A stretch of 64,000 nt of DNA from an uncultured Flavobacteriales bacterium (GTDB lineage Bacteria > Bacteroidota > Bacteroidia > Flavobacteriales_D > Parvicellaceae). A program made the position numbers and the translations under genes. Positions 1 through 64,000 of the stretch are shown here, piece by piece. The stretch spans positions 1,550,001-1,614,000 of the forward strand of contig CALSRM010000003.1 of assembly GCA_943788755.1 (NCBI GenBank). Direction: 5' to 3'. Under the pieces are notes generated by a model, which made no database searches, was not told where the DNA came from, and saw nothing but the letters and a program-made list of their open reading frames with translations. The stretch's first letter is position 1. Each line of letters begins with the position of its first letter.

Positions 1-177
1 GCACCAATCGTGCTGGACCAGTTGCAGCTCCTTTATTAATAATTATTGAAACCTCTACACTTTTTCCTCTGCAACTTCAGAAGGTAATTCATGTATAACG
101 GACACTTCTCCAACATATAAATATGGTAGTAGGATAAGTCCTACTAAGTTTAATGAGATGAACAATGATTTAAACAT
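1..177 (-). CDS. Partial exported or membrane-anchored protein, N-terminus only
   Basis: The first about 59 residues of a protein that runs off the left edge. It begins MFKSLFISLNLVGLILLPYL, a hydrophobic segment that could be a signal peptide or membrane anchor, followed by a polar stretch with the pattern HELPSEVAEE and, after a one-base shift near position 60, VEVSIIINKGAATGPARL. The shift falls at a short run of A, T and G, so an indel error is likely. The downstream pattern recalls N-termini of Bacteroidota surface proteins of unknown role, but too little is visible to name a family. It is transcribed away from the barrel gene at 330-1670, with a hairpin between that gene's end and this start. 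Confidence 0.45.
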
Positions 178-278
178 AGCTGTATGTTTTGCTTATTTAC
201 AACCAAAAATACCCTAAGTTTAATGTGCTCAAGAGCCTGCTTTTTATAATTTTCTACAGATGTTTGTTAATAAGGAAC

Positions 279-308
279 AAAAAATGCGACCAATTGGTCG
301 CATTTTTT
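279..308. terminator. Perfect palindromic rho-independent terminator
   Basis: A perfect inverted repeat with arms AAAAAATGCGACCAA and TTGGTCGCATTTTTT. It has a GC-containing stem and an A tract on one side and a T tract on the other, so it could terminate transcription from either strand. It sits 21 bp beyond the stop of the minus-strand barrel gene at 330 and most likely ends that transcript. Confidence 0.8.
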
Positions 309-329
309 AACTTGAGTTTAGAATGTAAT

Positions 330-1670
330 TTACTGTTCAAAGAAATAGTCTATAAGGTCATGAAGTATTTTAACTGTAAAGTTGTTAGAGCCTTCGAAGA
401 AACCATCAATTGCTTCAGTAATTTCACTTGCAGAAATAATTCCATTTCCGTTTGAATCTGCTTCTAGTAAATTTTCAGGGATATTAGAGTCTTCGCTTGG
501 ATTATCGTTATTGGCTCTAGTTTTTCTCAATGCTTGTCACTTATTTTATTAAGTGTAGATAAGGAAGCGTCTTCTGAGAAAGATTCATGTCTAACCGTTT
601 CTATGGAGTCTCTTGCTGAAGCGCGGGCGGCTAATAATTCATCCGTTATCTCCATACCCATTTCGTTTACCTGCGCACCACTCTTAGTTCCTTTTTCTTT
701 ATCTAGGTAGTCTGGAACACCATCGTTGTCTTCATCCATAGGGCATCCAGAAGCGTCTACTTCAACTCCTTTTGGGGTATGTTGACAAGCATCTTTAAGT
801 GTCAATAATTCCATCACCATCGTCATCCCCTTTTTTTAATTCAGCGAAATCAACATCGTCATATCTATGTTTTAGTTCTTGATCTCTTCTTCCAACTACA
901 TAATGCAAAGAGAAACCAACGTAAATAAACTTATCATTATTTCCATTTTCTTTATAATTATCAATTCTGTCTGTAAGTGCTAAGTTGTATGAACCGAAAA
1001 CTCTTCCTTGGGTGCGGTCACTAAATTTCCATTTTAATCCAAACGTTAACGGAATTGATAAAGAGTTCCTTTTGTAATTTTCTGTAGAGTCAGTTAATTG
1101 ACTCTCGTAAGTATAGTCTCTTGTAAGTTGCACAGCATTTGTGTCAATGTCGGTATTAGTAAATGCAGCGTCATTAATAGTCCCATTCTCCCAGTAATGG
1201 TAGTCATTTCCATTTTTATCCTGTAAATCAGATTTTGCATCAAATGTTAAATAACTTATTCCTGCAGAAAGGTATGGTGAGAATGGAGAATTTCGTTTAA
1301 AAATCAAATCATCATCCATATGAAAAACAAAGTTGATTCCTATTTGCAAAAGCGGAGATTCAAAATTTCTATTATTTGCAATAACACTTGAATTTTCATT
1401 GTATGCTAATGATCCATATAGTAAATCAATTTGCGCTCCAGCAACATCACCAAACCGATGTTCTAAATTAAATGTGTAGCAACTTCTAATATTCGAAAGT
1501 GTTGAGACTTTCGAATCCGTTGCTAAATCACCAATAAAGCTAGAAAATCCAGTTCCAATACCAATGGTAAAATAATCTAAAGGACCTTTATATTCTGTCT
1601 TTAACTCCTCTTCTTGCGCCATTCCTATTGAAGTTACAGCAAGTAAAAAGAATAGTATTACATTTTTCAT
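330..1670 (-). CDS. Outer-membrane beta-barrel protein with TSP3 and EF-hand-like calcium motifs (frameshifted)
   Basis: Starts with a signal peptide (MKNVILFFLLAVTSIGMAQ), then about 240 residues of alternating short strands and aromatic-rich turns typical of OmpA-like N-terminal barrels. From near residue 280 there is a DDDGDGIID aspartate repeat and then DEDNDGVPDYLD, both thrombospondin type 3 motifs. The C-terminal 65 residues carry DSNGNGIISASEI, a good EF-hand loop. Reading frame changes near 800-826 and near 530 are needed to join the parts; both leave a coherent product of about 446 residues, so they are probably sequence errors. In most Bacteroidota relatives the TSP3 linker leads to a peptidoglycan-binding OmpA domain. 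No OmpA signature is visible here; the EF-hand segment occupies that place. The family is clear, the precise role is not. Confidence 0.75.
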
Positions 1671-1781
1671 AAATTAGTTTTTTAAGTCCAATATGACAAT
1701 TCCGTAGACTAATCGTTACTAAGTAACTGTAAAAATACACAAACTAATTTAATTATTAAACTTATAACAGCAAGATAGATA

Positions 1782-2489
1782 TTAGAAGTTGGGAGAATGT
1801 GTATGTTGTTTATAAAAGATGTTAATCTCATTTACCGCTTCATCTGCTGAATCAACAATTTTAATTAAATCTAAATCTTTTGCACTTATATTGTTTTCTT
1901 TTTCGAGAAGAGTTGACTTTATCCAGTCTAATAAGCCAGTCCAGTAAGCAGTTCCTACCAGGATTACAGGAAATTTTCCTAATTTTTTAGTCTGAATTAA
2001 TGTCAAGGCTTCAAATAGTTCATCAAGTGTCCCAAAACCACCTGGAAGAACAATAAACCCTTGAGCATATTTAACAAACATCACTTTACGAACAAAGAAA
2101 TAATCAAAGTTGATCATTTTATCGTTATCAATATATGGGTTATAATGTTGCTCAAAAGGGAGCTCTATGTTTAAGCCAACAGATGTACCTTTCCCTCTTC
2201 TTGCTCCTTTATTTCCAGCTTCCATTATACCTGGGCCCCCTCCAGTAATTACACCGTAATTATTAAGGGTAAGCTTATAAGCAATTTCTTCAGCTAATTT
2301 GTAATATTCGTGGTCTTCGCTTGTTCTTGCAGAACCAAATATAGATACACAAGGCCCTATTCTAGCTAACCTTTCGTATCCTTCAACAAATTCAGACATA
2401 ATTTTAAAAACTGCCCAACTGTCATTTGTTTTAATTTCATTCCAATCCTTTTTCTTAAAGGATTCTTCAACTCTATTTCTATCGCTCAT
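1782..2489 (-). CDS. LOG family protein (TIGR00730-type Rossmann nucleotide hydrolase)
   Basis: 235 residues, uninterrupted. It carries the two family signatures: GGGPGIMEAGNKGA near residue 82, and PGGFGTLDELFEAL near residue 149, which matches the PGGxGTxxE active-site motif. Family members (LOG in plants, YgdH/PpnN-like in bacteria) cleave nucleoside 5'-monophosphates to base and ribose 5-phosphate; several were misnamed lysine decarboxylases. The start gives a polar N-terminal tail (MSDRNRVEESFKKKDW) common in Bacteroidota homologues. It lies 87 bp downstream of the uvrA stop on the same strand, so co-transcription is possible. The exact substrate cannot be read from the sequence. Confidence 0.88.
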   Translation of the reverse strand: MSDRNRVEESFKKKDWNEIKTNDSWAVFKIMSEFVEGYERLARIGPCVSIFGSARTSEDHEYYKLAEEIAYKLTLNNYGVITGGGPGIMEAGNKGARRGKGTSVGLNIELPFEQHYNPYIDNDKMINFDYFFVRKVMFVKYAQGFIVLPGGFGTLDELFEALTLIQTKKLGKFPVILVGTAYWTGLLDWIKSTLLEKENNISAKDLDLIKIVDSADEAVNEINIFYKQHTHSPNF

Positions 2490-2576
2490 CTATTTTGGTT
2501 TTTATTCATTGATTATCATGGAAATCACAACGAAGCTTTACGTAAATTTAAAAGAAAGTTCCAATGCAAATGGATA

Positions 2577-5408
2577 TTAGCTCAATTCTTGTGCAAGGTA
2601 TCTTGCGGTGTGACTTTCTTTATTCGTAATAATCTTCTCAGGTGTTCCTTGGCAAAGTATATTGCCTCCATTTTTACCACCTTCTGGGCCAATGTCAATA
2701 ATGTGGTCGGCGATTTTGATTATATCAAGGTTATGCTCAATTACTAAAACAGAGTTACCATTATCAACTAACCTGTTTAATACATCTAGGAGTAATTGAA
2801 TATCTTGAAAGTGCAAGCCGGTTGAGGGCTCATCTAAAATATAGAATGTTTTTCCTGTGTCTCTTTTAGAAAGTTCTGTTGCTAATTTTATTCTTTGGGC
2901 TTCCCCGCCAGAAAGCGTTGTGGAAGGTTGTCCTAATTTAACATAACCCAAGCCAATAGAGTTCAATGTGTCTACTTTTATAAAGATATTTGGAATATGG
3001 CTAAAAAAGGTAACAGCTTCATAAATAGACATTTCCAAAACATCATTAATCGAATGTCCTTTATACCTAACTTCAAGTGTTTCTCTGTTGTATCTTTTCC
3101 CTTGACAAGTTTCACAACTGACATACACATCCGGTAAGAAGTTCATCTCGATAAGTTTTACCCCAGCTCCTTTACATTCTTCACATCTTCCTCCTTTTAC
3201 ATTAAAAGAGAATCTTCCTATTTTGTATCCTCTAATTTTAGATTCAGGCAGTTCTGCAAAAAGTTTTCTGATTTCAGTAAACAACCCAGTATATGTTGAT
3301 GGATTGGATCTTGGTGTTCTGCCAATAGGGGATTGATTAATTTCAATAACCTTATCCAGGTGTTCTAATCCTTTTATTGACTTATAAGGTAAGGGTCTTT
3401 TTACTCCTCTATAAATGTGTTGATTAAGAATTGGGTACAAAGTTTCGTTTATCAATGAAGATTTTCCACTGCCAGAAACACCTGTAACACAAATGAATAC
3501 TCTCTAATGGAAATTTTACATTTACATCTTTTAAATTATGTCCTGATGCGCCTTTGAGGATTAAATTTTTCCCTGATGATTTCCTTCTTTTTTTTGGAAT
3601 TGCTATTTCTTTTTTACCAAGAATATAATGTGCAGTAGTTGAATTTACTTTATCTAATTCTGATGGTGAACCTTGAGAAACAATATTACCACCATTGATT
3701 CCAGCTCCCGGGCCAATATCAATTAAATGATCAGCATGGAGCATAATATCTTTATCGTGTTCAACCACAATTACTGAATTACCACTTTCTCTTAGTTTGG
3801 CTAAAGATTCAATTAACCGATGATTATCTCTTTGATGCAGTCCAATGGATGGTTCATCAAGAATGTAAAGCACACCTGTTAATTCTGACCCAATTTGCGT
3901 AGCTAATCTAATTCTTTGAGCTTCTCCTCCCGACAAGGTTCTAGCACTTAAATTAAGTGACAGATAATTAAGACCAACATTTAATAGAAATTGAATTCTA
4001 TCTTTGATTTCTTTTACAATGTCTTTTGCAATTATCCACTGATTATCGGATAAATACTCCTCAAGTGAGTTGTTCCAGTTTGCTAGGTCAGACAAGTCCA
4101 TTTTAGTTAATTCTGAAATCGGAGTACCATTAACTTTATATAATAATGAATCATCTTTTAATCGAGTTCCATTGCATGCAGAACATTTAATTTTATTGGT
4201 AAAGCTATCCGCCCATCTTTGTATTCCTTTCGAACCTTGGTCTTTTTGATGCCTTATTACAAAGTTGATTATTCCTTCGAAATTTGACACTACTTCATGA
4301 ACACCTGAATTTCCAATAATTTTTATTAATTCATCCGTTCCATATAGAAGTTTATTGCGTATTTCTTCTGATATGTCTTTTAATGGGGTTGTTAAATTGT
4401 GACCAGCATTAATCAGAATAACTTCTACTTGCTTGAAAATCCAATTTTCTTGATACTTTCCCAAAGGAGCAATCCCGCCTTTTTTAACCGAAAGTTTTGA
4501 TCAGGTATTATTTTATTAATATCAACTTCTGTTACTTCACCTAGTCCATTGCATTTATTACAAGCTCCATAGGGAGAGTTAAATGAAAATACATTTGGTT
4601 CTGGTTCGGGAAGAGAGAAACCACTGGAAGGACACATTAAAGAGCTACTAAAGTGCCTTATCTCATTTTTTTCGGTTGAATTATGAGTAGCTCACCTTTA
4701 CCTTTCTTTAGTGCAAGCTGAATTCCTTTAGCTAAGCGTTGCTTCGATTTTTCATCTACTTTGATTCTGTCTATAACAATTTCAATAGTATGTGTTTTAT
4801 ATCTGTCAAGTTTTAGTCCTGGAGTAATCTCAGTTATCTCGCCATCGATTCGTACTTTTAAAAAACCTTGTTTGTGAAACTTATCAAAAAGCTCTCTGTA
4901 ATGCCCTTTTCTAGATTTAACTAATGGGTGCAAGAATGATGATTTTTTCATTAATAAATTCTTTTCCAATTAAGTCAATAATTTGTTTCTCGGAGTATTT
5001 GACTAATTGTTTTCCTGTTTCCGGAGAATAGGCTTCCGATGCTCTTGCATAAAGTAATCTTAGAAAATCATAGATTTCTGTAATCGTACCTACTGTAGAT
5101 CTCGGATTTTTACTAACCGTTTTTTGCTCTATTGAAATTACGGGGCTCAAACCTGTAATTTTATCTACTTCAGGCCTGGCTAATCCTCCCAGAAATTGAC
5201 GGGCATAGGCCGAAAACGTTTCAATATACCTTCTTTGTCCTTCTGCAAATATTGTATCAAAAGCAAGTGATGATTTTCCACTACCACTTATTCCAGTTAT
5301 TACCACGAGCTTGTTTCGGGGTATTTTTATATCTATATTTTTAAGATTGTGGGCCTTTGCTCCAAAGACTTCTATAAAACCATCTTCTATGATAAAATCA
5401 TCCTCCAT
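2577..5408 (-). CDS. uvrA: UvrABC excinuclease subunit A (at least four frameshifts)
   Basis: Full span of about 944 codons, the normal UvrA length. It encodes the damage-recognition ATPase of nucleotide excision repair. The N-terminal ATPase has Walker [10 protein letters not shown] near residue 41 and the segment [16 protein letters not shown]. Next comes the CxxC zinc region ([25 protein letters not shown]), a first ABC signature [16 protein letters not shown], and Walker [17 protein letters not shown]. The C-terminal half has zinc motif [11 protein letters not shown] with [15 protein letters not shown] and the second [15 protein letters not shown] and [10 protein letters not shown]. Frame changes near 4917-4969, 4640-4655, 4425-4464 and 3424-3455 break it, yet every expected segment is present in order, which favours indel errors. 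Its ATG lies 4 bp after the stop of the lytic transglycosylase. Confidence 0.95.
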
Positions 5409-5412
5409 ATTA

Positions 5413-6417
5413 TTACTTCTTTGAAGTACTGACGGGATCTAAATTAGAATTTTCTATTGGCAGTTTAAGGTGTAATTTTTTCCGTTTAAATTCGGTAACT
5501 TCTTTCCACGTAACCATGGGTTAAGTAATTTTATCGTTTTATAATTTGAGTTCTGCTGAATCGCAAAATCGGTTAAATCATTGATAGTTGAATCAACCTT
5601 GATGTTTTTAGTTTGGTATTGCTGGTATAAATCTTCCTGCCTAATATTAAAACCATAATTTTTAGAATTGGACAAAATGTATTTCGCAGCAACTATTCTG
5701 TATACGTACCTTCCTGTTTCTATATTCAAGCAGTAAATCATAATAGCTTGTCGTTTTTTGTTCGTCAAGTTTATTTTGAAGTCCAGTTTTCCCCATGTTA
5801 TAGGAGGCAGCTGCAAGTGTCCAACTTCCAAATTTGTTGTATGCTATTTGAAGATATTCACAAGCCGCTTGAGTAGCTTTTTCTAAATGGTAGCGCTCAT
5901 CAACGTATTCATTGATTTCTAAATTATAACTTTCTCCAGTGGATTTCATGAATTGCCAAAATCCTTTAGCTCCAGAGGGAGATGTTACATTGTCAAGTCC
6001 ACTTTCAATTACAGCAAGGTACTTAAAGTCATCAGGAATATTATTTTCTGCAAGAATTGGTTCAATAACAGGGAACCATCTAGCCGCTCTTTTGTGCAAT
6101 AAAAAAGTATTGGAGTGCCAAAAGGTGTTAACAATCATTTCCCTATCTAGCCTTTCATAAACATCGACGTTCTGCTTTGGTACAAGTTCATTTGCAAATA
6201 TTGGCTTAGCGGGAACAGGAATGCTGTAAATTTTGTAATTATCTTTTACAAAAGTCCGGTAGGAGCTATCGGATTCAGTAACGCTTGATTGGTCTTTTTT
6301 TTCTGTTAAATGCGTTTGTTCAGTTTTGCTAGAGCTATTGAATCCAATCAACAAAAATGTGGTTAACCCTATTATTATTCCTATAAGAATGAGCGTGGGC
6401 CCTTTAATTGAGCTCAT
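5413..6417 (-). CDS. Membrane-anchored lytic transglycosylase (SLT, MltD-like; frameshifted)
   Basis: An N-terminal hydrophobic anchor ([17 protein letters not shown]) is followed by an SLT/GH23 domain that cleaves peptidoglycan glycan strands in the periplasm. The catalytic glutamate sits in [19 protein letters not shown], followed by [12 protein letters not shown], the usual GxxQFM-type segment, and later [13 protein letters not shown] frameshift near 5750-5830 separates the rest ([15 protein letters not shown], the normal MltD continuation), and a second at an A run near 5475 restores a tail [10 protein letters not shown] ending at the TAA at 5413. The start overlaps the stop of the upstream sugar-phosphate transferase (TAATG), and uvrA starts 4 bp after its stop, so the three are probably co-expressed. 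Confidence 0.88.
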
Positions 6418-7489
6418 TATCTTTTATTCTTATTTTGTTGCGTTATGTAAAACATAATTCCGAATAATAATAAGAAGTACAATCCAAATATAGAAGTGTG
6501 TATCCAATTCCAGTTTTCTATATAACGAAATGATGCAAAACATATAATTAAGGATAGAGCAGCTATTCCAAGATATACAAATCCAACGCGACTGTCATTT
6601 AAACCCAGATAGGATAGGTGATGAGTCGTATGATCTTTTCCCCCAACAAAGGGTGATTGCTTTCTTGATATTCTATTAATTACAACGCAAGTTGTATCAA
6701 TTATTGGAAGAATAAATGCCATTATTACAGTCGCGATTTGTTGAAACTGATTAGATTCACCAGTATAACTTGTTGCATTCCACATGTATTTTATGCTGAT
6801 AATTGCTAAAAATACACCAATAAATTGGCTTCCCGTATCACCCATAAACATTTTTGAGGGGTTCCAGTTGTGGAATAAAAATGCAGTTAAGGATGCCAGC
6901 ACACCTAAAATTGCAAAAAAGTCGAAGTTATTGTAGTCGTTGTGAATGGCTAGATAAAATAGGGCGATTAACAATATGAAAATAGAGACAATGGTGGTTA
7001 TTCCATCCATATTGTCTAACATGTTGATAGAATTCATAATTCCTATAACCCATAGCACAGTCAGTATGTAATTCAAATAGTCATTCTCAAAGAAATGAAT
7101 AAAAGTTCCAGTTGCTACGAGTATTACCCCACAACGAAACTTGTGCAAGAGATTTGATTATGGGTTTCGTGTTGTATGCATCATCTGCAAGTCCCATCAT
7201 AAAACCAATAGCTACCGAAATGAGGGTTCCTAGGGTCTGTAAATCTTTAAAAACTTCGTCAAAAAAGATTGAAAAACATGTTGATGAGATTAGAAAATGA
7301 AATGTATAGTGTTATTCCTCCAAGAGCAGGTTTAGCAACATTACTCCATCGCATAACAGGTTGCTCATTATTTCTTATGCCCAGGTTTGTTGCAAACTTC
7401 AGCATAATTGTATTAAGCAAAACACTAAAGAGTACAATGCTTACGAAAAATGATGAATAGATTATAAATAAAGACTCTGATCCTTCCAC
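6417..7489 (-). CDS. MraY/WecA family undecaprenyl-phosphate sugar-1-phosphate transferase (frameshifted)
   Basis: Polytopic membrane enzyme of about 357 residues that loads a sugar phosphate on undecaprenyl phosphate. Diagnostic motifs are NMLDNMDGI (the catalytic Asp-rich loop), MFMGDTGSQFIG and GKDHTTHHLSYLG (the terminal His motif). The N-terminal part has SNVAKPALGGITLYISF, the PxxGGI motif near the start of the family. A shift near 7150-7260 separates N- and C-terminal halves; the missing link translates as a normal second helix with GLADDAYNTKP, the DDxx motif. Given the neighbouring rfbC, wzc and wza it probably initiates a lipid-linked polysaccharide repeat (WecA-like) rather than peptidoglycan, but the sequence alone does not fix the sugar. 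Confidence 0.88.
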
Positions 7490-7494
7490 GTTGC

Positions 7495-8034
7495 TTAAAA
7501 TTGAGAGACAAAGGTGCTAAAATTTTCTCCAACTTTATCTTTTGCTGATAAAATTGGGTTTTGCACCTCCCAATCAATACCAATTTCACTGTCATTGTAG
7601 AGGATACATCCCTCAGAATCTTTGTGATAGTAGTTAGTGCATTTATAAGAAAAAATTGTATCATCTTCTAGGCTAACGAACCCATGGGCGAACCCACTCG
7701 GAATCCATAATATTTGTTGTTTTTGGGTGTCTAAAATAATTTTAAAATGCTGGCCATAAGTGGAAGATTTTTTTCGAATATCAACGGCAATATCTAAAAC
7801 ACTGCCTGCTATAACCCGAACTAGTTTTCCTTGGTCAAATGGCGGATTTTGAAAATGTAATCCCCGAAGCACATTCTTTTCAGATTTTGATTGATTATCT
7901 TGAACAAAATCAATTGAAGACTTGGTGTGTTCTTCAAATATTTTCTTATTAAAAGATTCAAAAAAGTACCCTCGATCGTCTTTAAAAATAGTTGGTGTAA
8001 TTACCAATAATCCTTCAATATGCGTCGCTTTCAA
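7495..8034 (-). CDS. rfbC: dTDP-4-dehydrorhamnose 3,5-epimerase
   Basis: 179 residues, intact, the usual RmlC length. The cupin core has RGLHFQNPPFDQGKLVRV with the catalytic His, then LDIAVDIRKKSSTYG, PSGFAHGFVSLEDDT, and the YYHKDSEG region containing the catalytic Tyr. It epimerises C3 and C5 of dTDP-4-dehydro-6-deoxyglucose on the way to dTDP-L-rhamnose. The other rhamnose genes (rmlA, rmlB, rmlD) are not in this window. It sits 49 bp downstream of the wzc stop and 5 bp upstream of the start of the MraY/WecA-type gene, so it belongs to the same minus-strand polysaccharide group. A second, more divergent paralogue lies at 45747-46292. Confidence 0.92.
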   Translation of the reverse strand: MKATHIEGLLVITPTIFKDDRGYFFESFNKKIFEEHTKSSIDFVQDNQSKSEKNVLRGLHFQNPPFDQGKLVRVIAGSVLDIAVDIRKKSSTYGQHFKIILDTQKQQILWIPSGFAHGFVSLEDDTIFSYKCTNYYHKDSEGCILYNDSEIGIDWEVQNPILSAKDKVGENFSTFVSQF

Positions 8035-8083
8035 TTTTCATTTCAATTCGGAGACAAAGTTAAAAGGAAGATTGTAAATCTTG

Positions 8084-10563
8084 TTACTTTTTGCGTTTTT
8101 TGAATAATTTACTAAAAAAGCCTGTTCTTTTCAATTGTTGAATCGTCATCAGTATAGTATCCTCCATAAGCTGAAGATGAACCATAGTTATATCCGTATC
8201 CGTATCCGTATCCGTATCCATAGTTATATCCATACCCTTTACTTTCAACATCAACGCTATTTAGAATAACAGCAAGTTTTGGAACGTTATTTTCATTAAT
8301 AATTCGATCTACATTTTGAATGAAATTCTTCTTTGAGTAGTTTGCTTTAAATATGTAAATGGGATAATCAGCTTTCTGTATTACTGGAATACCATCTGTT
8401 ACAAGACCAACGGGTGGGTGTCAATGACGATCATGTCATAATCTATTTTTAATTTTTCAATTAATTATCAAGCTACTCCATTAATAATTAATTCCGAGGG
8501 GTTAGGGGGTATTGGTCCTGCTGTAATGAAATCTAAAGCCATCTAAATCACTGTGTCGAATACAATTTTCTAAAGAATCTTTTTCTATCAATAGTGTACT
8601 CATACCGTTGTTGTTTTCAGCTCCAAAACCAAGATGAAGTTTTGGTTTTCGCATGTCTAAATCTAAAACAATCACTTTTTTGCCGGAGAAAGCAATGATG
8701 CCAGCTAGGTTCAATGCAATAAAAGTTTTTCCTTCTCCAGATATAGTGCTCGTTATCGCAACGATTTTAGCACTTTTTTTGTTGGATATAAACTGCATAT
8801 TCGTCCGCACGGTTCTGAAGGATTCTGTTATTTTTGACTTCGGACTTTTATCAACAATCAGTTGAGATATGGGAATATTCGATTTGTATTTCGGGACAAT
8901 TCCTAATATCCCGATTGTAGCACTTGATAACTTTGTGATCTCGTTTAAGGATGTAATTTGATCATGCATCAAATATTTAATTACCGCAAAAAGAACACTT
9001 AACATAAAGGCCCCAAAAAATACAAGCAAATAAGTGAATGTTTTTCTTGGTGTAATAGGGGTTGTTGGTACCTTGGCCTCTTCTAGAATTTCGTTATACG
9101 TAGTTAGCCCTGCAGTTGAAAGTTTGTATTCAGTTTCTTTTTCTAATAGTAGCGTATAATATTTATTATTAATCTCTAGCACGCGATTTAGTCTTGCTAA
9201 TTCTAATTCTTTTTCAGGAAGTGTGTATAATTGGCTCTCCAGAGTATTTTATTTTTTCGTTTATTATGGCTTAGCTTTTTTCTTCCTTGGTTATTATAAA
9301 TTTCGATTGCGTCAATAATTAACTTTATTTGAACTTTAATCTCTTTATTTATCCTTGATATATGGTCATTATCCGGCGTGACTGAGCGTAAGAGTGCTGT
9401 TTTGTTATCAATTGCTTCTTTTAATTTGATAATCAAGTTGTTTAGACTTGATTTGAATTCCATACCTATTAATACAGGGATTATTGAGGCCATGTCTGAT
9501 TCCAATCCTTGGGCAGAGAGTAATGATTGAATTTCTCCTAAGATTGAATTTTGAATTTCAATTTCGACTACTTGATTTTCTATATTTTCAATTTGAGAAA
9601 GTATAGAATTTGTCAGTCCTACTGTCTTATGAATATCATTACTTTTTTGAAATATTTGTATTAATCTTTCACTTTCTTTAAGTCTTATATCAACAGAATC
9701 TTTTTGTGCTGCAATAAATTCGACGATGTTCGCTGAACTTGTATTTTGACGATCATAAACGAATTTATTATACTCGGATGCCAGCGTTGAGATCAAATCT
9801 GAAGTGAATTTTGCATTTTTATGTTTGAATTGTATTCTAATGGTCTTTGCTTGAGCATTTTCGATATTTACTTCAATTTTGCTCTTAACACTTGCAGCAA
9901 CCGTTTTAATGTCGTTGAAAACAAAGTACAATTCATTTATTTCCAATTCTTCTACAAATGAATTTATATTTAGTACCGAAAATGTACAAGAAAAATATTT
10001 GTTAGAGATATAATCACCTATACTAAATGATTCATCATTTAGTAAGTTCCAGCCTCATTTTTCAAAATATATTTATCATTGCCATCAGATGAAATGAATA
10101 TTTTTTTATTCATTATGGATGAGTCTAGAATGGTGAAATCTACAATTTTAAAAGAGGAGGATTTATACCTGTCTGAAGTTAGAATTTCTCCTTTTGAAAA
10201 ATACCCAATTTTTACAGGCATAGCATTAATAGCTTTTTCTAGCATAAAAGATGAGCTAAGCAATTCAACATCGGATGTTAACTGCGTATTATCTTGGAAA
10301 GATGAATAAACATTAAGAAGCTGCCCAGCTTGATCTTTTTTATTGATCTGCATAATCAGATCTGATTCATAAATAGGATCTGTATATCGAATGTATAGAT
10401 AGCCAGAAGCAATTGCAAGAGCAAAAATAAGGATGTAAATTAGAACACTTTTCTTTAAAAGATAAACGAATAACCCAATCTCAAAGTTGTTACTAAAGTT
10501 GGTTACCCTTTCTTTATATCTTTCGAATGTTTCGTTCTGTTTCTGTATGTCTTCAGATATCAT
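8084..10563 (-). CDS. wzc: Polysaccharide co-polymerase and tyrosine autokinase (Wzc type; several frameshifts)
   Basis: About 826 codons. The N-terminus has a Wzz domain with a first membrane segment (KKSVLIYILIFALAIASGYLY) and the conserved YESDLIMQINKKDQ. A long coiled-coil periplasmic region follows, a second membrane segment (TFTYLLVFFGAFMLSVLFAV), then the BY-kinase domain: Walker A TSTISGEGKTFIALN, Walker A' VIVLDLDMRKPKLHLG and a Walker B-like MIVIDTPPVG readable after one shift. The C-terminal tail is a Tyr cluster with GYGYNYGYGYGYGYGYNYG and then AYGGYYTDDD, the autophosphorylation site in this family. Shifts fall near 9950-10040, 9190, 8500, 8420 and 8125. The last restores a basic tail ending at TAA 8084. 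It overlaps the wza stop (ATGA). Expected role: control of chain length and export of capsule or exopolysaccharide. Confidence 0.9.
8191..8220. repeat. Hexanucleotide tandem repeat encoding the Gly-Tyr tail of Wzc
   Basis: Five adjoining copies of TATCCG (the last ends TATCCA), read on the minus strand as Gly-Tyr dipeptides in the tyrosine cluster of the Wzc autokinase. The unit is a multiple of three, so copy-number change would lengthen or shorten the phosphorylatable tail without breaking the frame. Confidence 0.85.
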
Positions 10564-11336
10564 GGCGTACTTTTAAGATTTGAAAAGGTTGCCCAAACTA
10601 ATAATGCAGTAGAAAGTAAAGAGAGGACAGGCGTTATATCTGCCAATGCTTCTCTGGCTAAATTAGGATTTGGTTCCACATATATAATGTCATTTGCTTG
10701 CACAATCATGCTGCCTGCTTGGATGCCTTCGATGGTTGAAAGGTCAACAAGGTAAACGTCTTTTTTGACTTTTGTTTGCCTAACAATTTTTATGCGACTT
10801 GCTTTTGAGTTGCCAGCGATTCCGCCAACCAAAGCTAATACTTCTATTAAGTTTGTATTATTATTTGAGAGGCTAACTACCGAGCAGAACTACCTGTTCC
10901 AGGAAAAACAATAACCCGCTTATTTGTAATAGTTAGGATTACAAAGGGCTCTACGTAAAATTTCGCGTATTCTGCTTGTAGGAAAGCTTCTGCCTCCACA
11001 ATTGTCTTCCCAACGATGTTAATGTTGCCAAGAATTGGAAGACGCGCCAAACTATCTGTCTGAACAACGTAATTTATGTTAGTTCTTGCAGCAATTGCTT
11101 GTTGAGACCCCGCACCAGCTTGTCCAGCGGCAATATCGATTAATTGGAACCCATCATTGGCAAACAATCTAAACTGTAATATGTCATTTACGGATATGAT
11201 GTATTCATCTATTGGTTTGTCTGGAGGCGTATCAAAAACATAATCTTTCGGTGTTTTTAACATAACGTGCGAGTTAATTGTGCAGCTAGACCAAAACATC
11301 AATCCTGCTAAGAAGCAGCGCAATAGGATTTTTCAT
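10560..11336 (-). CDS. wza: Outer-membrane polysaccharide export lipoprotein (Wza type; frameshifted)
   Basis: Poly_export and SLBB-type protein. From the ATG at 11336, removal of one A from the AAAAA run gives MKILLRCFLAGLMFWSSC, a lipoprotein signal with lipobox WSSC; without that change only a TTG start at 11323 is available. The export domain follows (DEYIISVNDILQFRLFAN, then LPILGNINIVGKTIVEAE), then the SLBB/beta-grasp part EVLALVGGIAGNSKASRIK and the C-terminal IYVEPNPNLAREAL. A shift at about 10835-10877 splits the two parts. A C-terminal hydrophobic helix (TPVLSLLSTALLVWATF) ends the protein, as usual in Bacteroidota Wza. The ATGA overlap with wzc shows the expected wza-wzc pairing. 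Confidence 0.9.
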
Positions 11337-11409
11337 ATAAATAGATTAGAGTGCAAATGTATAAATAAAAATCGGTAAAATAAAAAGTACTTTGAAAAAC
11401 AAAGTAAAA

Positions 11410-12588
11410 TTATTTTAATAGTTGGCAGTATAATTTTTCCATATCACATACTAGTCGGTCGTAGTGGAAGCTTTTAAAGACATGTGTTCCTTTCTGTGAA
11501 AAAGCAATTCTTTTATTATCATCCTCAATAAGGGATAACATATTTTTTGTAAACAATTGTTCATCATTGATATTTGATAATAGTGCTGTTTCATTTGGTA
11601 TCACAATATTCTCAATACCTCCAACATTTACCGATACGATGGGTTTTCTAGCCGCTTGGGCTTCGATAAGGCTAACTGGAGTCCCTTCGTTTTTAGAAGT
11701 TAAGGCTACAATATCTAACCCAGCTAAAGCAACATCTATATCCGTAATCCAACTGGTGAAAGTTAAAAGATCTTTGCGCGTATTGTTCTCTGTTGAGAAG
11801 TCTATTTTCAATTGTTTACAATAATCTTCCAACTCCCCTCTAAGTTCTCCATCTCCAATAATTATAAATCGAACCTTTCGGGTGGTTAGTTCCGAAATAT
11901 TCTTTACCACATTGAGAAAAAAATGATGGTTTTTAATTGGTACTAGTCTTCCGATTATGCCAATTGCAATTTCATTATCTTCAATTAACCATTTCTGCCT
12001 AAAGCTATTCCGTTTATCCTTCTGATTCTCTTTGAATTTATTCAAGTCAAACCCTAGGGGGATTACCTTTATTTTATTGGGCTTCGCTATTTTATGGATT
12101 TTTGCTAGTTCTTTTTTCTGAATAGCACTAATAGCAATTATTTTGGTAGATTTCCTAGCTAAGTTTCTTTCTATTGTTTTGTAAATAGTTGTTTTCACTT
12201 TTCCAAAGTAAGAGTGAAAAACATGCCCATGAAAAGTGTGAAGTATGACAGGAACTTTCATCTTGTAGGCTGCTAGCCTTCCAATAGCTCCTGCTTTCGA
12301 AGCATGTGTGTGAACAATGTCTGGTTTGAAGTCTGCAATTATTTCTTTAATTTTTTGATAGGCAATTCGATCATTTTTAAAATTAATCTCTCGCTTCATT
12401 TCAGGGATAATAATTGGTTTCAGTCCTAATTCATGCAATATAAACTGCGATGAATCTTCAGTCTCATCTTTCTCTCCTGCGACCAGTAAAGTTTCAAAAT
12501 CATCTGATAAATATTTAGACAGGTAAGCAGCATTATAGGTAGGGCCACCTATGTTCAATCGATTTATAATTCTTAAGACTTTAGGCAT
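11410..12588 (-). CDS. Glycosyltransferase family 4 (GT-B)
   Basis: 392 residues, intact. The N-terminal domain begins PKVLRIINRLNIGGPTYNAAYL, the Gly-rich acceptor loop of GT4 enzymes, with VHTHASKAGAIGRLAA further on. The donor domain has IGIIGRLVPIKNHHFFL and the E-x7-E type motif in KNEGTPVSLIEAQAARKP. The product is cytosolic or membrane-peripheral and transfers a nucleotide-activated hexose to a lipid-linked acceptor. Its stop lies 73 bp before the wza start and it reads in the same direction, so it is likely part of the same surface-polysaccharide unit. The sugar specificity cannot be told. Confidence 0.9.
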   Translation of the reverse strand: MPKVLRIINRLNIGGPTYNAAYLSKYLSDDFETLLVAGEKDETEDSSQFILHELGLKPIIIPEMKREINFKNDRIAYQKIKEIIADFKPDIVHTHASKAGAIGRLAAYKMKVPVILHTFHGHVFHSYFGKVKTTIYKTIERNLARKSTKIIAISAIQKKELAKIHKIAKPNKIKVIPLGFDLNKFKENQKDKRNSFRQKWLIEDNEIAIGIIGRLVPIKNHHFFLNVVKNISELTTRKVRFIIIGDGELRGELEDYCKQLKIDFSTENNTRKDLLTFTSWITDIDVALAGLDIVALTSKNEGTPVSLIEAQAARKPIVSVNVGGIENIVIPNETALLSNINDEQLFTKNMLSLIEDDNKRIAFSQKGTHVFKSFHYDRLVCDMEKLYCQLLK

Positions 12589-12784
12589 ATTATTTTTTAT
12601 CTAGGCAAATGTAACTTTATACTTGCTTTTTTTTAGAAAAAATGTGATTCTATTATAAACACCTAGTAATAGTTGTTTAATTGAAGAGTTTTGGAAATAA
12701 AAGTTTCAGTATGATTCAATTAATTTCATGTATGGTCTAAAAATTGAATAATATTAACTAATCTTATCACTTGATGTTTATTAC

Positions 12785-14270
12785 GTGAAAAATAATTTAA
12801 AACATATCACATTATTAATTTTGTTTATTTGCTCGTCTGCATCAGTCCAAGCCCAGCATAAAACGAATTCAATAGACATTGCCATAAGTGCTCTTGCAAA
12901 AGATTCTTCATTGAAGAATGCTTCAATAAGTTTTGTTGTTAAGGACTTGGATTCTAGTGCAATAATTTCTGAATATAACCCGAATTTAAGTTTGCCATCT
13001 GCTTCTACTATGAAAGTGGTTTCCACTGCTGCTGCTTTAGATATTTTAGGTTCATATCTGAAATTTGAAACTAAAATAATGTATGATGGGTATATTGACT
13101 CTAATAACGTTTTGACAGGGGAATATATATATAAAGGGTGGTGGAGATCCAACACTTGGGAGTAAGTATTTTAAAGAGAAGTACGGTTTGTTCCTATCAA
13201 GTTGGGTGGATGAAATAGCAAAATTAGGTATTGATTCAATTGCTGGTAGTGTAATAGGGGATGCTTCTTTGTTTTCAGATGAGTATGTTGCATCTACTTG
13301 GAGTTGGGGTGATATTGGAAATTATTATGGAGCTGGTGTTTCTGGATTAACTATTTATGATAATACTGTAGAGTTTGAGTTCTCATCTGGTCCATCAGCT
13401 CATGACTCCACATTTATAGATTGTTTTTACCCGTATACACCTGACTTAATAATTGATAATAAAGTTAAAGCTTCAAATACTAAAAAAGATTTGGCATATA
13501 TATACGGCGGTCCAAATAATCCAACGCGTACAATCACTGGAACAATACCAAAAGGGCAAGTAGGGTACATGGTTAAAGGATCAACTCATGAACCTGCATA
13601 TGTGACAGCTTTCGAATTAGAATCAGCTTTATGGGAATATGGAATCAGTGTGGGAGGAAACGCAACTACTATTCGTAGAATGAAATCTTCAGGGAATTAT
13701 TTTGAATCAGAAAGAAAGGCTATTTTCATTACAAAATCCCCTACTGTAGGTCAAATTGTTTATTGGACAAATCTTATTTCTAATAATTTGTATGCAGAAC
13801 ATTTACTAAAACATATAGGTGTAAAAAAATACGGTGACGGAAGTGTGTTTTCATCCACATTAGCTGTTACGAAATATTGGAGCTCTAAAGGGATTGATAT
13901 GACAGGATTCTACATGAATGATGGAAGTGGGCTTTCTCGATCAAATGCAATTACTGCTTCTCAACTTGTTGAGATTTTAGCGTATATGAAGTTAAAAAGT
14001 AAATATTCAAAATCATTTTTATCCTCATTGCCAGTTGCCGGAAAAACGGGAACATTAAGAAGTATTGGAAAGAAAACCAAGATAGCTGGAAATCTAAAAG
14101 CAAAGAGTGGAACGATGACGCGCATTAAAAGCTATGCAGGTTATGTTAAAAGTGCTTCTGGAAGAAACCTAGTCTTTGCAATTGTAATTAATAATCATAA
14201 TTGCACCTCTTTTCAAATCAAAAAGAAACTGGAAATTGTAATGGTAGCTCTAGGAAATTATAATGGTTAA
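12785..14270 (+). CDS. dacB: D-alanyl-D-alanine carboxypeptidase / PBP4 family (one frameshift)
   Basis: Periplasmic serine peptidase of family S13 acting on peptidoglycan stem peptides. After a signal peptide ([17 protein letters not shown]) the active-site SxxK is SASTMK in [19 protein letters not shown]. The conserved GGGDPTLGS segment appears only after a one-base shift near 13140-13150. Then come [14 protein letters not shown], the SxN motif in [13 protein letters not shown], and KTG in [14 protein letters not shown]. No ATG is available in frame after the upstream stop, so GTG at 12785 is the likely start. The stop overlaps the stop of menB on the other strand (14267-14270), so the two genes are convergent with no room for a terminator between them. 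Confidence 0.9.
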
Positions 14271-15110
14271 GGAAACTTTGGAAACTTCTTGAAGTTAGGC
14301 TCTCTTTTTTCTAGAAAAGCATTTTTTCCTTCTACAGCTTCGTCAGTGCCGTAAGCTAGTCTTGTAGCTTCTCCCGCATATACTTGTTGTCCAACCAATC
14401 CATCATCAATAAGATTGAATCCGAACTTCAACATTTTAATGGCTGTAGGACTCTTGGTCATGATTTCTTGTGCCCAATCGTAAGCTTCCTGTTCTAACTC
14501 ATCATGCGGAACAACTTTGTTTACCATTCCCATATCATAAGCTTCTTGAGCCGTATAATTTGCTCCTAAGAAAAAGATCTCTCTTGCTCTTTTTTGTCCA
14601 ACTTGGCGTGCTAAATAAGCAGAGCCAAAACCTCCATCAAAACTGGCAACATTAGCATCTGTTTGCTTAAAAATAGCATGTTCTTTACTGGCTAAAGTTA
14701 AATCACAAACTACGTGTAAGCTATGACCACCACCAACAGCCCATCCTGGGACTACAGCTATAACTACTTTATTCATGAAGCGAATCTGACGCTGAACATC
14801 TAAAATGTTAAACCGATTAACGCCGTTTCCTCCTTTATAACCACTTGTAGATCGCACTCTTTGGTCACCACCAGAACAAAATGCCCATCCACCATCTTTA
14901 GGTGAAGGCCCTTCTCCTGTGATTAAGACCACTCCTATTTCTTGGCTTTCATGACAGATGACCAATGCTTCCCATAGTTCATCCACTGTTTTAGGTGTGA
15001 AATGCATTTCTACACTCTGGTCTATTGAAAGCAATTCTTGCAACACCGTCAAGGGTCTTAAACGTAATTTCTTCGTATTCCTTTTCCGTTTTCCATTCTA
15101 GATTTGCCAT
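14267..15110 (-). CDS. menB: 1,4-dihydroxy-2-naphthoyl-CoA synthase (one frameshift)
   Basis: Crotonase-fold enzyme that closes the second ring in menaquinone synthesis. From ATG 15110 it reads [18 protein letters not shown], then [10 protein letters not shown] and RNAF, the standard MenB N-terminus. One extra T near 15005 shifts into the remaining 250 residues with [47 protein letters not shown] and [17 protein letters not shown], all hallmark MenB segments. The C-terminus NFKKFPKFP is also typical. The total of 280 residues matches the family. It lies 83 bp downstream of the menD stop and reads the same way, so it is probably the last gene of the menaquinone group here. Confidence 0.95.
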
Positions 15111-15193
15111 GGTATTTTGTTTAAGTATGATCGTTTGTAAATGTACGAACTATAAAGGATAGAATAAACCTGTCTATTTAGAATTTTCAATTC

Positions 15194-16892
15194 CTAGTCA
15201 GAATTGTCTTTAATAGCTTCAAAATAGCTTTTCAATACGACGGCATTTGCTTCTTTTGGGGTAAATATTTCTAGAACAGCCGGTCGCTTATTTTCTTGTT
15301 CGTTATAAAATGTAGGTAAAGCTTCTTCTAAAGACTCCTCGTTGCACGCCGCGTAGTAATTAATATTATGAGCCTGTAACTAAATGCTGAATGTTCACAT
15401 TATTACCTACTTCAAAAAAATCTTCAAGCTGTTTTGTGCTAGAAGGTCCGGGGATAATTCTAAAGATACCTCCTCCAGAATTATTAATTACGATAATTCG
15501 AATATTAGACGTAAGATGATTATTCCAGAGTGCATTTATATCATAAACAAAACTCAGGTCTCCAGAAAGTAGAAGCGTTAAGTTGTTATTGACAGAAGCG
15601 GCTCCAATCATTGTAGAAGTGCAGCCGTCAATCCCACTTACCCCTCGATTTGCATTATACTGGACCGTGTTGATCTGTTCAAACAATTGAATATAACGCA
15701 CTGGCGAACTATTTCCCATGTGCAAATTTGAAAAATCAGGTAACGTTTCTACTATTATACTAGTCGCCTTCAAATCACTCCAGGTACACTGTTTGATAAA
15801 CTCTTCATGTTTTCGTTGAGCTAAGAAGGATTTTTGTAACCATTTATCTCCAAAATTGCTCTGAAAATTGGGTTCTAATAATTGGATTTGTGAGAAAAAG
15901 GATAAGGGAGAAATAGCTAGTTTTTTAGTCAAAGATGAAAATGTGTCTATTGGTGCAGATTCTAAACTTATTTGCCAATGCTCTTGCGCTTTATTATTTC
16001 TTAAAAAGGATTTTATTCGTTTTGATATTATTGCTCCCCCTATTGAAATTAATAGGTCAGGCGCGTAATTGGTTACCTCATCCTCGTTAATCGAGCTTAA
16101 TGTTCTATCGATAGAAGAAATAAATTTTATATCACCTATATTAGCAGTGCTTTCCGTTAAAATAGCAACGGAACAATTTTCATTTATCTGTTTAAGTAAA
16201 TTGTTTAATTCTGTACTTTTTTCTAAAACGCCACATAGAATTAAGATTCGATTTTCTTTTGTCCATTTATTAGAAATAACTTTAAACTCAGTATCTGTTA
16301 TTGTTGTTCTTTTTCTGCTTTCAGGCGAATATTTTGGTGTGTAAGCATCGTCAATTGCTACAGTGTTGTATAGGGGTTCCTCAAATGGAATGTTTAAATG
16401 AACCGTATTATTAGCTATTGCTTTAACATTATTCAAAGCTGAATTGATTTCGGCTTCCCACTTAGATGTGTTTTCATCATTTTCATCGCTTGATAATGAG
16501 TAGTTATGATGAATGTAATTTTGAAAAACATTCACCTGGTCTATCATCTGTCCTTCTCCATTATTTAACCATTTAGCAGGCCTGTCCGATGTAATAACAA
16601 GCAGCGGGATATTTTGGTAATAGGCCTCTGAAATTGCCGGGGCATAATTCAATGCTGCACTTCCTGATGTGCAGCAAATAATTACTGGTTCGCTTAGTTG
16701 TTGCGCTTTTCCTAGTGCATAAAACGCAGCTGATCTTTCATCAACAATTGAGATGCAATGAAAAAATGGATTTTCGTTAAAAGAAATAATTAGGGGAGCG
16801 TTTCTGGACCCAGCTGAAAAGACAACATTTTTAATTCCATACTGTTCGCATAGGTTTACTAATATTTGAACACTCTTTTTGTCCGAAATCAT
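15194..16892 (-). CDS. menD: SEPHCHC synthase (2-succinyl-5-enolpyruvyl-6-hydroxy-3-cyclohexene-1-carboxylate synthase; one frameshift)
   Basis: ThDP-dependent enzyme of menaquinone synthesis. The N-terminal segment has VVFSAGSRNAPLIISF and VDERSAAFYALGKAQ with the catalytic Glu of the cofactor site. CCTSGSAALNYAPAISEA, TSDRPAKWLNNGEGQMIDQ and the C-terminal ThDP motif LLLSGDLSFVYDINALWNN all fit MenD. Near 15370 a single-base shift cuts off the last about 60 residues, which read YYAACNEESLEEAL and end KSYFEAIKDNSD at a TAG at 15194. The full length of about 565 residues is normal. It is preceded by menF 48 bp upstream. Confidence 0.94.
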
Positions 16893-16940
16893 AGTACAAA
16901 CTTACGCATTAGGCATGAAGTAGAATCGCTTATGGATTAG

Positions 16941-17930
16941 TTAATCTAAAATATTTAACAAAGTTTGTGCTTTTAGCGCTGTTTCTTCCCATTCATTATA
17001 TGGGTTAGAATTAGTTGTGATTCCTCCGCCAACATAAATCCAATATTCATTTTTAAACAGCTGCATGCACCGTAAATTAACGAATAAGCTACATGAGGTA
17101 TTATTAATAATTCCCAGGAATCCCGTGTAAAATTCGCGGTTGTATCCTTCGTTTTTAAGAATAAAGTCTTGTGCTTTTTTTTGAGGAATGCCACAAACAG
17201 CAGGGGTAGGGTGGAGTAGGTCTGCTAATGCTAAAGGAGTCTTATTCGTTTGTATATTGAATGTTGTTTTAAGGTGTGCAATATTTCCTGCTGTAACAGT
17301 TTCTGGGTTTGAATTGAATTGATGGTTTATAGATTCACTTTCTAGTTTTTCTTTGATGTAATTCGTTACAAATTGTTGTTCGTCAAGTTCTTTCTCTTTC
17401 CAATTGATATTGTCAAGCGCTTTGCTACCCGCAAGCGCAACGGTTGAGTACTTTTCTGCAGAACCTTCAATTAATGTTTCAGGTGTAGCTCCCATCCATG
17501 TTCCTTCATTAGGAATGTTGAATAAGTAATTAAAAGAATGGTTGTACTCTTTACAGAGGTTTAGATAGGTTTGAAAAATATCACCATTAATAACTGGATG
17601 TTTTTTAATTCGAGAAAGAACAACTTTACTCATGTCCTTTGTACATGCATTTATAAATAACTCCGCTTTTCTAAGGTAGTTTTTTTTATCAAGTTCTTGA
17701 CGTTTAGGAGAGCTACTTTCTAGACTTAACTTATACGCTGATAAAATAAATTCTGCTTTACCTTCTAAGTAAAAAGACGCAGACTTATCTGCGTTTGAGA
17801 TGATGAAACCATTAAGAGTAGGATTTGAGTTTAAATCAATTTTCACCCAAGTTCCTGATATAAAATGTATTTCATTATCGTTAGGTTTCTGATAAAAGAC
17901 AAACCCGTCTTGTTGGGATAATTCGGTCAT
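16941..17930 (-). CDS. menF: Isochorismate synthase
   Basis: 329 residues, intact, chorismate-binding fold. It converts chorismate to isochorismate, the first committed step of menaquinone synthesis. Recognisable parts are FLNIPNEGTWMGATPETLIEG-like spacing in NEGTWMGATPETLIEG, STVALAGSKA, HLKTTFNIQ, LHPTPAVCGIPQKKA and the Mg-binding C-terminal FYTGFLGIINN with YVGGGITTNSNPYNEWEE. It is shorter at the N-terminus than E. coli MenF, as is usual in Bacteroidota. Its ATG overlaps the stop of the upstream hotdog thioesterase by one base (TAATG), so the two are translationally coupled. The sequence does not separate a menaquinone role from a siderophore role, but menD next door does. Confidence 0.93.
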   Translation of the reverse strand: MTELSQQDGFVFYQKPNDNEIHFISGTWVKIDLNSNPTLNGFIISNADKSASFYLEGKAEFILSAYKLSLESSSPKRQELDKKNYLRKAELFINACTKDMSKVVLSRIKKHPVINGDIFQTYLNLCKEYNHSFNYLFNIPNEGTWMGATPETLIEGSAEKYSTVALAGSKALDNINWKEKELDEQQFVTNYIKEKLESESINHQFNSNPETVTAGNIAHLKTTFNIQTNKTPLALADLLHPTPAVCGIPQKKAQDFILKNEGYNREFYTGFLGIINNTSCSLFVNLRCMQLFKNEYWIYVGGGITTNSNPYNEWEETALKAQTLLNILD

Positions 17931-18352
17931 TATTTTTTTCTTTCAATAATCATCATAGTCATTCGTGAAGTTGAGATTAATTTCTGTTTTTCGTCTTTAA
18001 TTTCGATACTCCAAATATGGGTTGTTCTTCCTTGATGCACTAGTTTGGCAGTTCCGAATACAAAACCATCCATTACGGAACCAATATGATTTGCATTTAT
18101 TTCAATGCAAACACCAAAATGCGTTTTGCCATCAATTATCGAAAATGTTCCAACACTTCCAAGCGTTTCAGCTAATGCGACATTAGCCCCGCCATGCAGC
18201 AGCCCCATTGGTTGAAATGTCCTTTCATCTACGGGCATTTTGGCAATTAAAAAGTCATCTCCGATTTCGGTAAACTCAATTCCAAGATTAGAAACCATGG
18301 TTTCTTGGTTGATTAAATTTATATCCTGGATGGTAATTTTTGGGTTTATCAT
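17930..18352 (-). CDS. menI: Hotdog-fold thioesterase, probable DHNA-CoA thioesterase
   Basis: 140 residues of the PaaI/YdiI hotdog family. The segment MGLLHGGANVALAETLGS has the HGG turn and the catalytic Glu in the helix, as in MenI/YdiI; GVCIEINANHIGSV and GTAKLVHQGRTTHIWSIEI are the matching beta-sheet pieces. Hydrolysis of 1,4-dihydroxy-2-naphthoyl-CoA follows MenB in the pathway. The assignment rests on the fold plus the direct coupling to menF and the nearby menD and menB; a general phenylacetyl-CoA-type thioesterase cannot be excluded. It is the first gene of the group and faces the terminator of the large secreted protein upstream. Confidence 0.82.
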   Translation of the reverse strand: MINPKITIQDINLINQETMVSNLGIEFTEIGDDFLIAKMPVDERTFQPMGLLHGGANVALAETLGSVGTFSIIDGKTHFGVCIEINANHIGSVMDGFVFGTAKLVHQGRTTHIWSIEIKDEKQKLISTSRMTMMIIERKK

Positions 18353-18371
18353 AAGGCAAAGATATAAACAA

Positions 18372-18402
18372 AAAAAAGGTACTCAAATTGAGTACCTTTT
18401 TT
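18372..18402. terminator. Rho-independent terminator after the large secreted protease
   Basis: A perfect stem GGTACTCAA / TTGAGTACC around a single A, flanked by an A run on the left and a T run on the right. It lies 25 bp past the stop of the minus-strand protease gene and 20 bp before the menI start, so it separates the two transcription units. Confidence 0.85.
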
Positions 18403-18426
18403 AACGAAAATTATAAGCTATTTTTA

Positions 18427-21400
18427 TTATCTAATAATAGATATTCTTTTAGTTATGCTTTCATTATTCGTTTTAATGTTAACAAAATAAAATCCTTCAG
18501 CATTGTTGTTTAAGTTGAACTCAATAACTGAACTTGATGTATTATTCATTCTTCTAGACTTCAGAAGTTCGCCTATTGTATTGAATATTCTAATTTCCAC
18601 ATCTTGTTCTATTGCGAAATTAAGACTTAAATTAAATTCACCATTGCTTGGATTTGGATAAAGGTTAACAGATTCTTCTAAATTAACTTCTTCTAGTCCT
18701 GTAAAACCAACATTAATAGTAATTGTGTCAGATGATGAACAATTACCTAATGTGCCCGTTAATATAACTGTATAAGTACCAGCTGTTGTGTATGTGTGTG
18801 AAGGACTGCCTAGAGTAGAAGATGTGCCGTCACCAAAACTCCAAGAGTAAGAAGTGGCACCGGACCCAGCATTACTAAAATTGATTGTTCCACCCGCAAC
18901 AATTAAAGTTTGGTCTGATCCAGCAATAACAACTGGCGCTACATTAACAGAGATTGTTGTTGATACAGCCGCTCCTTGACATACTCCATTCGATCCAATT
19001 ACCGTATAGGTAGTTTGGTTTGTTGGCGACACCGTAATAGATGATGAAGTGGCACCCGTATTCCAATTGTATGTCTGAGCTCCAGAACCTGTTAAGGTCA
19101 GGCTTTCTCCATCACAAATAACCGGGTTTGAAGGTGATATTGTAACTGTAGGTTCCGTTTCCACTGTGATAGTTACACTAGCTGTTTCGGTACATTCACT
19201 AACATCTTCCATAGTAACTGTATAGGTGGTGGTGGTAGCAGGAGATACAACTTGAGTTGCCCCTGTTCCTAAGCCACCGTCCCAAGTGTAAGTTCCTCCG
19301 GAACCAGCTCCACCACTAGTTATAGTAGCAGAGTTGCCGAAACAAACTGTTTGATTTGAAGAGATAGTAGGAGTAAACCCACCCGTATTTGTGATTGTTG
19401 AGGTGTTTGCTCCTTGACAACCATTAACATCTTCAAGTACAACATTATAAGTTCCTGCAGATAATCCGGTAAAACTACCAGAAGATTGGAATGTTGCTCC
19501 ACCATCAATACTGTATTGATAGGGTGCTGAACCTCCTGTTCCTGTAAGAACAATTGATCCGTTTGTTGCAGCACAGGTTTCATTAACTGGTGCAGCAGCA
19601 GCTGTAACGTTGCCTGTTCCAGTAATCGTTTCTGCACTTGCGATAGATGTACATCCATTCCCGTCCATTGCTAATACTTGATAAGTTGCAGCAGCAAGTC
19701 CAGAAAACGTTCCACTTCCTTGGAAAGAAGAACCATTATCTATACTGTAAGTATAAATTGCGTTTCCACCGCCACCTGTAACATTTATGGTTCCGTTGTT
19801 TGCACCGCATGAAGCATTCGTCGAGGTAACTGAATGTGAAACAGAAGTAGGTTCCGTAATTGTTATAGAATTTATAATAGACACGCAACTATTTGCATCT
19901 TGCACGGATATATCATATGTTCCCATAGGTAGTCCAGTAGAGGTAAAAGGGCTTGTTCCTGCAATATAATTAACTCCTCCGTCAATACTGAAATTAAATG
20001 GAGCAGTTCCAGTAGCTGTAGTTGTAATAGATCCATCATTTGCATTGCTACAGGTAATATTAGAAAAAGTTGAAATTTCTGATGGTGCTGTGGCATTGGA
20101 CAAAGTAACCGGTTCAGTTCCTTGACAAGTGTTAGCGTCTTCAACAACAATACTATACGCACCAGTTCCTAAGGTGCTAAAAGTGTAAGGGCTAGTGCCT
20201 GCAGTAAAGGTCATCCCACCATCGTTACTAAATGTATATGGACCGGTTCCTCCAGAAACAGAAGTTACTATTGAGCCATCATTCGCACCACAGCTAGGCT
20301 CATTTGTTGTTGAGCTTACTGTTAAGGTAATACCTGATATTGTAAGAGTAGCAGAAGTTGTTCCTTGGCATCCTAGTCCATCTGCTGATACAATATTGTA
20401 TGTTCCGGCAGCTAAACTAGTAAAAGTAGCACCGGATTGAAATGTGATGCCACCATCAATACTATAAGTATAAGCCGGTGTTCCTCCAGTAGCGGCAACA
20501 ACAATTTGTCCGTCATTATTAGCGCATCCAGGATTTGTTTCCGTCGCTGATACGGATAAGGTAACTCCAATAGTAGTAAGAGTAGCAGAAGTTGTTCCTA
20601 GACATCCTAAAGCATCTGCTGATACGATACTGTATGTCCCAGCGGCTAAACTAGTAAAAGTAGCACCGGACTGGAAAGTAGATCCACCATCAATGCTATA
20701 AGAATAAGCCGGTGTTCCTCCTGCAGCTGTAACTACAATTTGTCCATCATTATTAGCGCATCCAGGATCGGTCGTCGCAGAGGTTACTGCAAGTGCCCCT
20801 GCACCTGGGTTCAAAGTAGCTGTAAATGTTCCTTGACATCCATTGGCATCCTCTACAACTATATCATAAGAATCATCAGACAAACCTGTGAAAGTATCTC
20901 CGGACTGGAAAGTAGATCCACCATCAATGCTATAAGAATAGGCAGGTGTTCCTCCTGTAGCTGTAACTAGAATTTGTCCATCATTTCCAGCACATCCTGG
21001 GTCAGTAGTTGTTGCAGTAGTTGTTGGTCCACTAGTAATTACAACTTGAACACTATCGATAACTTGACCATCACAAACTCCATCTAATACAAGATATGCA
21101 GTATAATTTCCTGCTGTGGCATACGTTACTGTTTCTGATTGATTAGTTGATGCAGCAGGCAAACCTCCTGTTGTATACCAATTATATCCACTAATATTTG
21201 AACCAGTAGCAGAAAAATCAATTGAACCACCAGCGCATGTAGTTGTAATATTTGAACTTGCTGTTCCTGTTACCGGTACATCTGTTACGTAAGGAGTTAT
21301 GTACAATGAGTATGGATTACCCCATGAGTCTGGGTCATCAAAAGTATACCATATATTATCAGACCATTGTTCCCAAGCTGTATTTTGAGTTGGATCGGTA

Positions 21401-23577
21401 GTAGAATTTGAAACAATTCCTAAAGAATCATTTGCTCCGAAACCATTCATGGTAATTCCACAATAAAATGGTGCACCACCCACATTGACAGCCGCTGGAA
21501 ATGAAACTTGCAAAACACCTTGTCCTGAATTGGCAGTAAGTGCAGCACTTAGGTTTGCTAAAGTAATCGTTGTAGTTCCTACAATTGTTCCTGGAGTTCC
21601 AGCATTATCATCCCAAATATTGAAGTCAACTGTAGCCCCTGCTCCGCCATCATAGACTCCAAAGAAATAAACTGCCATGCCATTAACATGTGTATTCGGA
21701 GCGTAATTGCTATAAGATTCGGCTTTCGAAATATCCCCATATTCATTCCATCCAGCTACATAACCATTTGCAGTTGTGTAGATATTTAAAACATCAGTTG
21801 CTGCAATATTTGTTAATGTATCACATCCTAATGAAGCTGTAACATTTATGTTTACCGCTGTTGTACAAGGACCTTGTGCATTCGAAGCTGTTAATTCAAC
21901 TTCATATGTCCCTGGAGTAGCGTAAGTAATGGCTCCTGGATTTTGAGCTGTGGAAGAAGCTGGTGATACACCACCTTGTGATGTATTGTCAAAATTCCAT
22001 GCCCAATCTGTTGGTATACCAGTTGAACCATCAGTAAAAGTTACCGAACCACCTGCATTAATACTTGTAGTGCTGGCATTAATTCCACAAGTAGGTGCAA
22101 CAGGTGTACAAGGTTGATAGGTTCCGTCCATTGTTAATGCACCAGTATTTCCAGGATCTAACCAAGGCTTTAATTGGGCAGTGGCAGCAGAGCCACATTG
22201 ATCCCAGTTTGTGTACATTTTTCCGTATGAATCTGACTGATTAGGAGCAGAACAAAATGACAAGCCTCCTGAAAGCTGTCCAACAAATCTTCCATTGTTA
22301 TCAAATATAGGAGAGCCTGAAGAACCACCTTCAGTAACTCCATGGCCATTTGTTGTAGAAGACCAATTAACACTCCAATGCGTTCCAAAAGGACCTCCAT
22401 TGTAGCTCGAGCTACTTAACGAGCTCGTGTATGTAGATATTTTTTTAGCACTTCCTGCGGGGTGGTGAACACCAACACCAGAAGTTGCGGCTGTATTAGA
22501 TCTATTCCAACCATTGTAATAAGCGTTGTAGGAAGATGGTGGTTCGGAGGATAATTCTACTAAATAAAAATCAGAACCAGCCAATTGATTACTACCCGGA
22601 GGGTTGTTTAATGTGCCATTCCCAGATGAGGCTACTACCGTTCCGCCAGTCATTGTTTCGTTTCCTGGAAAAGGGTCTGAAGAATTATCTGTACCTGGAG
22701 AGCATGAAGATTTTTGATAATTCCAGTACCACACTGTTGAATTAATATTGCTTCCTGCATCTGGCTCTCCACAGTGCCAAGCGGAAATAATGTAAGGAGT
22801 ACAATCTGCTGCAGTGTTGTTTATCATTGAGGCTGTACATATAGCGGTTCCACCTCCGCTAGAAAATGTGTACCATACAACAGCATCTATCTGTTTACTC
22901 CATCCCGTACTTTCAGGTGTACAAGCAACATCTACTTGACAGTTCTCAGCTTTGTTTAACCCGTAGGTAAGAACACCATCCCTAGCCAATGCAATTTGGT
23001 TAACAAAATCTTCAACTCCTCTATAGAAGTAAACTACTTCCTTGATTTCAATCGCAGGCAAACCAATAGTACCTGGTGATTCGTAGTATTCAATTGTAAT
23101 AGTTTCTCCTTCAATCATTTGAGTGGCTCTAATCTGATTTTGAATGTTATTCGCCTCCGTAAATGCTCCAATAACATGATCTTTAGTTTCGTTGTAAATA
23201 AAAACTTGTCCTCCATTAGGTACATAAAAATTGTTGTAGTATAAACCAAGCGCCATTGCATCTTCTGAATGAACAACCAACCTCCATAACCTTCCTCCAT
23301 TTGGCAAGTTTTGCCATTGACCAGAGTTGTTGACATTTAGGTTGACAGGAAGATTAACACCTACTCTGTATTTTTGTCTGGGATCATTAACTGCATCTTC
23401 TCCAGCAAGAACATTTAAGTCGGGGTTTTGCAATGTTATGGTTGCAGAAGTCTTGTTTTGAAATTGAATGGCATTTGTAAATGAATAAGGAGTTCCTCCT
23501 TGACTAATTTGAGCAGATAATGTCGACGAAAACATCAACAGCAATATGGCAATTAAGCCTATCGATACATTTTTCAT
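18427..23577 (-). CDS. Secreted trypsin-like serine protease with PKD, seven SprB repeats and T9SS sorting domain
   Basis: 1716 residues, no frameshift. It has a signal peptide (ILLLMFSSTLSAQ). Residues about 210-485 form an S1/lysyl-endopeptidase-like protease with His268 in SAWHCG, Asp336 in GSDFYLVEL and Ser420 in EGGSSGSPIF, so the triad is intact, and several Cys pairs. A PKD domain follows (about 500-580, with WAWNFDNTS and YATPGTYEVEL), then a domain near 585-755. Another Ig-like segment leads to seven SprB-type repeats of about 78 residues (roughly 850-1398), two Ig-like segments, a PKD domain (SWSFGDGTSS) and a C-terminal type A sorting domain beginning LYPNPSNGEFNLSL and ending KRISIIR. 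Expected fate: export by Sec, then T9SS to the cell surface or medium. Role inferred: extracellular proteolysis or adhesion. Confidence 0.93.
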   Translation of the reverse strand: MKNVSIGLIAILLLMFSSTLSAQISQGGTPYSFTNAIQFQNKTSATITLQNPDLNVLAGEDAVNDPRQKYRVGVNLPVNLNVNNSGQWQNLPNGGRLWRLVVHSEDAMALGLYYNNFYVPNGGQVFIYNETKDHVIGAFTEANNIQNQIRATQMIEGETITIEYYESPGTIGLPAIEIKEVVYFYRGVEDFVNQIALARDGVLTYGLNKAENCQVDVACTPESTGWSKQIDAVVWYTFSSGGGTAICTASMINNTAADCTPYIISAWHCGEPDAGSNINSTVWYWNYQKSSCSPGTDNSSDPFPGNETMTGGTVVASSGNGTLNNPPGSNQLAGSDFYLVELSSEPPSSYNAYYNGWNRSNTAATSGVGVHHPAGSAKKISTYTSSLSSSSYNGGPFGTHWSVNWSSTTNGHGVTEGGSSGSPIFDNNGRFVGQLSGGLSFCSAPNQSDSYGKMYTNWDQCGSAATAQLKPWLDPGNTGALTMDGTYQPCTPVAPTCGINASTTSINAGGSVTFTDGSTGIPTDWAWNFDNTSQGGVSPASSTAQNPGAITYATPGTYEVELTASNAQGPCTTAVNINVTASLGCDTLTNIAATDVLNIYTTANGYVAGWNEYGDISKAESYSNYAPNTHVNGMAVYFFGVYDGGAGATVDFNIWDDNAGTPGTIVGTTTITLANLSAALTANSGQGVLQVSFPAAVNVGGAPFYCGITMNGFGANDSLGIVSNSTTDPTQNTAWEQWSDNIWYTFDDPDSWGNPYSLYITPYVTDVPVTGTASSNITTTCAGGSIDFSATGSNISGYNWYTTGGLPAASTNQSETVTYATAGNYTAYLVLDGVCDGQVIDSVQVVITSGPTTTATTTDPGCAGNDGQILVTATGGTPAYSYSIDGGSTFQSGDTFTGLSDDSYDIVVEDANGCQGTFTATLNPGAGALAVTSATTDPGCANNDGQIVVTAAGGTPAYSYSIDGGSTFQSGATFTSLAAGTYSIVSADALGCLGTTSATLTTIGVTLSVSATETNPGCANNDGQIVVAATGGTPAYTYSIDGGITFQSGATFTSLAAGTYNIVSADGLGCQGTTSATLTISGITLTVSSTTNEPSCGANDGSIVTSVSGGTGPYTFSNDGGMTFTAGTSPYTFSTLGTGAYSIVVEDANTCQGTEPVTLSNATAPSEISTFSNITCSNANDGSITTTATGTAPFNFSIDGGVNYIAGTSPFTSTGLPMGTYDISVQDANSCVSIINSITITEPTSVSHSVTSTNASCGANNGTINVTGGGGNAIYTYSIDNGSSFQGSGTFSGLAAATYQVLAMDGNGCTSIASAETITGTGNVTAAAAPVNETCAATNGSIVLTGTGGSAPYQYSIDGGATFQSSGSFTGLSAGTYNVVLEDVNGCQGANTSTITNTGGFTPTISSNQTVCFGNSATITSGGAGSGGTYTWDGGLGTGATQVVSPATTTTYTVTMEDVSECTETASVTITVETEPTVTISPSNPVICDGESLTLTGSGAQTYNWNTGATSSSITVSPTNQTTYTVIGSNGVCQGAAVSTTISVNVAPVVIAGSDQTLIVAGGTINFSNAGSGATSYSWSFGDGTSSTLGSPSHTYTTAGTYTVILTGTLGNCSSSDTITINVGFTGLEEVNLEESVNLYPNPSNGEFNLSLNFAIEQDVEIRIFNTIGELLKSRRMNNTSSSVIEFNLNNNAEGFYFVNIKTNNESITKRISIIR
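19385..21030. repeat. Seven SprB-type coding repeats of about 235 bp
   Basis: Within the protease gene, seven consecutive units share the frame pattern xxPGCxxNDGQI, then YSIDGGSTFQSG, then AGTYxIVxxDxxGCQG. The first three units are closest to one another; a 41-bp block is identical at 20666-20706 and 20900-20940, offset 234 bp (78 codons), which points to recent unit duplication. Later units are more diverged. SprB repeats are known from the SprB gliding adhesin and other T9SS cargo. Confidence 0.85.
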
Positions 23578-23621
23578 GAATTAATTTTTGTTAGGTAATA
23601 GGTTGTTTGTAATGATATTGG

Positions 23622-23852
23622 TTATTTTTTTGGTTTAATGGCAACTGGTTTATTAACAATTTTCTTTTCTTCTTTTTTGGTAGCAGTCGTTTTTGAAGAA
23701 AGCAGTTGTTTTTTTGTAAGCTTTACAGGTGCTTTTTTTGCTAAAACAACATTTTTACTTTCAATTTTTGCTTGTTTTTTTTCAACGCTTTGCGCGTTAA
23801 CAGAAGTTGAAAGAAGGCAAATACCTCCGATTAATACGATGAGAGTTTTCAT
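23622..23852 (-). CDS. Small lysine-rich exported protein
   Basis: 76 residues: a clear signal peptide (MKTLIVLIGGICLLSTSVNAQ) followed by about 55 residues that are about one third lysine, with KKQAKIESKNVVLAKK, APVKLTKKQLLSSK and a final VAIKPKK. No cysteine, no recognised domain. The mature part would be strongly basic and probably disordered. It lies 44 bp upstream of the large T9SS protease on the same strand and may share its promoter. The signal peptide and uninterrupted frame make it a credible gene; function unknown. An 74-codon frame on the opposite strand covers the same bases and is judged its shadow. Confidence 0.65.
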   Translation of the reverse strand: MKTLIVLIGGICLLSTSVNAQSVEKKQAKIESKNVVLAKKAPVKLTKKQLLSSKTTATKKEEKKIVNKPVAIKPKK

Positions 23853-24218
23853 AATTGAATAAATTTTGTTGAGTTTATTTTGGTTTCAAAACATAAAAGT
23901 ATAAAATTATTTTCATAAAGTCAAACATTACAAAAACAGAACGGCAAGTTTAAAAAGACTAAATACATTGATAAGTGAATCATTTTTAATGATGAGTGAA
24001 AAAATAAAATAATAAGAACTTACTTAATACAAGTAAGTTGGGCGGTAGTGAAGTAAATTGTTTTAGTACAAGACCATGCAAAAAAGGGATAGGTTGCTTC
24101 GTCATAACCATTATTTTGTATTTAGCAGTATCATGTAGTAAATAATCCAGTGTAATTTAATGAATGAGGTATTAATAATTACCTAAATTTGATTTTGGAT
24201 AACGAATCAGGCTAATCT
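23853..24218. other. Divergent intergenic region, 366 bp
   Basis: AT-rich spacer between the minus-strand small exported protein and the plus-strand response regulator. It contains the promoter candidate at 23894-23925 for the minus-strand genes, and a TAAATTTG element at 24184-24191 that matches the Bacteroidota -7 consensus 28 bp before the regulator ATG, though without a convincing -33 TTG. No open frame or RNA gene was recognised. Confidence 0.5.
23894..23925 (-). promoter_or_regulatory. Candidate Bacteroidota promoter for the exported protein/protease unit
   Basis: On the minus strand a TTTG (23922-23925) is followed after 20 bases by TACTTTTA (23894-23901), close to the Bacteroidota consensus TTTG - 17 to 20 - TAnnTTTG. 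It sits about 42 bp upstream of the ATG of the small exported protein. The match is by eye and the region is AT-rich, so chance is possible. Confidence 0.35.
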
Positions 24219-24920
24219 ATGAAAAAAAGAATATTATTGGTTGAGGATGAAGAGCATTTGCATGAAGCAATTAGATTGAACCTTGAATTAGAGGATTATG
24301 ATGTTGTATCTGTTTTTAAAGGAAAAGAAGCTATTAATAAATTCAGGCAAGGCAGATATGATCTAATTGTTTTGGATATTATGCTTCCGGAAGTAAATGG
24401 CTTTGATATTTGTCAAACGATTAGATTGGAAGACAATCATACACCTATTTTGTTTTTAACGGCCAAAAATTCAGCGCAAGATAGAGTAAAAGGTTTAAAA
24501 ATAGGTGGAGATGATTATTTGGCAAAGCCATTTAATTTGGAAGAGTTTTTATTGAGAGTTCAAAAATTAATACAGCGAACAAGTACTTCTGAATCATTGG
24601 ATACTAATTTAGAAACATATAAAATTGGTGGATCAATTATAAATTTTAAATCGTTTGAAGTTGTGGGTGAAGATGGTAATTTGCATAAATTAACCCAAAG
24701 ACAAATAAAATTATTAAAATTATTAATTGATAAAAAAGATGAAGTTGTTAGTCGCCAAGAGATACTTGAAAAAGTATGGGGTTATGACGTTTATCCTTCA
24801 ACTAGAACCATTGATAATGTAATACTATCGTTTCGTAAGATTTTCGAGAAAAATGTTGACGCTAATACTTACCTGAAATCCGTTAGGGGTGTGGGATACA
24901 AGTTTACGCCTTCTAAATAA
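24219..24920 (+). CDS. OmpR/PhoB family response regulator
   Basis: 233 residues, intact. The receiver domain (1-120) has the acidic pair VEDEE, phospho-acceptor Asp53 in DLIVLDIMLP, Thr81 in LFLTAKN and Lys103 in DDYLAKPF. The C-terminal winged-helix domain (about 135-230) has LTQRQIKLLKLLI, SRQEILEKVWGYDV, TRTIDNVILSFRKIFE and YLKSVRGVGYKF, the standard DNA-recognition and hairpin segments. It is a transcription factor controlled by phosphorylation. No histidine kinase gene is adjacent on either side, so its partner is elsewhere or it is an orphan. Confidence 0.93.
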   Translation: MKKRILLVEDEEHLHEAIRLNLELEDYDVVSVFKGKEAINKFRQGRYDLIVLDIMLPEVNGFDICQTIRLEDNHTPILFLTAKNSAQDRVKGLKIGGDDYLAKPFNLEEFLLRVQKLIQRTSTSESLDTNLETYKIGGSIINFKSFEVVGEDGNLHKLTQRQIKLLKLLIDKKDEVVSRQEILEKVWGYDVYPSTRTIDNVILSFRKIFEKNVDANTYLKSVRGVGYKFTPSK

Positions 24921-25178
24921 AATATAAAAACTTAGGCAACCATTTTAGTTTATTCTCGTCTAATAAATAATAACTAAATTGCAAGATTTGCTAACTCTTG
25001 TTTTTTTAATGGTTTTATATTTTCCTTGCAAGCAGTCCTGAGGTTCCCCAATCTTGGGATTGTTTATTTTACCGCTTTTCGATCTTCCTAAAAAATGTTA
25101 AACAAACTATTGTTTTGCTATAAAAGTGTATCTTGCTTTCAGTTGTTTTAGGATTTACAACTGATTAAATCATAGAAT

Positions 25179-26207
25179 ATGAAAATTAATAACTTATTGT
25201 TGGTAGGTATATCGAGTATTGTATTTCTTGTCATTTCCTTTTTTTATGCCCAGCGTATAATTGATTTTGGGAAAAGTTATCAAGAAACTATGCATGAGCA
25301 TATTGAGGTATTAGATTTTAATAAGCGACTATTAAGTTCAAAAGAATGGTTGGCAAACGGATTTAACAGTGATTATGAATGGGATAAAAAGAGGATAGCA
25401 TCTGAATCACTGTTAAGAGTAGCAGAGGACGAATATCGTTCTGCGATTAATCAATCTAAATATTTAATCTACATATCTATAGGTTTCTTTTTTATTGTAT
25501 TTATATTATATGTTCGAGGTGAGTATTTCCGGAAAGCAATGGCAGGTTGTTTGTTGGCTTTATCAATCTGCTATTTGTATATTGGAATATTTACACCTAT
25601 GCTTGAGATAAGTGCATTTTCAGAAGATTTGACTATCCCCATTGAACTTGATACTGAATTAGTTTCAGTACCTATTAGCGAAGGTCTTAATTATGCAAGT
25701 GAATTAACCAAGGAGTATACAGGATTAGATTTAGGTACAACTGATCCATTAGATTATTCCTTATTCAAAAAGAATGTTGTATTCAAAGGAAGAACTTATT
25801 ATTTCCACCAAAGTAAGTCAATTGCCGATTTAATTGGAATTTTATTTAAAGATAAGAATTATGTGGTTGCATGGGCTATACTTGCGTTTAGTGTCTTACT
25901 TCCGGTTTTAAAAATATTAGTCACATTGCTAATTACTTTTATCAAGCCATTTAGAAAGAATAGTGGTTTCCTGATCTTTGTTAAAGTAATTGGAAAATGG
26001 AGTATGGCGGATGTTTTTGTAGCCTCTTCATTTTTAGTTTTTCTATCGTTTAATAATATGAATGTTGGGGTGCAAAATGATAGTAAAGTACTATTTGGAT
26101 TGTACTTTTTTCTTGCTTACGTAGTAATTTCAATTATAGCTTCAATTTTTGTCTGGTTTGCTATAAGTAGAAATGCTAAGATTAAGCTTTACGAATTAGC
26201 TTCATAG
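25179..26207 (+). CDS. Paraquat-inducible protein A (PqiA)-like membrane protein
   Basis: 342 residues with an N-terminal membrane segment, a central pair (YISIGFFFIVFILYV and a second near FRKAMAGCLLALSICYLYIGIF), and a C-terminal group of helices. The segment VVAWAILAFSVLLPVLKIL followed by IGKWSMADVFVASSFLVFL is the PqiA signature (KWSMxDVFV). PqiA proteins work with MCE-domain partners in lipid traffic between membranes, but no PqiB-like gene is adjacent. Bacteroidota members usually have this extra N-terminal soluble part between helices 1 and 2. It is followed 4 bp later by the CoA-binding protein gene. Confidence 0.8.
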   Translation: MKINNLLLVGISSIVFLVISFFYAQRIIDFGKSYQETMHEHIEVLDFNKRLLSSKEWLANGFNSDYEWDKKRIASESLLRVAEDEYRSAINQSKYLIYISIGFFFIVFILYVRGEYFRKAMAGCLLALSICYLYIGIFTPMLEISAFSEDLTIPIELDTELVSVPISEGLNYASELTKEYTGLDLGTTDPLDYSLFKKNVVFKGRTYYFHQSKSIADLIGILFKDKNYVVAWAILAFSVLLPVLKILVTLLITFIKPFRKNSGFLIFVKVIGKWSMADVFVASSFLVFLSFNNMNVGVQNDSKVLFGLYFFLAYVVISIIASIFVWFAISRNAKIKLYELAS

Positions 26208-26211
26208 AATA

Positions 26212-26574
26212 ATGGATAACATAACCTTAGTTTTCGGTGCTAGTTTGAAGCCAGAAAGGTATTCAAACAAGGCGATTCACGCTTTAATTGATAAAAATTA
26301 TGGTGTTGTGGCGTTTGGATTGAGAGTAGGAAATATTCGAGGAGTTAAGATAAATAATAAATTGCCACTGAAGATTGCTATTGATACTGTAACTTTATAT
26401 TTAAATGCGGGTAGACAAAAAGAGTACTATAGTTACTTGGTTAATTTGAAACCGAGAAGAGTTATCTTCAATCCGGGAACAGAGAATTTTGAATTAATTT
26501 CGATTTTAGAAAATGAAGGAATAATCGTGGAAATCGCCTGCACTTTGGTTCTTCTGTCTATAGGAAACTATTAA
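26212..26574 (+). CDS. CoA-binding domain protein (YccU-like)
   Basis: 120 residues, a single Rossmann-type CoA_binding_2 domain. It starts TLVFGASLKPERYSNKAI, with the glycine turn and the S-N-K motif seen in YccU-like proteins, and ends with VIFNPGTENFELISIL and IVEIACTLVLL, where the conserved Pro-Gly and Cys are kept. The family binds CoA-like ligands; no reaction is established. It is 4 bp after the PqiA-like gene and 9 bp before the zinc-ribbon gene, so the three probably form a transcript. Confidence 0.82.
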   Translation: MDNITLVFGASLKPERYSNKAIHALIDKNYGVVAFGLRVGNIRGVKINNKLPLKIAIDTVTLYLNAGRQKEYYSYLVNLKPRRVIFNPGTENFELISILENEGIIVEIACTLVLLSIGNY

Positions 26575-26583
26575 ATTTAATTT

Positions 26584-26961
26584 ATGTTAGCAGAATACGA
26601 TTATCATTGTCCTCATTGCAACCAGCTGTTAAACGCTGATAATACGGTTATTTTTAAAATTGAAAAAAGTACGGGTGAAAAGGGTTTTATTGATTTAAAT
26701 CCAAAAGTGGGAGAGTATTCATATAAGTGCGAACCAAATATGGTTTTCAAAAATGGGGAAGAAATGGAGTTTTTCTGTCCGGCTTGTAAAGTAAATTTGA
26801 AATCTGAAAAATTCCCGAAATTTGTTGAGTTACTATTACGTGTTTCCAGCAGTGTTCATTTTGAGATGCTCTTTTCCAGGGTTTTTGGTGATAAGAGAAC
26901 TTATGTTATTACAGAGGATATGACTGAGAAGTATGGTGATAATCCCGAAGATTTGATTTAG
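26584..26961 (+). CDS. Zinc-ribbon protein of unknown function
   Basis: 125 residues. Two CxxC knuckles are visible: CPHC at residues 9-12 and CPAC near 62-65, spaced as in a zinc ribbon. Between them is a basic/acidic mix with GEKGFIDLNPKVGEYSYKC; that extra Cys may also bind metal. The C-terminal half (FPKFVELLLRVSSSVHFEM and VFGDKRTYVITED) has no motif I recognise. It ends acidic. Position after the CoA-binding gene suggests co-transcription. I do not recognise a named family and infer only metal binding. Confidence 0.6.
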   Translation: MLAEYDYHCPHCNQLLNADNTVIFKIEKSTGEKGFIDLNPKVGEYSYKCEPNMVFKNGEEMEFFCPACKVNLKSEKFPKFVELLLRVSSSVHFEMLFSRVFGDKRTYVITEDMTEKYGDNPEDLI

Positions 26962-27029
26962 TTGTTTTCTTTGGGTTTACCAGTGGTTAACAAATAGGAT
27001 TATTTATACCTGATTAAATTCTATTAAAA

Positions 27030-27729
27030 TCAGTTTTTGCTCTGAAACTTCATTATCGTGCAAGCGACAATTCCAGCAGTTTCTGTTCTTAATCGATTGT
27101 CGCCTAAACTTACGGGCGTGAAGCTATTCTTTAGAGCTAGTTCAATTTCATTTGGGCTAAAATCTCCTTCTGGACCAATAATTATTAATTGATCTGTTAG
27201 TAATGTCTGAATAATCTTTTAGTTCCTTTTTGTCTCCGTCTTCGCAATGTGCTATAAACCGATGTTTATATGTGTTTTCTTTTACAAACTCATTAAGTTT
27301 GATAGGAGGTGAAATTGCAGGTAACCAGAGTCTTTGAGATTGTTTCAACGCTGATATAGCAACTTTATTCCATCTTTCAGTATTGAATTTTTTTCTTTCT
27401 GAATTTTCACAGATGATTGGAATAAAATGTGTGATTCCGATTTCTATTGCCTTTTCCAGAAACCATTCTGTTCTGTCGTTACTTTTTGTAGGTGCTAAAG
27501 CTACAGCAATTTCCTGTGCTGGTTTTTCTTTTTGAATAATTGAATCAACCTGTACTTGGCAATGTTTGGGGTGCGCGTTTGACACAGCTCCAAAAGCTTC
27601 AGAACCTTTGCCGTCAATTAGTCTAACATTATTTCCAGCAGCCAAGCGAAGTACTTTTACGGCATGTTTAGATTCAATTTCCGAAAGCGTTACTTCATTT
27701 GAGATATTTTGCGAAAAAAAGGTATGCAT
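27030..27729 (-). CDS. rsmE: 16S rRNA (uracil1498-N3)-methyltransferase RsmE (one frameshift)
   Basis: SPOUT-type methyltransferase. The N-terminal PUA-like part starts MHTFFSQNISNEVTLSEIES followed by HAVKVLRLAAGNNVRLIDGKG, and the middle has KSNDRTEWFLEKAIEIG and KKFNTERWNKVAISALKQS. A one-base shift near 27200 hides the C-terminal knot, which reads LIIIGPEGDFSPNEIELA, SLGDNRLRTETAGI and ends MKFQSKN at TGA 27030. GPEG and LRxETA are the SAM-binding knot motifs, so the full enzyme of about 233 residues is present. It runs towards the zinc-ribbon gene, with 68 bp between the two stops. Confidence 0.92.
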
Positions 27730-27793
27730 GACTGAAAATAAAAAGAGGCTGCTTTCACAACTTCTTTATTGTTGTAATTAATCTAATTTAAAA

Positions 27794-28561
27794 TTACTTC
27801 TCTAATTCAGCCAGCATTGTTTCACATTTTTTAAAGCACTTAACAGCATCTTCATATTTTTGCGGAAGTTCCATGGCTTTCTTAAGGAATTTGATGGCAT
27901 ATTCGTCATTTTTCATTTCATGGTAAGTCATTGCTAGTTCATATGTATGCAGCATATACCATGGTTCTATCTTGATAGCTTTTTGAAACATTTCTAAAGC
28001 ATCTTTAAAAGACCCTCCTTCTGGAGTTCCTCCGTAAAAAGTATTTACCATTGTTTTTTCAAATTTACTAAACCCAGCAAATGTTCGGTGCCATCTACCC
28101 ATTATGTGGTATGACCCTGCTTCATTTGGATCTAATTTAATTACTTTATCGCATTCTGTTTTAATTTCCTTTGCATTTGCAATTTTGTCCTTAGTTCCGG
28201 CATTTTCATTTTCACGTGCAAGAGCTAATGCATAAGAGTAATGAGCAAATGCATGATTGTCATTAAGTTTTTTTGCTTTAGCAGCTATAGATTTAGCTTT
28301 AGCGTAAAATTTTAGTTGCAATTTAGCGTCAGTCAAGTTTGCACCAACTTTACTGTATGCAAAACTTAGGTTGGATAGATAGTCAACGTTAGTGGAGTCC
28401 ATCTCTACTAGTTCTTTAAAAACAGGTAACATTTTTTTGTTGTTAATTTGTTTTTTGTACTTCAGACCTTGCTGATATAATTCTGCTTCTGTCTGTGCTG
28501 TTGAGATAGAGGCTATGAATAATGTTACTGTTGTTATTGCTAATGCTATTCCTTTTTTCAT
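27794..28561 (-). CDS. Exported TPR-repeat protein
   Basis: 255 residues with a signal peptide (IALAITTVTLFIASISTAQ). The rest is helical with TPR-like units: VDYLSNLSFAYSKVG near 60, AFAHYSYALALARE near 105, AGSYHIMGRWHRTFAGFSK near 147, DALEMFQKAIKIEP near 187 and MLHTYELAMTYHEMKNDEYA. The order of repeats, with a long insert after the third, is like that of regulator-of-microtubule-dynamics (RMDN)-like bacterial proteins, a resemblance only. Likely a periplasmic scaffold; no partner gene is evident. It is 25 bp downstream of the YihY/BrkB gene and may be co-transcribed with it and nadC. Confidence 0.75.
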   Translation of the reverse strand: MKKGIALAITTVTLFIASISTAQTEAELYQQGLKYKKQINNKKMLPVFKELVEMDSTNVDYLSNLSFAYSKVGANLTDAKLQLKFYAKAKSIAAKAKKLNDNHAFAHYSYALALARENENAGTKDKIANAKEIKTECDKVIKLDPNEAGSYHIMGRWHRTFAGFSKFEKTMVNTFYGGTPEGGSFKDALEMFQKAIKIEPWYMLHTYELAMTYHEMKNDEYAIKFLKKAMELPQKYEDAVKCFKKCETMLAELEK

Positions 28562-28586
28562 TTTTAAATATTTTTATTGATTTTTT

Positions 28587-29531
28587 TTAATCCAAACCAG
28601 ATGCTAAAGTTACAGAATTTTGTTTTGTGTTTAAATTACCCCTTGCGGAAAGTTCAAAACCAACCAACATAATATAACTCGCTACGTTAATCCAAATTAA
28701 GATCATTAACAAGGATCCAATTGATCCATACAGTTCATTGTATTTTCCGAAATTTGCAAAGAAAAACGTTAATCCGTAGGAGGCTACCACAATAATTAGC
28801 GTAGATAGTGTTGCCCCCGCTGAAAAGAATTTCCATTTAGTTCTTTCGGTGTTCCCAATATTATATAAAGTGCTAATAGCCAGAATAAGGCTGATAACGA
28901 TAATTATCCATTTTAGAAACTGATAACCAGTTCGTAACATAAAACCTAGGTTTTGATAATCTTTATTGTAAGCAACATATTCTCCAAGCATTATTGCTGA
29001 TAACGCAGTAATAAACAACGCTGAGATTATGCCAAATATTCCTAATGAAATGAGTCGTTGCCGTATTGGTTTTCTTTTTAACTGTAATTGATGCGAACTA
29101 TTAAAGGCATTAAGCATTGTATTGATTCCGTTTGAAGCAAAATATAGCGATAAAAAGAATCCAATTGATAATACGCCGCTGTGTTTATGGTTAATGAGGT
29201 CGTTTATTGTGTTTTCAATTAATGCATAAACATCGCTTGGTAACATGTTGTAAAGTCCTTCTAGCAAGTTACTTTGAAAATTTTCAATCGGGATATAGGG
29301 AATTAAAGACAAGAAAAAGATTATTCCGGGGAATAGGGCCATGAAAAACTTGAATGATATGGCGGAACTCCTTATTCCATATTGAGATTTGCTAAAAGAT
29401 TCAAATAAAAAATGAAGAGTAACATAAAGAGTCATTCCTTCAAACCCGGGAAGAATAATTTTTTTACTCCATGCGGTTAGTTGTTTGCTGAACTTATTGT
29501 TTTTTAAGAAATATAGTAGTTTTTCCAACAT
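28587..29531 (-). CDS. YihY/BrkB family inner-membrane protein
   Basis: About 314 residues from the ATG at 29531 (MLEKLLYFLKNNKFSKQL). A longer reading upstream lies inside nadC and is rejected because the shorter start overlaps the nadC stop as TAATG. Six hydrophobic segments are visible, with the family pattern IRSSAISFKFFMALFPGI, then VLSIGFFLSLYFASNGINTMLNAFN and a C-terminal GSIGSLLMILIWINVASYIMLVGFEL. The family was once called ribonuclease BN in error; it is a membrane protein of uncertain transport role. Its neighbours give no functional clue. Confidence 0.87.
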   Translation of the reverse strand: MLEKLLYFLKNNKFSKQLTAWSKKIILPGFEGMTLYVTLHFLFESFSKSQYGIRSSAISFKFFMALFPGIIFFLSLIPYIPIENFQSNLLEGLYNMLPSDVYALIENTINDLINHKHSGVLSIGFFLSLYFASNGINTMLNAFNSSHQLQLKRKPIRQRLISLGIFGIISALFITALSAIMLGEYVAYNKDYQNLGFMLRTGYQFLKWIIIVISLILAISTLYNIGNTERTKWKFFSAGATLSTLIIVVASYGLTFFFANFGKYNELYGSIGSLLMILIWINVASYIMLVGFELSARGNLNTKQNSVTLASGLD

Positions 29532-30364
29532 TAAATCGCTTTTAGACTTAAGTCCATGTTGTGCACAGAATGTGTTAAAGCTCCAACAGAAATAAAGTCT
29601 ACACCGCATTCAGCATAATTCCTTAATGAATTTAGAGTGATGCCTCCTGAAGCTTCTGTTTCTGCTTCACCTTCAATTAATTGAACAGCAGTTCTTATAT
29701 CTTCGAATGAAAAGTTGTCCAACATAATTCTTTGAATTCCTCCAACTCTTAAAATTTCTTTTACTTCATCAAGGTTTCTGGCTTCAACTTCAATTTTTAA
29801 ATTTAAATTATTTGATTTCAGGTAATCAGTTGTTTTACGGATAGCTTTTTCAATGTTTCCAGCAAAATCAATGTGGTTGTCTTTGAGCATTATCATGTCG
29901 TAAAGACCCATTCTGTGATTATGACCGCCGCCAATTAATACAGCTTCTTTTTCCAAAAATCGGAGCAAAGGAGTTGTTTTTCTTGTGTCTAAAACTTTTG
30001 TTTTAAGTCCATTCAATTCATTGACATACTTCTTGGTGAGCGTTGCAATAGCGCTCATTCGTTGCATTACATTAAGAACTAAACGTTCAGCACCTAAGAG
30101 TTTTTGAGAATTTCCATCTATGTAAAAGGCGATATCACCATATTTTACTTCAGATCCATCTTCAATTAATTGTTCAAATTGAATACTGCTGTCAAATTCT
30201 TTAAAAATCTGTTTAGCAATTTCAATTCCTGCAATAATCCCATCTTCTTTTACCAATAATTTTGCTTTTCCAATAGCATCATCAGGAATACAAGCCAAAG
30301 CCGAATGATCTCCGTCTTGAATGTCTTCCTCAATTGCTAGCCGAACAAATTCTTTAATATCCAT
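29531..30364 (-). CDS. nadC: Nicotinate-nucleotide pyrophosphorylase (carboxylating)
   Basis: 277 residues, intact. It converts quinolinate and PRPP to nicotinate mononucleotide in de novo NAD synthesis. Motifs are EEDIQDGDHSA at the N-terminus, LNVMQRMSAIATLT, KVLDTRKTTPLLR, IGGGHNHRMGLYDMIMLKDNHI and the C-terminal barrel strands EVEARNLDEV, IMLDNF, EASGGITL and VGALTHS. The catalytic Arg, Lys and His of the type II phosphoribosyltransferase fold are all present. nadA and nadB are not nearby. The start is clear of the divergent rlmH by 140 bp. Confidence 0.95.
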   Translation of the reverse strand: MDIKEFVRLAIEEDIQDGDHSALACIPDDAIGKAKLLVKEDGIIAGIEIAKQIFKEFDSSIQFEQLIEDGSEVKYGDIAFYIDGNSQKLLGAERLVLNVMQRMSAIATLTKKYVNELNGLKTKVLDTRKTTPLLRFLEKEAVLIGGGHNHRMGLYDMIMLKDNHIDFAGNIEKAIRKTTDYLKSNNLNLKIEVEARNLDEVKEILRVGGIQRIMLDNFSFEDIRTAVQLIEGEAETEASGGITLNSLRNYAECGVDFISVGALTHSVHNMDLSLKAI

Positions 30365-30504
30365 TTCTGTAAAAATTTAATGGAACAAAATTAAAACAAT
30401 TTTTTACTGTAAGTTTGTTTTATAGGAGTTGTTTAAAGTCCTATTTTGATAATGAAAAGTGAATTATTTTTTAATTAAATCTTACTAATTAATACAAATT
30501 CAGA

Positions 30505-30978
30505 ATGAAGATTACATTAATAGCAGTTGGAAAAACGATTAAATCTTTTTTAATTGAAGGAGAGGTTACATATGAAAAACGTCTAAAACATTACATAGGT
30601 TTTGATGAAATAATTATTCCTGAATTAAAAAAAGCGTCAAAATTATCAGAGAATCAAATTAAGGAAAAGGAGGGTAAGTTAATTTTAGAAAAAGTAGAAA
30701 AATCAGATTGGCTAATTCTATTGGACGAAAATGGAAAGGAATTTTCATCTATTAATTTTAGTCAGTTTTTACAAAAGCAAATGAACTCGGGTGTTAAGCG
30801 AGTGGTATTTGTTATTGGAGGTGCATATGGTTTTTCTGAAGACGTTTACAAAACTGCTAATCAGAAAATTTCATTATCTAAAATGACTTTTTCCCATCAA
30901 ATGGTGCGCATGATTTTTAAAGAACAATTGTATAGGGGGTTTACAATATTGAAGGGAGAGCCTTATCATCATGGGTAG
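30505..30978 (+). CDS. rlmH: 23S rRNA (pseudouridine1915-N3)-methyltransferase RlmH
   Basis: 157 residues, exactly the family length, intact. SPOUT knot protein that methylates pseudouridine 1915 in helix 69. Motifs are MKITLIAVGKT at the N-terminus, LILLDENGKEFSS, VFVIGGAYGFSEDVY with the GGxxG SAM loop, and the C-terminal LSKMTFSHQMVRMIFKEQLYR ending GEPYHHG. It stands alone between the divergent nadC and the start of the polysaccharide locus. Confidence 0.96.
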   Translation: MKITLIAVGKTIKSFLIEGEVTYEKRLKHYIGFDEIIIPELKKASKLSENQIKEKEGKLILEKVEKSDWLILLDENGKEFSSINFSQFLQKQMNSGVKRVVFVIGGAYGFSEDVYKTANQKISLSKMTFSHQMVRMIFKEQLYRGFTILKGEPYHHG

Positions 30979-31155
30979 ATGTGTTTATTAGCATTTAGTG
31001 AATATATTTATCAGTGATCAAAAATTCTATTAATTATTCGCTTACGCAACGCTTTAATAATCTCCAAATAATTTATTTATCTTGTAAAGTACATCAAAAA
31101 ATCTTTTTACCTTTTGATTGTTGTTATTTTTTATAATATTTACCGAAAAAAAATA

Positions 31156-32161
31156 ATGATTAAAGTTGGAATTGTTGGATATGGATATTGGGGCAAAAAT
31201 TTAGTTAGAAACTTCAATGCATTGGATACTTGCGACTTAGTTTATGTCTGCGAAAAAAATGCTTCTCTAGCTGAAAAATGCACTAAACTTTATCCGAATA
31301 TCAAGGTTGTTTCTGATTATGCTATTTTATTAAACGACGACACAGTAGATGCTATTGTTATTGCGACTCCTGTAGATACACACTACCCTCTTTCCAAAGC
31401 TGCTCTGCTTGCAGGGAAACATGTTTTAGTGGAGAAGCCATTAACAAGTTCTTTGGCTGAAGCGGAGGAATTATTAGAACTTGCTAGTTCGAATAATTTG
31501 TTGCTAATGGTCGATCATACATTTCTTTATACAGGAGCAGTTCAGTACATGAAAAAAATGGTGGACAATGATGCTATTGGGCGATTGCAATATATAGATT
31601 CTACTAGAATAAATTTAGGTCTTTTTCAGCATGATGTAAATGTACTTTGGGATTTAGCGGCACATGATATTTCTATCTGTTTGCATTTAATGGGAAAAGA
31701 TCCTTTATCTGTTGATGCAATTGGAGTTTCTCATACAGCGAATGAAATTGAAAATATAGCTTATTTAACACTTAAGTTTGAAGATAATTTAATTGCCCAT
31801 TTTAATTGTTCTTGGATTTCACCAGTGAAAATTCGACAAATGTTAATTGGTGGAGATAAGAAAATGATTCTCTTCAATGATAATGAGCCAACTGAAAAAA
31901 TAAAAATATACGACACTGGTTATGAAGCAAAAACAGATGAAGACAGGACAAGAATTTTAGTAGATTATAGAACAGGAGATATCAATGTGCCTAAAATAGA
32001 AAGCACTGAAGCTTTGTCGCTAATGGCTTCTGATTTTATTAATTGTATAGAAACAGGGTAATACACCTGTTTCAGATGCAAAATTAGGAGTTAGTGTTGT
32101 TAAAATTTTAGAGGCTGCGCAAAAATCGATAAAACAGCACGAAGCAGAAGTTCTAGTATAA
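31156..32161 (+). CDS. Gfo/Idh/MocA oxidoreductase, likely UDP-sugar-uronate 3-dehydrogenase (one frameshift)
   Basis: Start at the ATG giving [20 protein letters not shown]; upstream in-frame codons are not conserved. The Rossmann domain has [24 protein letters not shown] and the catalytic Lys in [11 protein letters not shown]; the C-terminal domain has [18 protein letters not shown] shift at the GGGT run near 32057 hides the last about 35 residues, which then end in EAEVLV with TAA overlapping the next ATG. With the next two genes this matches the WbpB/WlbA-type step that oxidises C3 of a UDP-N-acetyl-uronate before amination and acetylation. The assignment of substrate is from gene order, not from residues. 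Confidence 0.85.
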
Positions 32162-32651
32162 TGAAATTAATTACCGTAGATTCAGACAAGCAAAGCTTGA
32201 ACAATGTTCAAGTGGGAGAAGGTGTTCGGTTTTTTAATTTCGTTAATGCTTATGGTTGCTCTATTGATGATAACTCAAAGGTAGGTGCCTTTGTTGAAAT
32301 TCAAAAAGGGGCAAGTGTTGGTAAAAATTGTAAAATTTCATCGCACACATTTATTTGTGAAGGAGTACACATAGATGATAATTGCTTTGTAGGCCATGGT
32401 GTAATGTTTACAAACGATTTATTTCCACGAGCAACTAATCCTGATGGATCACAGCAAACAGATGCGGATTGGAATACGGAGGAAACTTTTGTGAAAAAAG
32501 GAGCTTCAATAGGAAGTAATGCTACTATATTATGCGGTATAACTATTGGAGAAAATGCATTAATTGGTGCGGGTCTATGGTTACAAAAAATGTTCCAGCT
32601 AATACTGTTGTGGCAGGTAACCCTGCAAAAGTTATAAAAAAAATAAAATGA
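32161..32651 (+). CDS. Left-handed beta-helix N-acetyltransferase, WbpD/WlbB-like (frameshifted near end)
   Basis: Hexapeptide-repeat acyltransferase of about 163 residues. Repeats of the [LIV]-G-x4 type run from [19 protein letters not shown] through [20 protein letters not shown]. The conserved NDLFPRATN loop is the feature of WbpD/WlbB enzymes that acetylate the 3-amino group of UDP-GlcNAc3NA. A shift near 32577 hides the end, which reads [20 protein letters not shown] and stops at TGA 32649-32651. The start overlaps the preceding stop as TAATG and the next gene starts inside its stop (ATGA), so the trio is a tight operon. Confidence 0.85.
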
Positions 32652-33748
32652 ACGAAACTATAAATTGTTTAGACCTTAAAGGTCAGCACGCACAAATAAA
32701 GGATGAAATCTTTGAAGCTTTTGAAAAAGTATATGCTAAAACAGCTTTTTCTGGAGGCCCATTTGTGCAAGAATTTGAAGATAATTTTGTCACAATTTAT
32801 TGGAACAAAATATGCTATAGGAGTTTCAAGCGGAACAACAGCTTTACACCTATCAATGTTAGCATTAGGCATTGGACCAGGTGATGAAGTCATAATGCCT
32901 GCAAATACATTTATTGCAACTCCATGGGGTCCATCTCATGCTGGAGCAACTCCAGTTTTTGTAGATTGTGATCCTAAAACATGGCAAATAGATGCAGCTA
33001 AAATTGAAGATGCTATTACAGAAAAGACTAAAGCTATTATCGGAGTCCATTTATATGGTCAGCCATTCGATATTGATACGGTCAAAAAGATATGTAATAA
33101 ACATAAGCTATTTTTAATAGAAGATGCTGCTCAGGCTCATGGAGCAAAATATAAAACACAACAGTTGGAAGTTTTGGTGAAATGGCATGTTACAGTTTTT
33201 ATCCTGGTAAAAACTTAGGTGCTTGTGGAGAAGGTGGTGGAATTACGACTAATAGCGAAGAAATTAAAAACCATTTACATTCACTAAGAAATCATGGATG
33301 TAAGAAGCGCTATTACCATGATGAAATAGGTTACAACTATAGAATGGGAGGGCTTGAAGGTGCTTCATTAAATGTTAAGTTAAAATATATTGAAGGCTGG
33401 AACCAAAAAAGGCAAGAAATTGCAAAAAGATATTTAACAGAGATCGATAATCCTAAAATTCAAATGCAATTTCAACCAGATTGGGCTGAATCTGTGTTTC
33501 ATTTATTTGTCGTAATTCCTGATAATAAGTTAGCATTTGAAAATCATTTGAAAGAAAATGGAATTAACCCAGCTTATCATTACCCTGTTCCATGTCATTT
33601 ACAAAAAGCATACTCTCATTTAAATCATAAGATCGGTGATTTTCCGAATTCAGAATATTTGGCTGAAAACTGTATTAGTTTACCAATGTATGCGGAACTT
33701 TGCCAAAAAGATGTTAATAAAATTATAAGTATAATAAACAAATATTAA
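32648..33748 (+). CDS. DegT/DnrJ/EryC1/StrS sugar aminotransferase, WbpE/WlbC-like (two frameshifts)
   Basis: PLP enzyme of about 366 residues. It begins NCLDLKGQHAQIKDEI, then FSGGPFVQEFE, SSGTTALHLSMLALGIGPGDEVI and FLIEDAAQAHGAKY with the PLP-binding Asp. The Schiff-base Lys is in ACYSFYPGKNLGACGEGGG. The C-terminal half has IGYNYRMGGLEGASLNVKL and HYPVPCHLQKAY. Shifts occur near 32795 and 33170, at T-rich and mixed positions. Third member of the oxidoreductase-acetyltransferase-aminotransferase trio, it would add an amino group at C3 of the uronate. The result would be a 2,3-diacetamido-2,3-dideoxy-uronate (UDP-GlcNAc3NAcA type), if the first oxidation (WbpA) is encoded elsewhere. Confidence 0.88.
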
Positions 33749-33749
33749 A

Positions 33750-34516
33750 ATGAAAGAAACATTAGAATACTGGAACGAACGCGCAATATTAAACAAAGAC
33801 GGCCAGGAGAAATAACACATTTTGACGTTCATCAAAGACAATTTGAAATTGATTTTATATTAAAAATATCTAAATCAAAATCAGAATGTATTAGATCTTG
33901 GATGCGGTAATGGATACACTACAAATAAAATTAAAAATTCAGTAAAAAAAATAACAGGTATTGATTTTAGCCCTGAAATGATTAATAGAGCAAAAACAGA
34001 GGTTGGAGAGGATGAAAATTGTAAATTCTTAGTAGGTGATGCTAGAAATTTTCAATTAAATGAAAAATTTGATGTAATTATAACTCAAAGATGTTTAATT
34101 AACATTTTAGATTACAACAAGCAAAAAGAAGCTTTAATTAATATTCATAAACATTTGAAAAGCGGCGGGTTATTTTTAATGTTTGAAGGAGCTGCAGAGG
34201 GTAAAAAAAACCTAAACAAAATTAGGAATAAATTTGGTCTTGAAAACATCCCCTAAAGTTGAATATAATTTAGATTTTAAGGAGTCTGAATTAGAAGATT
34301 TCATGAAAGTCAAATTTAATCCTAAAAAAGCTGATAACATTTGGACAATATGAATATATAACAAGAATTATATACCCATGCTCTATTTTTCCTGAAAATC
34401 CTCATTATGAAAGTAAATTTCATGATATTGCTCTAAAGGCTGTGCAGAATAATGATGACAAATATCCTGAAATCAGCAAACTTAAATTCTGGATTTGGCA
34501 AAAAAAAATAAATTAA
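33750..34516 (+). CDS. Class I SAM-dependent methyltransferase (several frameshifts)
   Basis: From ATG 33750 (MKETLEYWNERA) the protein contains NVLDLGCGNGYTTNKI (motif I of the Rossmann methyltransferase fold), ITGIDFSPEMINRAK (motif II) and NEKFDVIITQRCLINI (motif IV), then HKHLKSGGLFLMFEG. Frame changes near 33812, 33890, 34250 and 34350 are needed to extend it to a tail KLKFWIWQKKIN. About 250 residues in all. It could methylate a sugar hydroxyl or amino group of the polysaccharide; no residue tells which. It starts 1 bp after the preceding stop. Confidence 0.75.
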
Positions 34517-34566
34517 TAATATAATGATAAAATCACATGAAATGGTAGTTCATAAATAAGGTGAAT

Positions 34567-35516
34567 ATGAATCTTTCAATATGCATACCGTGTTACAATG
34601 AAGAAGAGAACATTTTTGAAACGATATCAGAAATAAAAATTGAATTAGAAAAAATAAAATCAATTACCAACCATGAATTTATAATCATTGATGATCATTC
34701 AAATGATAATACTTTTAAAAGTATTAGTAAATTAAAGGATAATACAATAAAGTGTCTTAGACTTTCAAAAAGAAGTGGTAGCCACATTGCCATGAGGGCA
34801 GCAATAAAGCATGCTATTGGAGATGCTGTTCTATGTATTTCTGCTGATGGGTCAAGAAGATTACATTTCAATTTCAAGGATGATATCAAAATTAAATGAT
34901 GGAAACAACATAGTTTGGGGGAGTACGCAACAATAGAAATGAACCATTTTTTAAAAAGGGTATTTGCTAATGCTTTCTACTTTATGCCTTAAACGAGCTG
35001 GTTAAAGTTTCAAATGAAGAAATTGACATATCAAATGTAGATTTTTGGGATCTTAGATAAAAAAGCAGCAAATGCCATTAATGAATGTAATGAAAGAAAC
35101 ACATCTTTATTTGGACTAATTGTATGGCTAGGTTTCAAACAAGAACAAGTTCATTATGAAAGAAAAGAAAGGAGAATGGGAAACTCTAAATGGAGTATTA
35201 TTAGTAGGTTTTAAATTAGCGAAAGATTGGATTATTTCATTTTCCGCACTACCTCTTAAACTAATAACTTATGTTGGGTATATCTTTAGCATTATTAGGT
35301 TTTTTATATGCTATGATAATTTCAATCTTAGCTCTTATGGAAATCACTACTCCAGGATGGGCTGTGAAACTGTTCTCGTTAATTTTAATTATTGGTGGTG
35401 TTCAAATGACAATGATTGGCATAATAGGAGAATACTTATGGAGAACATTAGATGAAACTAGAAAAAGACCTAATTATTTTATTGAAAATGGACTCTACAA
35501 AGGAATAACAATTTGA
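34567..35516 (+). CDS. GT2 glycosyltransferase with two C-terminal membrane helices (GtrB/DPM-like; frameshifts)
   Basis: Polyprenyl-phosphate sugar transferase type. The N-terminal GT-A domain starts NLSICIPCYNEEENIFETI, then EFIIIDDHSNDNTF and AVLCISADG with the metal-binding Asp. After shifts near 34855, 34930, 34990 and 35050 comes WSIISRFKLAKDWIISFSA, and then two membrane helices (YVGISLALLGFLYAMIISIL and LFSLILIIGGVQMTMIGIIG). The closing GEYLWRTLDETRKRPNYFI is the standard tail of GtrB-like enzymes. It probably makes an undecaprenyl-phosphate-linked sugar for modification outside the cytoplasm. A GTG six bases upstream is an alternative start. Confidence 0.83.
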
Positions 35517-36627
35517 TTTGGAAATTAAGAAAAGTAATATTTAAAAATGATAATAACTTAAAAGGAAGTATACCTTTTTGCAACTCCCTTTTATTAGATG
35601 AACAATTATCAAATGAAAATTCAATCGTATCAATTTTTAATTAATCATACTGAAGTATCATTAATTTATATTGACTATAATGAAATTAAGTTAAATTTTG
35701 ATTTTGAATTTTGGTATAATAATTTAATAAATGAAAACTACAGGGAAGAACACGTTAAACCCTATTTCTGCAAAACTCCCATTTCATTATCATTATATCC
35801 CAGCAAAGATTAGAAAACTTTATTGCCTCAAAAATAATTACTGATGAAATTAAAAAATACCCTTCTAATTTGTTAGACTTCAGTGTTCAAAGAATAATTA
35901 ATATTATCGGCAAAAAATATTCTGAGGGCACCATTATTAGTTCTAACACACGATATTGATAGTGCAAAAGGGTTTAATTATATCGAAGATATTATTTCAA
36001 TAGAGGAGAAATATAAACTTAAATCTAGTTGGAATGTTGTTCCTGACCTTTATAAAATAGATCATAAAATTTTATCAAACCTATTTAATAATGGGTTTGA
36101 GATAGGTTTGCATGGTCTAAGACATGATAATAATGAAGCATTTATGAGCTACAAAAAGTTTAAATACAACCTAGAACTTACACTCCGGTTTTATAAATAA
36201 ATATGAAATAAAGGGGTATAGAGGTCCTTCATGGTATAGAACTAAAGCCTCATGAAAGTTTTATCGGAAAATTTTCAGTATGATTTATCATGCTTAGATA
36301 TTGATGTTATTTGTCCAGGTGGAAGAAGGTGGTGTTGGTACAATGAATCCTTTCAAATTTGAAAATGGGCTCATAGAACTTCCTTGTACCATTCCTTTTG
36401 AAACTCCTATATTATTAAATATGGTAAATCAAGAAGACATCGTTGAATATTGGAAAAATAAAGTTAACTTTATTATCCAAAATAATTGTATGCTTTTGAT
36501 AAATACTCATCCAGATCCCAATTATTTAGGAAATAAGAAAATGTTAGATCTCTACGATGAATTTTTAAGTTTTGTGTCGAGCTATAATTGGAATCATAAA
36601 TTACCGTCAGAAATTTTAGTAAAATGA
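35513..36627 (+). CDS. NodB-like polysaccharide deacetylase family protein (many frameshifts)
   Basis: TTG at 35513 overlaps the GtrB-like stop and gives MIWKLRKVIFKNDNN if read as start. After several shifts (near 35640, 35790, 35890, 36195, 36250 and 36340) the parts include PAKIRKL, then VLTHDID (NodB motif 1), IGLHGLRHD (motif 2 with HxxxH), GYRGPSWYRT (motif 3) and CMLLINTHPDPN (motif 5 with the last His). All catalytic motifs of carbohydrate esterase family 4 are therefore present. The protein likely removes an N-acetyl group from a sugar in the polymer or a precursor. The break density is the highest in the window, so exact sequence is uncertain. Confidence 0.65.
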
Positions 36628-37408
36628 ATGAATTATTATACTACCAACTTGAAAAAGTTTGAAGAAATCATTGGTGGTTTCAAGCAAGAAAAAGTCTTTT
36701 ATCTAAATTATTGACCAAATATCCTCACTTTAAAATCACTTGAAGGAGTTGAATGTAGGTATGTGGAACGGGATTTCATTTAAATACTATATCTCATTTT
36801 TGTAATAACGTTTATGGGATTGATTCTGAAAAAATAGCAATTGATATTGCTAGAAAAAAGAATCCTGATTTTAATTTTTTTATAGGAGATGCTAATAATC
36901 TTAAAAGCTCTTTATTGAACAATAACAACTTAGGTCTCGTTACTATTTTTAACGTTTTATATCATAAATATGTAAAGGATGAAAAAAAAATAATCAGTGA
37001 TGTGTTTTATCTGCTTCAGCCAGGAGGAATTTTAATACTAAATGAACCAGCTTTTGATCATTTAAAAGAACAACATGATGTTTATGACATGGGTTTAAGA
37101 AGGTTTAAACTTTCACATTTGGAGTGAATTATCAAAAGAAATTGGTTTTAATATCTTGAGTCAATCATATTTATAATGTAACCAGTTATTTTCCAGCACT
37201 TTTACTTGCAAAATTTGATCAACTAAAAGGATTGAAAATATTGATGAAAATGAAAAAACTATTGTTGGTGAACTTAAGATACCAATCAAATTTGTAAACC
37301 AAATAATGAAAATGTTTATTAAATTTGAAAATGAATTAATTTTGAATTCAGTTAAATTGCCCCTTTGGAGTTTCAACCCTGTTTGTTTTACAAAAACCTT
37401 ACAATTAA
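36624..37408 (+). CDS. SAM-dependent methyltransferase (frameshifted)
   Basis: Starts in the preceding stop (ATGA). The N-terminus reads MNELLYYQLEKV, then HWWFQARKSLLSK, the EExHWWFxxRR element of a methyltransferase group common in surface-glycan loci. Motif I is NVGCGTGFHLNTI, followed by NVYGIDSEKIAIDIARKK and LVTIFNVLYHKYVKDE, LLQPGGILILNEPAF. Shifts near 36660, 36755, 37125 and 37235 join segments to a tail ending LFVLQKPYN at TAA 37408. The abutting start of the epimerase gene shows operon structure. Substrate unknown; an O-methylated sugar or lipid-linked glycan is most likely. Confidence 0.72.
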
Positions 37409-38414
37409 ATGAATAAAAGTCATTAAAATTTTAGTTACCGGAGCTGCCGGTTTTATTGGAGTCTCATCTAGTTGATAGACTATTGCAAGAAGGGCATCAA
37501 GTTGTAGGTTTAGACAATCTTTTTAACGGTAAATTAAACAACTTAGAAGAAGCAAATAAAGATTTAAATTTCCTTTTTATTGAAGGTGATATATTAAACC
37601 GTAAAGATGTCAAAAAAGCTATGAAGGGCATTGAAATAGTTTATCATTTGGCCTGTCTCGGAGTGCGACATAGTCTTCATCTCACCATTTGAAAACCATC
37701 GAGTCAATGCAGAGGGAACACATATTGTTCTTGAAGAAGCTACTAACCACAATATAGATAGATTTTTTTACATCTCCACAAGTGAAATTTATGGAAAAAC
37801 TAATTCATTTCCAATAAAGGAAACTGATCCAACGTGTCCCATTACCATTTATGGATCTAGTAAACTTGCAGGTGTGAACACTATTACAAACTCTTTTAAT
37901 CAATGTTATGGTTTAAATACAACTGTTTTAAGAATATTTAATAATTATGGCCCTAGGGCTCACTATGATGGAGATTCGGGAGAAATTATTCCTAGAACAA
38001 TAGTCAATATTTTATACAACCAAAATCCAATAATTTTTGGCGATGGATTAATTACCAGAGACTTCTTTTTTGTTAGAGACACTGCTAAAATATTAACTTC
38101 TTTGTTAGGGGAGACTAAATTAAATGGGGCATACCATAAATATTGGAACAGGTATAGAAATTACCATGAAAAACTTGTTAGATACCATCTTAAAATTAAT
38201 GCCTGAAAATAAATCTAAAATTAAATATTTAGAATCTAGACCTGCTGATGTTCCTAGGCTATGGGTAGATAATGGGAAACTAAATTTAATGATTAAATTA
38301 TCCCCATTTAAAAATTTTGAATCTGGTTTAATTGAAACTATAAATTATTACAAAGAGTTAAGTAATGAAGCTAATTTACTTGATGAAATTAGCTTATTAA
38401 ACTGGAAAAAATAA
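37409..38414 (+). CDS. NAD-dependent nucleotide-sugar epimerase/dehydratase, extended SDR (frameshifts)
   Basis: Extended short-chain dehydrogenase. The N-terminus has VTGAAGFIGSHLVDRLL (NAD-binding GxxGxxG), LDNLFNGKLNNL, then STSEIYGKTN and the catalytic YxxxK in TIYGSSKLAG. The C-terminal part has RIFNNYGPRAHYDGDSGEIIP, GLITRDFFFV and NIGTGIEITMKNLL. Shifts occur near 37460, 37665 and 38145. It is most like UDP-glucose/galactose epimerases, 4,6-dehydratases and UDP-glucuronate decarboxylases; the sequence does not decide among them. The next gene, an aminotransferase, begins in its stop (TAATG), so the two may act in sequence to make an amino sugar. Confidence 0.82.
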
Positions 38415-39548
38415 TGAAAATACCAATTACAAGACCTCTATTAGGAATTGAAGAAGCAGATGCTGCTCATAAAACAATTCTTTCTGGTTGGGTTACTCAG
38501 GGCCCAAAAGTAGCTGAATTTGAAGAAGATTTTGCTGAATATGTAGGTTCAAAATATGCAGTTGCTGTCTCTAATTGTACTACAGCATTGCATTTAGCCA
38601 TGATTGTTGCAGGAATTAAATCAGGTGATGAAGTAATATGCCCATCAATGTCTTATATCGCCACTGCTAATTGCATAACATACGTTGGAGCTAAACCAAT
38701 TTTTGCTGAAGTTAATGAAGATTTCAATTTAGACATAGAAGATGTTAAAAACAGAATCAATTCCAAAACGAAAGCTATTTTATTGGTTCATCAGATGGGG
38801 ATGCCTGCTGACATTGATGCATTTCAAGCTATTTGTAAAGAAAAAAAATATAATATTAATAGAAGATGCTGCATGTGCTATTGGTTCCGTTTATAAAGGA
38901 AAAAGAATTGGAAGTCATTCTGATTTAGTTTGTTTTTCTTTTCATCCAAGAAAAGTTATAACAACTGGTGATGGTGGAATGATAACAACGTCCAATGAGA
39001 AATTTAATGAAAGACTGAAAATACTAAGGAAACATGCAATGTCAATCAGCGATCATGAAAGGCATAGTTGTAATGAAATCATATTTGAAGACCACTTAGA
39101 AATAGGTTACAACTATAGGCTAACTGATATACAGGCAGCAGTCGGAATTGAACAACTAAAAAAAATCGGTTCAATCATAGAAGAAAGAAGAAAAATATCG
39201 TTTAAATATTTAAATAGTTTTAATGATATTGAATGCATAAGACTACCATTAGAAAAAAATGGATACGAGTCTAATTATCAGTCATTCTCTATATATTTGA
39301 AAGAAAATGCCCCTATTCAAAGGAACGATGTAATGAGGAAATTATTAGAAAAGGGAATTTCATCTAGAAGAGGAATAATGACAGCACATCAAGAAACGGC
39401 ATATAATTTTATGGATATACAACTTCCAATTAGTGAGGATTTAAGAGATAACAGTATTTTGATTCCTTTGTATAATGAAATGACTATCGCTGAAATAAAT
39501 TATACCATAAGAGAAACGAGGAAATTATTGCTTTATCCTAAAAAATAA
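38414..39548 (+). CDS. DegT/DnrJ/EryC1/StrS sugar aminotransferase (one frameshift)
   Basis: About 377 residues. It begins MKIPITRPLLGIEEADAAH, with TILSGWVTQGPKVAEFEEDF, then NCTTALHLAMIVAGIKSGDEV, LIEDAACAIGSVYKG and the PLP Lys in SFHPRKVITTGDGGM. IGYNYRLTDIQAAVGIEQL is the partner-subunit segment. A shift at the A run near 38850 joins the halves. The pattern is that of sugar 4-aminotransferases (perosamine or QuiNAc4N type), fitting the epimerase/dehydratase before it. Its last 24 bases overlap the end of the minus-strand membrane protein, so the two transcripts collide. Confidence 0.87.
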
Positions 39549-41444
39549 ATGACCTGTATGATTATCTTTTGAAACAAGGAGTAATTTGTTTTTTATAAAT
39601 TCGGGTATCAATAAACTATTCTCAACTAACAAATATCTTAATTTAGTTTTTTCAATATAATCTGTGAATAAATATTGATTGCCATTTTTATAATCACAGA
39701 TAGGGTGCAATTCATTGTTATATTTATCACACCAATTTATTATGTTTTCACTATTAATTGAACTTATATCAAGTGGAAAATCCATTCTTTTATTCGTTAA
39801 TATAAATTTACCAATGAAACTAGAATTATATGCCCAATAATTTGAAATATGATCAGTTATGTATGCCCATTTTATTAATCCATTATTTTTACAATTATTA
39901 ATTTCTTGAAAAACATCTATTGAAAACTTCTTAGAGTATACTTGTTTTAATTTAGGAAATTGAATTGCATTAAATTCATGAGATTTAGATAGATTAAAAC
40001 AACTACTTAATATTAATAATGATAAAACAAAATAAATATGTTTCTTATTTTTAATTAAAGCAATAATAAAGAATGTAATAACAACAAATAAAGGAAATAA
40101 CAAGTTAGTTAAAACTTGGTAAATGTCATCTAAGCCATTATTTAGAATTATAAATATTGAGGAAGAAAAGTGAGAGGCAATAAGAAACACTAAAGAATAT
40201 TTAACAAAAGGAATTGAAAATATATTACTCGAAAGAAGAGCAATTATTATAGAAAATGGAAGAAAAACATAAATAATGTAAGGTGATATATTATACTCAA
40301 ATATAAGAATTAATATAGATTTGAAGGAATATTCACTATTGAGATGAGCATTAACATTGTTTTCCATCAATAAATTTTTGAATATAATTATAAAAAACAA
40401 AAACAATAATATTATTGAGGTTTGTTGAATAACAATATTTCGAATACCAAGAATTTTAAGCTTTCTGAAATTTGAAAAACAAAAATAAATTAAATAGAAA
40501 ACCATTCCTCCAAAAACACCTGGTATTAATGTGTTGTAGCAAAAAACGCTCAAAACACAAAAACATAAAAAGTAAATATTTTCTTTATCGTACAAGCATA
40601 GAAAAGCACAAATAAACAATGGAATAATAACTATTATTTTAGAAAATCCAGGAATAGAAAATAACAAATAATTATAGTTTGAAGATGCATTTTGATATAT
40701 ATTACTATCGAAATATGGTAAATAAAATGAAATGCCAATAAATATTAAAAAGACAATTAAAATTAATAAAAATTCATTTTTGATTGCAGATATCTTTTTT
40801 AGTATGCCGACTCCGCCAATTATAGAAATACAGAATAAAATTGGATAAGAAACAAATAACAATATTGAGACATCATCTAATGATGAAAACTTTCCGATGA
40901 AACCAGTAAACCAACATTCGGAAAAATGATAAAAACTATTACGATGCACCTCAATGTAATTTGAGAATAATGATAACGGTGTTTCAACTCCAGAATCAAA
41001 TAATTTTCTTGAAAGCATTCCATAGTGATAAAAGTCAAAGTAAACATCTAAATTTTCAGACGAATTAACATTACCTAAAAGAAAATATAGGTAAAAAAAT
41101 GACAAAACTTGAATTATAATTAATTTAAAAAACAAATTTCGGTTGTAAAAAAAAATATTTTTGAAATTTAACTTCTCTCCAAGAGATATTTTTTTTCTGC
41201 AAAAAAAAATCAATATTACAGGGATTAAAATTAAAATTGTAAAAAACTTGGTCAAAATAATTGCACAAATTGAGGAAATTACAAGAAATGCGATCGTCAA
41301 AGAAAGAAAAACAGAGAGAAAAGAGTTATTGAATACATCATTTAACCTTTTGTTAATAACTAACTTTAGAAAGAAGCCTAGAAATATCAACAAATAAAAT
41401 ACGATTGAATAAACAATGAAATTGTTCACTAGATATAAACTCAT
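39525..41444 (-). CDS. Large polytopic membrane protein of unknown family (possible polymerase or GT-C enzyme)
   Basis: 639 residues, no frameshift, the only minus-strand gene between 31 and 57 kb. About a dozen hydrophobic segments run from the N-terminus (VYSIVFYLLIFLGFFLKLVI) to about residue 490. A soluble loop near 130-190 contains NLDVYFDFYHYGMLSRKLFD and SFYHFSECWFTGFIGKF, acidic and aromatic. A C-terminal soluble part of about 150 residues has WAYITDHISNYW and HPICDYKNGNQYLF. The shape, many helices plus a first large outer loop with acidic residues, is like GT-C enzymes or O-unit polymerases, but I see no named signature. Strong AT richness (runs of FFIIIF) suggests later acquisition. 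Context supports a role in glycan assembly. Confidence 0.75.
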   Translation of the reverse strand: MSLYLVNNFIVYSIVFYLLIFLGFFLKLVINKRLNDVFNNSFLSVFLSLTIAFLVISSICAIILTKFFTILILIPVILIFFCRKKISLGEKLNFKNIFFYNRNLFFKLIIIQVLSFFYLYFLLGNVNSSENLDVYFDFYHYGMLSRKLFDSGVETPLSLFSNYIEVHRNSFYHFSECWFTGFIGKFSSLDDVSILLFVSYPILFCISIIGGVGILKKISAIKNEFLLILIVFLIFIGISFYLPYFDSNIYQNASSNYNYLLFSIPGFSKIIVIIPLFICAFLCLYDKENIYFLCFCVLSVFCYNTLIPGVFGGMVFYLIYFCFSNFRKLKILGIRNIVIQQTSIILLFLFFIIIFKNLLMENNVNAHLNSEYSFKSILILIFEYNISPYIIYVFLPFSIIIALLSSNIFSIPFVKYSLVFLIASHFSSSIFIILNNGLDDIYQVLTNLLFPLFVVITFFIIALIKNKKHIYFVLSLLILSSCFNLSKSHEFNAIQFPKLKQVYSKKFSIDVFQEINNCKNNGLIKWAYITDHISNYWAYNSSFIGKFILTNKRMDFPLDISSINSENIINWCDKYNNELHPICDYKNGNQYLFTDYIEKTKLRYLLVENSLLIPEFIKNKLLLVSKDNHTGHLFFRIKQ

Positions 41445-41743
41445 AAAAATATTCTTTTAATTAAATCTTAACAATGTTTTTCAATTGAAGTTGGTTCATT
41501 GCTAATTAGAATGACATCTATTAACAAATATAACATAATAGTTTATCCCCCTCAAAACATAAGTTTGTAACTTTAGCTTTTATTCTTAATTCTTTTTATT
41601 GTAAGCTATTATTTTTCCGGTTAAGCTAAAATATGGTTCTCATTAAAAATGGAATCCTAAGAATATTTATTTCACTTAATTTTTCTTCTAAGATAAACAA
41701 GATTTTTCAATTATAATTGCTTCATTTGTAATTCAAAATAATT
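41445..41743. other. Divergent intergenic region upstream of wzm, 299 bp
   Basis: AT-rich spacer between the minus-strand membrane protein and the plus-strand ABC-export operon. It must hold promoters in both directions. A TAACTTTA element at 41568-41575 is close to the Bacteroidota -7 box, but no clear -33 partner was found. No RNA structure, repeat or small frame was recognised. Confidence 0.4.
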
Positions 41744-42592
41744 TTGTCCTACAAAAACAACATATCGTTCATCGTACCCAAAAGAAAGTTTTTCAAATTA
41801 AACTTGATTGAGCTTTGGTTGTATAAAGATTTATTGTTCCTGTTTGTTAAAAGAGACTTTATATCTGTTTATAAGCAAACTATTTTAGGTCCAATGTGGT
41901 TCTTTATTCAACCGGTGTTTACTACAATTATTTTCACTGTTATATTTGGGAAATTTGCTGGTTTATCAACTGAGGGCACCCCTCAGATTCTGTTTTATCT
42001 TTCAGGAATTACTTGTTGGAATTATTTTGCTGAATGTTTAACCAAAACATCAACAACTTTTGTTGATAATCAAAATATATTTGGAAAAGTTTACTTTCCA
42101 AGACTAATAAGCCCTCTTTCGATAGTATTATCAAATTTACTTAAATTTGGAGTTCAATTTTCTCTTTTTCTTATGGTATATTTTTATTATTTATTTAAAG
42201 AAGATACCGTTTTAAATCCTAATTTATTGATTTTTATGTTTCCATTTTTGATTATTTTAATGGGGCTCCTCGGATTAGGTTTGGGTATGATAATATCTTC
42301 ATTAACTACTAAGTATAGAGATCTTCGTTTCTTGATACAATTTGGCATTCAGCTATGGATGTATGTTACTCCAATTATATATCCCTTGTCATCTCTTAAT
42401 GGTAAACTAAAAACAGTCGCAATTCTTAACCCAATGACCTCAATTATTGAAACATTCAAATATTCTTTTGTTGGAAATGGATCCTTTAGTTGGGCTTATT
42501 TAACATATACATCAGTAATTACCATATTTATTCTTTTTGCAGGAATATTGATTTTTAACAAAACTGAACAAAATTTTATGGATTCAATTTAA
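41744..42592 (+). CDS. wzm: ABC-2 type polysaccharide/polyol-phosphate exporter, permease subunit
   Basis: 282 residues. Start is a TTG, the only start-like codon after the upstream in-frame TAA. The cytoplasmic N-terminus has LWLYKDLLFLFVKRDFISVYKQT and then LGPMWFFIQPVFTTIIFTVIFG, the first helix with the conserved LGxxW entry of Wzm-type permeases. Five further helices follow, with MIISSLTTKYRDLRFLIQFGIQLWMYVTPIIYP and a final VITIFILFAGILIFNKTE. It exports a finished, lipid-linked polysaccharide across the inner membrane. The next gene, its ATPase, begins at the base after its stop. Confidence 0.92.
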   Translation: MSYKNNISFIVPKRKFFKLNLIELWLYKDLLFLFVKRDFISVYKQTILGPMWFFIQPVFTTIIFTVIFGKFAGLSTEGTPQILFYLSGITCWNYFAECLTKTSTTFVDNQNIFGKVYFPRLISPLSIVLSNLLKFGVQFSLFLMVYFYYLFKEDTVLNPNLLIFMFPFLIILMGLLGLGLGMIISSLTTKYRDLRFLIQFGIQLWMYVTPIIYPLSSLNGKLKTVAILNPMTSIIETFKYSFVGNGSFSWAYLTYTSVITIFILFAGILIFNKTEQNFMDSI

Positions 42593-43870
42593 ATGGATAT
42601 TACAAGAATTAATATTGAAAATTTATCCAAACAATATAGAATTGGAGAGATTGGTACAGGAACTTTATCTCACGACATAAATAGATGGTGGTATAAATTA
42701 AGGGGTAAAGATGATCCTTATAAGATGATTGGTTCTAAAAATGATAGAACAGCTAATATAGATACCAATTATGTTTGGGCGTTAAAGAATATCAACTTTA
42801 ATGTCAAAGATGGTGAAGTCATAGGTATAATTGGCAAGAATGGAGCTGGTAAAAGTACATTGCTTAAAATATTATCCAAAGTTACTGGTCCAAGTAACGG
42901 AAAAATTACTGTAAATGGAAGAATTGCTGCTCTTTTAGAGGTAGGGACTGGTATGCATCCTGAACTTACTGGAAAAGAGAACATATATCTCAATGGAGCC
43001 CTTTTGGGGATGACGAAAAAAGAAGTTTCTAGTAAATTTGATGAAATCGTTGATTTTGCTGGTATATCCTTGTATATCGATACGCCTTTTAAAAGGTATT
43101 CTTCCGGAATGAGAGTTAGGCTGGGTTTTGCGGTGGCCGCGTTTTTAGAACCAGAAATTTTAATTGTTGATGAAGTTTTGGCTGTAGGGGATGCCGAGTT
43201 TCAAAAAAAAGCAATAGGAAAAATGAAAGAAGTTTCCGCTGAAAGAGGAAGAACTGTCTTATTTGTCAGCCATAACATGAATTCAATTAATTCCCTATGC
43301 AATCGTTGTATATATTTAAAAGATGGTGAGATTTATGCTATTGGAGAAACAAATTATATTATAAATAAATACTTGAGTGATGATTCTAATGGTAGGTTTA
43401 AAATATCATTTAAAGAAAATCAACCAGGAGATGAAATAGCTATTCTTGAAAATGCAAGATTAATCAATTCTAAAAAGCAAACAATTGAGTATTCCAATAT
43501 AACAGATAAAATAGGTGTAGAATTTACTTATGAAATACTAAAAAATGGATACTTTCCCATTCCAAATATTAGAATGCATACATCAAAAGGAGAATGGGTA
43601 TTTACTTCTGCAGAACAACAGGAGGAAAATAATTGCAAAATAGGAAAATATACAATTGTTTTCTGGATTCCTGAAAATTTTTTAAATGTTGAAAACTATT
43701 TGATTACAATTGGTTTATCAACCATGTCTCCTTTAATTATTCATTTTATTGTTAAAGATGTTTTAGCTATAAATACAATTGAAAATATAAATGATAGAAA
43801 TGAAGGACATAATCAAAAAATTGCTGGAATTATCAGACCTAAATTAAACATCGAAAATAAAAAACATTAA
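42593..43870 (+). CDS. wzt: ABC transporter ATPase with C-terminal carbohydrate-recognition domain
   Basis: 425 residues. The N-terminal nucleotide-binding domain has Walker [16 protein letters not shown], the Wzt/TagH-type [19 protein letters not shown], signature [16 protein letters not shown] and Walker [13 protein letters not shown], then FVSHNMNSI. Residues about 265-410 form a beta-rich domain like that of E. coli O9a Wzt, which in that system binds the modified non-reducing end of the O-chain before export. The presence of this tail implies a chain-end signal on the polymer, for which the kinase-containing protein at 52425-54225 is a candidate source. Confidence 0.93.
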
Positions 43871-43871
43871 A

Positions 43872-44650
43872 ATGAAAGTTGTTATTCTGGCGGGTGGTTT
43901 AGGTACAAGGATAAGTGAAGAATCTCACTTAAAGCCAAAACCCATGATAGAAATTGGAGGAAAACCTATCTTGTGGCATATCATGAAAATATATGCTTCA
44001 CAAGGCTTTAATGATTTTGTTATTTGTTTGGGTTATAAGGGACATATGATAAAAGAATACTTTCTAAATTATTATCTATATAATTCTGACCTTTCAATTG
44101 ATGTAAGCAAAAAATAATGTTGAAGTTCATTACACAAATGCAACTGACTTTAAGGTAACACTTATTGATACAGGATTAAATACTCAAACTGCTGGTAGAA
44201 TAAATAAAATAAAAGAATACATTAAGGGAGATGATTTCTTTTTAACTTATGGTGACGGCCTAGCAGATATTGATTTAAAATCTGAATTGGAATTTCACAA
44301 AAACTCATGGGAAAATTGCTACAATGTCCCATTGTTCAGCCAGAAGGTAAATTTGGTGCTTTAGAATTTAACAAAGAAAATCTTGTTAAAGACTTCAAGG
44401 AAAAACCAAAAGGAGATGGGCTCATGGATTAATGGTGGGTTTTTTTATTTTAAATAAAAAAATATTTGAATATCTATCAGAATCATCAGATAATATAATG
44501 TGGGAAGATGATCCTTTAGTAGAATTAACTAAAAATCAACAATTAATGGCTTTTAAACATCATGGATTTTGGCAATGCATGGATGCTATGAGAGATAAAG
44601 TTCAATTGGATCATATGTGGGAGAATAATCCAAAATGGAAAATATGGTAA
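43872..44650 (+). CDS. rfbF: Glucose-1-phosphate cytidylyltransferase (frameshifts)
   Basis: About 259 residues. It makes CDP-glucose from CTP and glucose 1-phosphate. N-terminal signature [20 protein letters not shown], then [34 protein letters not shown] and the acidic [15 protein letters not shown]. Shifts at an A run near 44112, near 44300 and near 44420 break it. The later parts are [23 protein letters not shown]-like [16 protein letters not shown] and [16 protein letters not shown]-like [16 protein letters not shown]. All family parts are present in order. It starts 1 bp after wzt and precedes rfbG, the normal order. Confidence 0.92.
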
Positions 44651-44653
44651 TTT

Positions 44654-45750
44654 ATGGAGGATTTATTTGGATCTATATATAAAAACAAAAAAGTTTTAGT
44701 TACTGGTAATACAGGTTTTAAAGGTTCTTGGCTTGCATTTTGGTTAATAAAACTAGGTGCCTAATGTTAAAGGAATCTCATTAGAGCCAAACACTAATCC
44801 AAATCATTTTAAATTTACTAAACCTTCCAATAGAAACTAATATAATTGATATTAGAGATTATGAAAAACTTAAAACCTGTATAGCATCTATCAATCCGGA
44901 TATCATTTTCCACCTTGCAGCTCAACCTTTAGTAAGGTGTTCTTACAAGGAAACTTTAAAAACTTTTAATACTAATGTTATTGGAACTGCTAATATTTTT
45001 GAAATAGCTAGGCAGCATACAGAAAACCTAAAAGCAATAATTAATATTACCACAGACAAGTGTTATGAGAACAAAGAAACTAACAGGGCTTACCTTGAAA
45101 CCGATCATTTAGGAGGATATGATCCATACAGTGCAAGTAAAGCTTGCTCTGAAATAATTACCAGCAGCTATAGGAATTCCTTCTTTAATAAAAATGACTA
45201 TAACAAGACTCATTCAATTTTATTAGCTTCTGCTCGGGCAGGTAATGTAATTGGCGGTGGCGACTGGTCAAAAGACCGTTTAATTCCCGACCTAGTAAAA
45301 GCCACTAAAAAAGGTAATCATACAATAATAAGAAGCCCTGATGCTATAAGACCATGGCAACATGTTTTGGAACCATTAACGGGGTATTTATTGCTTGGAC
45401 AGGAATTGTTACAAGGCAAAAAGCAATTTGCAGATGCATGGAATTTTGGTCCTAAAGAAAATGAATTTTTATCTGTTCAAGATATTTTAATTTTATCTCA
45501 AAAACACTGGAACGAAATAAAAATTGAGGTTAATAATAATACCCATTTACATGAAGCTAAAATTCTCAAATTAAATAGTGAAAAAGCAAATTTAGTTTTA
45601 AAATGGAATAGTATTTGGTCGATAAACGAAGCCATAGAAAAAACCATTTCCTGGTATAAAGAATACTATATTTCCAATATAATTTCTAGTGATACACAAC
45701 TATATGAATATGTTGGTAAAGCTAAATCTCTAAAATATAGTTGGACATGA
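44654..45750 (+). CDS. rfbG: CDP-glucose 4,6-dehydratase (frameshifts)
   Basis: About 365 residues, extended SDR. It begins MEDLFGSIYKNKKVLVTGNT, followed by GFKGSWLAFWLIKLGA, the NAD motif special to RfbG (GNTGFKGSW). Then HLAAQPLVRCSYKETLKTF, NITTDKCYENKE and DPYSASKACSEII with the catalytic YxxxK, ASARAGNVIGGGDWS and RPWQHVLEPL. Shifts near 44760 and 44820 separate the N-terminus. It produces CDP-4-dehydro-6-deoxyglucose, the branch point for CDP-linked deoxysugars. Its stop overlaps the start of the epimerase-like gene (ATGA). Confidence 0.93.
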
Positions 45751-46292
45751 TATTTAAAGAATCAAAGTTAAAAGGGTTGTTTACAATTGATATGGACTTG
45801 CACAATGATGAAAGAGGTTGGTTTGGAAGGACTTTTTGTGAAAAAGAATTTAATTCAATAGGTATTTCAAAAAAAATGGTCCAAATTAATCATTCTTTCA
45901 ACCTAAAAAAAGGTACACTAAGAGGAATGCATTATCAAAAGCCACCATTTGGAGAAACTAAACTTATTCGCTGTATCTCTGGTGAGGTATATGATGTTGC
46001 TGTTGATTTAAGAAAAAACTCTTCTACTTTTTTAAAGTGGTATGGAGCTGTGCTATCATCCAAGAATAAAAAAATGATATTAATCCCATCTGGGTTTGCG
46101 CATGGTTTTATAACGCTAGATGACAATACAGAACTTTTATACCATCACACTGAATTTTATAATCGAACTGCTGATTCTGGGTTTAATTACCGAGATAATA
46201 TCATCAATATTGATTGGCCAGAACCTATTAATGTTATTTCAGAAAAAGATAGAAAATTACCAAATATTAAAAAATCCTTTCAAGGCATATAG
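45747..46292 (+). CDS. RmlC-like 4-dehydro-6-deoxyhexose epimerase, probably acting on the CDP sugar
   Basis: 181 residues from ATG 45747; a TTG two codons upstream is less likely because the ATG overlaps the rfbG stop. The cupin carries KKGTLRGMHYQKPPFGETKL with the catalytic His, VYDVAVDLRKNSSTFL, PSGFAHGFITLDDNT, and the Tyr-containing LLYHHTEFYNRTADSGFNYRD. The close of the active site (ADSGFNYRD) differs from the YYxxxxEGxxxND of the rhamnose enzyme at 7495-8034. Placed between rfbG and a sugar C-methyltransferase, it probably isomerises C3 and/or C5 of CDP-4-dehydro-6-deoxyglucose. Intact frame. Confidence 0.85.
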   Translation: MIFKESKLKGLFTIDMDLHNDERGWFGRTFCEKEFNSIGISKKMVQINHSFNLKKGTLRGMHYQKPPFGETKLIRCISGEVYDVAVDLRKNSSTFLKWYGAVLSSKNKKMILIPSGFAHGFITLDDNTELLYHHTEFYNRTADSGFNYRDNIINIDWPEPINVISEKDRKLPNIKKSFQGI

Positions 46293-46293
46293 A

Positions 46294-47530
46294 ATGAATT
46301 GTAGACATTGTAATAACGAATTAAGCATAGAATTTACAGACTTGGGTTCTAGTCCGCCTTCAAACTCATATTTAACTAAATATGAGGATAAACATACTGA
46401 AGATAGTTATCCCTTAAAAGTTTTTGTATGTGATAAATGCTTCTTAGTTCAAATTGATGAGCATAAAAATGCTTCAGAAATTTTTGATGAAAATTACGCT
46501 TATTTTTCTTCTTATTCATCCAGTTGGTTACTACACTCGAAAGAATACGTAGATTACATGACTGATAGATTCAATTTCAACAGTCATAGCTTAGTTGTTG
46601 AACTAGCATCAAATGACGGTTATTTGCTGCAATATTTTAAAGAAAAAAACATTTCAGTTCTTGGAATTGAACCAACTCATAGTACTGCTATAGTTGCAAA
46701 AGAAAAAGGAATTGAAACCATAGTAGATTTTTTTAATGAAAAATTAGCTATTGAACTTTCAAGAAATCAAAAAAAAGCAAATCTCATTCTTGGAAATAAT
46801 GTGCTTGCGCATGTTCCTGATATTAATGATTTTGTTAAGGGGATGAAAATTCTTTTAGCAAAGGATGGCATAATAACTATGGAATTCCCTCATTTGTGCC
46901 AATTAATAGACCAGACTCAATTCGATACAATTTATCATGAACATTTCTCTTATTTATCTTTTACTACAGTAAAAACTATTTTTAGCTCAGTTGGTCTAGA
47001 ATTATTTGATGTTCAAGAAATTTCAACTCACGGAGGGGTCTTTAAGGATATTTGCCAAACATAAAGAGGATAATTCAAAATTAATTTCTAATAATATATC
47101 TATTCTACTCGACAAAGAATATATAAAGGAGTTACCAATCTAAATTATTATGAAAACTTTCAACCTAAGGTTAATCAAATTAAAAAAGAATTAATTTATT
47201 TTTTAAAGGAACAAAAACTTAATGGTAAAACTGTTGCTGCATATGGAGCAGCAGCAAAAGGGAATACTTTATTAAATTTTTGTAATATAAAAAATCAAGA
47301 CAAATTAATTGATTTTGTAGTTGATGCTTCACCTTTTAAACAAAACAAATTCTTGCCGGGGTAGTCATATTCCAATCGTCGATGAACAAAAAATCAAAGA
47401 TGCAAAACCGGATTTCATTTTAATTCTTCCCTGGAATATTAAAAATGAAGTTATAGTTCAATTAAGTTATATAAAAGAATGGAATGGTAAATTTGTTATT
47501 TCAATTCCAAAATTAAAAATACTGGATTAA
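46294..47530 (+). CDS. NDP-hexose C-methyltransferase, zinc-binding TylCIII/NovU type (two frameshifts)
   Basis: About 411 residues in three parts. The N-terminal zinc-binding domain is CRHCNNELSIEFTDLGSSPP followed by VFVCDKCFLVQ (two CxxC pairs). The SAM domain has VVELASNDGYLLQYFKEK and VLGIEPTHSTAIVAKE, with NVLAHVPDINDFVKG, then MEFPHLCQLIDQTQFDTIYHEHFSYLS, which contains the YHEH active-site motif. The C-terminal domain begins THGGSLRIF and has KTVAAYGAAAKGNTLLNF. Shifts at the GGGGT run near 47038, near 47125 and near 47355 break it. This family adds a methyl branch to C3 (or C5) of 4-ketosugars. After rfbG and the epimerase the likely product is a CDP-linked C-methyl-6-deoxyhexose. 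Confidence 0.88.
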
Positions 47531-48621
47531 ATGCAGAACAAAATATCCATTACAAAACCTTCAATTTCAGAACTTGAGATAGAATATGTTAATGATGCTA
47601 TTAGAAATGGTTGGGGCCCGAAATGTTATGATTATATTAATAAATTTGAAAAGTCATTTCCAGAATACATAGGGTCTAAATTTGGGTTAGCTACTTCAAG
47701 TTGCACTGGTGCTATTCATTTAGCATTAATGGCAATGGGAATTAAATCTGGAGATGAAGTAATTGTTCCTGATTCAACATGGATTGCCAGCGTAGAACCT
47801 ATTTTATATATTGGTGCTAAACCAGTATTTGTCGATGTGCTAGAAGATACATGGTGTATAGATCCTATTGAAATTGAAAGAGCAATAACTAATAAAACAA
47901 CTGCAATAATCCCTGTTCATTTATATGGTAATGTATGTGAAATGGATGAAATTATGGAAATTGCAACAAAGTATAAACTTAAAGTTTTAGAAGATGCTGC
48001 TGAAGGTTTAGGTTCTGAATATAAAGGAAAAAAATGTGGTTCTATTGGAGATGCTGGAGTATTTTCCTTTCACGGAACAAAAACTATGTCTACTGGTGAA
48101 GGTGGAATTATTTGTACTAATAATAAAGAAATTTATTCTAAGGCTTCTATTTTAAATGATCATGGAAGAGATCCAAAAATTGGAAAAACATTTTGGATGG
48201 AGAATTATGGTTATAAATATAAGATGTCTAATTTACAGGCAGCTATGGGGTGTGCTCAAGTTAAAAGATTAGAAGAATTAGTAGCTCACAAAAGATTAGT
48301 TTTTTCTTGGTACAAAGAAGGTTTTAAAATATTAAAGGGATTCAAATTAATGAAGAACAGGATTATGCAATAAATAGTTATTGGATGCCTACTCTTGTTT
48401 TTGACGACACTATAAACCTGAATAGGGATGAGTTAATTAATTTTTTATCAAGTAGCAATATAGATTCTAGACCATTTTTCTATCCTCTATCCTTATTGCC
48501 AATGTTTAATGATCAGCCAGAAAATACAATTGCTTACAAAATTGGTGTTAAAGGAATTAATCTTCCTAGTCATAATGACTTAAAAAAAATCGGGGGTAGA
48601 ATATATTGTGAAGCAAAATAA
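47531..48621 (+). CDS. DegT/DnrJ/EryC1/StrS sugar aminotransferase, perosamine-synthase-like (one or two frameshifts)
   Basis: About 363 residues, starting at the base after the C-methyltransferase stop. It has ITKPSISELEIEYVNDAIRNGW, TSSCTGAIHLALMAMGIKSGDEV, VLEDAAEGLGSEYKG and the PLP Lys in FSFHGTKTMSTGEGG, the FHGTKT form typical of GDP-perosamine synthase-like enzymes. A shift near 48340 separates the C-terminal part with SYWMPTLVFDD and FYPLSLLPMFN. Another near 48590 may alter the last residues. It would aminate C4 of a 4-keto-6-deoxysugar; this could be the CDP sugar here or a GDP sugar made elsewhere. The acyltransferase after it would then acylate the new amino group. Confidence 0.87.
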
Positions 48622-48723
48622 TTAATTTTCTAAATATCTCAAATTAATTATCTGCTCCAGAATTAAAATAGTAAAATCATTATTTTTACTTCTAGATAAT
48701 CTATAGAAGAAAACAAATTAAAG

Positions 48724-49375
48724 ATGAGTTTGAAAAAAATTATTTTATGGGGTGCAACTGGTCAATCTATTATGATTGAGGAGATTTTATCCAATAAATA
48801 TCAGCTTGCAGCTTTGTTTGATAATAATCCTGAAATTAAATGTCCTTTTACAAATACTCCTATTTATAATGGATGGAAAGGCTTTGACAAATGGAAAGAG
48901 AACATTAATCTGTCTGAATACTATTTTATGGTTGCAATTGGAGGAGGAAATGGTAAAATAAGAGTTGAGATTCATAATAAATTAAGACAAAAAGGTCTCT
49001 TGCCAATTACCGCAATACATAATTCGGCATATGTATCCCCTAATTCCTATTTAGATGATGGTGCTCAAATTCTCCCAAATTGCAACTATTTGTCCAAGGG
49101 TTAAAGCAGGATTATCAGTAATCATTAACACATCAGCATCTGTTGATCACGAATGTATCTTAGGAAATGGAGTACATATTGGACCAGGTGCTAAATTAGC
49201 GGGATGTGTTGAAATTGGAGATTATAGCTTTATAGGAACTAACGCAACAATACTTCCAAATATCAAAATAGGAAAAATGTTACTATTGGGGCTGGAGCAG
49301 TTGTTACAAAAAACATAGAAAATAATGTTGTCGCTCTATGGAAACCCATGTAGGGTAATTAAAAAAATAAAGTAA
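48724..49375 (+). CDS. NeuD/PglD-like sugar N-acyltransferase (two frameshifts)
   Basis: About 217 residues. The N-terminal Rossmann-like part starts KKIILWGATGQSIMIEEIL and has YYFMVAIGGGNGKIRVEI. Left-handed beta-helix repeats follow: VSPNSYLDDGAQIL, then after a shift near 49090 INTSASVDHECILGNGVHIG with the catalytic His, and AGCVEIGDYSFIGTNATILP. A second shift near 49277 leads to VTIGAGAVVTKNIENN and the tail NPCRVIKKIK, ending at TAA 49373-49375. This is the PglD/NeuD/PerB family, which acetylates 4-amino sugars, a natural partner of the aminotransferase before it. Its stop overlaps the next ATG (TAATG). A 102-bp gap separates it from the aminotransferase. Confidence 0.83.
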
Positions 49376-50221
49376 TGTGTAATGATTTAGTGACAATAGG
49401 AATTCCTACTTACAATAGACCAGAAGGATTAAAAAATGTAATCAAAAATTTTATTCAACAATCATATTCTAATATAGAAATTATAATTTCGGATAATTGC
49501 TCTACAAATAAAGATGTCGTTGAAGTTTGTCAATATTTTGCGAAAGAAGACGCGAGAATAAAAGTATTCAGACAAACGGAAAATATCGGCATGTATGAAA
49601 ATTTTAATTTTTTAGTTACAAAAGCTAGAGGGAAGTACTTCATGTGGGCTTCAGATGATGATGAATTTGATTTAGATTATATTAAAGAGACGATTAAAAT
49701 TTTTAAAAAAGAACCCAATGTTGTTTTGTCATCAGCTTTACCGACAGTAGTCAACAATGGGACTGTTAAAATGAAATATAAACCAGATTTTGATACAATT
49801 GGATTAAATAAAATTGAAAGAATAAGGAAAATTGCATTTTATATAAAAAAAGGCCACAGTGCGATAGTAGGATTAATTAAAACAGATATTTTAAAAAAAA
49901 TAAAAATAAAAACTTATCTAGACTGTGATGGACTATTTTTAATAGAACTGAGTCAGTATGGAGAATTTCACAAGTTAAACAAATACCTTATGAAGGCTAA
50001 TTTGGATTACCCTGAAGATGGAAATAAAATTAGTTTAACAAAACAAAAGTCTAAGTTAATTAAAATGTATAGCATGAAACCATCATATTTTTTTAATTAA
50101 CCATGAGAAAGTAACACTGTGGATTTACTTTTCATTTATGAGCTTAAAGTTTGATAAATTAAATTTGGTCGAAAACTTAAAAGTTATTGCCATAATATAT
50201 AGAAGTTTTTGGGGGTTATAA
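49375..50221 (+). CDS. Glycosyltransferase family 2 (frameshift near C-terminus)
   Basis: GT-A enzyme. It starts CNDLVTIGIPTYNRPEGLKNV, with IEIIISDNCSTNKDVVEV, FRQTENIGMYENFNFLV and the metal-binding ARGKYFMWASDDDEFD. The central part HSAIVGLIKTDILKKI is usual for family members in O-antigen loci. The frame closes at 50100 after SYFFN. A one-base shift there leads to HEKVTLWIYFSFMSLKFDKL and IIYRSFWGL, stopping at 50221, which makes a normal length of about 281 residues. An alternative frame at the G run (50211-50215) would continue into the next unknown frame, so the true end is uncertain. Confidence 0.82.
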
Positions 50222-50721
50222 CACGATTAGACTTTTAAGTATTATTAGAACATTTGTTTTTTTTCTTAAAAAGAAAAAAGTTGTTTTAAATATTCATGTA
50301 AATCATAATCAGCTTAACTTATTACAAAAAGAAGTTTTTAATTATGTGAATTTTGATCAAATTATTATCAGTATGAGTGAAAATGGTGCAACAGAATCTC
50401 AAGTTTTTTAATAATTTAAAATCTAATTTTCATATGACGTTTTTTTTCAAAGATTACACATGTGAATATTCAAAAATACAATACTCATTAGATCATATTA
50501 AAGAAAATTTCTCGCAATTTTCACATTGCATATTGATTAAAGATATTAATAGAATTAATGAGTTAGATTTGTATAAATTAAAAAGTAAATTGCTTAATAA
50601 AAAGAATTTCAATAAATGTTATGTTTCAAAAGATTCAGCAGCCTTTGGTTTTCCAATAAGAAAATATATTTCATTTAAAATGAAATACCATGGCGATAAA
50701 AACATCTCAATTAGAAAATGA
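50222..50721 (+). CDS. Unknown protein in glycan locus (frameshifted, start uncertain)
   Basis: Open coding in two frames joined near 50408: first KKKKVVLNIHVNHNQLNLL and FDQIIISMSENGATESQVF, then NNLKSNFHMTFFFKDYTCE, SHCILIKDINRINELDLYKL and DSAAFGFPIRKYISFKMKYHG. The beginning, a short strand VVLNIHVN followed by a helix, looks like a Rossmann-type start, but I recognise no family. No good start codon precedes it after the GT2 stop, so it may be fused to that gene in the true sequence. It ends 12 bp before the FkbM methyltransferase. High AT and many Lys/Asn residues match the neighbours. Confidence 0.45.
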
Positions 50722-50733
50722 TAATTAAATAAT

Positions 50734-51512
50734 ATGAATCGTTTTATACAATATCTTCATTTAATATTTGGAAATAAGACAATATTAAATTTATTTCAGA
50801 AGATTTCTGGAACAAAAATATACAAATCTATTCCATATGGGGTAGATTTTTTTAATGACGTGAATGAACACTTAGGTAATTATACTTTTGAAGTTATATT
50901 TGATGTTGGTGCTAATATTGGTCAATCTGCTCAATATTTTAGAGAAAAGAAAAAAAATTCAAAAATTTTATCATTTGAACCTTTTGAACAAACTTTCAAT
51001 CAACTTAAGAAAAATGTCAAAAAAAAAGATATTGAATGCTATAATATTGCTTTTGGTTCAAAAAATGAAAATATTAAAGCAAACTATGATTTAAAAAAGC
51101 CATATTCTGTAAAAAACAGTTTATCAGAAAAATCTAAACCGAAATACTCAAAAGAATGTATCATTAAAGTAGAAAAACTTGATGATTTTATTTTTGAAAA
51201 AAAAATTGAAAAGATTAATTATTTAAAGATTGATACTGAAGGTTTTGATTTGGAAGTATTAAAAGGTTGTAAAAAAAACACTTTCAGAAAGTAAAATTGA
51301 TTTTATAGAAATAGAAGCTGGGATGAACCCAACAAATAAAATTCATGTTTCATTTACCAATTTAAAGAATTTTCTTGAAGAAAAATAATTACTTTATATT
51401 TGGCTTTTATGAACAAATAAATGAAAAATCATTCGCTAATGGTATATATCTAAGAAGGTCTAATGTAGTTTTCGTATCCAATAAAGTTAACCATGAGTGC
51501 TTCAGAAAATAA
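50734..51512 (+). CDS. FkbM family methyltransferase (one or two frameshifts)
   Basis: About 259 residues. Motif I is EVIFDVGANIGQSAQYF, followed by ILSFEPFEQTFNQLKKN, ECYNIAFGSKNENI and INYLKIDTEGFDLEVLKGC, the set that defines FkbM SAM-dependent O-methyltransferases. A shift at an A run near 51280 moves into SESKIDFIEIEAGMNPTNK and a further shift near 51385 gives NGIYLRRSNVVFVSNKV, ending at TAA 51510-51512. The tail overlaps the next gene by 20 bp. It probably O-methylates a sugar of the polysaccharide. Confidence 0.85.
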
Positions 51513-52406
51513 TATTAAAGTATCTATTATAATGATGGCATACAATCAAGCTAAATTTATTGATAAAGCTATAGATTCGGTTATTAAGCAAATATTGAAT
51601 TATGACTGGGAGTTATTAATAGCTGATGACGCATCAAATGATGACACCTCTGAAATTGTAAAAAAATGGGTAAAGAAATATCAGTCAAATATATTTTACC
51701 ACCAAAATGAAAAAAACATTGGCTTACAAAAAAATTATGTAAAATTAGAAATAAATGTAATGGCCAATATATAGCTCATCTTGAAGCTGATGATTATTGG
51801 ATTGATCCAATGAAAACATCCAAACAAATTAAATTACTTGATGAACACCCTGACATGACATGGTGTTTTACAAATGGTCAAAAAATAGATAACCAAGGAA
51901 AATTAATTAAAGAAATAAATAATAATTTACCTTCGTCATTTGACTTTTATTTTTTCTTGAAAAACAAACTAAATCCTTTAAATAATTCAATTATTTACAG
52001 AAATAATTTAAAATCAAGAACCTTTCCAAAATATTTTTTTTCAATAATTCAATGGGACGTAGTATTAATGTATCAAATGAGTTTGAATTCAATAATTGGA
52101 TTTGTTCCGGTAAACGGACTTGCTTGGAGAAGACATGAAAATGCAACTTCATTTTCAAAAGAATTTACTGGATACAAAAGATATAAAGACTGGATGGTTA
52201 TTAATGAAGAAATGAAAAAAATATTAGATATTAAGTTTCATAAATTTTTTACCAATAAGTATGCCTACGAATTTTTAATGCTTGCAGCTTTAAAGAACAA
52301 TAAAATTTTTAAATTTCTATATTATTTAACATTTTTTCTTCTAACCAAACCAATTTTGAATTTGAGTTACATGAGGGATGTTTTCTGGAAACTTAGGAAC
52401 GTGTAA
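51493..52406 (+). CDS. Glycosyltransferase family 2 (one frameshift)
   Basis: About 304 residues. It begins IKVSIIMMAYNQAKFIDKAI and has WELLIADDASNDDTSEIV and FYHQNEKNIGLQKNYV. A shift near 51745 joins KCNGQYIAHLEADDYWIDP, which carries the DxD-like metal site (EADDYW), and CFTNGQKIDNQGKL, then WDVVLMYQMSLNSIIGFVP with VNGLAWRRHENATSF, the C-terminal acceptor segment of GT2 enzymes. It transfers a sugar in the glycan chain; donor unknown. Confidence 0.87.
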
Positions 52407-52424
52407 AACTAAAATTATCAATTA

Positions 52425-54225
52425 ATGAATTCGGAAGGTATAATTAGGGAAAAACATTTGATTATTGATTGGAAAATAAATTTTGAAGAATCTGAAATGA
52501 TTAATTATATCAGTGAATTCAAATTAAGCCTCATAGAACTTATAAAGCATGATAAAATCAAAAATAAATCTACTGTAATGAGTAAATTTTATAATATGGA
52601 GGTTGATGATTTTAGGGGGGAATCATGTTTTCATATTTATCTCATTAATGACTTAAATCCCTTGTATGATTATAGATTAACATCTAAAGGTCAAAGAATT
52701 GTGAACACAAAATTATTTGATTTAAAAAAAAAACTACGAGAAAAGTCAGGTGGGTTTTACAATTCATGGCACGGATAACATACAAGAAACAAAAGATAAT
52801 TTAAGAGTTTTAGGTTTATTCAATAAATACTACAAGAGAAAAAAATTTAATACTATTAATGAAGTCTTCAGGGCTCTAAATAAGACTGAAAGATTAAAGT
52901 GGCTTGTGCTTAGAAACTTTGATAAAATGCCAAATCAAATACAAATAGACGAACATTTAGATATTGACTTATTAGTTAATGATTACTATCTTGTTAAAAC
53001 CGTTTTGGATTCGGAGAGTCTCAAAGAAGGCTTTGGATGTGCTGAGAAAAATAGCTTTGAAAATGGAGGTTACAGAGTTTTAAATACAGTTTCAATAAGT
53101 AATAATGAGGTCCTTTTTGATTTTAGATTCCTTGGCGATAATTACTATGACATTAAATTTCAAAAAGAACTACTTAGTTCAAGAGTAAAACGTAATAACT
53201 TTTATATACCCGAAAAGCAAAACTATCTATATAGTCTATTATATCACGCTCTCATTCATAAAAAAAGAGTATCTAAAACATACATTAAAACGTTTGATTC
53301 ATTTAAGACATTACAAAATAAAGAAATTAACCAACTTAAAGAATTATTAGATGAATTTTACAAAAAAAGAGGATATAGTTATGTCAAGCCATTGGATGAA
53401 TCAGTAATATTTAACTATAAAACCATAAATAACACCGAGGAAAAGAAATTAAAATTCATAAAATCATCTATTAATAGAATTGATTTTACTGATTACTGCA
53501 GTGAGGTTTATTTTTTAGAGGATGAATCAGTTTTGAAAAAGGCCACAAAACCAATTTGTGAAAATGAAAACAGATCCCTTAAAAGGTTAAATAGATATGA
53601 TTTTTTTCCGAAAATAACAGAATTCAAAAAAGATGATCAAATTATAATTGAAAAAATAAATGGTTTTAATTTTATAATGGTTCATGAAGAATCTTCTTTT
53701 TGGACAAAAAACAATATCATAGATATTTATTTAGATGCTATTGATATATTGATTGCAATGCATAAAGAGGGTGTAATTCACAGAGATATCACACCTCATA
53801 ATTTAATTGTCGAGTGTATTAAAAACAGCTATAAATTAAAACTAATTGATTTTGGATGGTCCACTTATTTCAATGAAAATAATCCCATTACTCCAAATGG
53901 TCTTGGGTCAAGTTATAAATACAAAGAGGGTGAATTCTCTGATATATATTCAATGGGTATGTCGCTTTGTCACTTCAACATTTTGAGAAGTTTTAAAATA
54001 ATAAATGACCATTTACTTAAATTTAGTCCTGACAATTATGAATATCCACAAGAAACAATTGTAAAACTGAAAATTATAAGAAAAAAGGTTTTAAATATTA
54101 AAAAAAGATTTTTATTAAAAGATGAGTTATACTTTTTCGCTAAACGAAAAAAATTGAGCTCAAGAATAAAAAAATCATTTCCGTATAAAATTTTATTAAA
54201 ATTGAAATCCAAATTATTTGTATGA
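52425..54225 (+). CDS. Unusual three-part protein: NDPK-like, nucleotidyltransferase-like and protein-kinase-like domains (one frameshift)
   Basis: About 599 residues when joined across a shift near 52752. The N-terminal about 130 residues end with FTIHGTDNIQETKDNLRVL, close to the IHGSD-x-x-ExAxxEI active-site region of nucleoside diphosphate kinase, including the His-Gly-x-Asp. Next, residues about 155-280 have WLVLRNFDKMP and EHLDIDLLVNDYYLV, a DxD pair like nucleotidyltransferase folds, then YSLLYHALIHKK. The last part is a kinase fold: SVLKKA (the Lys), ENENRSLKRL (a likely helix-C Glu), VIHRDITPHNLIV with catalytic HRD (Asp about 454) and Asn, and LKLIDFGWS with the DFG Asp. All key kinase residues are present. 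No membrane segment. Proposed role: phosphorylation or capping of a glycan; see findings. Confidence 0.75.
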
Positions 54226-55292
54226 TTACGATTTTTCGAAAAAAACTGAAAATAAAAACTCAATTACCCAAAAACTGTGCAAACAAAGATCTATTTATTT
54301 TTAAAAGGAGAGAATTTTACTATCTTCCAAAATTGATAGTTAATGAGAAAAAAAATGTATTTCTCACCCATTATGGAATCATTTTGAAAAACATGTTGCC
54401 AATTCGCTACTCACTTCCGAATGCATTCGGTTTTAGAAAGCCTAACGCCGGATTCATTTTTCAATTTTACCGTAAAGCTTTAGAGACATTCCTCGTATGC
54501 CGTTTTGGCAAGAGTCTTGAATCAATAAAACTAAGTAAAGAAAAAAAATATCTTTTTGCTTTTTCTCCATGGTTTGGCTATTTTTCCTGGATTACAGAGA
54601 GCCTTCCAAGGATTTACTCAACTGAGAAGGAACATGAAAAGCTAACATTAATATTACCTGAATCCTACTCAAATAAATCCTTTGTAATGGAAAGCCTAAA
54701 GGTATTTCCTAATCTGTCATATGAAATAATACCAGAGGGAGTTCATATGAATATACCTAAAGCAATCATTCCCGAACTAAAGCCATTTACCTACGTCTTT
54801 AATCCTAAGACAATGATAGAGTTCAGAAAAAAAATGTGGTCATATGTTGATGATTTAAATTTTAATATTGACCGGCATAAAAAAATATATGTCTCAAGAT
54901 CTAAGGCCAAAAATAGAAAAATTGTCAATAATGATCAGGTTGAATCTTCTTTCATTAACAATGGATTTGAAGTTCTAAATTTCGAGGATTATTCATTTTT
55001 TGAGCAAGTTTACCTAATGAAGCACTGTAATATTCTTGCCGGTGTTCACGGCGCAGGATTTGCTAATATCGCATTCATGGCTGAAAATTCGTCGTTATTT
55101 GAACTTATAAAGGAATATTCGTCTTATAAAGAGGAACGTCCAAGCTATTGGAGACTTTGCTCTGCATTAAGGATTGACTATTACATTCAATATTGTGAAC
55201 CAAAAGAATATGGAAATTATGATTTATGGGTAGGTGTCGATTTAAAAGTAAATATAAATGAACTTGAAGATAACCTCAACAATATTTGTTAA
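54222..55292 (+). CDS. GT61 (DUF563) family glycosyltransferase
   Basis: 356 residues, intact, starting inside the kinase-protein stop (ATGA). The C-terminal half has KKIYVSRSKAKNRKIVN, NFEDYSFFEQVYLMKHC and GVHGAGFANIAFMAENSSLFELI, the GT61 signature (VxGxHGAGLxNxxF). PWFGYFSWITESLPRIY near residue 115 is the acceptor-side motif HWxxxxLPR variant. Eukaryotic members are xylosyl- or GlcNAc-transferases; bacterial ones occur in surface-glycan loci with no fixed donor. No membrane helix. Confidence 0.88.
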   Translation: MITIFRKKLKIKTQLPKNCANKDLFIFKRREFYYLPKLIVNEKKNVFLTHYGIILKNMLPIRYSLPNAFGFRKPNAGFIFQFYRKALETFLVCRFGKSLESIKLSKEKKYLFAFSPWFGYFSWITESLPRIYSTEKEHEKLTLILPESYSNKSFVMESLKVFPNLSYEIIPEGVHMNIPKAIIPELKPFTYVFNPKTMIEFRKKMWSYVDDLNFNIDRHKKIYVSRSKAKNRKIVNNDQVESSFINNGFEVLNFEDYSFFEQVYLMKHCNILAGVHGAGFANIAFMAENSSLFELIKEYSSYKEERPSYWRLCSALRIDYYIQYCEPKEYGNYDLWVGVDLKVNINELEDNLNNIC

Positions 55293-55341
55293 AGAAAAAT
55301 GCAATTGTCGTGGTCAATTTACTGATCTCTGATTTTATATT

Positions 55342-56232
55342 ATGCAATTAGATCCTTTTTTCTCTATAATTATTCCGACTTATAACCGTGAAGATTTTGT
55401 AACATTCGCAATACAAAGTGTAATTAATCAGACTTTTAAGAACTGGGAACTCATTATTATTGATGATGGATCTACCGATAATACAAGAGAGATTATTCAA
55501 GATAACTTTTCCGATTCACGAATTAAATATGTTTATCAAGAAAATCAGGAAAGAAGTGCTTCCAGAAATAATGGTGTTAATATTGCTCATGGAAAATGGA
55601 TATGTTTCTTAGATAGTGATGATCAATTTTTATCAAATCATTTAGAAGTTTTTGCAGAAAATATAAAAGAGCATAAACATATTCATTTCTTCTATAATTT
55701 AAAGGTTGGAGAAACATATTATAAAAAAGAAGATAAATACAATCAAGTTTTTACATCTGTTATTCATTCTCAACAAGTTTGTATCCAGAAAGAATTGCTA
55801 ATTGAAAATAAATATAACACAGATTTGCACATTGGTGAGGATTTGGAACTTTGGATGCGTATTATAAAGCAAACGGATATTATTTGTACCGATGTACAAT
55901 CGGTAAAAATCATAAATCATGAGAATAGAACTGTTGGCATCAAAAGATTAGAACCGTTGCAGAGGCATCTTGAGCTAATTACAGAGATAGCAAGCATCTA
56001 TAGTCCAAAAATCAAAGTTCAATATCGAAGAAAGTCAATTAGTGATGCTTATTTTAACATTGCCAAATATTTTATAGGAAATGATTTTTTGAAGGCCAGT
56101 TTTTATATTATGAAATCATTACTTCATAATATTAAAAATGAACAGTCTAGACATCGGTTTTTGGTCTTGTTGTCATTATTAAAAGTATATTCAAGAAAGG
56201 TATTAGAACCGTATATACAAAAGGAATGGTGA
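55342..56232 (+). CDS. Glycosyltransferase family 2
   Basis: 296 residues, intact. It begins FFSIIIPTYNREDFVTFAIQ, followed by WELIIIDDGSTDNTREII, YVYQENQERSASRNNGVNI and ICFLDSDDQFL with the DxD metal site. The middle has HIGEDLELWMRII, where the catalytic base ED sits in these enzymes. The C-terminal third is helical and basic. The stop overlaps the first base of a small possible frame. Gene order places it among the chain-building enzymes; donor and linkage cannot be seen. Confidence 0.92.
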   Translation: MQLDPFFSIIIPTYNREDFVTFAIQSVINQTFKNWELIIIDDGSTDNTREIIQDNFSDSRIKYVYQENQERSASRNNGVNIAHGKWICFLDSDDQFLSNHLEVFAENIKEHKHIHFFYNLKVGETYYKKEDKYNQVFTSVIHSQQVCIQKELLIENKYNTDLHIGEDLELWMRIIKQTDIICTDVQSVKIINHENRTVGIKRLEPLQRHLELITEIASIYSPKIKVQYRRKSISDAYFNIAKYFIGNDFLKASFYIMKSLLHNIKNEQSRHRFLVLLSLLKVYSRKVLEPYIQKEW

Positions 56233-56357
56233 TAAAGGTAAAATACATATTAAATCTACTCAAAAAGGCACAAATTGACAACACTATTTCCCCTCATTTT
56301 ATAAAGCTATTTCCAATGAAAAAATCCAGTTTTGGCTTCTTCATTTGTAAAAATTAA
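56229..56357 (+). CDS. Possible 42-residue frame between GT2 and GT4
   Basis: A GTG at 56229 overlaps the GT2 stop and opens a frame of 42 codons, VIKVKYILNLLKKAQIDNTI to SFGFFICKN, ending at TAA directly before the next ATG. It fits the tight packing of the locus but has no recognised motif, and could equally be a remnant C-terminus of a lost gene or noncoding. No independent sign of translation was found. Confidence 0.25.
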   Translation: MIKVKYILNLLKKAQIDNTISPHFIKLFPMKKSSFGFFICKN

Positions 56358-57497
56358 ATGATGAAAATTCTTCATATCATACCAAGTTTAATGACAGGTG
56401 GTGCGGAACGACTGGTTATTGATATTTGCAATGAACTTGACAAAAGGAATGAAGTTGAGGTAAAATTACTTGTGTTATCAGATAGAATTGATTTTGATGA
56501 AAAAATGATTGCATTTGATTTCTCGGTTATTCAATCTCATCTAAATCTATCCTTAAGAGCTTCAAACTATGCGGATTTAAAGGAATTTGAAACTACTGTT
56601 AAAGAATTCAAACCAGATATTATTCATTCTCATTTGTTTGAGGCCGAGCTTCTATCAAGATGGAAAGTTTTACCTGAAATTACTTATGTAACACATTGTC
56701 ATGATAACATGAGTCAAATTAGTGTTTTTTCAGTAAAGAAATCATTGAAAAAAAACCTAACCGACTTTTACGAGAAGAAACTTTTATTCAGGAGATATAA
56801 AGTTTGTAACAATAATTTTATTGCTATATCCAAGAATACAGATAATTATTTTACCAAAGTAATACCGAAAGCACTCAAAAAAAATGTTTTTCTTTTATCC
56901 AATGCCATAGACTTTAAAAGATTTTATTTTGAAAAAAGAGCTGAGCCCAAACCCGATAGTACAATTACTGCAGTATGTGTTGGAAGTTTGGTAAATAAAA
57001 AAAACCAAGCTTTTTTAATTCCAATAGTTTCCTATTTAAAAACCAAAGGTTACGACTGTAAAATTGATATTTTGGGTGATGGACCAAACAAAGCATATCT
57101 GCAAAAGGAAATAGAGTCAAGTAATCTTAGTAAGGATATAATTCTTCATGGTAACGTAAAAAATGTTGAAGAATTCATGCGAAATGCAGAGTTTTATATT
57201 CACGCAGCAACCTATGAGCCTTTCGGCCTTGTTCTGCTTGAGGCGATGGCTGCTGGTTTACCGGTTGTCTCTCTTGACGGAAAAGGCAATAGAGATATTA
57301 TAGAACATGAAAAAAATGGATTTATATTTCAGGATCAAAATGCAGAACAGTTTGGAAATGCATTGATTAAATTGAAGGAAAATCCGAATGAATACTTAAG
57401 ATATGTCAAAGAAGGACATAAATTCTCTTCAGATTACGACATTGAAAACTATACAAATAAATTAATCTCATATTATCATGAAATTATTAGAGACTAA
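56358..57497 (+). CDS. Glycosyltransferase family 4 (GT-B)
   Basis: 379 residues, intact. N-terminal MKILHIIPSLMTGGAERLVI is the typical Gly-rich loop, then FKPDIIHSHLFEAELLSRW. The donor domain has AVCVGSLVNKKNQAFLIPI, IDILGDGPNKAYLQKEI, IHAATYEPFGLVLLEAMAAGLP with the EPFGxxxxEAMA motif, and VSLDGKGNRDII. Two adjacent ATG codons are possible; the first is used. It ends 11 bp into the end of the opposite-strand GT4, so the two are convergent. Confidence 0.92.
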   Translation: MMKILHIIPSLMTGGAERLVIDICNELDKRNEVEVKLLVLSDRIDFDEKMIAFDFSVIQSHLNLSLRASNYADLKEFETTVKEFKPDIIHSHLFEAELLSRWKVLPEITYVTHCHDNMSQISVFSVKKSLKKNLTDFYEKKLLFRRYKVCNNNFIAISKNTDNYFTKVIPKALKKNVFLLSNAIDFKRFYFEKRAEPKPDSTITAVCVGSLVNKKNQAFLIPIVSYLKTKGYDCKIDILGDGPNKAYLQKEIESSNLSKDIILHGNVKNVEEFMRNAEFYIHAATYEPFGLVLLEAMAAGLPVVSLDGKGNRDIIEHEKNGFIFQDQNAEQFGNALIKLKENPNEYLRYVKEGHKFSSDYDIENYTNKLISYYHEIIRD

Positions 57498-58732
57498 AAA
57501 TTTGGTCTATAAATTCATTGTAATTGGATTTTGCAGAGTAATTATCCTTCCATGTTTCATAAGCTGCTCGTCTTTTAGTTCTCTTTTCATTTTGGTTCAA
57601 TGAAATAAAATCATTAAGGTTCCGGGCTACTTCTCTAGGATGTGGATTTGCCTCTAGTAAAATGCCATTTTCATTATTTACAACTTCTCTTGTGCCCCCA
57701 ACATCAGTAGCAATTACTGGGATTCCAAAACTCATTGCTTCCATAATAGAAACGGGTATACCCTCAGAAGAACTAAGATTTATAAATAAATCAGGTTTTT
57801 CTTTTTCATAAAGATTGTAAATATCTTTATTCGGCATTCTCCCCATTATTTTTACTGAACTAGAATCCGGTAATAACGAAATATTAGCTTCAATGAACTC
57901 TCTTTGCGGCCCATCTCCAATTACAATCCATTCCCAAGAACAACTTTCAAGAAACTTTAAGCTTTCTATAATCAAATCTATTCGTTTGACAGCAATCAAA
58001 TTCGAACAGCTTACCAGTTTAAAATGATTATTAATTGTTTCGATAGGTTGTCTATTATTTAAAATACCCAAACGCGATAAGCGAATGTTAGAGGTATTAG
58101 TAACCTTCCATGTTTTTGCTATGTAATCTATCCCATCCTTTGAAATTGAAAATACCGCATCTAAGCAATCACATATTATTTTTCGAAATGGTAAGTAGTT
58201 ATATTTGCTTTCTTCAAAGTAAAGATCCCATCGATGAAGTCGGGTAAAAGTTTTTATTTTCTTATTTGAGTTTTTTAAAAATGCAAGCGCTAAAGCGCTA
58301 TCATTGCACCAGTAGGAATATAAAAAGACATTGTGCTCTTGATTGCTAGATATATAATGATTATACCTTTTGGATAGTCTTCTAGAGTTTATTAACGAAA
58401 TCATCATTGTCTTCAAAACACCAATCGACAACGTCTTTTTGTAAGTAAATTTAATTCGATACAATTCACGCCAAAAATATTTAGTAAAAATAACAGAAAA
58501 ACTAAAAATTTTAAATATCATTTTAGGTTTGTAATTAACCCTATGTATACTAACATTGTTCGGCACTTGTCTCTTATCAATGGAATTGATATCATGCGCC
58601 AAGATAATAACATTATCAAACCGAATCGAAAGTTCTTCAATTTCATTTTCAATAAATGTTTCTCCCTTTCCAAAAGGAAATCCTCCGGTTAAAAAAAATA
58701 AAATGTTTTTTTTTATTGCCTACATTTGCCAT
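57487..58732 (-). CDS. Glycosyltransferase family 4 on the minus strand (one frameshift near N-terminus)
   Basis: The full frame starts at ATG 58732: MANVGNKKKHF, then after a missing T in a T run near 58685 LTGGFPFGKGETFIENEIEE, the normal GT4 acceptor loop, joining the remaining 371 residues. Later motifs are KTFTRLHRWDLYFE, FKLVSCSNLIAVKRIDLIIESL, WIVIGDGPQREF and LFINLSSSEGIPVSIMEAMSFGIPVIATDVGGTREVV with the EGIPxxxxEA motif. It is the only minus-strand glycosyltransferase in the locus, facing the GT4 at 56358-57497 and back to back with the one at 58733. Confidence 0.9.
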
Positions 58733-60019
58733 GTGACAAAATTGGAAAAAATACTAATAATATCCTATTTCTATCCTCCATGTAATTTAACTGCTTCTCA
58801 AAGAGTCGAAAGTTGGGCGAAATATTTAAACAAATCTGGATATTATCCGATTATTATAACGAGAAAATGGGAAAAACAGGTAAAATCTTTTGATGATTGT
58901 CATTATTCTACTTCAAAAGAAGTATTAATTGAGAAAAACGAAACTTATGAAGTCTATTATTGTCCATATTCTGCAAATTTAAGAGATCGATTACATACAG
59001 AAAAAAGGTTTCTATTTTTCAAAAAGGCTCTTTCTGTTATAGAAGTTGTTTTTCAGAACATTTGGGGTAGATTATGTCCTTACAATAATTTCTTGGCGGA
59101 GGCAGAAGATATAATCAACTCTGAACATAAAATTCATGCCGTTATTATCAGTGGCAATCCATTCGTACAGTTCAAGTTTGGCTATGAAATAAACATGAAA
59201 TATAATATTCCATGGATTGCTGATTATCGCGACGCTTGGACTACAAGTACAATAAATAATATTTCTGGAAGTCGAATAAAAAAGGTTCTAAATCGGTACC
59301 AACAATATTTTGAAAAAAAATGGGTAAAAAGGGCTAGTTACATTACGGCTAGTTCAATGCCTATAGGTAAAAGTGTTGGAGAAATGGTTGGATTAGAATC
59401 AGAAGCTATATACAATGGTTTTGAGCCCTCTGATTTTCTTCCGTATGCCGATACACCAAAAATTAAAAATTATTTCCAGATAGCATATATAGGTACTCTC
59501 TATGATGGTCAGGATATTTCCATATTTATAGAAGCTTATAAACGATTTATTCAAGCAAAAAAACCAAGCTGTAAATTATTTTTCCCAGGCCTTGATCTAG
59601 ATTTAGCTCAAAAAACCAGAGTAGAAAAATTATTAAAGGGTTACGAGAATTACTATAAAACTTCTTTAAGAATTCCTAAATCTGAAATTTTAAAAATTGA
59701 GAAGGAATCTCATTTACTTTTACATGTTGCTTGGAAAGGTCATGCGGGTATAATAGCCAGTAAGATATATGAATATATTGGCTCAGGATCAAAAATTATT
59801 GTAGCGCCCGGAGATGGAGGTTCTATTGATGAGATTGTTAAGACATCAAGATCTGGATTCATCTTTGATGATGTCAATTCTGTTTATGCTTTTCTTTGCA
59901 ATGAATATGATAAGTTTATGCAGAATGAGGATGTAAGCCAAATGGATAATGAGTTAAGAATGCAATTTTCAAGGGAAAGTCAGGCAATTAAGCTGGGTTT
60001 AATGTTAAATAAGATATAA
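58733..60019 (+). CDS. Glycosyltransferase family 4-like
   Basis: About 428 residues from GTG 58733 (VTKLEKILIISYFYPPCNLT); the TTG at 58742 is an alternative. A longer reading upstream would overlap the other strand and is not conserved. It contains ASQRVESWAKYLNKSGYYP, the N-terminal helix of WbuB-like GT4 enzymes, IISGNPFVQFKFGYEINMKY, WIADYRDAWTTSTINN and a donor domain with IAYIGTLYDGQDISIFI and LLHVAWKGHAGIIASKIYEYIGSG, then IIVAPGDGGSIDEIV. The following asnB begins 1 bp after its stop, so they are co-transcribed. Confidence 0.88.
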   Translation: MTKLEKILIISYFYPPCNLTASQRVESWAKYLNKSGYYPIIITRKWEKQVKSFDDCHYSTSKEVLIEKNETYEVYYCPYSANLRDRLHTEKRFLFFKKALSVIEVVFQNIWGRLCPYNNFLAEAEDIINSEHKIHAVIISGNPFVQFKFGYEINMKYNIPWIADYRDAWTTSTINNISGSRIKKVLNRYQQYFEKKWVKRASYITASSMPIGKSVGEMVGLESEAIYNGFEPSDFLPYADTPKIKNYFQIAYIGTLYDGQDISIFIEAYKRFIQAKKPSCKLFFPGLDLDLAQKTRVEKLLKGYENYYKTSLRIPKSEILKIEKESHLLLHVAWKGHAGIIASKIYEYIGSGSKIIVAPGDGGSIDEIVKTSRSGFIFDDVNSVYAFLCNEYDKFMQNEDVSQMDNELRMQFSRESQAIKLGLMLNKI

Positions 60020-60020
60020 A

Positions 60021-61924
60021 ATGTGCGGGATAACAGGTTATATTGATTTTAATAAGCAATCGTCTAACGAGGTTTTAGAGGCGATGACTAATTCATTGGA
60101 TCATCGCGGCCCAGATGGTAGTGGTGTTGATCTGCACTCGGAAAGTGAATTCCAAGTAGGTTTCGGTCATCGAAGATTGTCAATCATTGATCTTACTGAA
60201 AATGGCAAACAACCAATGCGGTTTAATCAGTTTTCGATTACTTTTAATGGCGAAATTTATAATTACAAGGAAATAACAAAAGAATTAGAACAGCTAGGAC
60301 ACATCTTTAATTCCTCATCGGATACCGAAATGATATTGCATGCATATGCGCAATGGGGTTCAAAGTGTTTAGAGAAAGTTTATTGGAATGTTTGCTTTTG
60401 TAATTTATGACAAAGAAAAACAAGAAGTTCTTTGTGCGTAAGAGATAGAGTAGGAGTTAAACCTTTTTTTTATTATTGGAACGACGGTTTGTTTTTGTTT
60501 GGATCAGAACTAAAGGCTTTTCATCAGCACCCTTCTTTTCAAAAAGAAATTAATTTGGATGCTGTTGCTGCATTTATGCAATATGGTAATGTGCCTACAA
60601 ATCATTGCATTTTTCAAAATTGCAGCAAATTAAAACCTGGTCATTATTTACTATTTGATTTAAAAACGAAAAAACACAATTCGAAATGTTATTGGAATGT
60701 TTACGATGCTTACAATAGTCCCAAGCAAAGCATTTCCATGGAAGAAGCAAAAGCAGGAACAGAAACCATATTACAATCGGCTTTTGAGTATAGAATGGTT
60801 GCGGACGTTCCTGTAGGCGTGTTTTTAAGCGGAGGTTATGACAGTGCTTGTGTAACCGCTTTATTGCAAAAAGACAGGACAGATAAGTTGAAAACTTTTA
60901 CGATTGGTGTTCCGGATATTGGTTTGAACGAGGCTCCTTATGCTAAAGATGTAGCCAAGCATTTGGGAACAGATCATCATGAATATGCATGTACGCAAAA
61001 AGAAGCAATCGATTTAATTGATGATTTGCCCTATTATTATGATGAGCCGTTCGCCGATAGCAGCGCTCTTCCAACTACGTTGGTGAGTAAAATGGCAAAG
61101 AAAAAGTAACGGTTGCGCTCAGTGCTGATGGTGGTGATGAAATATTTGCAGGGTATAATCGCTACGATTATTTAATTCGTTACGGGAATAAACTCAATAA
61201 AATACCCGGTTTTGCGCGAAAGTCTCTAGCGGGATTAATGAATGTGATTCCTTCTAATAGCATTCCTCTTCTAAAGAATAAATATAATTTTCATAATCGC
61301 TACGAAAAATTAAAGGGAATATTGAAAGATCCTTCTCCCGAAAAAATAATGTTGAGTTTGAGTCAACAATATACAGATGAGCAAATTCAAGAAGTATTGA
61401 AAGATTCTGTGATGTGTTAGATACTGCATACATTAGTAATGAATTAAAAAAAGACACGTTTTCTCCATTAGCTTATATGATGGCGATAGATTACCAAACG
61501 TATTTGGTAGACGATATAATGCAAAAAGTTGATCGAGCTACTATGAGTGTAAGCTTAGAAGGTAGAGAGCCATTTTTGGATCACCGTATTATTGAGTGGG
61601 CGGCTACACTGCCTGATACATTCAAATACCATAACGGAGTAAAAAAGCATCATTCTTAAAGAAATTGTGCATCAATATATTCCCAAGGAAATGATGGATC
61701 GCCCTAAAATGGGTTTTGCAATTCCTATTGCTAAATGGATGAATGAAGAATTAAAAGAACGTATTGATTCATTTATTAATGAAAAGAACATTGTTGAACA
61801 AGGGATTTTTAATTGGGAATATATTTCAAAATTAAAGACAGATTTTTATAACGGAAAAAAGGAATACGATACCAAATTATGGTACGTTTTAATGTTTCAG
61901 ATGTGGTATGCAAAATGGATGTAA
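60021..61924 (+). CDS. asnB: Asparagine synthase (glutamine-hydrolysing), glycan-locus type (four frameshifts)
   Basis: About 634 residues. The Ntn-type glutaminase starts [12 protein letters not shown] with catalytic Cys2, then [24 protein letters not shown] and [11 protein letters not shown]. The synthase half has the ATP loop [67 protein letters not shown] and [19 protein letters not shown]. Shifts lie near 60385-60430, 61107, 61418 and 61655. In O-antigen and exopolysaccharide loci such enzymes amidate uronic acids or other sugar acids rather than aspartate, which suits a locus that appears to make a diacetamido-uronate. Confidence 0.9.
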
Positions 61925-61975
61925 ATTTTCATATTTGTCATTCAGAAGAACATTCCTTCTCATTCAGACGACCTT

Positions 61976-62498
61976 TTAGGACTGATCATCCGGGGAGACG
62001 GAAACACTACTAGGTTTGTCTTGAGCTACTAGTTCATCTATTTCTTCGTGAAGCGCCTTATGAAGTTTGTTATAGTGGGTAAAAGAATGAAGTACCATTA
62101 CTCCAGCTTTGACCTCTGCATTCAAGTTACCTTGGAAGTGAACCATATGAGGGTCGCCATTATGATTTTAAACCACCTTCGAAAGGCTCCAGCTCTTTTC
62201 ATTGCCTCGCCATCCCCATGTTCACAAATATATGCAAGAATTGATTCGGGTTGGTTTATAAAGAAAGCTCTGACTATTGCGACTGCAGTTAATTAAATTT
62301 TGAAATCAATGGGTTTGTCCTTCTTGACAGACTTTATTTCTTCGATGTTAAAATGATCGATTACGGCTTCAATCTCAATTCCGAAGAGACTAGGTTCTTT
62401 GTCGTTTATAAAGAAAAAACAGGAATAAACACTCTAATTATCTGTAGTGAATTCATAATGACCGTCTTCATTCTATACAAATTTATAGGGGTTGCACA
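61976..62498 (-). pseudogene. Degraded DUF6169-like gene
   Basis: One frame reads NEDGHYEFTTDN, SVYSCFFFINDKEPSLFGIEI, LTAVAIVRAFFINQPESILA and YICEHGDGEAMKRAGAFRRW, interrupted by TAG at 62473-62475, TAG at 62434-62436 and TAA at 62293-62295. A shift near 62165 then leads to NGDPHMVHFQGNLNAEV and LHKALHEEIDELVAQDKPSS, ending at 61976. This pattern (YEFTTD..., ILxYICExGDG, RxxxFxRWF) is how I remember DUF6169 proteins of Bacteroidota. Because all three stops lie in one continuous frame they are substitutions, not indels. The gene is therefore probably dead rather than misread. A plus-strand frame at 62048-62296 is its shadow. Confidence 0.6.
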
Positions 62499-62635
62499 AC
62501 TCTGACACCTAAATCCTTCTCTACTTCTTTCAGACTCTCACCACCTCTAACTCTAGTTTTTAGGGCTAGTTTAGTTTCTGCTAATTGCTTTATTAATGCA
62601 GCTTTTTGTTTGATGTTTTTCTTTTTAGACTCCAT
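62483..62635 (-). CDS. 50-residue conserved-looking small protein upstream of the DUF6169-like gene
   Basis: Reads MESKKKNIKQKAALIKQLAE, then TKLALKTRVRGGESLKEVEK and ends DLGVRVVQPL at TAA 62483. It is a short basic, helical protein with no cysteine. Its end overlaps the beginning of the DUF6169-like frame, the two-gene arrangement I recall for this family. Unlike its partner it has no internal stop. It could be a small regulatory or antitoxin-like partner, but that is inference from size and overlap only. Confidence 0.5.
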   Translation of the reverse strand: MESKKKNIKQKAALIKQLAETKLALKTRVRGGESLKEVEKDLGVRVVQPL

Positions 62636-62714
62636 ACAATTGGTTATCTGATATATAAATATACGTAAAAGAGTACTAAATGTTTTGAATAATCAAGCCT
62701 TTTTATCCCTCACA

Positions 62715-62947
62715 CAGGGCAAACTCACACTTTCTCATTTTTAGTGATAATAATTAAAAATTAGCAATAATTTAATTGTTTTTGTAGCTTTTGTCAGTTC
62801 GAGTGTTCCGATTTTATTCATCGGAATATATCGAGAACAAAAAAGCTTATTCTCGATACACTTCTCGTTCCTCGAAGCACTCGAACTGACAGCTTTTTAC
62901 TGTTTTAACAAAATTAACTGTTGTAAAAAAAGTGTGAGTTTGCCTTG
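62715..62947. mobile_element. MITE-like element with 19-bp terminal inverted repeats and 10-bp target duplication
   Basis: Left end CAGGGCAAACTCACACTTT (62715-62733) and right end AAAGTGTGAGTTTGCCTTG (62929-62947) are inverted repeats with one mismatch. The bases ATCCCTCACA lie directly outside both ends (62705-62714 and 62948-62957), as expected of a target duplication. There is no room for a transposase in 233 bp, so it would move only in trans. The interior holds the palindrome at 62793-62890. The 10-bp duplication falls in the range known for some IS4-group elements, but the parent element was not identified. Confidence 0.7.
62793..62890. repeat. Dispersed palindromic repeat
   Basis: Outer arms GTCAGTTCGAGTG and CACTCGAACTGAC pair across 98 bp, and an inner pair ATCGAGAA / TTCTCGAT flanks an AAGCTT centre. 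The 18-bp piece at 62861-62878 occurs again, inverted, at 63414-63431. Similar TCAGTTCGAGTG palindromes are common between genes of flavobacteria. Confidence 0.65.
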
Positions 62948-63019
62948 ATCCCTCACACGTAAAACTTAGTGAGCACGTTAAAAAAGGTTAGATTTGAGTT
63001 ACACAATTAATTCAATAGA

Positions 63020-63214
63020 ATGGACCTAAGTTCCCTTATTTTACCGACCGAATTTCATAATCATTTTACGAGGATAGAAGTTTTGGAATTATGTGACATT
63101 TCCACAAAGGAGCATATTTTAGAACTTCATTTAGAAGAGAAGAATAATCTTCCGTCAGGATATCCTTCTTCAGAATATGAATCAAAAGGATTTTATCCCT
63201 TGATTGAAAACTGA
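63020..63214 (+). pseudogene. Fragment of ISAon1-type IS, N-terminal-region ORF
   Basis: 64 residues: MDLSSLILPTEFHNHFTRIE, then LELHLEEKNNLPSG and YESKGFYPLIEN before a stop. The start, the LHLEEKN strand and the ESKGFYP segment match what I know of the about 120-residue N-terminal-region protein that precedes the ISAon1 family transposase in Bacteroidota. The usual continuation with QDFPIRGK and the basic zinc-like part is missing, and no transposase frame follows. So this is a truncated, dead end of an insertion sequence. The MITE-like element lies just upstream (62715-62947) and may have inserted into its terminal region. Confidence 0.65.
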
Positions 63215-63509
63215 AAACTGGTTATAGTTTTCGGATTCCCGGGATTAGCAAAGAGGAATAGAAATTACAAGGTTATTTGCTGCTATTTATCTTTTGAGTG
63301 AATCATGAAGTTCCCAAAGTATTTGCAGTCTTTATGGATGTACAAACGACTAGTATTTTCGGCCTTTTTTGATTGATTGAAGTATCGAGTAAAAGGTTTA
63401 GTAAGACCGAATAGCTTCGAGGAACGAGAAGATCATTTGGCCGCACTTAAGCTTTGCGCTGATGGTGATTGAATATCAAAAGTAGCCGCATAGTAAGCGT
63501 CCTTTTTTG

Positions 63510-63541
63510 CCTACTTTTTTTGACGCAGGAAAAAAAGTAGG
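63510..63541. repeat. Hairpin with CCTACTTTTTTT arms
   Basis: CCTACTTTTTTT (63510-63521) pairs with AAAAAAAGTAGG (63530-63541) around TGACGCAGG. The A/T tracts are compatible with a terminator, but no gene ends nearby, and the same hairpin type recurs in intergenic DNA of related bacteria, so a dispersed repeat is as likely. Confidence 0.5.
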
Positions 63542-63665
63542 AAGAGTTGCTCTTTACAAACTATTCGATAAAAAGTCTTTCTAATCATTCATTTTGAATT
63601 CAATAGCTTTTCGGCCCCCACTGAGCTGACTCTACTGAGCTGGTCGAAGTGCTGAAGGCACTAGA

Positions 63666-63710
63666 GTTCTGAATGAAATTTTTCTAGTAATGTTTTGCGT
63701 CATTCAGAAC
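63666..63710. repeat. 11-bp inverted repeat
   Basis: GTTCTGAATGA at 63666-63676 and TCATTCAGAAC at 63700-63710 form a perfect 11-bp stem with a 23-base loop. A related TCATTCAGA piece lies at 61938, on the other side of the scar. It looks like another intergenic repeat family. Confidence 0.45.
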
Positions 63711-63836
63711 AATGTACAATAGTTTAAAATAATTGTCCATTACCTTCGGTGATAACGCTTCGCTAAGTGCGAATGCTTCCTGTTTTTTCATCGGGATTGT
63801 ATCGAGAATAGATATTTTTATTATCCCAAACTCATC

Positions 63837-64000
63837 CTAAATATTTCTTTTTTCCTTTTTGGTGTTTAAAGAATAAATCAAATAAATAGCTGAGAAATAA
63901 TAGGGCATAAATGGAATTTTATAGCGTGTTAATGCTCCAAAATTAGTGCTAGCCATTCCCACTCCAAAGGCGAGTAATAAACTAAAGAATATGGAGTATA
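63837..64000 (-). CDS. Partial polytopic membrane protein, C-terminus
   Basis: The last about 54 residues of a minus-strand gene that continues beyond the right edge. It reads IFFSLLLAFGVGMASTNFGAL, then TRYKIPFMPYYFSAIYLIYS and ends KKEKRNI at TAG 63837. The TNFGAxxRYKIPFMP segment between two final helices is one I associate with large membrane proteins of Bacteroidota polysaccharide loci (polymerase- or GT39-like). This suggests the glycan locus continues past the scar. Family assignment is tentative because so little is visible. Confidence 0.6.
   Translation of the reverse strand, partial: YSIFFSLLLAFGVGMASTNFGALTRYKIPFMPYYFSAIYLIYSLNTKKEKRNI

Follow-up and report, generated by a model that had tools for sequence, protein, structure and literature searches.

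A recurrent three-domain module of nucleoside diphosphate kinase-like, nucleotidyltransferase-like and kinase parts that likely acts on glycans

What might a protein do that appears to join a nucleoside diphosphate kinase-like (NDPK-like) domain, a nucleotidyltransferase-like (NTase) domain and a protein-kinase-like domain within a locus for an exported glycan? This question is raised by a 64,000-nucleotide stretch of DNA (the window) from an uncultured Flavobacteriales bacterium, which spans positions 1550001-1614000 of contig 3 in a genome of 3.17 Mb. The ABC-export context assumed in the original prediction is present in the window, where the gene for a Wzm-type ABC-2 permease (41744..42592, plus strand; Pfam ABC2_membrane, 4e-19) is followed on the same strand by the gene for a Wzt-type ATPase (42593..43870; Pfam ABC_tran, 5.5e-23). 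The C-terminal extension of this ATPase resembles the Wzt_C domain, which it matches at 5.2e-6 and 26.9 bits, under the cut-off of 30.4. Further genes on the plus strand include an FkbM methyltransferase that is frame-broken at its end (50734..51294; Methyltransf_21, 6.8e-19, profile positions 1-138 of 173), a glycosyltransferase family 2 gene that is divided in two by frame breakage (51493..52406; Glycos_transf_2, 9.4e-17 for the first piece) and, directly downstream of the three-part protein, a family 61 glycosyltransferase (54222..55292; Pfam Glyco_transf_61, 1.2e-20).

The coding region itself is divided in the assembly between two open reading frames that lie in different frames of the plus strand. 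ORF1 (52425..52778, 117 aa) encodes the N-terminal part with most of the NDPK-like domain and ends at a stop that results from a frame break, and ORF2 (52750..54225, 491 aa) encodes the end of the NDPK-like domain, the NTase domain, the kinase and a basic C-terminal tail. The frame break is at 52751..52760 on the plus strand, where GGTGGGTTTTACA contains an extra base that is probably a homopolymer indel, and removal of one base there yields a joined protein of 599 aa. Homologues with the same domain order from Rickettsiales (L038, 684 aa), from L041 (602 aa) and from Alphaproteobacteria (L058, 636 aa) are intact and uninterrupted at the join, and comparison with homologues indicates that conserved residues are retained on both sides of the break. 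Because these intact homologues read through, the join of ORF1 to ORF2 is very probably real, and the 599-residue fused protein is very probably genuine. Thus the single three-part protein originally predicted is borne out in that each of the three elements exists, although they are not encoded in one open frame; a stop between the parts, named at the time as evidence against a fusion, does occur literally in the assembly, where homology argues for a sequence error. Programmed frameshifting was also considered and rejected, as there is neither a stop nor an obvious slippery site at the join. When read by eye, about ten further genes in the 37.8-61 kb region of the window (37800-61100) look frame-split, including those for a sugar epimerase, DegT, RfbF-like and PglD-like proteins, GT2, FkbM and asparagine synthase, so the assembly probably carries many uncorrected indels.

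The NDPK-like domain (52434..52833, plus strand; residues 4-136 of the joined protein) is recognized by its predicted fold. An AlphaFold2 model of the first two parts, for which joined residues 1-338 were submitted with 14 sequences, has a pLDDT of 89.5 and a pTM of 0.87. In VIA-align, residues 4-136 match the nucleoside diphosphate kinase (NDK) 4wbf with a Z of 10.6 over 115 residues at 2.9 A, and among the matches listed 50 of 50 are NDKs; the top Foldseek matches are likewise NDKs, with E about 1e-3. The ferredoxin-like NDPK fold anticipated for the N-terminal part was therefore found. An active-site-like His114 is located in an IHGTD motif (52762-52779, plus strand) and is invariant, together with T86, K101 and R105, in 14 sequences; the His is also present in relatives in which the NTase comes before the NDPK-like domain (class 2), the order being NDPK before NTase in class 1. 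Besides the fold and the active-site His, the domain shares conserved Arg and Thr positions with NDKs (PF00334) in a profile alignment. However, the Pfam NDK model has no match in the window ORFs or in any of 13 family members, the equivalents of NDK Lys12 and Asn115, which contact the nucleotide, appear to be replaced (in a profile alignment of low significance), and a separate ordinary NDK is encoded elsewhere in the genome. Alignment of the NDPK-like part with real NDKs by hhalign is weak but collinear (E only 0.015-0.03), and searching PDB sequences with the NDPK-NTase profile produced no informative match. As sequence comparison to NDKs is weak, structure is needed to recognize this part. 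If Lys12 and Asn115 are indeed replaced, the domain may not use nucleotides normally; instead of a true NDP kinase, it could be an altered phosphotransferase.

The middle part (52855..53415, plus strand; residues about 144-330) contains the elements DEHLDIDLLV (52948-52977), VLFDFR (53110-53127) and LLYHALIHKK (53236-53265), all on the plus strand, and its invariant residues comprise D179, D181 and D232 (a DxD and a third Asp, in 14 sequences) as well as Y273, H274 and K279 in the same family alignment. By motif only, it is assigned as a putative Pol-beta-type NTase. A viral poly(A) polymerase is among the fold matches (E 0.011), and NDKs filled the PDB list. The uncharacterised nucleotidyltransferases of NTP_transf_5 (PF14907) likewise have a DxD and a third Asp; this family gives a weak match (0.012) in two of seven class-2 relatives and no match in any class-1 member, the window protein included. 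No convincing Pfam family match was obtained for the NDPK-like and NTase parts in any of 13 members, and NCBIfam matches of any weight are confined to the kinase part, with none in the first two. In a separate observation, predicted structures from mimivirus and Yasminevirus (BFVD A0A481Z0W0 and A0A5K0UAL1), of proteins named glycosyltransferase, weakly match the NDPK-NTase model, which suggests that giant viruses may carry the pair.

The third part (53443..53985, plus strand) matches Pfam Pkinase at 1.5e-10, above the cut-off, and has the motifs SVLKKATKP with the kinase Lys (53527-53553), HRDITPHN (53779-53802) and DFGWS (53848-53862) on the plus strand. An alignment with 16 linked kinases shows that the window kinase retains the Lys, HRD, Asn and DFG, in agreement with the kinase core originally read from the sequence, and the homologous domain of L038, which was folded whole, matches kinases with a Z of 14.4. 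There is a likeness to the Kdo/WaaP LPS kinases (PF06293) in the kinase core, in weak Kdo matches and in the LPS-core relatives, where separate Kdo-type kinases adjoin the NTase-NDPK gene. The window kinase differs from them in scoring better to Pkinase and in being fused to two catalytic-looking domains. A basic C-terminal tail (53998..54222, plus strand) was read from the sequence, is alike in L038, L041 and L058, and could possibly contact the membrane.

Relatives came from several searches: a scan of viral contigs with residues 1-319 found phage contigs, the DNA pattern IH[AG]T[DN]NxxET found bacterial relatives in many phyla, and genome profile searches added more. A first scan of genome contigs with four query sequences gave no match. 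The family is rare, with few matches in other sampled groups, no second full copy in 100 close-relative genomes or in 395 genomes of the phylum, nor any in plasmids and isolated phages. The NDPK-NTase part of the window protein is closest to phage sequences: it is 54% identical to L023 and groups within a clade of phage rows (support 98/96).

A total of 23 loci with both NDPK-like and NTase domains were counted, and the patterns and profiles used to find them are blind to kinases. In 22 of these loci a kinase is either fused to these domains or encoded alongside them (in three to four of the loci by motif only), the sole exception being L100, in which no kinase was seen. The orders observed are NDPK-NTase-kinase, kinase-NDPK-NTase and NTase-NDPK-kinase, in addition to separate genes. 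For example, in class 1 the kinase is fused C-terminally in the window, L038, L041, L058, L088, L092 (on a 248 kb contig) and L095 (with a degenerate kinase motif), is fused N-terminally in L024 and L026, and is an adjacent gene in L023, L054 and L040. Class 2 includes giant fusions with glycosyltransferases (L098 and L096, the latter also with an FkbM methyltransferase), a protein with the kinase at its C-terminus (L099), and loci with the kinase in an adjacent gene (L046, L047, L057 and L128), that of L047 being called by its likeness to the gene of its close relative L046. Additionally, a methyltransferase occurs with kinase-like parts, called from motifs only, in a fusion with a coiled-coil-like end (L089), in another fusion (L131; Pfam Methyltransf_12, 1.3e-10) and in the next gene (L053/L116). 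Because unrelated phyla and phages share the arrangement, it is not due to chance. Two domains that have no Pfam or NCBIfam match nearly always accompany a kinase, in several phyla and phages and in several gene orders, and linkage this strong usually marks one reaction sequence.

Overall, the settings of these genes are O-antigen or capsule loci, LPS-core loci, flagellar loci and phages. The original prediction would have failed had homologues been mainly outside glycan loci, but of nine bacterial class-1 loci that were inspected closely, Pfam matches and ORF reading identify eight as glycan-assembly loci, with glycosyltransferase, sugar-nucleotide, flippase or Wzm/Wzt genes around them. The exception is the alphaproteobacterial L058/L113, which is located among housekeeping genes without a glycosyltransferase; here the three-part protein (L113:3352-5259) lies among ligA, infC and exbD-like genes, and a second NDPK-like paralogue (L080) is encoded in the same genome. 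Flippase loci comprise L040, L054, L088 and L112, and LPS-core loci comprise L046 and L047, by a waaA-like gene, and L128, by a heptosyltransferase. In these LPS-core loci a separate NTase-NDPK gene adjoins a Kdo/WaaP-like kinase gene. The very large proteins at L096:1483-7335 and L098:4358-8299 carry TPR, glycosyltransferase and the NTase-NDPK-kinase set, and both are close to genes that look flagellar when read from the sequence (fliS; flagellin/csrA). Another giant protein (L097:2-6691) has an NTase directly followed by a kinase and then TPR and several glycosyltransferase domains, with no NDPK part recognized. The phage locus L026:3551-7445 encodes a glycosyltransferase and a kinase-NDPK-NTase fusion, upstream of a terminase (E 5.6e-129) and a portal-like gene.

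Several of these settings bear on the proposal that the protein caps a chain in the manner of WbdD from E. coli O9a. Like WbdD and ORF6 of K. pneumoniae O7, the window protein has a kinase and is encoded in an ABC-exported glycan locus, but it differs from both in its extra NDPK-like and NTase domains. By Pfam search the window protein lacks a methyltransferase domain, which is present in the relatives L089 and L131, and no coiled coil was seen in it by reading. The FkbM methyltransferase at 50734, suggested in the original prediction as a possible partner, is at most a candidate for that role. In two Clostridia (L049/L089 and L053/L116) the NDPK-NTase unit adjoins Wzm/Wzt genes with strong Wzt_C matches (3e-33 in L049 and 5e-31 in L053), and a methyltransferase/kinase-like/coiled-coil protein is either joined to the unit or encoded by the next gene; coiled-coil-like C-termini were noted by reading in L089 and in the neighbour gene of L053. 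L089 and L116 resemble the WbdD/O7 type in that methyltransferase, kinase-like and coiled-coil parts are found in a Wzm/Wzt neighbourhood. The kinase of the K. pneumoniae O7 terminator has no recognisable family (PMC11231755), and the Clostridial parts resemble the N-terminal methyltransferase-kinase of its ORF6, a likeness drawn by description only. The two Clostridia, the methyltransferase and kinase-like fusion of L131 and the FkbM fusion of L096 uphold the suggested link to chain-terminator-like enzymes. The Clostridial parts by Wzm/Wzt support capping as one use of the module, and chain capping by the window protein itself is plausible. Capping as a general role is not supported, however, as several homologues occur in flippase loci, in LPS-core loci or by flagellar genes, settings that make modification of glycans with phosphate a likelier general role than export capping.

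Our preferred reading, which we give a probability of roughly one half, is that the protein would be an enzyme with three active sites that adds or remodels phosphate on a sugar chain still inside the cell. The kinase would phosphorylate a hydroxyl of the glycan chain, in the manner of WaaP/Kdo kinases and WbdD. The NTase and NDPK-like domains would then act on that sugar phosphate, with one of the two delivering a group derived from a nucleotide and the other using its His to relay a phosphate. In this ABC-exported locus, the modified end may act as a cap that halts elongation and that Wzt recognizes. We infer a glycan as the substrate, action of the three domains in series and an export cap as the product. 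This reading best explains the catalytic residues kept in all three domains, the recurrent linkage and the mostly glycan-related contexts, and the recurrent module likely acts on glycans. Arguing against a cap read by Wzt are the flippase-dependent loci, the flagellar-adjacent genes and the phages, where such a cap makes no sense. Also counting against the preferred reading are the L058/L113 locus with its housekeeping neighbours, the apparent replacement of two nucleotide-contacting NDK residues, and the lack of a methyltransferase domain and of a visible coiled coil in the window protein. A more tentative scheme, which we consider unlikely, is a glycan chemistry not described before, in which the three domains would equip sugar chains with a group that bears a nucleotide or pyrophosphate, the NDPK-like His relaying phosphate to a sugar phosphate rather than to a nucleotide, and in which this group would cap or decorate bacterial surface glycans, with phages carrying their own copy.

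The alternative that survives best, although we regard it as doubtful, is that the three parts make a precursor, with the kinase phosphorylating a small alcohol or sugar, the NTase making an NDP-linked donor, the NDPK-like domain regenerating NTP and a separate transferase modifying the glycan. All three parts are nucleotide or phosphate enzymes that nearly always occur together, and pairing of a kinase with a nucleotidyltransferase matches the logic of known donor pathways such as LicA/LicC for CDP-choline and FKP for GDP-fucose. However, the ordinary NDK already in the genome makes NTP regeneration by the NDPK-like domain unnecessary, Pol-beta-type NTases usually act by moving nucleotides onto hydroxyls or polymers, not by forming sugar nucleotides, and the kinase is nearer to Pkinase, RIO and Kdo types than to APH sugar or choline kinases. 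Improbable, by comparison, is that the kinase targets proteins and that the module functions in phage-host conflict or regulates glycan assembly instead of acting on glycans. Protein kinases are indeed the best sequence similarity of the kinase, there are many weak PADLOC kinase matches, and phage contigs carry the nearest relatives of the window protein; yet the PADLOC matches span the generic kinase core only, and bacterial relatives are mostly in biosynthetic glycan loci, including fusions with glycosyltransferases and methyltransferases. The defence role suggested by PADLOC was set aside because of that restricted span. Finally, it is very improbable that the fusion is unreal in this organism and reflects an assembly artefact or pseudogene, as the frame broken at the join and the many frame-broken neighbours would allow, given three intact homologues in other phyla with exactly the same order and the conserved residues that flank the break.

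No description of a kinase-NTase-NDPK triad was found in the open-licence literature searched, and the earlier statement that no enzyme with such a domain order has been described holds for this literature and for family libraries. The three-domain module is real, recurrent and, in the literature searched, undescribed. If the preferred reading of glycan modification is true, there would be an unrecognized phosphate chemistry in the assembly of O-antigen, LPS-core and flagellar glycans. The module would also be a candidate for a new class of enzymes that terminate chains, and many unannotated genes would acquire a testable role.
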